Assembly (NCBI GenBank): GCA_024220525.1
Contig: JAMYWO010000171.1
Location: forward strand, 25,633-89,632
DNA from: Cochliopodium minus
Lineage: Eukaryota; Discosea; Himatismenida; Cochliopodiidae
Direction of reading: 5' to 3'
DNA length: 64,000 nt
Shown: in pieces, positions 1-64,000 of the stretch
How the letters are laid out: each line of letters opens with the position of its first letter
Numbering within the stretch: the first letter of the stretch is position 1
The notes under the pieces: generated by a model
The model's database searches: none
Told to the model about the DNA's origin: nothing
Seen by the model: only the letters and a program-made list of their open reading frames with translations
Program-made: the position numbers and the translations under genes

Positions 1-2
1 CC

Positions 3-2459
3 AATCATCCTTTCTCCAAAGAAGTACCGGACAGTAGTTTCAACGATACTGTTTTTCCAAGAGGTCATTTTGCACTTATCTTGCTAACGGAGCTCTCTTT
101 TGAGAAAGAGGCATCTCACTGTTTAAAACAATACATAGCAGTTATCTTACAACAAGTGTTTTTGGGATTCAATTACATCAATCCTACTCTTCATGATCAC
201 TGCAGATTGTTGCTTCTCAATTTGATTCATTCATTAGTAACAAAAGCTTACGAAGAAAATGAATTGAACATTCCTTACGAGATTTATGAAGAGGCGTTGT
301 CTTTGGAAGAATTTCTAAAAGCAAAACAAGGAAACTTTTTGTTCGACAAATTTCCAATCGTGAACGGAAAAGAAACAGTGATTTCAAAGTTTGTTCTCAA
401 GGTTTTAAGATTGTTGTCTTCACTGCCTTACTTTCAGCAAGAAGGATTTCAACTCTCAAAATTGTGGGCACACGAAGCATTGAATTGGGCAATCAACTGT
501 CCCAATGCACAACTACAAGTACCCTCCTTTGAAATTTATAGAGCTCTAAATCCAACTGTAAATAAAGGACATGTGGATGATATTATAGAAGCTCTTCAAC
601 GTTGTTATGAAAAAGTGACATTAGAAAACAACAATGTCATTTTGCAAATTCTCTTCACTTTGAGAAGTATCGTCGACAAAAGTGGAACGAACAAACTTAC
701 TTTGTTCACACAAATATTTTGGGCTGCAGCTGGAATCCTACACACAGAGTATGAAGAACAGTTTTCTCAAGCAACTCAACTTTTGCTCAAAATTCTCGAA
801 ATAGTCAACCTTTCTGACAGTTCCAGCGCTGACATTTTCTTGGCTTCCATTCCTAAAACCAATCCTGTTTTCAGGGGGATCCAACCATTGATTTTGAGAG
901 GACTTTGGTCATCCACCACTGAAAAAGCCTGTTTGAAACTCTTAACCATTTTCCCTCAAATTCCCGAGTTGTGTACCAAGTTGATCGACAGTGGACCTAG
1001 AATTTTGGCAAACATAATGGGTCTTTTGCCTCATTTATCTGTAAATATTAACAACAGCGATACTGGACATCAAGTTTATGTTGCTGCGGAAAGATTGTCG
1101 AATTACTTCAAAAACTTGTCGAAATTAAATCTCAACGAAAACGATAGGTTATTGGGAGTTACTTTCCAAAACTTTTTAAACAAGTTATACGAAGATGAAG
1201 TTTCTTTTTTGAAAGAACTTGTTCCCAAACTTCAAAGATCCTTCTTCCCTACTCACTCTTTGTTTGTTTTGAATTTTATTTTCGAGATGTTGGACAAGGG
1301 ACCTCCAAGATACAACCGCTTTTGTTTGAATTTTCTATGCCAATGTCTCCAATACGTGGATGTCAGTGAACAAAGATTCTCTTCAAAAATATTGCAGTGG
1401 ATTTCCACTTTAGAGATGCACATCCATAGTGATTTGAGTAATCTCGTTTTGACCTCATTGGAACTTTGCATCAAAAAGAAACAAAGCTCCGAAATAAGCA
1501 AGATCAAACTGGAAGATATCAAAGAGGGTTTCAAAATGCCTGTCAGAGTGAGGGAATTCACCAATCAACCCGAAGAAGGAACCAAAGATGTTTACACTTT
1601 TCTTACTGGTATTGCATCAAAATCTCATAATCCTAAAGCTAGTCAGTTAGATTCTGAAATGATCTTCAAAAACTTTAGTAATGTTTTGGATACTGACAAA
1701 AGTTTGTCTTGGGAAGCTTCCACTATTGTCGAGGAAGAGGATGTGTTTGGAGGATTCAATGTGGGCGGGAATCGTTTTGATGATTTTTTCAACGAGTTGG
1801 ATGAGGAAATTATCGACCAACAATCTCCAAAAAACACTTTAAATAATTCTTCTGAAGAAACTTTGAAGAAAATTTTGCCTTTTATTGATCATCAGACAGA
1901 TCACTTGGAAGATTACACTTTGTCTTATGCTTTTGAAGTTCTTGGATCTTCTTTACATACTTACAATTCTGAAATTTCTCAGTTTGTGGAGACTGCAAAA
2001 GAAAACATCAATCATAACTTTGTCAATTACGAACATCAGCTTGACTTTCATTACCTTGATAAGTTTTACAAAGAATTGCACAAAGATTTAGATTATAAAA
2101 CTTTTTTGAAGCTTCTCAGTAACATGAATCATGATCCCAGATTAGTTTTGTTGAATGAAATCAGGCAGATTTTGACCAATCTAAACAATCTTAAGATTTC
2201 TTTCTATAATTCTCATCAAAGATTGAATTCACTATTAACCACTATCAAAAACTTTGAAGACAAAAACCTCAATTCAGAGTTTATTATTCAACTTATTTCG
2301 TTCCACTCTTCTATCCTTTCAATTTTCATTTGCGCTGTATCCTTGAGAAATGTTGTCAATAGGGTTAGCACTTCTAATGTTTATGACACAAAGGAGATTT
2401 GCTCTGTTATTGAACAACAACAAAAAACAAACAAATTACTATTTTCTTTAAAAAATTAA
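3..2459 (+). CDS. Furry/MOR2-PAG1/Tao3 cell-morphogenesis scaffold, C-terminal part (5' truncated by window)
   Basis: The frame is open from the first bases of the window to the TAA at 2457-2459 with no intron, so this is the last coding exon of a longer gene. The visible ~818 residues are helical-repeat protein. The blocks IFWAAAGILHTEYEEQFSQA and FRGIQPLILRGL followed by IMGLLPHLS correspond to the conserved C-terminal region of plant MOR2/PAG1 and animal Furry. Family knowledge: Furry proteins are very large HEAT-type scaffolds that bind NDR/LATS-type kinases with Mob and control cell polarity and morphogenesis at the cortex. The last ~250 residues (from about residue 570) are low in similarity to what I remember and acidic. 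The gene is convergent with the zinc-ribbon gene; only 156 bp separate the two stop codons. Seen: sequence and frame. Inferred: function by family. Confidence 0.85.
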   Translation, partial: NHPFSKEVPDSSFNDTVFPRGHFALILLTELSFEKEASHCLKQYIAVILQQVFLGFNYINPTLHDHCRLLLLNLIHSLVTKAYEENELNIPYEIYEEALSLEEFLKAKQGNFLFDKFPIVNGKETVISKFVLKVLRLLSSLPYFQQEGFQLSKLWAHEALNWAINCPNAQLQVPSFEIYRALNPTVNKGHVDDIIEALQRCYEKVTLENNNVILQILFTLRSIVDKSGTNKLTLFTQIFWAAAGILHTEYEEQFSQATQLLLKILEIVNLSDSSSADIFLASIPKTNPVFRGIQPLILRGLWSSTTEKACLKLLTIFPQIPELCTKLIDSGPRILANIMGLLPHLSVNINNSDTGHQVYVAAERLSNYFKNLSKLNLNENDRLLGVTFQNFLNKLYEDEVSFLKELVPKLQRSFFPTHSLFVLNFIFEMLDKGPPRYNRFCLNFLCQCLQYVDVSEQRFSSKILQWISTLEMHIHSDLSNLVLTSLELCIKKKQSSEISKIKLEDIKEGFKMPVRVREFTNQPEEGTKDVYTFLTGIASKSHNPKASQLDSEMIFKNFSNVLDTDKSLSWEASTIVEEEDVFGGFNVGGNRFDDFFNELDEEIIDQQSPKNTLNNSSEETLKKILPFIDHQTDHLEDYTLSYAFEVLGSSLHTYNSEISQFVETAKENINHNFVNYEHQLDFHYLDKFYKELHKDLDYKTFLKLLSNMNHDPRLVLLNEIRQILTNLNNLKISFYNSHQRLNSLLTTIKNFEDKNLNSEFIIQLISFHSSILSIFICAVSLRNVVNRVSTSNVYDTKEICSVIEQQQKTNKLLFSLKN

Positions 2460-2615
2460 ATTATTTTAAAATAAAAAATATATAAAAAAAAAAAAAAATT
2501 TTGAAAGATATGATAATTTACAAGAATAAATTATTTTTTATTTTTCTTTTTTTTTTCTTTTAAAGTCAATTATAGTTCCCCTTTAGTTTTATTTTATAGC
2601 TTATTTTATCGATTT

Positions 2616-5612
2616 TCATTTTGTTTGAAAAAGAACTGGAATTCCACCTCCTTCTATAAAATCTAACAATTGATTTACTTCACTGATATCTTGATCAAGA
2701 TCCTCTTGACCTGTGCTAAAGAAAGCATTAGAGTTTCCATCATCTGCGCCCAAAATATCACAAACCATCAACAATTCTGCTATTGCGTCCATACCTTCAA
2801 CTGGTTTAAAAGGATCAATCGGATCTACACTTGGACCAGAAGTTGGTTCCTTTAAAAATATATATATATTACAAAAAAAAAAAATTTTAATTCTAAAAAG
2901 TTTTTTTACCATAGAAGGCATATCTCCACCAGGAGAAACCATATCTTCGGTAGGAGGAATTATTCCTTCACCAGGCATTTGAAAAGGGAGATCTTCTTTT
3001 CCGTCAACAGGCTGAGAAGAAGGTTCTTCAGAAGAGAAAGATTGAGAGAAAGGGAGACTACTGTTGTTTCCCGAATTGTTTGCATTGCTCTCGTTTCCTT
3101 CTACACTGGGAGAAGAAGTATCATTTGAAGGACTCGAAGGAGTATCATGGGAAGGAGTAGGTTGGGTTGGGGGTGGTTGTTGAGGTTTAGCAGGTTGTTT
3201 TCTGGCGTATTTTTTCTTACAAGGGACGCACTGATATGCTTTCTCATCAAAAATGATCACTGTTTTCTTACATTTAGGACATGGTGGCATCTTTTCTGTG
3301 GTTGTGGTGGTGGGAGTGTCATTAGTTGGAGTAGACTGTGAAGTAGTAGGGGTAGGGGAGACGGAAGTACGATTAGGATCGACCATGACTTGAGTTTGTC
3401 TGGAACCACAGGACGCACAAAAAGTTGCTGCATTTTTGAGAGCACGGTTACACTTGATACAAGTGTTCTTCCCATCTCCCCCTTGAATGGGGACAGAAGG
3501 AGTAGGGGTAGGTTGTGTAGTAGGGGGTGGTTGTTGAGGTTTAGCAGGTTGTTTTCTGGCGTATTTTTTCTTACAAGGGACGCACTGATATGCTGTTTCA
3601 CTGAAAATACTCACTGTCTTCTTACATTTAGGACATGGTGGCATAACTTCTGTGGTTGGTGTAGAACTTCCATTGGTAGTGGAGGTGGTAGATGGTTTGG
3701 ACGGCTCTGTTTTTTGAGAGGTGGGAGTGGGAGAAGGTTGTTGAGTTAGTGTAGGTTGAGAAGTGGCAGGTTGTTTTCTGGCGTATTTTTTCTTACAAGG
3801 GACGCATTGGTATGCCTTCTCATCAAAAATGGAGACTATTTGTTTGCACTTTGGGCAAGGTGGCATTTTTTCAGTAGTATTTGTGGTGGTAGGTGTTGAC
3901 TTTGGAGTTTGTACTACTGTCGAAACTCTTCCTTCAGAATCTACTTTAGAACCACAAGACGGACAAAAAGTAGCATTCAATTTTAAAGAATAACTACACT
4001 TTCCACATTGTTTTCTTTCACCTGTATCATTTATTGATGAATTTCTAGAAACAGAGGAGTTTGTTCTTGTTGTTCTTGAAGTGGGTGTAGTCGTAGAAGA
4101 TGAAGTGGAGGGGTTTGTTTGGGAGGGAGGTGTACTTGTTGGTTGGGAGGAAGGGGTGGAAGTAGTGGCAGGTTGTTTTCTCGCATATTTTTTATTACAA
4201 GGAACACATTTGTATGCTTTTTCATCAAAAATGATCACTACTTTCTTACAACTTGGACAATTTGGCAATTTCTCACCTGTCGAAGGAGTTGTAGATGTAC
4301 TTGTACTCGTGGGTGAAGAAGCAGGAGTGTTGGTAGTTCCTCTAGTTCTAGAGATAGAAGAAGTTCTTGTTCTTTCTGTTGAATTGGATGTGGAAGTATT
4401 AGAAGAAGTTGTAGGTATTGTTTTCGTTAAAGTTGATTGTGTCTCTGTTCTTGTTGGAGTGGAAGTATTTGTTGGTTGAGAGGAAGGGCCGGAAGTAGTT
4501 GCAGGTTGTTTTCTTGCATATTTTTTATTACAAGGAACACATTTGTATGCTTTTTCATCAAAAATGATCACTACTTTCTTACAACTTGGACATGGTGGCA
4601 ACTTTTCGCCTGTTGACGGAGTTGTACTAGAAGACGAATTTGAATTTGTTTGAGAAGAGGTAGATGGAGTATTTGTTGCTACAACTTTTCCTTCAGAATC
4701 TACTTTAGAACCACAAGACGGACAAAAAGTAGCATTCAATTTTAAAGAATAACTACACTTTCCACATTGCTTTTTATCACCTGTATCATTTGATGTTGTA
4801 GTCCTAGAAACAGAGGAGTTTGTTCTTGTTGTTCTTGAAGTGGGTGTAGTCGTAGAAGATGAAGTGGAGGGGTTTGTTTGGGAGGGAGGTGTACTTGTTG
4901 GTTGAGAGGGAGGGGTGGAAGTAGTGGCAGGTTGTTTTCTCGCATATTTTTTATTACAAGGAACACATTTGTAAGCTTTTTCATCAAAAATGATCACTAC
5001 TTTCTTACAACTTGGGCATGGTGGGAGTTTTTCATTGATTGATGGTGTTATATTAGATGAATTTATATTCGATTGTGGATTTGATGAGATAGTTGTAGTT
5101 CTTGATGTGTTTGAGGGATTGGTTGATGTATTATTGGAAACAGAAGGGGATCTCGAGGATCTTGATACTGTTGTTGTTCTTTTTTCTGTGGAAGATGTGG
5201 AAGATGGAGGTGTACTTGTTGGTTGAGATGGAGATGATGAAGAAGGTTGTTTTCTTGCATATTTTTTATTACAAGGAACACATTGATATGCTTTTTCATC
5301 AAATATGGAGACTATTTTCTTACAACTTGGGCATGGTGGGAGTTTTTCATTGCTTGATGGTGTTGTATTTGATGTATTTGATGATTGTGGAGGTTCATTT
5401 TGTTTGGTTCCACATCCCGTACAAAAATTTATGTTTCCCTTCAATGGAAGTTTACATTTGATACAATTTTTTGATTCAGTACCACCACTAGTTGTGGATG
5501 GAGTGGTTGAACCTGTTACCTTTCTCGCAAATTCTTTTCCACATTTTTTACATTTCCAAGAATTTGTTTCTGGTGTTAATGGTATTGATTTACAATTTGG
5601 GCAATTTGGCAT
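2616..5612 (-). CDS. Zinc-ribbon concatemer protein (twelve CxxC...CxxC modules in Ser/Thr/Pro linkers)
   Basis: Two exons, complement(2616..2849, 2910..5612), ~978 residues. The 60-nt intron (2850-2909, GTAAAA...AAAG) has no stop and is a multiple of three, so it would silently add 20 residues if missed. The protein carries two zinc-ribbon types. Type A (eight copies, the first divergent) reads PPCPxCKKxVxIFDEKAYxC then VPCxKKYARKQP; type B (four copies) reads KxCxKCxxxLKxNATFCxSC. Their order is A-B, then A-A-B three times, then A. Linkers are almost pure Ser/Thr/Pro/Gln. After residue ~880 follows an acidic tail without zinc motifs. Four-cysteine ribbons usually bind zinc and then nucleic acid or protein, but no known family has this architecture to my knowledge, so no function is assigned. 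ATG at 5612 precedes the first module (MPNCPNC) directly. Confidence 0.8.
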   Translation of the reverse strand: MPNCPNCKSIPLTPETNSWKCKKCGKEFARKVTGSTTPSTTSGGTESKNCIKCKLPLKGNINFCTGCGTKQNEPPQSSNTSNTTPSSNEKLPPCPSCKKIVSIFDEKAYQCVPCNKKYARKQPSSSSPSQPTSTPPSSTSSTEKRTTTVSRSSRSPSVSNNTSTNPSNTSRTTTISSNPQSNINSSNITPSINEKLPPCPSCKKVVIIFDEKAYKCVPCNKKYARKQPATTSTPPSQPTSTPPSQTNPSTSSSTTTPTSRTTRTNSSVSRTTTSNDTGDKKQCGKCSYSLKLNATFCPSCGSKVDSEGKVVATNTPSTSSQTNSNSSSSTTPSTGEKLPPCPSCKKVVIIFDEKAYKCVPCNKKYARKQPATTSGPSSQPTNTSTPTRTETQSTLTKTIPTTSSNTSTSNSTERTRTSSISRTRGTTNTPASSPTSTSTSTTPSTGEKLPNCPSCKKVVIIFDEKAYKCVPCNKKYARKQPATTSTPSSQPTSTPPSQTNPSTSSSTTTPTSRTTRTNSSVSRNSSINDTGERKQCGKCSYSLKLNATFCPSCGSKVDSEGRVSTVVQTPKSTPTTTNTTEKMPPCPKCKQIVSIFDEKAYQCVPCKKKYARKQPATSQPTLTQQPSPTPTSQKTEPSKPSTTSTTNGSSTPTTEVMPPCPKCKKTVSIFSETAYQCVPCKKKYARKQPAKPQQPPPTTQPTPTPSVPIQGGDGKNTCIKCNRALKNAATFCASCGSRQTQVMVDPNRTSVSPTPTTSQSTPTNDTPTTTTTEKMPPCPKCKKTVIIFDEKAYQCVPCKKKYARKQPAKPQQPPPTQPTPSHDTPSSPSNDTSSPSVEGNESNANNSGNNSSLPFSQSFSSEEPSSQPVDGKEDLPFQMPGEGIIPPTEDMVSPGGDMPSMVKKLFRIKIFFFCNIYIFLKEPTSGPSVDPIDPFKPVEGMDAIAELLMVCDILGADDGNSNAFFSTGQEDLDQDISEVNQLLDFIEGGGIPVLFQTK
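3931..5034. repeat. 759-nt-offset internal duplication in the zinc-ribbon gene
   Basis: The block starting ccttcagaatctactttag occurs at 3931 and again at 4690, and the block gtagtggcaggttgttttct occurs at 4162 and again at 4921; both pairs are offset by exactly 759 nt. About 345 bp of each copy (3931-4275 and 4690-5034) are nearly identical, including the Ser/Thr/Pro linker, which has no obvious reason to be conserved. This shows a recent in-frame segmental duplication of an A-A-B zinc-ribbon unit. Confidence 0.85.
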
Positions 5613-5931
5613 TAATATATTCTTCTATTTAAAAAGATATTTTTTATAAATATTATATTTTTTTATTGTGTATATATTTTTATTTCAAAGTTTGATAGAT
5701 GATATTGTCAAAATTCTTTCAATTCTTCAACTATTTTATTTATATCTTCGCTAAAAATACACTCAATTTGGTATGATTCTCTTTAATGAGATTTTTTTTT
5801 TTTTATTTTTTTATATTAATTTGATTACAAAAAAAGAATACGATACGATGTGTAGGATCTAAAGAAGGAATTTTGAAAATTTAGATTGAAATAATCTAAA
5901 ATTTAGTTGTAATAAGGCATATTTTTTTATG
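5613..5931. other. Intergenic, no gene seen (319 bp)
   Basis: Between the zinc-ribbon gene start and the acetyltransferase stop (both minus strand). Very AT-rich with T tracts at 5800-5815. It must hold the zinc-ribbon promoter and the 3' end of the upstream gene. I see no RNA gene or ORF of note. Confidence 0.5.
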
Positions 5932-6482
5932 TCAGTTATATATTTTAGAGTAAATCTTGCTTGATTCGAAATATAGATTTGTGAATATGAATCCTATTCT
6001 CTCATAAAGTTTTATGGCAATAGGATTGTCTGAAAAAAGATTGATTTTGAGATTTCTATTTAATCCAATCATTTGCAAATGATGATTCAACTTGTTTATA
6101 AGAAATGAGCCATATCCTTTTCCTCTATGATCTAATTATAAAAAGAAATGTATGAAGTGATAAAAATATGATTATGGTAATAAACCTCTATTGATATTCA
6201 CCCCACCTATCCATAAACCTTTTATTTCCATATTTCTACCTACATCTCTATCATCTTCTAATATACAAGCTATTCCCAATGGTTCTTTTCTATTTTTATC
6301 ACTTAAAATCAGAACTGAGCAATCTTTGTTCTTTGATTTCAGATTATTCAGGATGAATTCTTTATATTCAGACCCTCTTCATCATCTATCATATCTTTCA
6401 TTGATGAAATCCAATCAAATATTCTATTTCTCAAATTCTCCTCAGCATCTTTAAAGTTTAGAAAATCCAATTCATTATCCAT
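5932..6482 (-). CDS. GNAT-family N-acetyltransferase, with one apparent frameshift
   Basis: Exons complement(5932..6131, 6186..6482). The acetyl-CoA binding motif A is clear: NRDHRGKGYGSFLINKL, with the RGKGYG P-loop split by the 54-nt intron, followed by the motif-B segment SDNPIAIKLYERIGF typical of GNAT enzymes. The natural start at 6482 (MDNELDFLNF) is in a different frame from the body of the protein; the switch falls at the GGG run (CCC at 6373-6375 on the plus strand). One missing base there would give a 165-residue enzyme, the normal size for the family. So this is either a recent pseudogene or a homopolymer error. Substrate unknown. It shares a 215-bp divergent intergenic region with the next gene. 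Confidence 0.7.
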
Positions 6483-6697
6483 CCTATCAATCTATTGAAT
6501 CTGTCTTTATATGTTGAAGTATACAATTCCCTTTTCTTTTTTAATATTTCAAAGAAATCAAATTCTCCGAAATAAAGAAAATTATCAACATTCAAAAGAA
6601 ACTCGATCCATAACAACAAGTTGTGAAGTATTTGAAAAGATAGAAATAAAACAATCTTAATTTGAGTTTAACTAGTTAAAAATAAATAAAAAAAAAA
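6483..6697. promoter_or_regulatory. Divergent promoter region, acetyltransferase / 6698 gene
   Basis: The 215 bp between two head-to-head start codons must carry both promoters. Composition is AT-rich and ends in an A tract directly before the plus-strand ATG. No specific element is recognised. Confidence 0.35.
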
Positions 6698-7552
6698 ATG
6701 TTGGAAATAAAAAGTGAAGAAAGAAATGAGGATTTACTCAGTCAAAAAGAAAAGGAACATTTGAGTTGGATTAAAAAGAATATAGAATCAGATAATGAAA
6801 ATTTACAAACAGTCGCCTTAGAAATTTTGACCAGGAATTATATCACTCAAGGTAATACAAATAAACAAATTCTTATAGTATATCAATCTAAATATCTATC
6901 AAAATAGCAAAATATCATCCAGAAATATATAGCTTGAATATTGTGGAATCATGTAAGAATTTTTTTAAAGTATAAAAATATAAAGAGGATATTTATATAT
7001 TTACCCTTTAATTAGTATTGAATTTGATGGATGTATCCAAAAAGGAAGAAATCCTTGATAAAATTGCATTGAGCATTTCAACCATAATAATCAATAATAA
7101 ACTTAAAATACAATCATTTCTGAAAAAGTATTTGGAAAGATTTTGGAAGATATTGCCAAAATATAGAGATAATGTTTCAATGGTAAAAAAAAAAAATTTA
7201 ATCATTTTTTCAAAAATAAAAAATTAAAAAAATAAAAAATAAGGTGACATCTTTTTTGCTTGCTATCGGAATTTACACTTTCGAAGATAATGAGAAATAT
7301 TTTGAATACTTGAAAAATTTTGGCATAGTGGAAAAAATAAATTTAATAGTAAAATACACAGAAGAGACTATGAATTTGTTGCCCAGTTGTCAAACAAATA
7401 TTGAGTATGCTCTAAAGGCATTGTCTAATTTGATTCATTCCCAACACATCATCTTCCCAAAAGAAAATTATGATTCTATTTATCAGTTGGCAAAAAAGTA
7501 TCCTCATTATGGAATATCTCAAAAGATTTTGAAGAAATACCAAAAAAAATAA
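6698..7552 (+). CDS. Unrecognised helical protein, 224 residues
   Basis: Exons 6698..6851, 6908..6952, 7016..7182 and 7244..7552; all joins agree in phase and sum to 675 nt. The second exon is only 45 nt. The product is rich in Lys, Glu, Ile and Leu and is predicted by eye to be all-helical, with short repeated Leu/Ile patterns like ARM/HEAT folds (for example residues 30-75 and the region ALKALSNLIHSQ). There is no signal peptide, membrane segment or catalytic motif. I do not recognise the family. It is convergent with ERCC4: stops are 50 bp apart. The start ATG follows an A-rich leader, as in neighbouring genes. Confidence 0.65.
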
Positions 7553-7602
7553 AAAAAATAAAAAATAAAAATTATTTAATTTTTTAAAAAAAATTTTCCT
7601 AT

Positions 7603-10600
7603 TTATATTTTTTGTTGATACTTTGTGTTTGCACAGAAAAATTTGTACAACAATTCTCCATTTTTTTTACCAAGCATGTCTATCATTTCGTATTTGCTCA
7701 TATTACATAATTCATGAAGATTATCAACTTTGTCCATTACAATATGCATGTTGGTTTGATTAATACCAGGAAGTTTTTCCAAAAAGTGTCTAGGAGTCAA
7801 ATTAAAGTTGTCTTCATCGACATCAACACCCATATTTGAGATTTTTTCGAGGTCGGGCTGTTCGTTGTTTTGTTTTAGGTGTTCGAAAAACTCAAAGGTG
7901 GTTAACTGATTTCTTGACCAAAATAATCTTAATTTAGGGAAATGGAGGGAGAGTAAAACCAATTTCGAAGGAATTTGAAAGGGAGTGATGAACTCTCTTA
8001 TATCAGATTGCTTTTGTAAACAAAAACTCGACTTTCCTTCAAACTCTATCAAAAGGACAGGGTGTTCATAATGAGTGCACATGTTTGTGGCTTGCTTGAA
8101 AAGTCTTCCATCGTTGAAAGAAGAAATCAAATCACTGACACTTTTTCTTTCAACACATATCTGAGGTGAAAGAATGTAATCTCCCACTTCGATCACAGAA
8201 GCTGCTAATTTATAATCTTTGGAGAATAAGAAAGCAGGGAGTCTAGAGTTAAATTCTCTGCTATCCACAACGATTTCCCCCTTATTTTTATTCAGCATCT
8301 TTTTTTCTAAACCTCCCAATCTAGATGATTCTTGAACTTTGTCTTCGTCATCTTCTTCATCTACCACCAAGTTATCTTTTCCATCTCGGGTGCTTTCTGT
8401 GACCATATTCTATTAAGGAAAATTTATATTAATGAATAAAAGAAAAAATGGGTTTTTTCTTTAAAAAAAAAAAAAGATTACTGCTTTTATCTTTATTAGT
8501 TCATCAAATGAATTTCTTTCATTGATCATTTTTGTTTCCAGAATGTTTTCTTCAATAGAATTTTTGTAGTAAACAAAATAGATACCAAGGTTTTTGATTT
8601 TCTTCTCATACTTCCAAAGCTCAATTTCTCTGACAAATGGAAGGTTGGTGTGATACATTATAATGTAATTTGGTTCAAATTCTTCAAGGATTTGTTTTTC
8701 TCTTCCCTTTTCAAAAGGTTTAACGAAAATGTAAGGACCTTCCAAAACTTCAAAATCCTCAAAGAAAGATTTCCCTTTCTTTTTTGGGATATCTTTGGGT
8801 TTTTCTTTTTCTGAGATTTTTTCGTTTAGAAAAAAACTCTTTTGGACGTCTTGAGAACTTATCTGAGTTAATTGTTCATCATCTTCCTTTTCCACTATTT
8901 CAAACTGGCTGTTAGAGTTGTCATCTTCCAAATCCATATCAATATCTAATTTATCATTAATGGTATTATTGGAATTATTAGTGTTGTTAGTAATGTCGGA
9001 ACCCTTTTCTTTTGTCTCTGAATCATTTGAAAGATCTATTTTGATTGAAGGAGTGATGTCTTGTTTTGTTTTTTTCATAAAGTAGGTTCCAATCGAGAAA
9101 GGATTTTTTTGGTTCTTTGAAGACTTGCTCTTTTTGTTGTTACTTTTATTATTTATATTGTTGGTGTTAATTGCCTTATTGTTGTTACCAAAAGAATTTC
9201 TTTTAGGTTTTGCATCATTGAGGAGATCTTCATTGGTTCTCTTTTTGTTCATTTGTCTGATCTTTTCTCTTTTATAAATTCAATAAAATAAATCAAAATA
9301 GAGTAAAATTGTTGAATAAAATATTACCTTTCCAAGTACTGCTTCCACTTTTTTTCTAACAAAGCTTTCCCACCAATTTCGAGGTATTCCTTCAAATCTT
9401 TACAAGTTTTCGCATCTTTCGCCATTATTAGAATATTCCCACAGCTCCTCCCTTTTGTCTCTGATTTAATTTCGGCCAATATTTGTGCAAGGGAATTCCA
9501 TTTAGGGTTTTCTTCAAAAGAAGGAATGACATCAGAGCTGCAAGAGAGAGATTCATCTTGTTTGCTTTCTTTCTTCATTTTTTCAATCTTTTCTTTGTCT
9601 TTTTCAGAAGCGAAACTAATTCTATTCTTGGAAGTAACAAAAAGGGTGTTGGCTTCTGGCAAAAACATCCAAGCGCTAAAACTACCCACTCTGTATCTCA
9701 CTGATTCTATATATTCGTTGTAGGATATGCAGTCTAATTGAAGTAAATCAACACCCATTATTCTAAGTTCGTTCAAGTCTGTCAACAATTGCCTGTTTTT
9801 TTGTGAAATTTTGTGCCAAATGGGCTCTAACCTCCTTTTCAAGATTTTGTGGTAACTTTTAAGCAGGACATTTTCTTGGTTAAAATCTTGTAGTTCTATC
9901 TATTTAAAAAAAAGTTAACAACTTTGTAATTTAAAGAGTTTTTTTTTACAGAGTTGGAAGAAGCGATTTCTTTGATACAAATTACTATTATCTTTTTAAT
10001 ACAGTTTTGTATTGTTTCCATTTTAGGAGTCATAGAACAACCAACCTCTAATATTTGGGGAGTATTTTTATCCAAATCGGTGATAACCAAAGAGTGAAAC
10101 CGAGGTACAATCTTCAATTTGGATAGACACATCCACTTCATTATTCTTTCTGTTTTCCCAAATTCTGAGGTTAGTCCTTGTGGATTATCTGAGAATGCTT
10201 TGATGAATCCTTCTTTATTTAATTTTCTGTACTGTGATATTGTGAACCATGTATTATCATATTCTTGAATCCAATCTGCTGAACATACAATCATTCCACC
10301 AATCTAATTATAATTGATTATAAGAGTATTTAAATTAATATATCAAAGAATATATGAATTTTTTTTTAACCAAATGTGCAGGTATTTTTGATGTTAATAG
10401 ATCCACAACTAATACTCTTCCACTCAAAAACATTACCCCTCCTTTCAAATATAATTTGAATCTAATTTTTCGCATTATCATAAGATTGAAAAGTAAAATA
10501 TTCCATTTATCAATATATTTACCTTTCATTTGAATTTTCATTTGTTATTATTGTTGGTGGATTTTTATGGCCTGAATTCTTTATTTGATCAACAAAATTT

Positions 10601-10770
10601 TGTTGATCGCTCTTTTTGCAATTCAAAACCAAAATTATCTCTTTTGAATCACAATAGATCCTCAATAAATTTGATAAAATCCTATTTTTCCCCAGTCCAT
10701 TTGCTATCACTGTCAAACTATCTTCATTTATTGTTTCCTCAAGTAATCTCTGAAGATATTTCAAAGACAT
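7603..10770 (-). CDS. ERCC4: DNA repair endonuclease XPF/ERCC4/Rad1
   Basis: Six exons, complement(7603..8409, 8482..9268, 9328..9899, 9950..10303, 10371..10461, 10523..10770), giving 952 residues against 916 in human XPF. The N-terminal degenerate SF2 helicase region is present (GGVMFLSGRVLVVDLLTSKI; GFIKAFSDNPQ; SMTPKMETIQ). The nuclease domain has IVVDSREF near residue 734, GDYILSP near 760 and the catalytic VERKSVSDL near 770. A C-terminal helix-hairpin-helix pair follows (FLEKLPGINQTN). Family role: with ERCC1 it cuts 5' of lesions in nucleotide excision repair and acts in interstrand crosslink repair, in the nucleus. Residues ~500-620 form a Lys/Asn/Ser-rich linker. All key residues are intact, so the enzyme should be active. 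It is head-to-head with the TPT transporter. Confidence 0.95.
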
Positions 10771-10978
10771 TTTTATAATTTCCTATTTTGGGCACAATTA
10801 TTCATTAAGAAATGTTTATATTTGGATCCATATTCCTTACTTGTTTATATAAAAAATATATATGAATAAATATAAAAAACAGATGTAACTTGAATTTTTT
10901 TTTTTTTCATTTATTTTAAAAAAGGGATAATTAAATAATTAAAAATAAAATTGAAGAAAAAGAAGAAAATAATTTTTT
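10771..10978. promoter_or_regulatory. Divergent promoter region, ERCC4 / TPT transporter
   Basis: 208 bp between two head-to-head start codons. It contains a T tract near 10895-10910 and an A/T-only stretch before the plus-strand ATG. No known binding site is recognised. Confidence 0.35.
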
Positions 10979-12082
10979 ATGTATTCAAGCTATTTTTGGT
11001 TATCACTATGGTTTTTGCTCAATATAGCATTAACACTGATGAATAAGGCAGTATTCAAAATATGGAGATTCCCATTCCCAATTACACTGAGCTTGATTCA
11101 TATGCTATTCACTTCAATATTTTCATCGTTATTTTTGGAGTATAAAGATAAATTCTCGGCAAAGGTAGATAGGAATTTCTATATCAAAATCTTCTTGTTC
11201 TCTGTGTTATTTTGTGCAAATATATTATTTGGAAATTATAGTCTATTTCTTGTACACGTATCATTGGTTCAAATAACAAGGAGCACCATTCCTGGGATCA
11301 CAATGATACTTTCAATATTCATTCTTCACAAGAGATATTCGATCAATTACATACAGGGGATTGTGTTGGTGGTGATCGGAGTAGGGATATCATCCTATGG
11401 AGGAACTGAAGTAACCGCTGTTGGATTGATAATCACTCTTCTTGTATGTTTTTTATCCTCACTCAAAGGTGTAGCCTCATCTGCTCTATTAGGTAAACCA
11501 TTCTTTTAATAAAATTTTTAATTAAAAAAAGAAAAAAAATTAATCCTAAAAATATTGAATATTATAATGATTTATTTTTGTATCAAATGATTTTTTCTTA
11601 AACGAAAAAGAGTACAAAATTGAACCGATTCAATTTTCTCAAATGATGTCCATTTCAAGCATGTTCCAAATGCTCATCTTTTCTTATTTGTCAGGAGAAC
11701 TCCACGAAATAATGAGCACTAGAAAATATCATACTTGGGTTTATGCTCTCATTTTAACAGTGAATGGAACGTTGGCTTTCTTATTGAATTTGGCCAACTT
11801 TTCTTTCATCAAACAAAGTTCTGCTTTGTCTTTAACTGTTGCTGGAAATATGAAACATATTGCTACTATTGCTCTTTCTTTCATTTTCTTTGAATCTCAA
11901 GTATCACATCTTGCTCTTATAGGTACTTTTGTTGCAATCCTTGGCGCTGTTTTGTATGGAATCACGGAGGTAATTTTTTCTTTTTCTCTTTTGAATTTTC
12001 ATCTTTTAATTACTTTCATTTCAAACTTTATTAGTATAAGGAAAAAACAAAGCCTAAAGAAAGTAACAACACTCTCATATAA
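10979..12082 (+). CDS. TPT/SLC35-type nucleotide-sugar or triose-phosphate translocator
   Basis: Three exons, 10979..11492, 11611..11969 and 12035..12082, giving 306 residues, the usual size for this family. About ten hydrophobic segments are visible, starting with FWLSLWFLLNIALTLMNKAV at the N terminus. The pattern with LMNKAVFKIWRFPFPITLSL, then LVQITRSTIPGITMI and later ANFSFIKQSSALSLTVAGNMK is the TPT/SLC35E signature (the Lys-Ser/Thr region before the last helices). The C terminus is a short Lys-rich tail (YKEKTKPKE) facing the cytosol, encoded by the last exon of 48 nt. Family role: antiport of phosphorylated sugars or nucleotide sugars across Golgi/ER or plastid membranes. Substrate cannot be told from sequence. 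Confidence 0.85.
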
Positions 12083-12517
12083 ATCATTCAACAATGATTT
12101 TCTTTGTATAAATTATATTTAAATTAAATTATTAAGCTAAACAATCTTTTTTTTTTTCTCCGTTAAATAAATTGATTAATTCAATCTTTTTGCTTGATTG
12201 TCACATCTATTTTTATCAATTTTAATTTTTTTATTTTCACAGCTTACATAAACTTTATAAAGCTCTAAACAATTTAATCGGAAATAAATTAAAAAGATCC
12301 GAAAGAAAAAGATATTAATTTCTTTCCATAAATCTTATTTTCATAATTCATACAGGTTTTGAAATTAATTACTTTTCAATTCATATTTCCCAAAATGGTA
12401 CTTTGTTCAAATAAAACCATTGTTCAAAAAAGAAGTGAAATATATAAAAAAAAAAATAAAAATAAAAAATCGATTTTGGAAAGAAGATCTAATTTTGCAT
12501 AATACTTTGATAACAAA
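12083..12517. other. Intergenic, no gene seen (435 bp)
   Basis: Between the transporter stop and the FHA-AAA start, both on the plus strand. AT-rich with several T tracts (12148-12159) and an A tract shortly before the next ATG (12449-12468). It must hold the FHA-AAA promoter. No ORF or RNA gene is recognised. Confidence 0.5.
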
Positions 12518-16734
<4,217 letters not shown>

Positions 16735-16872
16735 ACATATTTTCTATCAAAGTTTCATTCTTTAAACAAATTTGTTAATACTTTCATTAAAAAAAAAAAT
16801 ATTTTTTTTTTTGAAGATATTATTATATTTTTTTATTTTTTATAAATTAAATTTCAAAAACAAAATTTCTTT

Positions 16873-18261
16873 TCAAAAAATTTTCCAAATTCCCAAAAAA
16901 TAAGCAGTTCTAATTCTTATCATATCCCTTGTCATTTCAATGGTAGCATTGAGAGGAGACAGCTTACTACCCTCAATTTCTTTCCAATCAACACCAACCT
17001 CACTAATGGGAATTCTAAATTGTTGAGCCAAGAACAAAAGTTCGACATCAAAAGCAAAACGTTCGATATGTTGATTCAAAATCAATTTTTCAGCACACTT
17101 TCTTGTAAAAAGTTTAAAACCGCATTGTGTATCTTTAATACCTTGTACTCCTACAAATTTAACGATTTGGTGAAAACCCCATGCAAGAAATCTTCTGTGC
17201 AATTTTCTTTCAACTTTGGAATCTTCCAAGTGAGCTCTGGATCCTATTACTAATCCTAATTCTCCTTTTTGAATTTCTTTAATTTTTTTTTCTACTTTTT
17301 CTATGTCAGAAAAGAGTGTTGCTCCGTCTGCGTCAACCATTAATACATATTCTCCTCTTGAATAAAACATACCCTTTTTTTTAAAAAAAGGAAAAGATTA
17401 ATTTGAGATTGAATTTAATTAGACATGTCCAAATATTACAACTTTGTTAGCAATGTTTTTACTAACAAATTTAAACTGTTATAATATTTTTGGACATCCC
17501 TTCTTTTTAATTTAATTTAAAATCTTTTTCAAATATAATCTTCAATTTTGATTATTCATTATAAGTTATGAAAGTTTCTTCATATATTTTTATTATTTGA
17601 AAGAGATTTAATCCATTTTTTAATGGGAAAATGAGTCATCAAAAATATAAATAGGTGTAAAATAAATATATATGAGTGTCATTAATTAATTGTGAAACTA
17701 TGATTTATAGATGGATCAAAGATATGAGAAAAATAGATTCGAATTAAAAATATATTTTCATTTTTTATTACTCTCCTAACAGCACCACCCTTTCCTCTAT
17801 TCTGAATCAATTTCAAAAAACGGATGGAGTCAGTTGTTTCTCTCTTGATATATTCCATGGAGACCTGCTCAGTCTTATCTTTGGATCCATCATCACAAAT
17901 GATGATCTCCCAAGTGAATTTTGGATCTTTTAAATTTCTTTGTTTGCAATATTTGAGGGTCTCATTCAACATCTTGGGTAATCTATCTTGTTCATTGTAA
18001 GCTGGTACTACAATCGAGAGATATTTGGTTGGTTTGCTGAAGATTGGCTCGAAATTCACTTGTTCTTCCCTTATTGGATCTCTGAAGGATGTTTCTTGTG
18101 GTTTCCATTGTTGTTTCTTCTTTTCACCAAATAATATTCTAATCACAAACAACTACCAAACAAAATTATTATTTAATTATGTTTATTTATAGACTTACTA
18201 TTGCTATTAATGTTATAATGAATAGAAGAGGGATATCAATGTACCATGGAAATATAATCAT
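16873..18261 (-). CDS. ALG5: Dolichyl-phosphate beta-glucosyltransferase
   Basis: Exons complement(16873..17373, 17772..18152, 18199..18261), 314 residues. The 21-codon first exon plus the next few codons encode an N-terminal membrane anchor (DIPLLFIITLIAI). The GT2 domain follows: SIVVPAYNEQDRLPKML, IIICDDGSKDKTEQ, LIQNRGKGGAVRRG, then VLMVDADGAT with the metal-binding DAD, GSRAHLE, and FDVELLFLAQQFRIP with the acceptor-site motif. Human ALG5 matches throughout. Role: makes dolichyl-P-glucose from UDP-glucose on the cytosolic ER face for N-glycan assembly. The second intron is unusually long (398 nt, 17374-17771) and contains an imperfect inverted repeat. It is convergent with the FHA-AAA gene and divergent from the Sel1-repeat gene. 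Confidence 0.95.
17426..17496. repeat. Imperfect inverted repeat inside the long ALG5 intron
   Basis: The left arm 17426-17450 (TGTCCAAATATTACAAC...TTTGTTAG) pairs with the right arm 17462-17496 (CTAACAAA...TTTTTGGACA), separated by an 11-nt loop. Flanking bases 17407-17420 and 17506-17524 are also roughly inverted (gattgaatttaatt and aatttaatttaaaatc). The hairpin may be a decayed miniature transposon or an intronic structure. Confidence 0.6.
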
Positions 18262-18431
18262 TTTTTTTTTTTCATTTACTAAATCTTCATTCATCACATT
18301 TGAAAAATATATTGATTATTCTTTGTATCCTTTTGTTAATCTTGTTTTCTGTATAATTATACTTATTTTCTCTGTTTAAAAATATATTAAAAAAAAATTG
18401 TTGAAAATTAGTTTTTTAAAGGGGAGTGTAT
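18262..18431. promoter_or_regulatory. Divergent promoter region, ALG5 / Sel1-repeat gene
   Basis: 170 bp between the head-to-head starts. AT-rich; no specific element recognised. Confidence 0.3.
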
Positions 18432-21400
18432 ATGGTAAACCAGATTAAATTTGTTGGTTTATATTACATTTATATTGTTTTTATACTTTAGGATAATGGA
18501 GAATATTTCCTCAAAAATAGAGAAGGAGAAAATAATTTCTTGATATTGGATTCAATAAAATCCTTTATGTTATGTGATTGTGGGAATCTATTGATAGGAG
18601 CGAAAATCTGCAGATTATGCACGAAATCAAAATGCATAATTTGCCACAAAGGGAATAAAGAATGTGAGGAATGTGGAGAAGAAATGGAGGAGAATGACAA
18701 AATAGTATCAAGGATAAACGAATTGAAATGTGAATGTATAACTTGTGGATGTGTTTTGATAGTTCATCATTCTTTCGATCATCCACAAACAAAGGAATCG
18801 CATCAATCTGAGGTTGATATCTCTTTGGAATGTGGAGAATGTGGAGGGAAATACAAATTAAGGAAAAAGGTGATGGAGGGATTGAAATCTCTGCAACATT
18901 TCTTCAACAAAAATCAATTAATGTGCGAAGAAATCAAGGATCTTTCTTTGATTAATGAAAAACTTGATTCAGAAAATAAAAATTTTAAGAAAGAGCATTC
19001 CATTTTCTTGGAAGAGAAAAACAGATTCATTTCTGATATAGAGATGTTCAAAAAAGAATTGGTATTGTCGAATAAGGGAAAGAGCGTTGAAGGTGGAAAC
19101 ATAAATCTGAAGCAAGAAATGATACTCTTCAAGCAAAATTTTAAAACGATCACCAATGAAAATCTTTTTTTGAAACAAGAGAAGCAAAGTTATAAAGAAC
19201 TCGAAAAGAATTTTTCTTTGGAAATAAACAGTCTCAAACAAGAAAAGGATAAAATTCAACAAAAGAATAAAAACATCATCAACGAAAACCAATCTCTCAA
19301 ACAAAAAATAGAAAAATTGACAAAAACAAATCAAAATTTCCACGCAGAGATTCAAAATTTGAAACAAGAAAACACAAAGTTGAAAGAATCCCATAATTCC
19401 CTCAACCAACTTGTGGAAAAACTTCAAAAAGAATTTGTCAGCTTGAGGGATGATGTAAAGAAAGATAACAACCAAAATAAAAATGAGAACAACCAAAATA
19501 AAAAAGGCGGAAATAAAAAGAAAAACAAAAATAAAAAGGAGAATACCACAGAAAATCAATCTCCTCACCCGAAACAAGAAATTTTCTTAGAGGAAATTTT
19601 AATTGACAAAAAAATTAATGAACCTCCAATAAAATTAAAATACAATCCACTCGATAATACACAAACTTCAAAAAAATCACAAAACATTAGTAATTTTTTT
19701 TTCTAATCATTTTTTTTTTAAAATGATTCATTTTCTTCAATTTAGGTGAATCTGTAATTGCATTCAATCATTATTATGGAATAGGATGTCCAATAAACAA
19801 AGAGAAGGCAAGGGAGATGTGTGCCAAACTGGCAGATGTTGAAGATTTGTCAAAAGGAATGGACATGCACTTTAACAAAAGTGAAGAATCAACCAAAAAA
19901 ATAGCCTTGTTTCAAAATTTGATTTTTTTGAACAAAGGGAAAGAGGAAATTTATTATTTCCTCTACTTTATAGGGCTTCTTTACTTTAAAGAAAACTTCT
20001 ATCAAGAATCTATCGACTATTTAAGCATTTCTGCCAAAATGGGAAATTCACAAGCTATGTACCTCCTTTCTGTTGTTTTTGAAAAAGTACAAAACACTGT
20101 CACCATCAAGATTGATCATTACGAAGAACTAAGTAAAATTGTTTTTTTAAAAAAATAATATTTTTTAATATTAAAATTTTTTTTTATCAAAAAAGTTGTC
20201 AAGTTGCTTCAAAAATCAGTGGAACTAGGAAACTACAAATCCATAGTATTTTTTTAGTTTATTTTTCTACTTTATCAATATTCAAAATATAATAATAATA
20301 GAATAGACTAGGTGATATATATCAAGAGGGAAAGTTTGGGACGGAAAGAAATTTAGAAGAATCAATTCGTCTTTACCAAAAAGCATCTGATTTTAACTGC
20401 TCAAAATCTATGATGAATTTAGCGTTAATCTATAAAAAAGGTGGAGATAACATTGTCCAAAAAAATGAAACCCTGTTCCTTCACTATCTCAAAGAAGCTT
20501 ACAAACTTCAAACCCCTTCAGCAATTTATCAATACGCAACTTTTTATTTGAAGGGATTGTATGGTTTTGAGAGAAATGTACAAGAAGCGATTTCCATTCT
20601 AATTTTTTTGTCTAAAAGATTGTATGCTCCTGCTTTCTATCAACTTGGCAAAATACATTTCAACAATAAATATATTGAAAGAGATTTAGAATCTTCAATA
20701 ACTTACTATGAGGGAGCAATAAAGTTGAACCACATAAAATCTTTTCTTAAGCTTTCTTCTATTTATCTCACTGAAAAAAGTATCATCAATGTGAAAAAAG
20801 CAATGGACCTTTTCATATCAGCTTCCAAAATGAACAGTAGTGAAGCTAACTATCTTTTTGGAATGCATCTTATAGAAGGAATATTGATTGATAGAAATTG
20901 TAAAAATTAATTTTTTTTTTTTAAATTAAGAATTTCTTTTAAAAATTATTTTTTTGTTAATTTAGTGGAACTTGGTTTGGAATATTTGAATAAAGCAGCT
21001 GACTTTGGATCTAAAGATTCTTTGTTATTGTAAAAAGCTTTTTCTTTTTTTTTTTTCCGTTTTTTAAATTTTCTCAAAAAAGGCTTGGAACTTTCTATCA
21101 AGAAGGGAGATATGGTATCAAGAAAGACATTAATTTAGCGTTAGAGTATTACAAAAGAGGACACAAATTAAGGGAAGTAGGTTGCATTCATTCTTTGGCT
21201 ACTATTTACACCGAGGGTTGTGATGAAATAAATAAGGATGTGAATTTAGCAATCATTTACCTGAAAGAATTAGCCTATGATTTTGATTCTGATGCAAGTT
21301 TTTATTTATTAGGTTGTCTCTATCAAAACGGAGGAGATGGTGTTGAAAAAAACATTTCTCTTGCACTCGAATATTACAAGAAAGCCGCTGAATTAGGATA

Positions 21401-21837
21401 CAAGGATTCTTACTACAGAATAGCAGTTGTTTATGAAGTAACAAATAAATCTTTTTTTTAATTTGAAAACTTTTTAAATGTTTTTCCAGATTGTAGAGCC
21501 AAAGGATATTCAACAAGCAATTTATTTCTACAAACAATCAATAGAATCACTCAACGATCCAGCTTCGATGCACAACTTGGCAAATATTTACAGGTATGGG
21601 AAGGAAGGGATAGAAAAAGATATTGAACTTTCAATTAAATACTATAAACAAGCTGAAAATCTCAACTTTACTCCCTCGATGTTGTGCCTAGGAATGATCT
21701 ACGAGTGGGGAAGAGAAGGTGTTAAAAAGGATATAATCCTTGCTATTCAATATTATAAAAAAGCAGAGAATTTGGGAAACCAAAAAGCAAAAGAAATTTT
21801 AAAATCACTTGATCAAAGATTAAAGGATCAAAATTAA
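18432..21837 (+). CDS. Cys-cluster, coiled-coil and Sel1-repeat protein (1000 residues)
   Basis: Exons 18432..18434, 18492..19689, 19746..20132, 20196..20245, 20302..20899, 20966..21029, 21083..21437, 21490..21837; 3003 nt, all phases agree. The first exon is inferred to be only the ATG: the second exon is open back to a good acceptor (ttttatactttag) and the only ATG placed to feed it in phase is the one at 18432. If wrong, translation starts at 18567 (MLCDCGN). Residues ~30-140 hold about sixteen Cys in CxC/CxxC pairs (KICRLCTKSKCIICHKG; LECGECGGKY), likely zinc-binding. Residues ~145-370 are a Lys/Glu/Asn coiled coil. The rest is a tandem array of Sel1-like repeats (LGDIYQEGKFGTERNLEESI; LGMIYEWGREGVKKD). 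Sel1 arrays are protein-interaction scaffolds, as in HRD3 or bacterial adaptors. Specific role unknown. Confidence 0.85.
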
Positions 21838-21932
21838 AAATAATTAAAAATAAATAAAATTTAAAGATTAAATTTTTTTTTTCTTTAAAAATTAAATAAT
21901 TATCCAACAAACAAACTGAAATAAAAAAGGGG

Positions 21933-22739
21933 TTATTTCTTTTCTTCTTTTTCATCTTTCTCACTTTTTTCTTCTTTTTCTTCCTTTTCTTTTGTCTCTT
22001 CAGCTATCTCTGACTCTTCTTCAACTTTACCGTGTTTTTCTAAAGTTTTCATATCCTCCATCAAAGCTTCTCTAGCATTTGCAAATTTAGCTTGTATAAA
22101 TTCACTACCACCCACTTCAGGTCTGTTCAATTCAAACAATTTTGTAAATTTCTTTTTTTTTTTTTGTTTACATTTTAAGAATAATACAAGACTTTAAAAA
22201 ACAGATTACTTCTTCTATTTGTACTTTGGTGTATTTTGCATCAAGATCTAAGATTTTGATTGCCTAATTGAATTATTAAATTAATTCATCTTTGATTGAA
22301 GAGATTTTTCTTTATAAATTTTTTTTACTTCCATTTTATCCATCAATATTTTTTTTCCAACAGTAGATTTTAAACCACTTTTCTCAGCATCTTTCCAATT
22401 GAATTAATTTATAAATTTGTTATGTAAATTTATGAGTAGATATGAACTATTAATCTTCAAATTCAAAGAATTGATTGAATAATATCTCAATATTTTCTTA
22501 TATTTGATATATTGATTTAAATAAAGGTGTATACTTTTTCTTCCTGATCTCCATGCAGTTGCAAATGCACCTGAATATAAGTTTTTATTTTGGGTTATAT
22601 CCATAAACAATGATTAAATGAATACTAACCTCCAAATGCTATTGCACCCTTGAAAATAATAACCCTTATAAAATCCTTTTGATGATGATCATGATAAGAA
22701 AATTTAAAGGAAAAAAAAAAAATAATAAAGAAAGACCAT
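21933..22739 (-). CDS. PAM16: PAM16/TIM16 (Magmas), J-like subunit of the mitochondrial import motor
   Basis: Exons complement(21933..22151, 22210..22263, 22329..22390, 22535..22570, 22630..22675, 22737..22739); 139 residues. The order is hydrophobic start (RVIIFKGAIAFGG), AFATAWRSGRKNAEKSGLKS, then a J-like domain without HPD: AIKILDLDAKYTKVQIEEKF followed by TKLFELNRPEVGGSEFIQAK. This is the PAM16 pattern (the GGSFYLQSKV block of other species). PAM16 pairs with PAM18 and restrains its stimulation of mtHsp70 at the TIM23 channel. The first exon, ATG only with donor gtctttc, is inferred from phase and is the weakest part of the model. The C-terminal ~35 residues are a Lys/Glu tail not typical of the family. 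Confidence 0.85.
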
Positions 22740-22891
22740 TTATGTTTTAACTTTTTGATTCTATTTTTTTTTTTTTTATATTTTTTTTTTTGATAGTTTT
22801 TGATTTTTAATTAAAATTATTTTAAAGTTGATGCAGGTAAAAAAAAATTTGAAGATTTTATAAATAGACAAAAAAAAGACTTGTTAAGACG

Positions 22892-25466
22892 TTAATCCTT
22901 ATCTTCATTAGGATTAAGGTCATTAGTAGAAGTTTCCAAATTGGTAGAAAGGGAGCCACTCTGATTATTCACCTCTTCGTTCTCTTTGTTTTTCTCTTCA
23001 TTAGAATCATTCCCTTCCTTATTGGGACTCGCTTCGTCATTGTTTTCGTTGTTTTCGTTGTCATCCTTTGTTTCATCCTTTATTTCTTCATCATTGTCTT
23101 TGGTTTCGTGCCAAGAAAAAGCGAGTTGATCACCAGAAATGGAGTAGAAGGCATTGTTGAAAGCATACTCTGCTTCACCACGTGTGGAAAACCTTGCAAA
23201 CCCATCTTGACCCTCTATCCAAACTTTTTCAATGGTTCCATAATTTTTGAAGTGAGCGAAAAGTTTGCCAGTACTGCTCAAAACTACAGGCAAATTCTCG
23301 ATTTTGATGCAAGAACATCTGTTGTCGAGTTTCATTCTTCTTTTGGTTGGTCTTGATTCTGTGTTTACTTTTTTCTTGGGGATGTTGCTGGTCTCGGAGA
23401 TTTCCTGTATGGGCCTTTTCTTTTCAGTGATTTCTGTTTTTTGGAGAAGTTCTTTGGCTTGTTGCTTGAGGAACTCTTTCTTTTTGGGATCTTTCTCTTC
23501 ATCTGCCATTTTAAGAATATCGTTGATGAGATTGAGCTTTTTCTTGTTATATTCCGCTATTTTAATACTTTCTTCACTAGGGCTCGGTTGTTGGTAAGAA
23601 GTTGTCTCTTTATCCACATTATTATTTTCATTATCATTAGCAACATCCTCTTCATTATTATTATTATTATAGTCATTATTATTAGATTCATCATTCTCAT
23701 TGTTTTGATCTACTTGGTTCAAAGTGTAGGGATCCTCTTGGTTGTTAGAGATGTTGTTAGGTCTGAATTGATCATTTTTGTTCCACCTGATCTTGATGAA
23801 ACGGTTTCCCATGATGGCCTCAGAAGAGCGGTAAGCCTTAAAAGCCTGATCGTTGGAAGAAAAATCAACGATACATTTTCTTTTATTTTCGATTATTTTA
23901 ATGTTTCTTATTTTTCCAAACTTTGAAAAATGCTCGCTTATTTTCGCAATTTCGTTGAGTTCTCTAGGAATATTTTCTACCACCAATGAATTTCTGTTGT
24001 TTTGAAATTTCTTCTTTAGTCCATCATTCCTTCTGGTATTGGTACTGAGTCCAGTATCAAGAGGATTATCTGAAGTGATCATATTTTCACTGTTGGTGTT
24101 GTTTAAATTATTGCTGAAATTTTGATTGTTGAAGTTGTTTTCTTCGTTGTTTTGATTATTGATTTCGTTTGATTGTATTTCATTTGGATTTTTATTGTAT
24201 TGGAATTCATTATTAATATTATTGTTATTGTTTTTATTGTGATATTGATTTTCATTGTTATAATTTCTCATATTATCTATTTCAATCTGGTTTAGATGGG
24301 GATATTGGCAATTAATTCGATGACATGTTCCTTTTTCCGCAAATTCTCTGCAAAATTTTCCCCTATTATAATTATTTCTTTGATAATTGTTATTCATACG
24401 AATATTGGTGGGATTATTAGGATTATTGGGATTATTATTGAAATTATTATTTCTTCTGTTATTATTGTTGTTATAATTATTATTGTTGTCATAATTATCC
24501 CTTGGATTTTTATATTTTTTATTTCCACCAACCCCACCCTGTTTATAATTGGAATTATTGTTAAAATTATTGTTATTATTGTAATTATCCCTTTTGTTTC
24601 TTCTATTGGGTGATCTATCCTGATATTTGTCATCATACCTTTCCTCATCATATCTTTTTCTGGAAGAATGATGATCATCCTTATTCTCTCTGCTATCCCT
24701 TGAAGAATGATAATCTTCCCTATTCTCTCGATTGGAATGATGATGATCTTCACGAGGACTATTATCCTCTCTTCTCTCTTTCTCCCTTTCTATATTTCTG
24801 ATATATTTGAATAAAGTTGATACGAAACTCTGGGTATCTAAATTAAACAAGTATTTGGTTAAAAAATTGGTGTAAATATTAATTTTGTTTGATTTTTTGG
24901 AAATGGATAGAAATATCCACTTAGAATCATGAATAACTTGAAATTCATGATTCAGTTCTCATTAATTTAATAGATAATCTTCTTATTTTGATATAAACAT
25001 CCTTTATAAAGTTATTCATAAGGAATTATCCAATTTTAAATTAAGAGAATTATTTAATCATTGTTTTACATTCATTATAGGCTATGAAACAATATTTATT
25101 TATATTCATAATTAGCAATTAATTAAATAAATAATGATTCATTTATAATTGTGATAATTCTCCATTTGTTTTTGCATTCGAGCTTATTATGAGATTTTGA
25201 AATTATTTTTTTACCATGACCTAAGAATTCTCTCAATTGTTTCACACATTGTTCTTCGAAACTTGTTCCATCAGATTCCATATCATTTTTGAATAAAGTT
25301 ACAACAAATTCTGCGAGTTCTCGTTTTGGTGCATCATTGCTATCAAAAATAAGAAAAATAAATAAAAAATTTTGGGAATAATTCTAGAAAAAGGGAAATA
25401 CGGTAGATTATTCATAATGAAATTTTCAAATGATTTCAAAGTTTCTTCATTAGATAAATCAATCAT
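22892..25466 (-). CDS. RBM26/RBM27-like RNA-binding protein (PWI-like, CCCH finger, two RRMs)
   Basis: Exons complement(22892..24837, 25215..25339, 25402..25466), 711 residues. The first two exons encode the N-terminal helical domain of the RBM26/27 family (ETLKSFENFIMNNLP; KRELAEFVVTLF; CVKQLREFLGHDTQSFVSTL). Next is an Arg/Asp/Ser- and Asn-rich stretch, then one CCCH finger (CREFAEKGTCHRINCQYPH), RRM1 (SLVVENIPRELNEIAKISEH), a coiled segment, RRM2 (CIKIENLPVVLSSTGKLFAH), and an acidic Asn/Asp/Glu tail. In animals RBM26/27 work with the nuclear exosome-targeting PAXT machinery on polyadenylated nuclear RNA; the same role here is inferred. ATG 25466 is the only start that gives the conserved N terminus. 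Confidence 0.88.
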
Positions 25467-25643
25467 CTTGGTTTAGTATAATTTTCTGATCAATTTTTTT
25501 TTATTTTATTTTTATTTTCTATTCTTTTTTTTTTTTGAATTGAATTTTTTGGAATGATTTAAGGGATGGAAAAGGACTTCATTGGAGTTAATTGTTCAAA
25601 ACTCTGTCCAAAGTTTAGAAAATTTTCAAGGTATTGAAATCAA

Positions 25644-27515
25644 TTAAATGTCATTTAATAATTTGGAAGAAATTTCATTTAAAAAATCTTGTCTTAATTG
25701 CTTCAATTGATTGACAATTCCAAACATTTGAGTTTCATCTTTTGCAAAGAAAGCATAAACTTCTTGAGTAGCAGAATGAATGGAAAAAGAATTGGGTAAG
25801 TAATTGTACTTGAACTGAAACTTTTTGACTGCACTCCAAGATAAAAGAGCAATGAAATTGTATTCATAAGATTTGTTACTAGGATCATTGGATTTTTTTA
25901 TTGAAGCAATACCCAAACCCTTTTTGAACATACAAATGGAAGCTATATCTTCTTTTTGCTCTTGGGTGTTTTCTCCTGACAACCTGGAAAAAGTTCTCCT
26001 CAGAAAATTTGTTTTGGATCTTTTCAATTTCTCTTCACTTGTGCTTTCGTTTTCGTTTGGTTTCACATAAAAGGAAACATGAACTTCTTTTATTATTTCT
26101 GTTTCATCATTGAGAATTTCTTCTTTTTCTATCACTTTAGGACACTTCAATGTTTCTGCCATTTTGAGATGGCATTTGTAGTGGGCATAAACACAGCATT
26201 GGGTACAATAATAAGCAGTCTTTGAGAATCCCCTGTTTTAAATTTTTTTAAAATTAATTTTTATCTTCTTTTTATTTTGAGAAAAGAATCACCAAACAGT
26301 AGATTTACAGTAAACACAATTATGAGGATTTTTTATTTTCTTTTTTAAGAAATCATGTTTGATGAACACAACGAAATTGCTATTTATTCAAATTAAAAAT
26401 TAAATTAAATTTATAAAAATTTAAAATTGTTCGACCTGTTCTCTTTAAACTTTTCTACTGTCTTTTTTGAATCATATTTCCTTTTTTGTTCATCTACAAA
26501 ATTATTAATATTTCCTACTTCCTTATGTGCATTTACAAGGTTTTCATAATCTTCATAGTTTTCACTAGTATGTTTAATGAGTTCTCTAAGAAGAAGTTCA
26601 TATCTTGGAATTCTCTGATTAAAAATAATTAAAATTGAGTCAAAAAAAAATTTTAAAAAAAAATTTACTTGAACAGGAACAATCCAAAGATTGGAAAAGG
26701 TAAAAAACTTTTTATTTCCCAACCTGAAGAACTTTCTTACATCTCTTTCATCACTAGCAAGAGTGGATAAATTGTTCTTAAAATCTTCTTGTTCACTAAC
26801 AAAAAATGAATATCTATTTTGGGAAAACAAAAAATGAAGAAAAGAATAATAATTTAAAAGGGAAATTACAATTGTTTCATTCTTTCGCTATGCTTTACAA
26901 ATACTTGTCCAATGTTGGCTCTCTTGTTTGGATCTTGTAATATCTTTTCTATTTCTACGATGAACTTTTGATGGAACTCAATCAAATGACCCAAGTTTTC
27001 GAAATTCTTTGAAAAATTTTTCTCTTTTATAACTTCAAGCTCAGAAAGTGGCTTGATATATTCATCTCTCATCTCTATCATCTTTGAAATATAAGTTTTT
27101 TCAGTATGGAAGAGTTCTTCGATTAATATTCTTTTCCTTTGCGCATAATTAAAATGTTTTAAATTTCAAAAAATAAAAATTAAAAAAGAGGAGTTTTACT
27201 TTTTATTCCAAATTATGAGCTTCTCAATTAGTAATTTCAATTTTTTTCTGTAAATGCACCTCTTAAATAGTTCAATAACCCTTATCTAAATGAAGAAATA
27301 ATTAGGATAAATATTAAATTAATAAAATAATCTTTATCTTACATTCTGATATTGCAATAAATTTGAGAATCTTTTTGTTTATATGATTAACATTCAAATT
27401 ATTTACATAGTTTTCCAATAATTCCGTAGTATCTTTCAATTAATTAGAAAAATAAATAATTTGAACAAATAAATTTTAAAATACCTTCTTGCTGATTTGG
27501 TTGTATTATCTCCAT
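25644..27515 (-). CDS. RhoGEF with IQ-like, DH, C1 and PH-like domains
   Basis: Exons complement(25644..26232, 26293..26379, 26436..26614, 26669..26813, 26870..27136, 27200..27285, 27343..27432, 27485..27515), about 490 residues. The DH domain (~70-265) is clear: EELFHTEKTYISKMIEMRDE at its start and PVQRIPRYELLLRELIKH, the CR3 signature. It is preceded by an IQ-like helix (VIELFKRCIYRKKLKLLIEK). A complete C1 finger follows (H-x12-C-x2-C...: HDFLKKKIKNPHNCVYC, then WGFSKTAYYCTQCCVYAHYK), then a C-terminal domain that looks like PH (~370-475). Family role: GDP/GTP exchange on Rho/Rac GTPases at membranes. The first two exons join to the IQ exon one base out of frame at the GGG run 27279-27281, so the 5' end is uncertain; downstream all joins agree. 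Confidence 0.85.
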
Positions 27516-27628
27516 TTTTGAGGAGTATTTCTTTTCTTAGTAATTTTTTTTTTTTTTTTTTGAGGAGTGATTTTTTTTTTTTTATATTTATTTTGAAAGA
27601 TGTTAAAGAATTTCACAATAAAAAATTG
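27516..27628. promoter_or_regulatory. Divergent region, RhoGEF / small coiled-coil gene
   Basis: Between the two head-to-head starts; two T tracts (27543-27562 and 27570-27583) dominate. A possible acceptor (gaaag, ending 27599) suggests the plus-strand gene could have an extra upstream exon here. Confidence 0.3.
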
Positions 27629-28028
27629 ATGTTAAATGATTTAAGACAACAATTAGAATCCAATACAAATTCACTAAAAAATGAAGATAATATTACAATA
27701 ATCCAACAAAAAAAGCTTTTTAAAGGTAAAGAAAAAAAAACGTATTAACAAGATATCTCCAAAATACAAGATTATAAATTAAGGTTAATCTATTTAACCA
27801 TTTTAATGAATTGATTTTTCAAATAAAGAAATGAAGGAACTATCACATCAACAAAATTCATTTTCTCAGGTTCAATTTATGTTGACAACTCAGCCCACTT
27901 CATCCACCAATACAGAGAATATTCACGATCAATTGGATAAATTGTGCAATCACATGCAAATCGCTTCGAATAAACAAATAGAATTCCAAATAGAAAGAGA
28001 AAATAGAGAGAAAGAAGCCAAAAATTAA
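27629..28028 (+). CDS. Small coiled-coil protein, unrecognised
   Basis: Exons 27629..27725 and 27829..28028, 98 residues from ATG 27629. The frame is open upstream to an acceptor at 27599, so a further 5' exon is possible. The product is rich in Gln, Asn, Lys and Glu with heptad-like Leu/Ile spacing at both ends (LNDLRQQLESNTNSLKN; IHDQLDKLCNHMQIASNKQI), joined by a Ser/Thr linker. No known family. It is convergent with the OXLD1-like gene, 104 bp between stops. Confidence 0.55.
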
Positions 28029-28132
28029 AATGGAAGGAGCAATACTCCCTAAAGAAAGGAAATAAATAAAGATTGGAGAAGGAATATCAAAAATTCTTTT
28101 TATATACATTCATTTCACATTGAGATTATTGA

Positions 28133-28491
28133 TTATTTTTCTTCTGGATTTTGCCTATACATTTGATTATAACGAAAATTTTGTTAAAAGTATGATATCT
28201 TTATTAGTTGTTTTTTTTTTACCTTTCCCATTCTTCAGATAGTTCCCAATAAGGGATGAACACACAATTTTGACATCCATTTCCACAACAACTCTCATAT
28301 GGGGGTTCTGGCTTAGGAGTACCCTTCAAATTCAACTCACTAACCTCTACTTTCTTTATCTCCTTTTGAGGTTCAATGTTGGGCAATTCATCAGGTTTGG
28401 ATGGAGGAGAATAATCATATGTGAATCCAGAATAAAGCCTATATACTTTGAAACTAAATTTGTATTTTATTTGTTTGATTGGAAGTTTCAT
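28133..28491 (-). CDS. Oxidoreductase-like domain protein (OXLD1-like)
   Basis: Exons complement(28133..28154, 28223..28491), 96 residues. The diagnostic motif of the Oxidored-like family is intact: PKPEPPYESCCGNGCQNC followed by VFIPYWELSEEWE. In animals and fungi the family (OXLD1 and relatives) is small and mostly mitochondrial; its biochemical role is not settled. The basic, hydroxyl-rich start (MKLPIKQIKYKFSFKVYRLY) would suit a mitochondrial presequence, which is an inference. The last exon has only six codons plus the stop. Confidence 0.85.
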
Positions 28492-28631
28492 TTTTTTTTT
28501 TTATAATTTTTGAGATAAAAACTTTTTTGATTTGATTTCAATACTTTTAATTTCTTAAATAGATGGGTGTAATTTTTAAAAAAGAAAATTAAACAATAAA
28601 AAGAAGAAAATTCTTTTTTTAAAAAAAAGGA

Positions 28632-30859
28632 TCACAACTTGTATTTTTTGTTAGGATCATTATCATTAGAATTGTTGTCATCCTCCCTATCTCTTTTGAA
28701 AGAAAGAGTTAGATTCTTTTCAATGGAAGTGACAAACTCTTCATCAAATATTCCCTTTTGACCCCAAATCCTTATTAATTTAATGATTTTGTCTTTTTCA
28801 GTTTCGTTGGTTGCAGTAGAATAAGTTTCTTGCATCATATAAGGTATGTGTGGTTCGAATATAGGACAATAAATGTCGATGTTCTCTTCTTGCCTTCTTT
28901 TCAAGCTGTTGATTTTTGGTTTTGATTATTTCACAGATTAAAATTTGAAAATAAATAATATCAAATTTGAAATTATTTTGTGAACATTAATAGGAAAAAA
29001 AAAGAATAGTTAGAAAAAAATAAATTTATGGTTGGTTAGTATAAAAGTTAAAGGTTAGTTAAATTAATTTAGATTAAAAGTAAAAAAAAATAAAAGACTT
29101 TAAATTACTCTTTTTTTTAAAGATGAGTTGTCTAAATTATGTATAATAATTAAAGCATAAATGAATAAATTATTTTCAAAAAAAAAAAGATGTTACCTAT
29201 AATGAAGGATATCGTTGATGAGATAACCAATGTTCAACCTCTGATCGAAATTGATTCCAATTTCTATTTTGCATTTGAGAAAGTTAGCAATCTCATGAGC
29301 AGAATCAGGTCTTGCAATGATCCAATTTTTGGTCATCTAAAGACAAAAAATAAATTAATCTTTTTGTAAAAAAATTTTTTTAAAAAAAATTTAACTCTAA
29401 TGGAAGCTTGTGTTGGTGAAAGGTTTTCAATAAGTTGTGTAAGTTCATTTATTTCAATGGGAAGAAGAGTTCGGCCATTCATTGAATTATCTTCAGAAGG
29501 GAAGTTGTATTGATTAATTGTTTGAGGAACAAAATTAGGAGAAGAGGAGACTTGTTTATAAATGGACCACTTGTAGTATTCGGAACCTTCCCCTCCAAAA
29601 AGAAATTGAAAGTTGTCCTCTGTTTTGTGATGCATTTTAACTTTGTTCTCGAAATATTGCCCGTGCTTGAGTACAAACTTTATAGTTGTATCAATAATGT
29701 TAAGGAGTTTTGGATCTGTTGGAGGGCGGGCTATTTAAAAAAAAAAAAAAGAAAAAGAGTGAAACAAAAATTCGATTAAAATGAATGAATCAAAAAGGTT
29801 ACCGAGTGTTGGAATTAATTTCCCTTGTAGTATTTGAGAATAGATTGGCTCGTTAGGTTTTGGTTTTGTGGTGGAAGTAGTAAATCCCAAACCAGGATGA
29901 TTGGAGGTAGTAGTAGTAGGGACAGTGGTGTTAAAAATAGAAGGTTTCAACTCCTTTCCATAATTAATTTTAAGAAATTGTCCTGCGAAAAAGTAGCCTT
30001 GCATCTCGTTTTTTACTTTAACAGCAGTTTCGACATTGTCAAAGTTTACGAAAGCACAATTTTTGGGTAACAACATTCTTATGAGAGTGATGTTTCCGTA
30101 GTGCCCGAACAACTTTCTCATGTCCTCTTCTGTCACTGTTGGTCCCACATTACCTACCCATAGATTTGATGTTGCGTTCGTGTCTTGGTGTTGTGGTATA
30201 GGAGGTGGAGCTGTTTCTTTTCCCCATCCTGGTAAAAAAAAAAAATCAAATTAATTATTATTTGTTTTAAATTGAACGAGTATCAAATTATTGAAATAAT
30301 GTTCCAAATTTATCTTCATCTAAGAGTTTATATTCTATTGTTTGATGAATTATTATTTTTCTCACCTAATTTCAATGGCTTTCCCTGTAAAAAATATCCA
30401 TTCATATTTTGATATGCATACATTGCTGTTTGTGTATCACCAAATCTAATAAATGCACATCCTATTTTAATAATTAAAGAAAATTTATTAACAAAGAAAA
30501 GAATAATTACCTTTATGAGGCAAATATTTTACTGATTGGATTATTCCATATGTAGAGAAGGAATTTCTTAAATCGTTCTCAGTAACTTGTGGAGATAAAT
30601 TACCAACCCACATATTTGGATTTGGAGGATTGTTTCCTAACAAAAAATAAAATGAAATTAATAAATGGGTTAAAGATATTTAACCTTCTATTGTTGCATT
30701 ATTTATAGGTTGTTGTTGATAATTGGTATATTGATTATATTGGTTGTATTGGTTATTGTTCATATCGTTATTTTGTCCATAGTAGTTATATGAATTTCCA
30801 TCTTGATTGCTTGTGTTTGAATATTGGTTATATTGGTCATATTGGTTGTTATTATCCAT
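28632..30859 (-). CDS. U2SURP/SR140-like splicing factor (two RRMs, SURP, CID)
   Basis: Exons complement(28632..28905, 29197..29336, 29396..29730, 29803..30228, 30366..30461, 30511..30636, 30685..30859), 523 residues. N terminus is an Asn/Gln/Tyr-rich low-complexity stretch (~1-58). RRM1 (~65-140: MWVGNLSPQVTENDLR; CAFIRFGDTQTAMYA) and RRM2 (~155-225: LWVGNVGPTVTEEDMRKLFG) follow. A SURP module is next (LLNIIDTTIKFVLKHGQYFE; FQFLFGGEGSEYYKW), then a CID (LIENLSPTQASIRMTKNWII; DILHYS). RRM-SURP-CID is the layout of U2SURP/SR140 and plant RRC1, U2 snRNP-associated splicing proteins; a second RRM is extra here. The intron 28906-29196 is long for this genome (291 nt). The C-terminal tail is Lys/Asp/Asn-rich. 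Confidence 0.85.
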
Positions 30860-30999
30860 TTTTTATTATTTATTTATTTTTGAGTAAACATTTGAGATGA
30901 TATTGTTTATAAAAAACAATCAATAAATGCGAAAAAGATCAATAGGATCAATTTTGGTTTTGTTTCTATCGCATTTAATAATAAAAAAATCGTTTTGAA
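30860..30999. promoter_or_regulatory. Divergent promoter region, U2SURP-like / crotonase gene
   Basis: 140 bp between head-to-head starts; AT-rich with no recognised element. Confidence 0.3.
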
Positions 31000-32268
31000 A
31001 TGTCACTATATCAAAATCTGAAAAACTTTAGAGTATTCAATCTTTCATATTCTATAATGTAAATTTATTTATCTTACGTATATATAGGTTGAAGTAAAAG
31101 ATGGGGTTGCTGAAGTGATTCTATGCAACAAAAATAATCTAATGAATGATAAATTCTTCAAAGAAATTGGATCAATATTCGAGCAAATAGATCTTGATAA
31201 GCAAGTTGTATGTGGTAATGAACAATAAAAATGTAAAATTCAAAATCAACAATGAAATATCTTTTTATCAAAAGCGATATTGTGGTCTGAAGGAAAGAAT
31301 TTTACTGCTGGATTAGATTTGAAAGAAGCATCATCGAATTTCAATGGAGAAGGAGATGAAATAAAACAAAAATGGGAGTTATTTCAAAAAATAGATGGTA
31401 TTCTTTCATCAATTCTTAATTTGGGAAATTAAAATTTAATAGGCTGGCAGAAGAATTTTGAATCGATCAGAAAATGTAAGAAACCTGTAATCGCTGCTAT
31501 ACATGGTAATAATATTATTAGATTATCAATTTAATAGTCAATCAATCATAAAATTGCTTTCTCATTTATCTTTATAAACAGGTATGTGTCTCGGTGGAGG
31601 AATAGATTTAGTAACAGCTTGTGACATTAGAATTTCAACATCCGATGCAATCTTCAGGTTAACTATTTTTTCCTTTTTTAAAAAAATTGATTTAAAATTT
31701 ATCATTAGTGTTCGTGAAACTCGTGTTGCTATAGTTGCTGACTTGGTAAAACAAAAATTTCTTATTAAAATTTATTCAATAAAGTTTGAATATTAGGGAA
31801 CATTGCAAGTAAAAACTTTTGAAAAAGTTAATTTAGAGAATATTTATTCTCCCAACTTTTTAAAAAGAGAATTGAAAAAATTAGTCCTTCTCTTGCTCGT
31901 TTAATGTGTTTTACTGGTAACGATTTTACAGGCGCGCAATGCGAAAAAGGAGGTTTGGTGACAGAAACATTCAGCAATAAAGAAGACTTAATAACTGGAG
32001 CAAGAAAAATTGCAAAAGACATAGCATCAAACTCTCCTTTAACTGTTTTTGGAACTAAAATTTCTTTAAATTATGCTCAAAATCATAATTTACAAGATTC
32101 TTTAAGTATTTATCATTCTATACTCAATATTCTCTTTAATCCTTTTTTTTTTATCAATTAGATCAGGTTGCTTTTTGGAATCTAAGCTTCTTGAAATCAG
32201 ATGATCTTGTTGAAGCTTTTACATCTTTCATGCAAAAAACTCCTCCTAAATTCAAAAGCTCTTTATAA
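31000..32268 (+). CDS. Crotonase, delta3,5-delta2,4-dienoyl-CoA isomerase-like (ECH1 family)
   Basis: Nine exons: 31000..31032, 31088..31214, 31275..31397, 31443..31505, 31582..31657, 31709..31745, 31797..31808, 31868..32105, 32162..32268; 271 residues. Exon 7 is a 12-nt microexon (GTLQ) whose residues are conserved in ECH1. Crotonase signatures: LWSEGKNFTAGLDLKEA (oxyanion hole), then CLGGGIDLVTACDIR. The three acids used by dienoyl-CoA isomerase are present: Asp in GGGID, Glu in VRET, Asp in VADLG. The C terminus DSLNQVAFWNLSFL also matches ECH1. Role: isomerises dienoyl-CoA from unsaturated fatty acids in peroxisomes or mitochondria. The product ends FKSSL, not a classical SKL, though a weak peroxisomal signal is possible. 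Confidence 0.9.
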
Positions 32269-32804
32269 ATAAATAAATTTAATTAATTTAAATTTAATCA
32301 AAAAAAAAAATATAATTAAATCAAATCAAACATTTGAATTCAAAAAATTAAAAAATTGATATTCTTGATATTATCAACAATTAATTTTGAGAATTAATTT
32401 TTAATTCAACTCCATCCTAACTCCTCAATTTCAATTGTCTATCTCTTTTTTATTCAAATTATAAAATCATTTTCTACCTTTTTTTTTTTCGATGAAATAT
32501 GTGCAATACAAATTCATTTGGTGTTTGTGTTGGTAATATTGAGGTATATTTAAATTATTTTTAAATCATAGCTTTGTATAAATTTAATACAGAAATATAA
32601 AATTTTTGTAAAAATTTGATGTATAATATGGATACAAAATTTGATATTTGAATGCATTTCCACTTGATATTTTCTCTTTATAAAAACTATATTTGAAATG
32701 AATTTAAAAAATAAAAAAATTTATAATAAAAAAAAAATTTACCTGATAAATTTTAATTTAAACAAATCATCAATTAATTTTCAAATCAGATACACATAAA
32801 AAAA
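32269..32804. other. Intergenic, no clear gene (536 bp)
   Basis: Between the crotonase stop and the proposed first base of the CH-domain gene. Extremely AT-rich, with T and A tracts. A short open stretch at 32499 (ATG TGC AAT...) ends in a possible donor, but its phase does not fit the next exon. It must hold the CH-gene promoter. Confidence 0.5.
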
Positions 32805-35800
32805 ATGTAATTTGCCCATTATTATACATTATAAATCGATATCAATCCAAAATTCTTTTTTAATTTTGAAATTGTTTCAAATATTAATAATTATAAAAAA
32901 AAAATAAAATATCAAATGATATATATGAATATAGGTCCACATCTGAGGAAAGAAGACTTCTAAGAGAAGAAAGAAGAAAGAAAATGGAAGAGGAATTAAG
33001 ATTGCAAGAAGAAGAATTGCAAAGAAAAAGGGAAGAGAGAATGAGAAGAAGAGGGAATTTGACGGAAGATACACCAAAAGAGGAAAAGAAACCAGAACCT
33101 GAGCCAGAAAAAGAAAAAGAGCCTGAAAAACAGCCAGAACAAGAATCTGAACCAGAAAAAGAAAAAGACCCCGAAACACAACCAGAACAAGAATCTGAAC
33201 CAGTGAAAGAGCCTGAAAATGAACCTCAACAAGATCTTGAACAGGAAACTGAACCACAAAAAGAGCATGAAACTGAACAAGATGTAGAACCTGAAGATAA
33301 TGTGGAAATAATTGATGATATCGTAGAACCTGTCAGAAATAATCATGAAGAAAATAAACAAAAAGAAGAAAATAATAATAATCATGTCGATAATGGACTC
33401 CAGGAACAATTAAATGTATTCATGGAAAAAATTAGTGAACTCAAGAAAACATTGAATAATGAAAGAAAAGAGCATGAAAGCGCTGTGCAAGATTATGAAA
33501 GCAGATTAAATAATGATAGAGAAAGATTTACTGATGAAATCGAGCAATTACAAAAGTCTGGCAAAGAAAAAGAAAGACAGAATGAAAATCTTGCAGGAGA
33601 GATTGCATCCTTGCAAATAAAATTGGAAAGGGTGGAAAGAAAATTCAATTCTCAAATTGATGATTTGAATTTGACCATCCAAAAGAAGGATTTGGAGATT
33701 GATAGCTTGAGACAAAACTCTGATAACAACAGCAGCAATGATAATTCTAATAGAGAGCTTTTGAGGGAGAAAGAGGAAGAGATCGAGAGATTAAAAGAGA
33801 GATTGGAGTTGCTCTCAACTAATGAGGAGGAGATTGAGAGATTGAAGCAATATTCTAACAGATTGGATTCCATCATCAACGATAATGACAAGGAGATCGA
33901 GCAATTGAAGAAGGAATTATCTGAATCCAGAAAATCATCTTCTAATCACGAGGATACGAATGAAGAGATCGAAAGACTCAAAAATGAATCAGAGAGATTG
34001 CATTCCATCATCTCCGATAATGAATTCGATATTGAAAAGTTGAAAAAGCAATTGGAGGAAGCAAAGAAGAACTCCAAACCTTCCGGTCCTTCTTCCAATG
34101 AGACCAAGCTTCAAGAAGATCTCAAAGATAAGCAGAATCAGATCAAGGATTTGAGAAATGATAACGATAGATTATCCAAGGATTCCAAATCAAAGGATAG
34201 AGAGATCGAAAGACTCAAAGAACAAATCGAAAACATGAAATCTTCTACTTCTTCCAACAACAGATCCTCTGGAAGAAAATCATCTACTACCACCCCTACT
34301 TATGATGAAGAAGAAGAAATCATCGATGAGGAAGTAGAACCTGTACATGAAAGGAAAGTACAAGAAGAAGAATACAAAACAAGATCTAATGAAGACTCTA
34401 GCGAGAGAACAAGATCCAAGGAAGGAGTTGATCCAGAGGTCTTAAAGACATTGAAGAATGAAAGAGAGAAAGAATTTGAGCTCCTCTCTGAGCAACAAAG
34501 AAGGGAGAAGGAACAACTCCTTGAAAAACAAAGAAGGGAAAGAGAAGAAGAGAAAAAGAAAATTACAGAGGGTGTTTCTGGTAACAGAATGAAGTTCTTG
34601 GAGTTAGAAAAGGGAGGCAAAAAGTCTGAATCTAACACTTCCACTGGTAGCTTGAACTCTGAAGAACAAAGAAGATTGAAGTTAGAAAGAGAAAAGGAAC
34701 TTAACGAAGCTGCAGAGAACGAGAGACTTCAAAAGGAGAGAGAGGTCGAAGAACGTAAGAGAGAAAGATTGAACGAAGCTAAGAAGATTACCACTGAGAC
34801 CAAGTCAAAGTTGTCGATGTTCGAACAATTGACTTCCAAGCCTCAAACTGGTAACACCAAACCTGTCCTTTCTGAAGAAGAAAAGGAAAGAAGAAACAAA
34901 GAAAATCTCGAGAGAAAACAAAAAACAAGTCAAATGTGGAACCAAAAGACAAGTCAAGAGTCTGACAACTCTAGTTTGAGATCTCAAGAATTTGGAAAAG
35001 AGAGATTAGAAGAAAAAGAAAAGATGCAAAAGTTGAGACAAGAAGAAAAAAAGAAATTGCTTTCTGGAAAGAGAGATGAAGAAGAGGACAACAAGAAAGA
35101 GGAAGAAGAAAGAAAGAAAAGACAACAAGAAGAGGAGGAGAGAAAACAAGAGGAGGAAAAGGAAAGAAAGAGAAGAGAGGAAGAGAGAAAGAGAAAACAA
35201 GAAGAGGAGGAGGAAAAAAAGAGAAAACAACAAGAGGAAGAAGAGGAAGAGGAGAGAAGAAGACAAGAGGAAGAAGAGAAAGAGAGGGAAAGAGAGAAGA
35301 AAAGAAAAGAGGAAGAAGAGGAGAAGAAAAGAAAGGAAGAAGAGGAGAAAAAGAAGAAACAAAATCCTCCTACCAAGACTGCTCCTGTCAAAACCACCAC
35401 TACTACCAAAAAAACAACTACTACCACTGCTCCTAAGAAGACAACTTCTAACAACAGTCCTTCTACTACCGCCCCTGTTAAAAAGACTAGCACTTCTGGT
35501 TCTTCTAGCAACTTGTCTACCACCTCTGCCCCAAGAAAGACAACCAGCGCAAACACTGAGGAAGAGATCAAGTTTACTTGTGCAGAACTCACCATCTTTT
35601 TGAATAGAATTAATGCCAACTTGAAGGAAAACTCCAACTGGAAATCCGAATTGCCTATAAAGGGAGATAGAATCTATGAATTGGCTAAAGATGGTGCTAT
35701 TCTTTGTGATCTCCTCGAATCTTTCAGACCAGGTACATTGGATGTCAGAACGATCGAAAGATCAATCTCTGATGACTTTGACAGGGAGGCTAATCTCAAT

Positions 35801-36322
35801 CTCGCTTTCTCTTCTGCAAAGGGAAACGGTGGAAGATTTAATGCTAAATGTAGTGTAAAGTTATTAAAGGCAGGTAACAAAGAAGCTGTCTTGTATTTCT
35901 TGTGGGAAATCATCAAACTTGGAATACACAAGGATTTGTTGGAATGTACACCTGTCAGAAAGATTCTTTCCGAAAAAAGTGGGGAAGATGTTGGATCCAT
36001 TAGAGATTCTTGGGGTGCTGATAACATTTTGCTTGGATGGGCCAGTTATCATTTGGAGAAATCAAATTATGGAAAGGAGGTCACTACTTACAAAGAATTT
36101 TCAAATCCTGATCTCTTCATTTATTTGTTTGCTGAAACTCTTGATTCTTCTACTGATGCTCTCAAGTCAAGCGATGAAAAAGAAAAGATTGAATCGATCA
36201 TCTCCATTTCAAAACAAAAGAGTATTCCTCAAGTCATCACCGCTGCTGGTTTGCAATCAGGTAATGAAAGAATGGTCATTCATTTGTTAGGATATCTATT
36301 TCGCAAGATCTTCCCAAAATAA
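32805..36322 (+). CDS. Large coiled-coil protein with C-terminal calponin-homology domains
   Basis: The large exon 32935..36322 is open back to an acceptor (gaatatag, ending 32934), entering in phase 2. Joining it to AT at 32805-32806 gives a split ATG and N terminus MSTSEERRLLREERRKK, total 1129 residues; otherwise translation starts at ATG 32984 (1112 residues). Residues ~45-115 are Glu/Pro/Lys repeats (EPEPEKEKEPEKQPEQESEP). Residues ~155-450 are a long coiled coil, ~500-800 a Lys/Glu/Arg-rich charged helix, then a Lys/Thr/Ser/Pro linker. The C-terminal ~245 residues hold fimbrin-like CH domains (GAILCDLLESFRPGTLDVRT; NLNLAFSSAK; NILLGWASYHLEKS), which bind actin or similar filaments. Likely a cytoskeletal crosslinker; partners unknown. 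It is convergent with HEATR3 (103 bp). Confidence 0.8.
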
Positions 36323-36424
36323 ATATTCTTTTTTTTTTGAAAAAGAACTTTATTTGTTTTTTTTATAAAAATTAATGTTTTGGAAATTATAAAAAAGGAT
36401 TTCTAATAAATATTAATTTTTAAT

Positions 36425-38910
36425 TTAAATTTTTTTATATTTTAAAAAGTTTTCCAAGTTTGTGATTGATTCTTCAATATCTTCCAAAATAATCTCTTCA
36501 TCATCTTCTTCATCTAAATCATTTTGTTTCATTTCAGATTTTAAGTTTTGTTTTTTATTTTGAAGGACTTTCAAACATTGAGCTAAAGCATTAGACATGT
36601 TGGTTTGTTTGAATACTTTTGTTTCTTCTGCAAAGATATCAAAAATAGAGTTTAAAGATTCAAGAATGATTGGAATTGAATCGTTTTTCAAAAAATTCAA
36701 CAAGATATCTCCAATTTGTTTAAGATGATTTCCAAATGAGTTGATTTGTCCAAAAAATCCAATGAGTGACAAAGAAGAAACCACCACATCAGAGTAATCA
36801 TAATTTAATTCCAAAACTTTGAAGATCAATAAGAGATGCTCTTGCTACAAAAATTGAAATAAATACAATAAATTAATTAAATGAATAAAAAAAATAAATT
36901 ATTACCTTTAAATTGATGTTTTTGTAAGATCTAAGAATGGATGACAAACCAGAAATGGTTAATGAAAGTTGTTCAGGGGAGGACAAATTTTCATTTTTGA
37001 TGGATTGATCAATAATATTCAAATAAAAGTCCCAAATATATTGAACTGTTTTGTTATCTTTGATAGGAATGAAAAGCAAAATGTTATTGTACAAACAGAG
37101 TGCTCTTTGTTGTACTACAAACAAACAATCAGTGTATCTAACCAACTCAGGATCTGTTTCAAGAATATTTTCAAACTCTATTAATTCACAAGGATTTCCA
37201 CATTTTTTAAGAATCTAAAACAATTTTTTTTTTAAAGAGTTTAAATGTTATTTTGTTTTTAAGAATCTTTAAAGTTATTTTATATTTTTTTTACGTCAGA
37301 AAGAAAGTTGGGAGTATAAATGAGATTCAAAATGTTGTTAGGCAAGTTAATAGAGTTTTCATTTTCAGAAATATCGTCAATGGAAAGAAAGTTGGTGATG
37401 ATCTCGAGGGTGTTACGTTGAGCATCAGTGAAAGATTTCCATTCATCCAACTTTTTGGTGTACTCCTGTTCTTTGATTTCACTCTCTGTAAGCTTTGTTT
37501 TATTGCTACTTTCAATGATCATGTTACTTTCATTGTTTTTATTTTGATTATCATTGTTAGTTGGGTTTTGGTTTGGATCTTTGTCATTTTCATCATCTTC
37601 TTTATTATCTTTGTCATCTTTATTGTCTCCTTTCTCGTGGACTTCTACAGAGTTGATTTGGCAGAGGAAGATGAGGTATTCTTTCATTTTCAGCAATAGT
37701 TGGAGGGATTCCACTGAAAGTACCTTTTGGAAGAAAGGGAAACACATTTGGAAGAAAACGTACTTTTGTTGAGGATTTGTTTCATAAATATTGAATAATG
37801 TTCCTTTTTTTTTTAAAAAAAATAAACAATAAAATATTTTTCATTTAAATAATTAATTTAAATTTATCTTACCAATGATGAGAGACTTTAAATACTGGTT
37901 TTGATTTTCCAATTTCAAATTATCATTTAAAATTTGAAACAAAGGCTGGTTTTTTTGTAAGTAAATAACTACTTTTTCGTTACAATCGGAAATAGTTTGT
38001 AATAATTCTCCGACCTCAGTTAAGAGGGTGTCAGGTAAGAGCAAGGTTGGATGGAGGTACTTCACAATGGTTTCTAATGTTCCGTTTTCGATTATTTTGA
38101 GAATACTTTCGTCATTACTTTCGCAAATGTTGCTTAGAAGTGACACCAGTTGTGTGAGATGATCGAAGAGTTGAGTTCTTATTTCCTCACTGTTTATTTT
38201 CACATCTATTTTTAACTTTTTTGAAGAAAAGTTAAACAACGATAAATGAATAATAAAAAAGAAAAATAAACTAAAGATGAGTTGTTTGGAATATTAAAAG
38301 TTCAAAATTTTCATCTTAAAAACAAAAAATAATGTTGATTAGTTTTATAACTTGAAATTGTTTTGAATCAAATTATAAGGGATTAAAATAATCTGAGGAT
38401 AAAAAAAGATTAATGATTTTTTACTCTTTGAAAATAGGTGGTGATGGGCAAAAAGATATCCTCATCTATCAATCTCTTTATTCCTTTTCTATCGCAGTTG
38501 GAGCTAAAGTTTCTCAATGCACCTGTTGCGGATATTCTTACAATAGATTGTGTATCGGACATTGCGGCGATCAATATCTTGATGGCTCCTGATTCAAAGT
38601 GTTTATTCAATTTTTCATCATCATCTTCATCTTGGAACAATTTTGCAAACATATGACATGCAAATATTCTTTCTTCTTTGGTACCATTGTTTAACTGATT
38701 GAATTTATCAATTATTTATGTGAAGAGAAATATTTGAGAAAAATTATAAATTTTTTTTTTTTTATTTTTATTGGGAAAAAGAACCTTTTGGATCAATGGA
38801 ATCTCTTCATCTTGATCATTAACATCAAATTCTTCAGAATCATTGTCATCTTGATTATCAAGTGGATTAAATTTTTTATTCTTATCATTCTTCTTTGGAA
38901 CTTTTGGCAT
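36425..38910 (-). CDS. HEATR3: HEATR3/SYO1 (symportin), ribosomal-protein import adaptor
   Basis: Exons complement(36425..36844, 36906..37214, 37295..37803, 37873..38215, 38425..38694, 38785..38910), 658 residues against 680 in human HEATR3. The start is Lys/Asn-rich (MPKVPKKNDKNKKFNPLD) as in the family. ARM/HEAT repeats follow with matching landmarks: MSDTQSIVRISATGALRNFS, LLSNICESNDESILKIIENG, KSLIIGTLFNI, an acidic Asn/Asp/Lys insert (~350-390), EWKSFTDAQRNTLEIITNFL and ILESLNSIFDIFAEETKVFK. Family role: SYO1 co-imports uL18 (L5) and uL5 (L11) with karyopherin and delivers them with 5S rRNA to pre-60S particles. Identification rests on colinear motifs along the whole length. Confidence 0.85.
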
Positions 38911-39079
38911 TATTTATGATCAAATACTTTGTTTGGAGGATAGAGTTGATTGAGATGATTTTGTTTCGAGGAAATTAAAATCAATTTTTTTTTATTTTAT
39001 TTTTATTTTTCAATTAAAAATGGTTTTTTTATTGAATTAAAAAGAACAAGAGGGGAGTCTATTTCCATTTGGGACCGGG

Positions 39080-41912
39080 TTATCTCATTCCAAAACCTTC
39101 AGAGTTAGAAATAGCCTTCAAAAGTTTTTGTTGGAGACATTCTTTGGAGGAGTATTCAGGAAGGAGAAAGTGGTTGAAGCAAGTATGTGTTTGAGGTAAT
39201 CTCTCATCTCCATCACCATGTTTAGCAATAATAAATTTCAAATTTTTTAATCCTCCGATAGGAGATCTAAAGGAAAAAATGAAAAAAAAAAAGTTTTAAA
39301 AAAAAATTAAAAATTTTAAAAAACAAGAAATGAAAATAAGTTGTTTTTTTTTGACCTGTCGCTTCCTGTGGAGAAAGACAATAATTTTTTCTTTTGTTCT
39401 TCAGTGAAACTGTGAACTACTTCCCAGAACCACTTGACCACAATGTGATCTTTGGAGTAACCACTCTCATAAGTGGTTTTGTTTTCAAGATCTTTAAAGT
39501 TCAATTCTTTGCTTCCACAAATCAAGAGTTCAACTTCTTCAAGAACAAAAAATTCAAAAAAAGCACCACCACTCACTACAGTGTTGAATCCTTTCTTGAA
39601 TGATCCAAATTGTTTCTCGATAGATTTGTTTAAAGAATAATCAACATATAAGTCAACATATTCTAGATAAAAAAATGTAAAAAATTTTTATTTAAAGAAA
39701 AAAGATGGAAGATACCTTTTCTGTTATCGTTGGTTAAAACAATATCAGCTCCTCCAGGTTTTAGTTCATGTACTCTTTTTTCACCAAAATAATCATATTC
39801 TACAGTAAAGTCTCTACAAAATACATCTTCTACATTTCCGTTAAATTCAAGAAGTTGTTCCAGACCCTTTGCGAGACTCTTTTTGAAAAAAAAAATGATT
39901 ATAATGAAAAAAAAAATGATTGAGGAGAAAAAAAAAATTAAATTAAATTACAGGATTAATATCAAAGAGATCTTTGAAATTAGTTTCAAGTCCCATAAGT
40001 TTTTTATAAATAACATTTGGAAAATGGATGTCCAAGATGATACGATTGTAAATCGCCAAACCAAGAATGATTCCGATCAATTCAAATTCTCTGAAATCAG
40101 TAGAAGTGTTGTTCAACCAGTATTGTCTTGCTTCTTCTACATTTATGAACATTCCGAATTTAGGGTCAAAGATTTCTCTTATAACTAATTGAAAGAATTC
40201 TTTTTGGACACCCCCTTCATCTATACCCTCTTCTCCAATAAATTTAATTTTGAGTTCTTTTTTGAAATCTTCTTCTTCAAATCTTTCAATCTAAAAAAAA
40301 AAATTAATTAGTTTGAAAAAGTTTTTTTTGTAAATAAAAAGAAAATTACACATTCTAAACAATCTTGAATTAGATTTTCTCTGTTAATTTCGAATACGAG
40401 AAAAGGAGAGGAGATTTGCCCACCTATCAACATTTGAATTGCATTCTATTTGAAACAAAAGTGCAATATTAAACAAAGAATTAAAAAAAAATGATCAAAA
40501 AAAATAATGGATAATTACTCTTCTTTGCATATTTTGACTAACTCTCGATTCGTATGTTAACAATTTTGCTTTTATGGCAGGATCTAATATGTAAGGGTAC
40601 TTACAAAAAGAAAACGGTTCTTTTTTGTGCCATCTCAAAAAATCTTCTCTCGAATCTATCTTTTTAGATAATTTATAATTATAGAAATCTGAGGTGATTA
40701 TTTTTTGAGAAGATGCTTTTTTGTTGGCTTCATAAAATATTTGTGTGAATTTAGTAGAAGTGGTAACAGACTTGTCACTATGATACTTTTCGGTTGTGTT
40801 TGCTTCTATACGATTATTAATGAGGTTTTGATTTATGGAGAGCAAGTGTTTTCTTGTGTTGTAGTCCATTTTGGAGACCCAATTAACGAGGCACTCAAGA
40901 ACTTCTTCTCTAAGATCCAATATCCTTTCATACAAGCTAACCAACACCCCATATTTCGTGGCAAGAACAGGAAACTAACAAAAAAATTTTGAAGGATATT
41001 AAAAAAAAAATAATGAATTTTTAATTTTTCATTTACCAATAACATAATCAAGAATTGTCTTGCAGATTTGGGTGTTTTGAATGTTTTTATGTCCCATTGC
41101 ATGTTTTTGATTAATCTATCAAAGGAAGAGATGATGATATCCGATACCTTTTCCTCTTTCATGATAAGTTGGAAGGTGGATTCCAATTCTTCGAAATTGA
41201 TTCCAGATTCTTCAGATGTAGCTGGAGTATCTGGTCCATTCTAACAAAAGAAAGGGAATATGATAAAATAAGTAAGGATTTTATGGTTATATTTGGATTC
41301 ACAAATAATAAATATTAATGATAAATGAAAAAATGATTAGTCAACTTTATTTTATAGTGATATATTTCATAAAATAATATTATTTATTTTACCTTTAGGA
41401 AGCTTATATTCAATGTATCTGTATTTGAGAATAAATTTCCATACGTCCTGATAATCGGTACGAAATTATTTGTTGATTTAGCTTTATTGAAGTCTTCTTC
41501 TATGATTGTTTTTGTAAAATGTGGTATTACATCACAAAAAGTAATATTTTGTTTCACATTATTTATGGAAAGTTTAAATGATATAGCTGCTGCTTCATTT
41601 GGATCTTTAGGTTTATATTGACATTCTTTGATTTGTTGGAAGATTAATATTTTGGCTTATATTTGAATGAATTTGTAATTATTTCAATTTAACTTACCAG
41701 GATTTGATATACAGAATGTTTGATTACAACATGTTCTTCTGCATCCTTGCGTTAATCTCAAAAAATATCTGTTTTATTGAAAAATAAATTATTAGACAAC
41801 AAAATTGTGTTTATTTCCAAATAAATTTAATTTATGAGTTTATTTTTTTTTACTCTTTGACATTTTCCTTTATTTTTCTTTGCAAAGTTTCTTTTTCTTG
41901 GGAATCTATCAT
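39080..41912 (-). CDS. UBE3A-like HECT E3 ubiquitin ligase with N-terminal AZUL domain
   Basis: Ten exons, complement(39080..39266, 39356..39662, 39716..39878, 39952..40290, 40350..40445, 40519..40974, 41037..41240, 41393..41655, 41698..41768, 41854..41912); 714 residues against ~850 in human UBE3A. Residues ~20-75 form an AZUL zinc finger ([19 protein letters not shown]...), known only from UBE3A/E6AP. The HECT domain occupies the C-terminal ~350 residues: [39 protein letters not shown] and the catalytic cysteine region [16 protein letters not shown], with Cys at about residue 682, 33 from the end. All expected catalytic features are present. Role: thioester transfer of ubiquitin to substrates; in animals AZUL docks on the proteasome subunit Rpn10. 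Several donors are gtcaaa or gtaattat rather than gtaag. Confidence 0.92.
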
Positions 41913-42145
41913 GGAAAGAAACTATAGTGAGATTATATTCAATTGTAACTTTTCTATTTTTTTTTTATTTTTAATTTAATTTAATTGAAAAAAATTAAAA
42001 ATAATTAATAGCTTCTTTTTTTTAAAAAAAAAAAAAAATCAAAAGCAAGATAATAAGAAATAAAAGTTTTTTTTTAATTTTTATCCCTTGCAATATATTT
42101 AAAAACAGTTTTTAAAAAAAAATCTTTTTTTTTTTCATTTATCCC

Positions 42146-44469
42146 CTAGTGATGATGTACAGCAGAATTGATCATCAATCCAAAAGTGATCAAAGCGAAA
42201 ATAGTGATAGAAATCCAAAGAAAATTAGGAACAAATTTTTTAGCAAAATTTTTCCATTTTCGAGGCATGGCTCTCAAAACTAAAGGAAATAAAAAGCAAA
42301 AATGAAATCAAAAAATGAAAANNNNNNNNNNNNNNNNNNNNNNNNNNNNNNNNNNNNNNNNNNNNNNNNNNNNNNNNNNNNNNNNNNNNNNNNNNNNNNN
42401 NNNNNNNNNNNNNNNNNNNNNAAAATCAAAAAATGAACAAAAGTGAGGTGATTTTTACCTGGAGCACCTTTGAATTCTTCATCTACCATATTCCAAATAT
42501 CCACATTAGGAGTGGTTTGATAATTTTCTACGGAAGAGTAACCAGTTGGATTGATGGCACCATCAGAAAGTGAACCACCTTCATCGTTGATGTTTCTTCT
42601 GAACTCATGAGTTCTTCTAGCTCTTGAATAGACCCAAAAAGGTATGACAAAATTGATGGCAGTACCCACAAAGAGGGTTGACCAATTGACAAAGATAGTA
42701 AACCCATCACCTTGGTAAAAAAATACTGCAATGATCCATGGCAAGACTACTCCTGAGAATCCAGACAAAAATTTTCCAAAAACTTTACCCACATATAAGT
42801 TATATCTAACCATAACACTGTAGAGCTTTTCAAATAGAAAAATAAAATTAGCTAAAAATAATTTTTATTTTGAATTTTTTTTTTACAGGAATTCCAAGCC
42901 CAATACCGACCAAAGAAAATAAATAAACTGAAATTTTGGTTATTAAAGCAGCTTTCTTTCCACCTGTTGGATTAGCAATGTTAATCAAAATATTCGGGGA
43001 AGCATTGGAATAAGCCAATCCTCCCAAAACACCGAATATAATATAAATAATAGTGCAGAGTCCCGTAGAAAGCCAGATTGCAGAATTGACATTTACGTTT
43101 GGTTTTTTTTCATTTGCCCAACTAGGAACCGTACAAACCTTTTATTAATTAATATGAATAAACATTTTATATTGTTTGTTTGTGTTTTTTATTTTTTTAC
43201 AAAGGCAAATGATATTGTCACGAAGCCAAAGACATTTGTGTAATTTTTCCCGAATAGTGGAATATTGCTTGGTTCAAACCCTCTACTGATAAATGCATAG
43301 AAAAATTCGAACATGATCAAAAAGAAACTAAAGAAACAACCATATTGTGTATAGATGTTTTCATCTAAATTCAGAAACCCTAGAGGCATGCAAATGACCA
43401 TACCAACCATGAACCCTGCTGTTAATATCAAGAACCCGTCATTTGCAAAAGGAACTCCATCGTTGGGGGAAGCAACCAAAACTTTGACCGTGGGTATCAG
43501 TTGAATTGCCCAAGAATGTCCAAAAGCAAACTAAAATATCATAAAAAAAGAAACTATTTATTAATTTATTTTATTTTTAAATCGAAAATTATAAATTATT
43601 GAATATTTCAAGATAATATTTAATATAAAAATATATAATAATTTTGACGAATATTTAAAAAATTTTATATTGATGCTTATATTTTTTGAATTGATTGGAA
43701 ATGTTTTTAAAAAATTTTTTTTACAAGGAAAAATTGATCCACAACTTGTGACATGGCTATCATGCTGGCTATGTTCAGCGATAAGAGATTGATATTATAT
43801 AAGGCCTGCACAAATATATAAAATTTATGTCCAAAGTAATATCTGACCACAGTGGAATATTCCACTCTTTGTTGGTAAAATCTGTTTTTGGGAATCAAGG
43901 TGATACTATTTGATGATTGTTGAATTATTTCGTTTTATTGAAATCAAATTTAAAATTTTTTTTTAATTACGCTTCGCAAATACAAGTCGAGCCTAATGAA
44001 GAGATAATTGCTGAATAAATGATTGCAAATATTGGTACAACATATCCGGCTTTTATATAGGAGATTTTGATTGGATTAGAATGGTCGAAATTTGTTTGTA
44101 AACATTAAAAAATTATATTTTTTTTTTTTACCTTGCTGAAATGCAAGTGGTACTCCCAACATACCAGGACCGGTGATGTTATTTGAATTGAGCACCAAAG
44201 ATCCAAAGAAATTGATACTTCTTTTTCCTATATATTCACGAATATAACAATATTTTGAATAAATTATTTTTGTATTGAGATTTTATATAATTGTTCGTTT
44301 GATTTAAAATCTCCATATTTTTCTTTTTACCTAGATTTTTGTCTTCTTTGTTTTGTCTTCCAATATATTCTGGATCTTCTTGTTCACCATCACTTGTTCT
44401 ATTACCTTCATCATTGCTATGAATAGGATCAAACGTATCTCCAATTATATGATGTGTATCAGTGTCCAT
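42146..44469 (-). CDS. Amino-acid/auxin permease-type transporter (AAAP superfamily)
   Basis: Exons complement(42146..42279, 42459..42825, 42887..43138, 43201..43530, 43725..43905, 43971..44049, 44132..44227, 44331..44469); 525 residues. After an acidic cytosolic N terminus (~1-47) the first helix region carries the family signature (NSNNITGPGMLGVPLAFQQA). About eleven hydrophobic segments are visible, e.g. VVPIFAIIYSAIISSLGS, WLSTGLCTIIYIIFGVLGGL and FVPNFLWISITIFALITF. Family members are proton-coupled amino-acid transporters of plasma or vacuolar membranes; substrate not predictable. The last intron (42280-42458) contains the 100-N assembly gap, yet the flanking exons agree in phase. The protein ends His-His-His just before TAG. 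Confidence 0.85.
42322..42421. other. Assembly gap (100 N) in the last permease intron
   Basis: Exactly 100 N, the conventional length for a gap of unknown size. Both flanks carry the same 15-mer (aaatcaaaaaatgaa at 42305-42319 and 42423-42437), so the gap probably covers a low-complexity repeat or is a false join of overlapping contigs. Confidence 0.95.
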
Positions 44470-44767
44470 AAATAAAAAAATAGAAGTTCTTTATACTTTT
44501 CTATCAACTTTTTTTTTTTTATTTATAGTATTTTCAGCATATTTGAAAACATTCAACTAAGATTCTATTATTCATCGAACAAATTAAAGTGAAGAGATAT
44601 AGATAATCAAAATATAGTGTATTGAATTTTATTGTTGAATGATAAAAAATAAAATAAAAATTAGTCCCAGTCCACAGTTTTATTGTGAGGTAATCAATCT
44701 CTTTGAATAATTTTATTTCATGCATTTCATCAATTGATCCACTTCATGATCTTGCTCAGATATCACA
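44470..44767. promoter_or_regulatory. Divergent region, permease / 44768 gene
   Basis: 298 bp between two head-to-head starts; AT-rich with a T tract at 44509-44520. No element or further gene recognised. Confidence 0.3.
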
Positions 44768-45376
44768 ATGAGAAAGCAAAATAATCATTATTTCAATTGG
44801 ACCAAAAGAAAAAATAACAACCATGAAACATCCTCATCCAAAATCATAGTCAAAAATAAAAGAACAAAGAAAGATTTTGAGATGGAGAATAAGAGGAATT
44901 TTTGGCAAAGCAAGATGATGGAGGATATCCAGAAATCCATCACTTCAAAGGGAGATTATCAGAGCAGGAATAAAATGGCGATGAGCCATGATTTAGAAAA
45001 TTGATAATGTTGAATGAACATTGTGCAGAGAAGAAGGATAACAAATCAAATTCAATTGTAAAATATTCAAAGAAAAAAAAAAAATATTATTTTCATTTGA
45101 AAAAAAAAAGATTGACAAAGATTCAGAAGAAGATCTATTTTATGAACCCAAAAAAGTGGACAGGAAAATTAAGGAAAAAAAAACAATCTTAAAGTCTCCA
45201 ATTAAAGAAAGTAATGAGCCGATTGTTATTCCCCAACACTTGGTCATCTTTATAGAGTCTTCTTTTTTTTTTAATACTTTAAAACAATACCTGTTTTATT
45301 TCTTTTTTTTTAACCAAAAAAATGTTATAGTAATGGAATTGACAAAACTCAGTTTGAATATTCAAAAATAAGGTAA
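44768..45376 (+). CDS. Unrecognised Lys-rich protein with one apparent frameshift
   Basis: Exons 44768..45057, 45111..45256 and 45331..45376. The frame from ATG 44768 stops at 45001 (…SHDLEN, TGA), but the next frame stays open as LIMLNEHCAEKKDNKSN and then splices in good phase through two normal introns to a TAA at 45374-45376. One base missing in the AAAA run at 44997-45000 would give a 160-residue protein, so this is a frameshifted gene or a homopolymer error. Composition is Lys/Asn/Ile-rich, with no membrane segment or known motif. The acidic patch DKDSEEDLFYEP and the basic region before it stand out. Function unknown. Confidence 0.5.
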
Positions 45377-45430
45377 TTAAATTGGGAGTTAAAAAAAATA
45401 AATCACTTTTGAAAAATTAAAACGTTATTT

Positions 45431-46174
45431 TTATTCGAAAAATTGTCTGTTTATTTTTCTACATGTTTTTATTTGAGACAAATAATTCTCGTAAATATAA
45501 TTATATATCAGAGAAAAGCGAAAAGGCTTCAAAATACAAAATAAAAAAGCGAGAACACCCAAAAACTCCAGCAGTAACAAAGAAGACATCAAACTATTTT
45601 TGATGCTGAAAGGAACACCTGCATCCACAAAAAATCCATTAGAACATACTCTACCATCAGGACACATAGAAAAGAATTCTGGAGCTAACAAGGGAGTACA
45701 CTGTTTGCATTTACCCATAATACAACTTCCTACCCATTCCACTGTTCTTGCTTTTTTAGTTACGTTGTCGTATTTTACAAGTCCGCAGTACATTAGGTCG
45801 TCCATTCCTTTTGTTGTTTGTGTTCCTTCTAGTCTGAAATCACATTTTTTACCTATTATTGTTGGTTCATATTTGTTACACGTCCCCACATTTTCCTTTT
45901 TTGCAAATTATTTTTATAATTTATTTTTATAATATTTTTTCTTTACATCAAATGGATCACTGATGCAATAACTACCTTTATCACAATTACAATTTTTGAA
46001 GAAGCTTGTATAATTACACTTCATACAAATATTAGTTTGATATTTCTCTGAATATAAACAATAGGGAAGCCCTTGATTTTGGAATATACATTGATCTGTG
46101 GTATTGCAAGAGATGTATGCATTTATGAAAGATATATTGATCAAGGAAAGAAAAAATATTTTTATTATGAACAT
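45431..46174 (-). CDS. Cys-rich type I membrane protein, paralogue A
   Basis: Exons complement(45431..45895, 45947..46174), 230 residues. N-terminal signal peptide (MFIIKIFFLSLINISFINAY) followed by a cysteine-rich ectodomain with about eighteen Cys (CNTTDQC; CMKCNYTSFFKNCNCDKG; GSCIMGKCKQCTPLL; CPDGRVC). A single membrane helix near residue 180-205 (SSLLLLEFLGVLAFLFCIL) and a short Lys/Arg-rich cytosolic tail follow. The start at 46174 is the first ATG. It is 66 bp downstream of its tandem paralogue, which has the same length, Cys spacing and topology. Likely a surface or endomembrane protein; no named family recognised. Confidence 0.75.
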
Positions 46175-46239
46175 GATAATCCCTTTCAATTTTTATTTTT
46201 ATTTTACAATGATTAATTATTTAATGATATTATTAATAA

Positions 46240-47229
46240 CTAAACTTCCAATCTTGTGTTTTTTCTATTCTTGAATTTTCTAAATCTGTTTTTTAAGAAA
46301 TAAATAACAATGATGATAGCTAACAAAAAGAAAATAGTATAGACAATAGTAGAGAAAATGGATAAAGAAAGTGTGAGACTATTGATATAAATGTAGTTCC
46401 AAGAAAAGGGACCAGAAGGGGACATGCTAAATGTTTTCAAATTACAAGTTCTCCCATCTTCACAAATAGAATAAGGTAAATTAGGTAATAATCCATCTGT
46501 ACATTCGTAGCATAAACCCTAAAATTAGAAGATTAGAATGTTACTTTAAAAAACTTGAATTTCTTTTATGGAAACCTTTTGACAACTTCCTTCCCTAAAT
46601 AATTTATAAAAAAATTTAAATTATCTTTTATTTTAGAGAAAGTACCATTCAACATATCTTTAAAATTTTTGAACAAGAGAAAAAATTTAGTTGAAACAAG
46701 TTATAAATGTAACTAAAAAAGAAAATTACCTCACAGAATTGTTGTTTTCGTGAAATATTACTTTTCCGCAAAATCCTAACTCGTTTTGATTTCTAATGAC
46801 ATGCATTCCCGCTTTGTCCAAACTTTCTGAACACTCTCTACCCAATATATCTTTTTCGTATTCCCTGCAGTTTCCATAATCTTTCTATTTTGAAGTTGAT
46901 TAAATTTAAAATTGATTGAAATGCGTATACTTACGTCTTCATTATCTCCAACACAATATTCTCTCAATCCACATTGACAATTTTTATTTTTAATAATTGG
47001 ATCACATCTTAGGCATATCTTTTGATCCAATTCTGTAATTTAATCAAGATATTTTTTGATTATTTGAATGAGAAATTTATTTTTTACCTGGTTTAAAAAG
47101 ACAATTAGGTTGCTTATTTCCATATTTATCAATTGATTTTGTGCAATTATTTGGAGAATCACATAAATCATAACAATATATTTGAGATGTGAAAATTAAT
47201 AACAAGATAATCAAAAACAAATTTTCCAT
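46240..47229 (-). CDS. Cys-rich type I membrane protein, paralogue B
   Basis: Five exons, complement(46240..46518, 46576..46594, 46730..46884, 46935..47032, 47088..47229); 230 residues, identical in length to paralogue A. Signal peptide MENLFLIILLLIFTSQIYCY, then the same Cys layout (CLRCDPIIKNKNCQCGLREY; VREGSCQKGLCYECTDG; ICEDGRTC) and one membrane helix (~195-220) with a basic tail (KNRFRKFKNRK). The exon 46576..46594 is only 19 nt; its residues align with GSCIMGK of paralogue A. The intron after the YC(V/I)xD...D block is shared in position and phase with A; the other three are private. The ATG lies 24 bp after the stop of the ABC transporter. Confidence 0.75.
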
Positions 47230-47253
47230 TTTTTTTTTTTATTATTAAATAAT

Positions 47254-50200
47254 TTAATAATCTCTTTTTAGATTGACCATTTGATAAAAAGTTGAATTAG
47301 GATTAGAAAGGAGGTTGTTTGGAGAATCAAATTCAACCTTTCTGCCAGCTCTCATTACAAGAACAGAATCAAGATCGACTATAGTTTGGAGTCTATGTGC
47401 GATCATCACTGTAATAAAAGGAATTTAAATAACCAATTATTTAAAAAGGATAAATTTTTTTTACAAACAGTTCTTTCTGATAATTTTTTCATGGCCTCTT
47501 GTAGAAATTTTTCGCTGTTATTGTCAACACTTGAAGTTCCTTCATCAATAATCTAAAATATTTTCTTAACAAAGAAAGCTATGAATTGAATGTGAAAAAT
47601 GTTACGATAATTTTGCTATCAAAAAGAAGAGCTCTGGCCATGCACAAAAGTTGTTTTTCACCCAATGAAAAGGAGGAACCTTTTATAACAGTATCAAGAC
47701 CATTTTCAAGTTCTTTAAAAAAAGATTTTGTATTTAAAGTAAATAAAAAATTGTTTAAACATTTTTTTACTTTCACATTTGTTTAATAGTCCAACAATTT
47801 TGAGCATATCCCACATTTTTTCATCATTAATATTTGGTCTGCCAAAACTCAAGTTAAATCTAAGAGTATCATTAAAGATGACTGGAGTTTGAGGTATCGC
47901 ACATATTTGTTTTCTGAGGATGGGAAGTGGAATTGATCTGACATCTACTCCATTCAACTCTACCTTTCCTGCTTCAACTTCCACAAGTCTCATAATAGAA
48001 TTGAAAATGGATGATTTTCCTGATCCAGTTCTTTTCATGAAAAAAAATTTAGATTTTTATTTTATTTATTTATTTTTATTTTATTTATTTATTTACCTCC
48101 CAACAATACCACAAGATTTTTTTGGTTCAACTTCAAAAGAAAGATTCTTTAAGACAAGTTGATTTGTGTATCCCATTTTGACATTTCTGAAAGCTAATGA
48201 TCCTTCGTTCGGCCAACGGTAGTTATATCTCCTAATTTCTTTTTGAGTGTACTGCTTTTCTATTTCATAACTAGAATACTCCATTATTCTTTCGACAGAA
48301 TTCATTTGGCCTTGACTGGATGTTAAAGATCTAATTAAAAAATTGATAGTGTTAGCAGAACTAAGTGAATAGGTGAGTGCTAATCCAATCGATGAAGAGT
48401 CAACATTATAAGTAGAACCCAAATATCCGTAAAAGGAAATGAAAAACAGAGCACTAGTAGCTATTGTATCTGCTCGAAATGCCAACCACCTTTCCATCGC
48501 AATCCCAAAGAAAACACACTTGTTTAGATTATCTATCTTTTCTTCTATTTTGTCCACAAACATTTTTTCTACTTCTTCTATTCCACTGTTCCTAATTGTC
48601 AATACTCCATCTTTTATAATTTCATTAATAGTGAAAGATCAAAAATTTTAATTATTTATTTTACCAAGGGACTCGTTTAGTTTGCTTGTTATATCACTCG
48701 TTGCAATATTTTTAATTCTTGTGACTTCACGAAATGACTTCCCAAAGTATTTTTGAGAAAAAAAGAGTACAATGAAGATAAATCCCACCCCAATTAATGC
48801 CCAGTAACTTGAATAAATAATGATAAAAAGTGTTGCAATGATTTGGAAGATACGATCTTGACTAACAAACAAAAAAAAATCAAAAAAATTTCAATTAAAA
48901 AAAAAAAGAATGGATAAAATTACCTTTCTCTTAGTGTTTCAGAAAGTTGAAAATCGATTTGATCAATATCATTTGCGAATCTTGATTGAAATCTAATTTT
49001 CAATGAAGAACAATATGAATCTTAAGATAGAAAAGAAAAAAATTTTTTTTTTAACCTTCCCATAGGTATTGATTCGAAGACTGTTTTTTTGATTTTCAAA
49101 ATTGCTCTAATCAACATTTGGTGAAAGTAATTCGATGAAAAAAGAGAAGCAAAAGAATTGCAGATGAGATGTAAGAATAAACACAAAGAAAAAATCAATC
49201 CTAACAACATATAGAAAAAAAGATGCTGTCTGTTTTGATGAATGTCCATATTACTCGCCCCTTCTTTTGCCCATTTAGAAAGGTAAATATTTTGGATGAC
49301 TGTTATAACATAACTAGTCAAAATGAAAACGACAGAGCTTCCCCAAAAGAAAGGTGAACTTTTTGAAAAAAAAATTTTATGATAAAAAAAATAAATAAAA
49401 AGTGTTAAATTGTTTATAATACCTGCTGAAGTAATGATAAAATTTGTTCATTTTGACAAACCCTGATTCCTTTTTTTCTGAAAGTTTTTCGGTTGTGGTA
49501 TTTATTCCGTCTTCTACCTTTTCTATTTTGTCCAACTCTTTCTCTTTCTCTTCTTGTTTCTTTATTTCCTCTTTTTCCTTTTTTTGTTCCAATTCGCTCT
49601 GTATTTTCTTTTCTTCTTCTTTTTGTTTTTTTTCTTTAGATAATTCACTTTGGGACAATAGAGATTTGAACAAAGAATTTTCCATCAATTGATCATAATT
49701 TCCTGTAGCTTTCATACTACATAAAATAATGATTTGAATGATTATTTTTAATGTTTTTTTTTTTTTTACCATCCATCATCTAATAAATAAATATTATTTG
49801 CTTTTGTTACGAGATCCAAGTGATGAGTAACCAGGATAACTGTTTTTTTAGCTAAGAAATTTTCTATAACCTCTTTGTAAACCATCTGTCCAACCTTTAC
49901 ATCTTTTAAAAAAGATTTAAAATAAAATAATTGGCAATAGGTTTTGGATAAGAAAAAATACCTAAAGGAGAAAAAGGATCATCCAATAAATAAATGTCTG
50001 CATCAGAGTAAAGAGTCCTTGCCAAACATATTCTCATTTTTTGTCCTCCACTCAGTCCTTTACCTCCTTCTCCAATAGATGTATTTTCTTTCTTTTCAAG
50101 CAAATTAAAGTCAACATCCAATGCACAAGCTTTGATAACTTGTTTAAATCTAGTTTCTTCGTAAGGAAGTCCAAAGAGAATATTATCTTTGATGGTAGCA

Positions 50201-52163
50201 AATAATAAGAATGGATTTTGAGAAAGAAAACTGATATTCCCTCCAATTTCTACCTTTGATTTTCTGAAAGTGTGCAATTCTCCTAAAATAGCGTGTAAAA
50301 GAGAACTCTTTCCACTTCCTACTTTTCCTGAAATAACGCTCAATTCTCCTTTCTTGATGTGCATGTTAATGGAAGAAAGAATGAATGAATTTTTGTTGAG
50401 TTGAAGTTTTTCTTCGGTTTTTATGAGATCTTGGTTTTCGTCATTCATTGTGACACTAACTTGATTACTTTCCTCTATTTGTTCCTCTTCTTTTTTCCAA
50501 CTAAATTCTGAGTTCTCAATATTAATTGCAAGTTTTCCCAAGTCAAGAATAGGAAATGATTCTTTTTCTTCTTGCATCAAAAATTCTTCTAATCTACCCA
50601 AACTAACCTTAGATTCAACAATAGAAGCCATTACTTGATTTAATTGGGAAAATGGGATTCTCAAAACTTGGAGAAGAGACAAAGTTGCAAAGGCAATAGC
50701 AGGTGTTAATTTTTTACCCATTTCAACAAATACAAGGAAACAGATAGAAGTAGTGGCGGGTACAACCATGAAATTAAGAAAGTTATGAATTGCTTTTACA
50801 ATTTGGAAAAGTCTTATTTGCTTCATTTCTTTATCTCTTATATTGAGAATTTTCTCGAGGAAATAATCTTCTAAAACATAAAGTTTTATCGTTTCCATCG
50901 TATTCAACATCTCTGAAGAAGTTCCAACTCTTTCATCTGTGGTTGTAATTATGCTCTTTTTCAGTGTTTGTGTTCTTTTGGCAAAGTAGGCTGACAAAGG
51001 CATTGAAATGATAAAAAAAGAGAATCCTATTAGAGATGGCCAAAGTCCCAACATCACCACACAAAATGCAAAAGAAGAAAGTACAATAAGAGTGGATGCC
51101 CATGTGAAATGAAGAAATCTGTATGCTGTTTCTAACCTCGCTGTATCGTTGTTTAGAAGATTGATCACTTGATTCCTTTTCGAACCGTTCAGAGATTGGT
51201 TACTCAGCCTGAGTATTTTGGAATGTAAGAATGACATTATCTGTAATTTTTTTTTAAAAAATCATTGTTTGATTTAAATTTTTAAAAAGGATAAATTGAA
51301 ATGATTTTTTTTTTTTTTTACACCAGATCTAATCTCAAAGCCAGTTCTAACCTTTTAATTAAAAATCATTTAGATAAAATAAAATAAAATAAAATAAAAT
51401 GAAAAAATATCTTTGAATTTGTTTACAGTTTTAAACCAATACAATTGGAGATTGATCGAACGTAATGTTGGAAGAATGATCATCAACAACAGAAGGATTC
51501 CCCATTGGAGATTGCTGGTTTTCTTGTTTTCAATGTAGTTGATTACCATCTTGATTAAATAAGGGATAGCCACTTCTACAGCAGAAAATATCAATCTGCA
51601 AGGAGCTGTCCAAATGAATGGTGATTTGAATACATTCCACAATACCCAAAACAATTTGTTTTTTGTTGTATTTGCATTTGTATTATCCCAATGATACTCA
51701 ATTTGATCTCTTATTTCACTTGTTTTGATGTCTATTTGATATAAATCATCCAAATCTATTGTTCATTAGTTTTTGTATTTCAGAGAAAAAAAAAAAACGA
51801 ATTATTTCAAATCATTTTTGAAATATTAATTCTATTGATACCTAGTGATTTCTGATTTCCTAATTTTAACAATGGAAATAGCCATGATACTGACCATCTT
51901 TTTTAATATGTTGGATTTATGTTGATTATTAAAGAAATGAAATATAAAAAAGAACGAGAAATACCTTGAAAAATAATTTGAATCAACATCAGGACTCATA
52001 ATAGAACTAAAATCAATAATATTCCATTGATTTTTCAATAAAAAAGAGAATAATTTAAAATAATGTTTTGTGACCTGTTTTTGATTTCCAAATCAATCGC
52101 CTCAAATTGATTTTTCTTTCCACAACATTTTTTTGTTGGTTTTTCAAATTGCATATCATTCAT
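47254..52163 (-). CDS. ABCC/MRP-type full ABC transporter
   Basis: Sixteen exons, complement(47254..47408, 47465..47552, 47606..47712, 47771..48030, 48097..48610, 48665..48861, 48924..48992, 49056..49358, 49423..49716, 49770..49902, 49962..51240, 51322..51351, 51427..51755, 51842..51897, 51965..52006, 52075..52163); 1314 residues, all phases agree. Layout is TMD1-NBD1-linker-TMD2-NBD2 without TMD0. The start has the ABCC motif SNYFSRWSVSWLFPLLKLG. NBD1: SGKVGSGKSS, GKGLSGGQKMR, IYLLDDPFSP (Asp in place of catalytic Glu, as in many ABCC proteins). NBD2: GRTGSGKSS, SLGEKQLLCMARAL, IIIIDEGTSSVD, MIAHRLQTI. The linker (~690-770) is a Lys/Glu coil. Family role: ATP-driven export of anionic conjugates. 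Substrate unknown. Confidence 0.9.
48055..48095. repeat. TTTA/TTTTA simple repeat in an ABC-transporter intron
   Basis: Tandem TTTAT/TTTA units make up most of the 66-nt intron 48031-48096. It is a typical AT microsatellite and may vary between strains. Confidence 0.8.
51374..51401. repeat. (AAAAT)n microsatellite, five units, in an ABC-transporter intron
   Basis: Five consecutive AAAAT/TAAAA pentamers within the intron 51352-51426. Simple-sequence repeat with no further meaning visible. Confidence 0.85.
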
Positions 52164-52289
52164 TTCCAAGTTCCAAAGAAGAACTTGATTTTTTTTTTTT
52201 TTTATTGAAAAATGTGAAAGGGGATTATCAACATGTTCCAAGGAACAAACGTATTTGGGAAGGAATATAAATTTAATCAAAGATTCGAT

Positions 52290-54805
52290 TTAAAAGCATT
52301 TTCTATGAACAATGTTAGGTCCTGATTCTTCATATTCTTCAATACTTATCCACATCTTTGAAAAAGTGGAAAGGGAACTTAGTATGCTTGCTCCAATCCA
52401 TGAAGAAAAAACAGGCTCAGTAGAAGTAATCACACTCAATTTATCAAGGCCTATTTTGGAAAATTCATTCGACAATCTCTGTTCAAATCCATTTAATAAA
52501 ACACTTCCTCCAATCAAGCAAAGATGTTTTAGATCATCTTCAATATCAACACAACTTTCTTTTCCAATTTTAATAAGTTCCACTAGTGTTTTTTCTCCTT
52601 TCAACTCGATTAAAGATTTATTATTTCCTCTTTTTTGGAATAATACTTCAGACGGGGAGAATCTTTCTTCATTTAATTCTATTATCTCTCCATCAGGTAA
52701 GACATATTCAACAGATACACCAACATTTTTGGAATCTTTTATAGAAGAAACGAATCCATAGTTGTGTTTGATGTTGTTAGCTATTTTGACTTTGTCATAC
52801 TCTGTGAATTTCTTTGAAATTCGGGGAGAAATAGATTGAATTATTTTTTCGGTTACATTTATTCCTCCCAATGGTGATGTAATACTCTTTTGTTCATTTA
52901 AAGATCAGTTAAAACTTATTAAAACGAAACGAGTACCTTGTCGGGGAGGCAATACCTAGTTTTTCATTTTAGCAATAAAAATTTTGAAAATTTGATAAAT
53001 TTACCCTTCATATATTGAAACTATATTGGTTTTATCGTATCCAACATTTACCATTATCTTGAAAAACAACTTAATTTTTAAATTATTGAATGTATTAATA
53101 TTTTACCCCTGTTGTTTTACCCATTTGATAAAGACTATTTAAAATGAAAATTAATGTGGAAATGAAATTTTTTATTTACCCTAGAACAGACTAAGAAAAA
53201 AAAAAAATGCGAACATTAAAATTATGTTTCTAGTATTCAAATAAATATTTACCGAAATACAAGCATAAGTAGAACCAAAACAAAATTTTTCAAATACAAG
53301 TTCAGTAACATTTTCTCTATATTGTTTATTATAGTTTGAATCGTGAGTCCACAACAGACTAGAAGAGGCACAATATCTATCAAGTGGGTTTGTGTAGCAG
53401 TAATCTAAGATAGATTCTATATGGTCCATGTTTGCATCTTCGCAGTTATTGTAAGCACGAAAAAAATCAAATTCATTATGGAGACGTTCATAATTATCTG
53501 ATCCTACAAGGAAATAGTTTTTATTTTCAAGTTGATATTTCGCAATTACAGTTTCTGAAACGATGGAAGGCGTTTCTTGACCGTTACATCCAAACTTGAA
53601 TGTACCATTCCCAAAGTCAATGCTATTTTTAAAAATTTTTAATTTTTTTATTTTGTGAAAAATGAGTTTTTTTAAAAAAAAAAAAGTTTACCTTGATCCA
53701 TTATGTTCTTCTTTGTGGTTGGTGTTTCTTTGAGAGAAAGAATATCTCATCTTGGGAGAAATTTGTATCTTGTGGTCTCTTTCGTTAAATTGCACAAAAA
53801 ATTTTTTCAAGTTACTGTACAAATTAGAATTGTAAAAATCTCGTGGTTTTGATTCTAAAGAAACGAAATCATTCCTCAATTTTTCAATTTTATCTTTCCA
53901 AATTTTTTCTTCATTGGAATGTACGTAGAAAAAGCGAGAAATCTTTGAAATCTTTAATAGATTCGAGACATCAAAGAAGCTAAAAAGATAGGTGATTAAA
54001 ACATTAGGAAGTTTTGAAAATGGACTATCTTTGATGGAATCTCTGAGAGGAGGATCTTCCTTAGAACCTATAAAACCTAATCTGTTTAATTCGTTTATTT
54101 TTATCTCTTTCTCTTTTCCTTCTTTAAGGTATGGATTTCTTGGAATAAATTTCACTCTTGGCTCGTATGGTGCTTCTCTAAATTGAATGCAGATCCTTTT
54201 TTTTTTGTAGCTTTCTGGCAAGTGTTTAGGGGAGCTATTTTTCTCGAAATTTGTTATCCCATGTTTTACATTTGCATTTATACTCGAATCAAAGATCACC
54301 ACATCCCCACTTTTAACTTTAATTTTGATTTTTTTGGATTCTCCTTCTTGATACCTTTTATTCTATTATAAAACCCCTTTATATAAACAAATATATTCAA
54401 AATTCTTTACCAAAAGTTTGCAGTAGATCCTATTGAAATTATCACTGCATATCCTCTCACAAAATCATAATGTCCTTCGAGAAATCCATCCTTTTCATCA
54501 AATGATAAGCATTCAATCAACCCTATTTTATATTCATTAGGGAATTTTTCTATTGATGCTTTCTCATTCACATAAAGATTTATCTTTTGCATTATTCCTT
54601 GTAATGGTTGATTTATGGATTGCATATTCATATCATAGCTGAATAATTTGGAGCAAATGGAGTTTTTCAATTTCTGAGGATGAAAAGAAATTTCCTTCTT
54701 AATTTTTTCAATTTGATCGATCAATAAAAGCTGATCTTCCAAAGAAAAAAAATTTGGAATATGCAATATCTTTAATTGAACTTTTTCTTTAATTTCCTTC
54801 TTCAT
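52290..54805 (-). CDS. AlkB-type dioxygenase / F-box / actin-related protein fusion
   Basis: Eight exons, complement(52290..52886, 52937..52955, 53005..53057, 53107..53134, 53180..53190, 53253..53622, 53692..54354, 54411..54805); 711 residues, all joins in phase. Residues 1-195 are an AlkB-family 2OG/Fe(II) core: H112-x-D114 in GHYDFVRGY, H163 in NVKHGI, and R185-x5-R191 in KKRICIQFRE, the complete metal- and 2OG-binding set. Residues ~244-290 are an F-box (FSKLPNVLITYLFSFF). Residues ~351-711 are an actin fold: IDFGNGTFKFG (phosphate 1), VNVGYDKTNIVSIYEGYCLP (phosphate 2) and LIGGSVLLNGFEQRL (adenosine loop). AlkB and F-box lie in one uninterrupted exon (53692-54354). F-box plus actin recalls plant ARP8; the AlkB part is extra. 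Likely an SCF adaptor with a demethylase-like module; substrates unknown. Contains 11-, 19- and 28-nt exons. Confidence 0.88.
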
Positions 54806-54923
54806 TCAAAAGAAATAAATTTATTCTTTTATATTTTTTTTTTAATTATTTACAAAATAAAAAATCTGTTATAAATAAACAAGGTTGTTCACTGTTGATG
54901 AATATCCTTTATCCATTAAATAA

Positions 54924-55451
54924 TTATCTTTCATGACTTTTATTCTTCTTTTTTGATGTAACCCAAGCAAAGGCTTCTTCCAATCCTTTTCCATTCAATG
55001 CACATGTTCCCTGTATCTTCCATTTCTGTGTAATACTATCAAGATCAAGCTGTTTGGAGATTTCTGTGATGGTGAATGAATTCAAAAGATCTTGTTTATT
55101 GGCAAGAATCAACACATTTGAATCTTTTAATTCAGGGCTAGATAAAATGCGTGATAATTCTTTTTTTGATTTTTTCAGATTAACCCTATCACTGCTATCA
55201 ACCACAAAGATTAACGAGTGGAAAATTTTTTTATACATTTTCTGTTGTTTATTTGCTTCGATATCCCAAATTGTATATTTGTTATTTTTAAACTTTATTG
55301 TTTCCACTTTAAAACCCATGGATGGAGGACTTAGTTCTTTGATCACTCTACCATATTTTAATTGAAAATAAATTGATGTTTTTCCAGAGTTGTCTAATCC
55401 CAAAATTGCAACTCTTGCATTACATTTGCTTTTTGTTAAATACATTCCCAT
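54924..55451 (-). CDS. ARF/ARL-like small GTPase with degenerate G3 box
   Basis: Intronless, 175 residues, normal ARL size. MGMYLT at the start keeps Gly2, the N-myristoylation position. G1 is intact (GLDNSGKTS), switch I is PPSMGFKVE (the usual Thr is Ser), G4 is NKQDL and G5 is CALNGKG. The G3 box, normally WDxGGQ, reads WDIEANKQ: the glycine and catalytic glutamine are both replaced. So nucleotide binding is plausible but hydrolysis and switch II movement are probably altered. ARLs recruit effectors to membranes or cilia. It sits 118 bp upstream of the AlkB fusion gene on the same strand. Confidence 0.85.
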   Translation of the reverse strand: MGMYLTKSKCNARVAILGLDNSGKTSIYFQLKYGRVIKELSPPSMGFKVETIKFKNNKYTIWDIEANKQQKMYKKIFHSLIFVVDSSDRVNLKKSKKELSRILSSPELKDSNVLILANKQDLLNSFTITEISKQLDLDSITQKWKIQGTCALNGKGLEEAFAWVTSKKKNKSHER

Positions 55452-55784
55452 GTGAAATCTATTCTTTTGATTTTTTTGATTTTTATCATTTTAATTTACT
55501 TTTTTCCAAGGATTTTAAATTAATTATTATTTTTTAACCTAAATTTCAAAGGATCTTCAAATTCGAACAAAGTTTAAATTTTCTTTTTGAGATATAAACA
55601 AATGAATACCATAAATTGAATTAAAGATTTCTTTTTAAAATATTAATTTAATTAGTAAATTTATAATAAATTTTGATATTTGGTGAAATAAAGTTAACAT
55701 GATTATTAGAAGAAATTGTTTGTATTATCAAAAACATATGTTCCTTCTATGAAGTTGAATTATAAATATAGTTAAATTTTTTTT
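55452..55784. other. Intergenic, no gene seen (333 bp)
   Basis: Between the ARL start and the lipase maturation factor stop, both minus strand. AT-rich, with no ORF or RNA gene recognised; it must hold the ARL promoter. Confidence 0.5.
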
Positions 55785-58383
55785 TTAATCAAGTTTGATT
55801 GTCTTTGTAGATGTATCTTCTCTTTTTCCTTTGAACGAAATATAAAAAATAAAAAAGGTAAAAAATATGAAAATGAAGATGAAATATTCTTCTAAAGGAG
55901 AAAAAAGAGATAAAAGAGTTTTGAAAAACTGTTGAGATCCTTTATAATGACGAAGATTATTGTTTAAGAGACCAGATTTTAAAAGAATGGAGTTGAGTTT
56001 TTCATTGTTCAAATGGAAAGTTTCTTGAATGTATGGCCCTATGTATTCCTTTTTCCACCAAACATTTTTAGGAGGAAATAAATTTCCCAAAGACCAATCA
56101 AATTTAGTAAAGGAGTATTTAAAGAATTCAACTTTGATAAATTTGGGAGGCTTATTTTTAAAAAATTTAATTAAAATTAAAAATAATTTTAATCAAATTT
56201 TTAAGAATATTTACTCTTTCATATAGTTGATAGTATGATTTATTATCAAGAAGTTTTAAAACAGGGCCAGATCCTTGAAGTATTTTATTAATAAAAGAGT
56301 ACAGCCATGGAACTTTAAAGAAAATAATTTCAATGAAATAAAACAAAAAAAAGTTTATAATTTAACCTCTATTGGGATCACTAAGTGCAGCAAACCACAT
56401 TTGCCAATCAAGTCTTGGTTGAAAAGGAATGATGGTGAAAGAAGAAGTTTTATTTGCGTGAACAGGTTTATATTTAAATTCTAAATCTTCCCAATTCTTA
56501 TTATCATAACTCCAAAATAAATTAACTTCATATCTCGGGTTTGTCATTCTTGCAAACAGACCATATGAATTTGTCCATTGCATTCTTTCAAAAAGATAAT
56601 ACCAATCTGAGTTCATGTATAAGTTGGTGTGATGTGGGATAATAGAAACAAAGTTTTGAAAGGGAGTATCTTTGAAAACTTGATCATTGTTTAAATGACT
56701 TTTATTTTCAAACTTTTAAAAAATGAGAAAAAAAATAAAATTTTTTTTAAAATAATAAATTCACACCTGGTTAGAAACTGCAATGTACTGAAAGTTAAGC
56801 ACAATCAAAACAATGTAAAAGAAAGCAATTATTTTAGTTAATTCGAATATTTTGAGGTGAATCTTATCTTTGTTCCAGAAACAATAAAATGCAGACCTAT
56901 AATTTTCAATTTTAAAAGTGAATTAAAATATTTGCAAAAAGAAATTTACATCAGAAAAAAGAGAATAATGTTGAATACAAGTAAATAAAAAGCCAAAGAA
57001 AGTCCAATTGATGTGAATGATATAAAAAACTAGAAACAAAATTTAATTATTTTTAAAAAATTGTAGATAAAATCTTACGGGAAAGTTTCTTGGCTTTAAT
57101 TCCCTGAAAGAGGGAAGTAGAAAAGATAACAACAAAAACAAAGAAGGAACACTTGAATAAATAAACAAAACTTTTTTTGAAGTAAAATGTTTCTTCAGAG
57201 CATTTATTGTCAAGATAGAATCATCTACCAGAGATAAACAAAGACATGCTGTCAAAATGTTGAAAAAATTGTAATTTCCAGATGTTATAATCTAAAAAAA
57301 AAAAATGTTAATTTAGTTTATAAAAATTTTATTGTTGATCTTTTACAATAAACTGTAAAAGAATCTGAAAGAAAGCAGCATATCTAAGAACACAAGTGAA
57401 TGGAAAGAGTATCAAGAAAGGGTAGATAATTTCAATAACAAACATGAAAAAGGTAGAAAAAAAATGGATAAAGGGAGGGAGGTTGTGAAAATAATAAGCA
57501 AAAAAATTAGGTATGCATTGTGTTTCATAATGAACATCTAATCCTTTCATGTTGGTCCAAAGTTCACATTGAGATAATATTTTGACTGAAAAAAAATATT
57601 GAAGTATTTTTTTTATATTTTAGAAATAAATGTTACCTATTCCTGATGCAAACATTAGTTTGAAAAGCAAGAATCTTATTGGCAAGTATCTTAATGATCC
57701 AAACGCTTTATTTTTTTCAATATTTAAAGGGAATATCGAGAAAACGGAAAGTATTATTGCCAAAAATCCTATATAAAATCAATTTTCAACAGAAAATAAA
57801 GAATTATTATTTATTTTTACCCTATCAATAGATCACATTTTAATTAAAAAATAAAAAACAAATTTAAAATTAATTACTGTTTCTTGTATTAAACTGTCCC
57901 ATTGAAAATAGTAAAAAGTCTTATTTTAAAATTTTTGAAAAGATTTGTTAATGAAATGAGAATTAAATAATATTTAATAAATGAAAATTATATATTTACT
58001 CTTCCGTACACGATTATGGTGTTATAGGAGATCCAATTCAAGATCAATAAAAGGAAATTTGGGAAAAAGATGCCTATTGCAGAGCTGATGATTCCCATTA
58101 GAGAATTCAAATGGAAAGCATCATACTTTTCGAAAAATAACTCAAAGAATCTCAATGATGATGTTCTAGTGAATGTATTATCTCCCACATTGTGAATATG
58201 TAGAGGTATTATGCCATCTCTCCCTATTTATTATTATTTTTACGAATATTTGATAGATCTCTTTGAATATTTACCATATAATCCTTCTTGTTGTATATAT
58301 GCAGATAATATAGCAACCAAATAAATTAATGAGATGAATTTCAAGAATATCTTTGAAGACAAATTGAAATGTTGAAAAATCAT
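55785..58383 (-). CDS. Lipase maturation factor (LMF1/LMF2 family)
   Basis: Twelve exons, complement(55785..56150, 56215..56312, 56367..56712, 56767..56896, 56950..57029, 57079..57291, 57347..57585, 57637..57768, 57821..57821, 57878..57919, 58000..58223, 58275..58383); 659 residues. Multi-pass ER membrane protein. Family landmarks: YIQQEGLYGRDGIIPLHIH, TFYYFQWDSLIQETGFLAII, GLDVHYETQCIPNFFAYYFH, TSGNYNFFNILTACLCLSL, YGLFARMTNPRYEV, and the DUF-type motif IIPFQPRLDWQMWFAALSDP in the lumenal C-terminal domain. Role: ER folding and assembly of secreted lipases and other disulphide-bonded proteins. The reading frame between the exons ending 57878 and starting 57768 closes only if a single G (57821) is an exon; otherwise one base is missing at the donor. 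Confidence 0.88.
57821..57821 (-). other. Predicted one-nucleotide exon of the lipase maturation factor gene
   Basis: On the minus strand the sequence reads GATAG-G-GTAAAAAT. The upstream exon ends in phase 0 (GAAACA, donor gtaatt) and the downstream exon must begin with GA of a GGA codon. The lone G completes that codon and gives the conserved ETGFLAI. The two introns made this way are 56 and 52 nt, exactly the local norm, whereas a single intron would be 109 nt. The alternative is a deleted G in CAG(G)TAATT. Confidence 0.6.
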
Positions 58384-58541
58384 TTTTTTTTTTTATTTTT
58401 ATCCATGATACATTCAAAAGGAATTCAAAGATGAAGAAAAGTGAATTTGATTCTAGCTTGATTGGAAAAGTTTTGGTCCCTTTTTTTTTTGTTGAATTTT
58501 TGATTTAAAAAAAAAAAAATTGGGAAATTCTCTTTGATAAA
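58384..58541. promoter_or_regulatory. Divergent promoter region, lipase maturation factor / FkbM gene
   Basis: 158 bp between head-to-head starts, with T tracts next to the minus-strand ATG and an A tract 5' of the plus-strand ATG. No element recognised. Confidence 0.3.
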
Positions 58542-59884
58542 ATGAGAGACAACAACCAAATTAACAATAAAAATAAATTGGTGATTGGATTATGTGTTGT
58601 GATAGCATTATTTCTTTTATATGATAGATCAAACACCATCAAAGCGCATAATGAAGAATCAGACAGATTCTTTAATCAAATGGCAAGATTGTTGGATGTA
58701 GAGAATGATCCTTTGGATTCCAAACAAAGAATATCAGAAGAGATGGAAAAAAAGATAAACATTTTACAATTGGAAACTTCGAAAGACAATCCAACAAAGG
58801 TAGTGAGGTATAATAATCTAAATTTTTAAAGAGATTAAAGCTTGTATATTAATTTATTTTTATTTATACTTATATTTTAACAAGATCTCATCAACAAGAA
58901 GAAGAATATAGAATATGGTTGGAGAATTACAGAGCATCTGATCCACAAGATCAAGAATTTTGCAAGAATTTTTTTACTGTAAAAAAAATTCACCCTCAAA
59001 TCAATTTTTGTTTAATCAACTGATTCAACTCCTTTTTTCTCTTTATAAATTTCATTAATTTTGATTATAAAAAATATAGAAAAAGAATGATGGAAATGCT
59101 CCATTTGGACAAGATCAATATCTTTTTTTCAATATCTTTAAGTATTGGCCAATGTATAATAAAATTGGATATTATGTTGATGGTAAAAATTTAAAATATA
59201 AATTAAATTAATGTTTAATTAATCTTGAATTAACCAAAAAAAAAAATATAAGCTGGTGCAGGTCATTATAAAGAAGGTAGTATCACTTATGTTTTTGATA
59301 AGTGCTTGGGATGGGAGGGTCTTTGTATCGAACCATCCACAAAATATCAAGGAGATTTGTCCAACAAAAGAAGTAAATACTATTTTTTTAAAACTTGAAC
59401 TATTTTTTAAAAATCTATTTTATCAAAGGTTGCAAAGTTGTAAGTAAATGTTTGAGCAATAAATCTGGGAGTGAGAAGAAAATAGATGATAAATCTATTA
59501 GTTGTGGAGTTTTTGGAGAATTAGTAGGTAAAGAAACATTTATTTCAATTTTATTCTTTTAAAGATTATTAATCTTTTTCTGTAGATAGAACAAAAATAG
59601 ATTTGATGACTTTGGATGTAGATGGAGATGAAATAGACGTTCTTAAATCTTTGGACTTTAAAAAATATTCTATCAACACTTTGTTGGTCAAAGATTTGTT
59701 ACATTCTTCCAGAAACGTAGATTCTGTTATCACTACCAAGGGTCTTTACAAATACCAACATATGGCTGTTGATTCTGTCTTTATTAATCGTCACTTTTAT
59801 GATGTTGCTGACAAAATCTTCTATCCTTCTCGTTTTGTTGAAAATTACAATGAAAATCATAAATTATCTAACCCAAAATGTTAA
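58542..59884 (+). CDS. FkbM-type methyltransferase, type II membrane protein, paralogue 1
   Basis: Six exons, 58542..58807, 58885..58978, 59080..59182, 59253..59372, 59429..59527, 59586..59884; 326 residues. An N-terminal anchor (LVIGLCVVIALFLLY, ~13-27) is followed by a Glu/Lys stem and a lumenal FkbM/Methyltransf_21 domain: YYVDAGAGHYKEGS (SAM motif I), KCLGWEGLCIEPS (post-motif I), then LMTLDVDGDEIDVLKSLD, where relatives have DIEGAEF. The Ala-to-Asp change (VDGDE) departs from the consensus. FkbM enzymes methylate sugar or polyketide hydroxyls; in eukaryotes anchored versions are thought to act in the Golgi, an inference here. It is convergent with its paralogue, stops 61 bp apart. Confidence 0.85.
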
Positions 59885-59945
59885 AAAGTTTGATTTTTAT
59901 GGTCAATAAAGTTTTTAAAACACAAATCACTTTTTTTTATCTTTT

Positions 59946-61193
59946 TTAATCACATTTAATCATTTTTTCTCTCATTTCTTCTCGAAATATATCGTTTTCG
60001 TCAATTAGTCTTTGAAATTCATCATTGTAATAAACATTATCTGCAGTATCCTTGAATAATCTGTTTGTATAAACAGAATCAATGGCCATGTGTTGATATT
60101 TATTGAATCCCTTTGATGTAAGTAAAAAGTCTTGTTTTCTCGAAGAAACATAAATATCTTCTACTAATATTACATTTATTTTGTACTTTGACATATCTAT
60201 CTCCTTTAATACTTTGAATTCAGCTCCCTCAATGTCCAAACTAAAAAAGTCTTAATAAAAAGAAAATAAATTTGCAAGAAAAAAATTCATTTCTTTAACC
60301 TATTTCAGTTTGATTTCCTTTTTGGAAGAAATTATTAACAAAATTAATGAAAAAAAAATATAAATTACCAACAATATCACTGAATGTTAAACAATCAACT
60401 GCTTCTATGTCAGTATGATATCTGAGAACAATTTCTTCCTTTTTATCACTCAAGCAAGCTTGAACGAATTTGCATGTTCTTCCTTCCTCAAAACCTTTAC
60501 GATATCTTGAAGAAATATCAAAAAAGTATATTATTGTATATTATTATTTTACTTTGACAAAGCTTCAATACATATACCTTCCCATCCCAAGCACCTATCA
60601 AAAATATAACCATTGCTTATTTGTTTCCAATCATTAGCTCCTCCGTCAACATAGAACCCTTTTTTACCTTTCATTGGCCAATATTTGAAAATATTGTGAA
60701 ACAAAAATTTGTCTTGATAAAATTGAGAGTTTCCTCCATTCTTTAACTTTTATGAATATCAATATTATAGAATTATATAATCAATTTTATTTAGTGAAGG
60801 TAAATTTATCCATAATTAAATGTTCGGTAGATTTTTAAAGAAAAATTGTACCAGAAAGAAATCCTTGCAAAATTTTTGATCTTTTGGAGATGGAGCTCTA
60901 TAATTTTGTATCCATTCCATATATTCCTTTTCTAGAATACTTTCCCTCGTAACTTTGGTTTCAGTGTAATCTATATTTTTTTTCTTTTCTTTTTTATAAT
61001 TGATGGAATAGATGATTTTATGAGCCAATTTATCTAAATCCCCTTTGTCATATTCTATGTTTAATAAAGATGACCATTTTCTTAATTCTTCTTCTTTATT
61101 TTTGAGATGTGTTGATGATCTATTGTATCTATCCAATATAATCATCAGAAATAGGATTCCAACAATAATCCAACCAAATCTGTTAATTTTCAT
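59946..61193 (-). CDS. FkbM-type methyltransferase, type II membrane protein, paralogue 2
   Basis: Four exons, complement(59946..60250, 60369..60505, 60553..60746, 60852..61193); 325 residues, one fewer than paralogue 1. N-terminal anchor WIIVGILFLMIILDRYN, a charged stem, then FYVDGGANDWKQISNGYIFD (motif I), RCLGWEGICIEALSK and FFSLDIEGAEFKVLKEIDMS, the canonical FkbM acidic motif. The ending KGFNKYQHMAIDSVYTNRLF is shared almost word for word with paralogue 1. Two introns fewer than paralogue 1; the intron before the DIEGAEF block interrupts both genes at a similar place. Likely Golgi/ER lumenal O-methyltransferase; acceptor unknown. Confidence 0.85.
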
Positions 61194-61290
61194 TTTTTTT
61201 TTTTTTTTCTTATAGTCAACAAATCAAAAATATATAAGAAATAATTTTAATATTATTTGAAGAAATTAATTTCTCAACAGCTCTGAATAT

Positions 61291-63485
61291 TCAGATTATT
61301 TTCTTTGATATTTCAGAGATACTTTTTCCATTGTTGAGATCTCCTCTTATGATGATTCTCTTTCCCAAAAGAACCACTGCATAAACAAATACTCTTGTTT
61401 TGGAATCATTGATTGAATTTCTTGAATAATGGATTGCCTCTCTCAAAGCATTCTTCACAACTTGATTCACATTTTGGATTTGGTAGGGCTCAATCTCCGA
61501 GCAATTCTCATCATATGAACCTTGGTAGAATAAAGCAAAATCTCCACCAATTTCCAATTCAAGCAATTTATCTTCTGAGAGACTATCAATCATTTTTTGA
61601 TGCTTTTTATAATCGGAATCCAACCATTCTTTGGGATTATTTTTTCTACCAATTTCTTTAAATTTTGGCAATACGACAGCATTTGGTCTGATAACTTTAA
61701 GCTCCAAAGTAATCTTGTATTCTGAAGTGATTCCATGGAGATCAATCGATGTTACTGAGATAACAATTTCTTTGTGTTTTTTATTGGAATAAGCAGAAGA
61801 AGGAATGGTAAATTTGAAATCAATGTTCGTCAATTTAAATTTTTTCCTTAATTCATCTTCTATGTGGCTTTGGAACTTTGCTTCACTGTATCCAGAATCC
61901 ACTTTTTCATTTCTCATCATTAAAATGAATGAATTTTTCAGAGAATCTATGTTATGGGGATTTCTAAGAATATCAGAAAGATAGCGAATGGATAAGGGAG
62001 TCCTCTTCAATTCTACTTGATCAGAGAATGATCTGAAAATGAGATTGTTGGAGATACACATTGTTTTTTCATTGCTGTTTGCAAATGTGGTTATCCCAAA
62101 AAAATAGCAAAGAGACAATACTTTATCCACCTGAGTTGATGTGTATTTATATTCATCGATCTCATAAATATCATCCAAATCAAAGGGTTTAGTGACAATA
62201 CTATCATATTCTAATCCATATTTTGCAGCAGATTTATCATCATCAGAAGGAATTGAAGTAACCTTTACCAATTTGTTTCTATCAAACTGGGGAATATTTA
62301 TATTTTTTGGAGTTTGTGGATTCATATTTAGATTTTGGCAGTATTTGAGACCTTCCATGATATCAGATGCAAGGGGAATCGAAGCAAAGAAATTGAGAGT
62401 ATTTTCTTTTATCCTTGAGTTTGGATCCATCAATAAATCAAGTTCTGATTTTGAAGGATTTAAAGGATCTTTGATTGCAAATACTTTTTTTCTATAATTC
62501 TCATCACGATGAATTTGATCCAAAAAGAAGATTGAAAGGTCTGAATTGAACAAACGTCTGTTTGATCCCGCAAATTTATAGCCATCGTAATTTGCTTTCA
62601 CGATTTGGTAAAGATGCTTTCTTTCTGCTTCTGAATCATCTCCAGTAAAGATATCCATCAATGCTCTTTTTATCTCTTCCCGAGGGAATCCAAAATGGTT
62701 GGAAATAGATGTCCTATTGGAGATATCAGTAAAGATATTTCCACTGCAAATTCCAGCAAGAGAAACCGCCATTATTCCAGTTGTATATGAATTGAATAAA
62801 AGTTTGGATTCATCATTTATATTCTTTATGGTGTCAAATAATTGTCTCAATAATGAGCTATTTTGATTCTCTGATATTTTGTTTGGATTGAATGATGAAA
62901 ATAAGAGATTATTTGAAAGATTATCAACTTCATCAATGATGATATAGAGTTTATTTCTTTGTCTGGCAACTTCCTTTGATATATTTTCTAATGTTTGCAT
63001 TGGATTATTTAGATCTATTGAGAAATGTTTTGAATCAAGACCATAGTTATATTTGAGACAATAATCCACCAAGGATGAAGTTATCTTCGCATTGAAATTG
63101 CTTTTTAATTCTTTAAAATTTTCCTCGTTGTTTATATTTGTTGGAATCGCTATCTGAAGACTAAGACGAAGCACTTGACATTGATTCTTATACTGCAAAA
63201 TTTTTTCATTGTTGAACCCATCAATCTTTGTTCCTTTGAATATTTCTTTGTTTCCCATAATATCAACAAATTCCTCCAAAGCATTTGTCATCAATGTTTT
63301 TCCCATTCTTGCTGGTCGAAAGACAATTGGATGATTCATTGAAATGATTGAGTGTATTGCTTCAGTATTATCAACAAAAAAATGATTTCCATTCCTTATT
63401 TCCTTGAAATTAACAATTCCACGAGGAAAATAATCAATATTGAGATTCTTATTGAGAGTACAATAGAATTTAAGTGAAGAATAAT
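61291..63485 (-). CDS. AAA-ATPase-like protein with C-terminal PD-(D/E)XK nuclease-like domain (5' end not resolved)
   Basis: The main exon runs from an acceptor at 63486 to the TAA-type stop at 61291; it enters in phase 1, so at least one 5' exon exists upstream (a candidate donor is CA|GTGAAT near 63546). About 731 residues are visible. N terminus: FPRGIVNFKEIRNGNHFFVD and RPARMGKTLMTNALEEF, the R-x-x-R-x-GKT P-loop of the AAA-ATPase-like family; Walker B is KLYIIIDEVDNLS. The C terminus resembles the PDDEXK_9 domain often found with it (SIDLHGITSEYKITLELKV, with D...ELK). This pair is widespread in bacteria and occurs patchily, often in many copies, in protists and fungi. Function unsettled; defence or mobile-element biology is speculation. 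First in-exon ATG is 63339. Confidence 0.8.
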
Positions 63486-64000
63486 CTTTTTTTTTTGATT
63501 ATTTTTTTCATATTTTTTTTTTAATTTATAAAAAAGATTATTCACTGAAAAACAAAGTGATTTGATGTTCTGAAAAAAGACCATTTGTTTTATACAATTT
63601 ATTCTCTTTATTTCTTTCAAAAATATTTAATTTACAGGCATATATATTTGATGTGTTTTATTATTGCTCTAATTCCTTTATTTTTGTTTTCTCATCTCAT
63701 CTCTTTTTGAATTGTTGTTTATTGTCAGAAATGAAAAAAATTAAAAAAAAATTAGCTCATTTGGTCTTGTGGAAGAATTCAATGTAAATAAAATTTTAAT
63801 TCCTTTCTTATAATAAAATAATATGAATTATAAATCCACCCATCTCTCCTATAAACATCTATTTTTTTGTTATAATTATCTTTTATTTTTTGAAAGAGAG
63901 AAAATATATAAAAAAAATTTATATAAATTTTTTATATGCCATTGTTTTTATATACAGTGGAAAGATAAAGAGGTGGAATGATTTCTCAAATTGAAAGATA
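63486..64000. other. Window end, no complete gene (515 bp)
   Basis: AT-rich. It probably includes the missing 5' exon and promoter of the AAA-like gene (an open stretch without ATG runs through 63548-63650 on the minus strand). A plus-strand ATG at 63978 stays open to the window edge but only for seven codons, so it cannot be judged. Confidence 0.4.

Follow-up and report, generated by a model that had tools for sequence, protein, structure and literature searches.

A Cochliopodium minus gene predicted to encode a single protein with an AlkB-type domain, an F-box and an actin fold

Gene structure and genomic surroundings

The window analysed in our study is a 64-kb stretch on contig 171 of the 598-contig, 44.65-Mb assembly of Cochliopodium minus, and its G+C content is low (0.25-0.39 in 2-kb steps). 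On the minus strand, it holds an open reading frame of 711 residues distributed over eight exons, with the ATG at 54805 and the stop codon ending at 52290. The start codon, the stop codon and the joined frame confirmed in the DNA agree with the original prediction of a single gene over 52290..54805. At the level of the DNA, three domains are demonstrated for the predicted protein, namely an AlkB-type head, an F-box and an actin fold, in this order and in a joined frame. The features of the gene are the following:

54411..54805, minus strand: exon 1, open reading frame from the ATG; start codon, N-terminal part of AlkB, iron ligands H112 and D114; donor GTAAAG at 54410
54355..54410, minus strand: intron 1 (56 nt), dividing the AlkB domain; two candidate acceptor AGs 8 nt apart
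53692..54354, minus strand: exon 2, second half of AlkB (H163, R185, R191), linker, F-box and link to the actin fold
53892..54020, minus strand: F-box, residues 244-286, at the PF12937 position (coordinates calculated from the start of exon 2 and the residue numbers)
53623..53691, minus strand: intron 2 (69 nt), between the F-box exon and the actin fold; GTAAAC...AAATAG, phase 2
53253..53622, minus strand: exon 3, from the first actin-fold strand (IDFGNG) onward; Pfam Actin and PDB actin alignment
53180..53190, minus strand: exon 4, micro-exon of 11 nt, actin fold; gapless actin alignment over the joints
53107..53134, minus strand: exon 5 (28 nt), actin fold; actin alignment
53005..53057, minus strand: exon 6, region of actin phosphate loop 2, degenerate (NVGYDKT)
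52937..52955, minus strand: exon 7, micro-exon of 19 nt, actin fold; actin alignment
52290..52886, minus strand: exon 8, C-terminal actin fold, conventional actin tail HRKCF and stop codon

All seven introns are of the GT...AG type, 45-69 nt long, with a G+C content of 0.10-0.26, the exon mean being 0.312. Six exons make up the actin part, and the two smallest, of 11 and 19 nt, are backed by the alignment with actins of the PDB, which is gapless at their joints. According to a codon-usage model trained on seven other ORFs of the window, the frame of the gene model has the best score of all six frames in every exon of sufficient length, five in total. When regions are scored instead of exons, the F-box gives a value near zero (-0.002), yet this is the best of its three frames.

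The junction leading to the actin fold had been described as phase-perfect, and it is indeed in phase (TCA AG/C ATT GAC TTT), with the donor GTAAAC at 53691 and the acceptor TAG before 53622. The claim that AlkB and the F-box share one uninterrupted exon has to be corrected, as intron 1 (54410-54355) divides AlkB, leaving the HxD in exon 1 and placing H163, R185 and R191 together with the F-box in exon 2. The acceptor of this intron is the joint at which the model is weakest: use of the TAG (exon start 54362) leads immediately to a TGA, while the AAG located 8 nt later (exon start 54354) keeps the frame.

Related to this, the gene model could be wrong, either because the AlkB-F-box part and the actin part form separate transcripts, or because the first AG of intron 1 is the acceptor used in most cases, which would truncate AlkB. 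We consider this distinctly unlikely. The gene structure is a DNA-based prediction, the upstream AG is present in intron 1, and Met334, about 20 residues ahead of the actin fold, could in principle serve as its start. On the other hand, exons 2 and 3 are just 69 nt apart, the open frame of exon 3 contains no Met ahead of the first actin strand, the AAG ending is also found in two of the six other introns of the gene, and the spliced AlkB domain scores well over exon 2 alone (scores below). Methionines of the 711-residue model are placed at positions 1, 59, 61, 72, 334 and further on; none occurs between 72 and 334, so the gene model provides no separate ATG start for the F-box.

An ARF-family GTPase (54927-55490, minus strand, PF00025 E 4.9e-40) is situated directly upstream of the gene, at a distance of about 120 bases, and the membrane and ATPase domains of an ABC transporter (49909-51261, minus strand) follow downstream on the same strand. 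Further away, an open frame of 735 codons (61294-63498, minus strand) carries a PF09820 predicted AAA-ATPase domain (E 2.2e-26), and one of 1141 codons (32897-36319, plus strand) a calponin-homology domain (E 3.4e-13) together with a long charged stretch (overlapping frame). Rfam gave no match at the gathering score in the window, and a bacterial-code scan detected no tRNA there. Two conserved 20-mers of SSU rRNA had no exact match in the assembly, the rRNA being divergent or missing from it.

The AlkB head

With the domain alone as a query, residues 1-197 match PF13532 (AlkB, 2OG-Fe(II) oxygenase) with E 2.2e-8 and 35.0 bits, above the cut-off of 31.2, while exon 2 alone stays below it (E 2e-4, 22.1 bits). 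The AlkB assignment of the original prediction is recovered in this form of the search but not in a Pfam scan with the whole 711 residues, where AlkB is absent from the listing at E <= 1. In addition, a model was built from nine AlkB pieces of the same genome and an E. coli stretch; the spliced domain reaches 37.5 bits with it and exon 2 alone 26.5, compared to 8.5 for the best of 1000 shuffles and 7.2 for the best ORF outside the gene. A chance motif was rejected on the basis of the PF13532 score above the cut-off and the same-genome model score far over the shuffles.

The HxD...H iron ligands and the two arginines six residues apart are present in the spliced protein as H112, D114, H163, R185 and R191, at the very numbers that had been predicted. 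The accompanying word "intact" is too strong, since Phe102 apparently occupies the position of the 2-oxoglutarate-contact tyrosine. This tyrosine, located before the HxD, is a family-defining feature of AlkB proteins. Phe102 aligns with the Tyr that L016, another AlkB of the same genome, has at this position, the alignment being weak in that stretch. The contact role itself is demonstrated for Tyr173 of NMAD-1 in the available part of PMC10278977.

Such a replacement could indicate a pseudo-oxygenase, whose AlkB fold would have lost catalysis and would persist as a module for binding or as a scaffold, with the protein working as an ordinary SCF receptor. In line with this are the Tyr-to-Phe change relative to L016, the divergence of the head, which shares 19-31% identity with the other nine AlkB pieces in alignment A1, and a PDB search with the single sequence, in which no AlkB and just two weak unrelated matches appeared. 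However, all the iron ligands (H112xD114, H163) and both arginines are kept, the latter with the same six-residue spacing as R250/R256 of NMAD-1, and these iron and 2-oxoglutarate residues count against the loss of catalysis because drift would not favour keeping them. We regard a pseudo-oxygenase as fairly unlikely.

In regard to the affinity of the head, eight AlkB cores were compared. The highest z-scores were obtained for the rice protein 5xeg (15.1) and two same-genome pieces, L016 (13.7) and L009 (12.2), followed by L013 (5.4), ALKBH3 (4.3), L014 (3.8), E. coli AlkB (3.4) and the NMAD-1 fragment (0.9). The structure 5xeg is that of rice ALKBH1, with demethylase activity on ssDNA reported in the accessible text of PMC8118384. 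L016 shows a similar run from the HxD to the following SxG; the intron of L016 is untypical, and its likeness to the head was given little weight because its joint had been picked by best score. As judged by these scores, the predicted head is nearest to AlkBs of the nucleic-acid type, represented by the same-genome AlkBs and rice ALKBH1, rather than to the actin demethylase NMAD-1.

An AlkB-actin link is already known, as NMAD-1 and ALKBH4 demethylate actin K84me1 (PMC10278977, in the part available). It could be proposed from this that the head demethylates actin or actin-like proteins at Lys84 as these enzymes do, and that the actin fold brings the enzyme to actin assemblies. Nevertheless, comparison of the head with the NMAD-1 fragment, which is missing a few mid residues, shows no affinity, as 103 of 500 shuffles were as good, the HxDDxWxWG stretch of the ALKBH4/NMAD-1 group is missing from the head, and the Lys84 position of the gene's own actin fold is occupied by Ser. 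An ALKBH4-like head was rejected on the z-score of 0.9, and actin demethylation appears quite improbable.

The F-box and the actin fold

The F-box remains below the Pfam cut-offs, both when the whole protein is the query (PF12937 19.6 bits vs 24.3, E 8e-4; PF00646 18.8 vs 20.5) and when exon 2 is used alone (21.0 and 20.3 bits, respectively; E 2.8e-4 for F-box-like). A model made of the 20 top-listed F-boxes of the same genome, with the gene's own F-box excluded, gives 32.8 bits and E 3.5e-9, the best of 1000 shuffles being 6.1; among the 393 ORFs of the window, the best score apart from the gene's own exon is 6.8 bits. The same-genome model (E 3.5e-9 vs the shuffles) led us to reject a chance match. 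F-boxes form a large family in this genome, with at least 150 matches (150 of 469 candidates scored), the gene's own F-box not being among the matches listed. Potential partners are encoded as well, SKP1 in six pieces (best E 5.6e-30) and cullin in 29.

Residues 354-711 match the PF00022 actin profile over positions 9-410 of 410 with E 4.7e-67, and the best 60 solved structures matched are actins (best E 1.8e-45). When compared to the ORFs of eight actin loci of the same genome, the actin fold scores highest with the conventional actin L001 (31.7%, 169 bits), and its tail SGPNIVHRKCF is close to the conventional one. D11, K18 and the glycines 301-302 are kept among the nucleotide residues, while the pocket is otherwise degenerate, with the changes S14 to N, Q137 to S, D154 to N and D157 to Y.

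The same genome contains further long divergent actins, L002, L003 and L004, which are 55-69% identical to L001 or to one another, and phosphate loop 2 is altered in L002 and L004. Judging from these loci, the actin family of this genome seems to have expanded and to be diversifying.

Search for copies and relatives

With residues 1-350 as a query, five matches were obtained in the own genome; two of them correspond to the gene itself, and the other three are confined to the F-box region. We also inspected the 5' regions (about 3 kb each, one of just 300 nt) of 26 other actin pieces starting near the N-terminus, picked by eye; the region of the gene itself, scanned likewise, gave matches with both the AlkB and the F-box model. 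AlkB was found upstream in none of the 26, and an F-box on the same strand in one (L068) and on the opposite strand in three. The F-box match of L068 has E 1e-3 and is more than 1 kb away; we read this F-box as part of a separate gene with later exons and its own stop, on the basis of open frames rather than a full gene model, and rejected L068 as a second fusion. Further copies of the fusion in the genome were rejected as far as the search with residues 1-350 and the scan of 26 regions reach.

Outside this genome, no relatives were found in viral_contigs with exons 2 and 8 as queries, nor in the prokaryote genome_contigs with exon 2. Since the collections searched are viral and prokaryotic, these results say little about eukaryotes. 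NCBIfam gave nothing above its cut-offs, and a phage collection queried with the genome's own actin gene gave no match, a result of no relevance to the question.

A literature search covering titles and abstract openings retrieved no paper on AlkB with an F-box and none on an F-box/actin protein outside plants, which is absence in searches and not proof. Likewise, no F-box/actin protein appears in the available parts of PMC1334187 and PMC7285305. The original prediction had considered an AlkB head on an F-box/actin protein to be new, and, within that search, the combination was not found described. Judging from the predicted protein, the domain architecture is new and made from known parts, well supported at the sequence level, and it is possibly lineage-specific.

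Proposed function

The reading that we tentatively prefer is that the gene encodes an SCF substrate receptor, a polypeptide of 711 residues with an AlkB head, an F-box and a partner-binding actin fold, including an oxidation or sensing step. The F-box would bind SKP1, and the protein would thereby join an SCF ubiquitin ligase. The actin fold, having lost key nucleotide residues, would offer a surface for binding a substrate or partner, in the way proposed for SUSA2/ARP8 of plants. The AlkB head could add an oxidation step, or sense oxygen or 2-oxoglutarate, within the receptor, and actin-fold binding might be coupled to oxidation, as the original prediction suggested. The gene appears to have been assembled from families already numerous in the genome (AlkB, F-box and divergent actins), perhaps independently of plant ARP8.

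A more specific form of the SCF receptor reading is possible and rather doubtful. It holds that the AlkB oxygenase is built into the receptor and the actin fold is its substrate arm, so that marking of the target would depend on oxygen, iron and 2-oxoglutarate, and that F-box and actin fold were joined outside plants in an event independent of ARP8. A second, differently built F-box/actin case would suggest repeated recruitment of the actin fold as an SCF receptor arm, with nucleotide binding lost, while an AlkB head on an SCF receptor, if true, would link AlkB oxidation chemistry to ubiquitination.

Comparison with known systems

Proteins of the KDM2 type combine a JmjC domain with an F-box and LRR. 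Like them, the gene described here joins an F-box to a 2-oxoglutarate oxygenase within a single polypeptide; it is set apart from them by description, with AlkB in place of JmjC and the actin fold in place of LRR. The JmjC/F-box pairing is not mentioned in the available portion of the review PMC13003115.

Among AlkB proteins, rice ALKBH1 (5xeg) and the same-genome L016 are most similar to the head, having the top-scoring cores of the eight compared. In contrast to the fusion, the solved rice protein consists of AlkB alone (231 residues), and the open frame of L016 stops shortly past the AlkB domain. ALKBH4 and NMAD-1 are, according to the part of PMC10278977 available, AlkB enzymes acting on actin, and they do so without a fused actin fold; the affinity of the head to them is not above shuffles.

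The closest precedent for the remaining two domains is plant ARP8/SUSA2 (At5g56180), a protein with an F-box and an actin fold that binds ASK1, a homologue of SKP1, and for which a role as SCF receptor has been proposed (PMC7562919). In the accessible text of the same paper, the actin domain of this protein is predicted to have a substrate role, complementation is still achieved by three mutant sets affecting predicted nucleotide residues, and the F-box/actin pair is stated to be plant-only, with the substrate unidentified; the original prediction, which knew this pair only from ARP8, named the same precedent. In both proteins, the F-box is followed by the actin fold, in that order and within one polypeptide. 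The light-harvesting chlorophyll a/b-binding family has no matches in the C. minus genome.

For a more detailed comparison, we used what we take to be the ARP8 sequence, which is consistent with five published positions. On this sequence, the two actin folds are about 26% identical (66 bits, compared to 169 bits for the gene's fold and its own actin L001), each of the two scores higher to L001 than to the other, and both form long branches in an eight-row actin tree that leaves the branching of the two open. Phosphate loop 2 is degenerate in both, VVNIGF in ARP8 and MVNVGY here. On the other hand, the C. minus protein keeps the actin tail, missing from this ARP8 sequence, and the subdomain 2 stretch, of which ARP8 lacks the greater part; it furthermore carries the AlkB head that is absent in ARP8.
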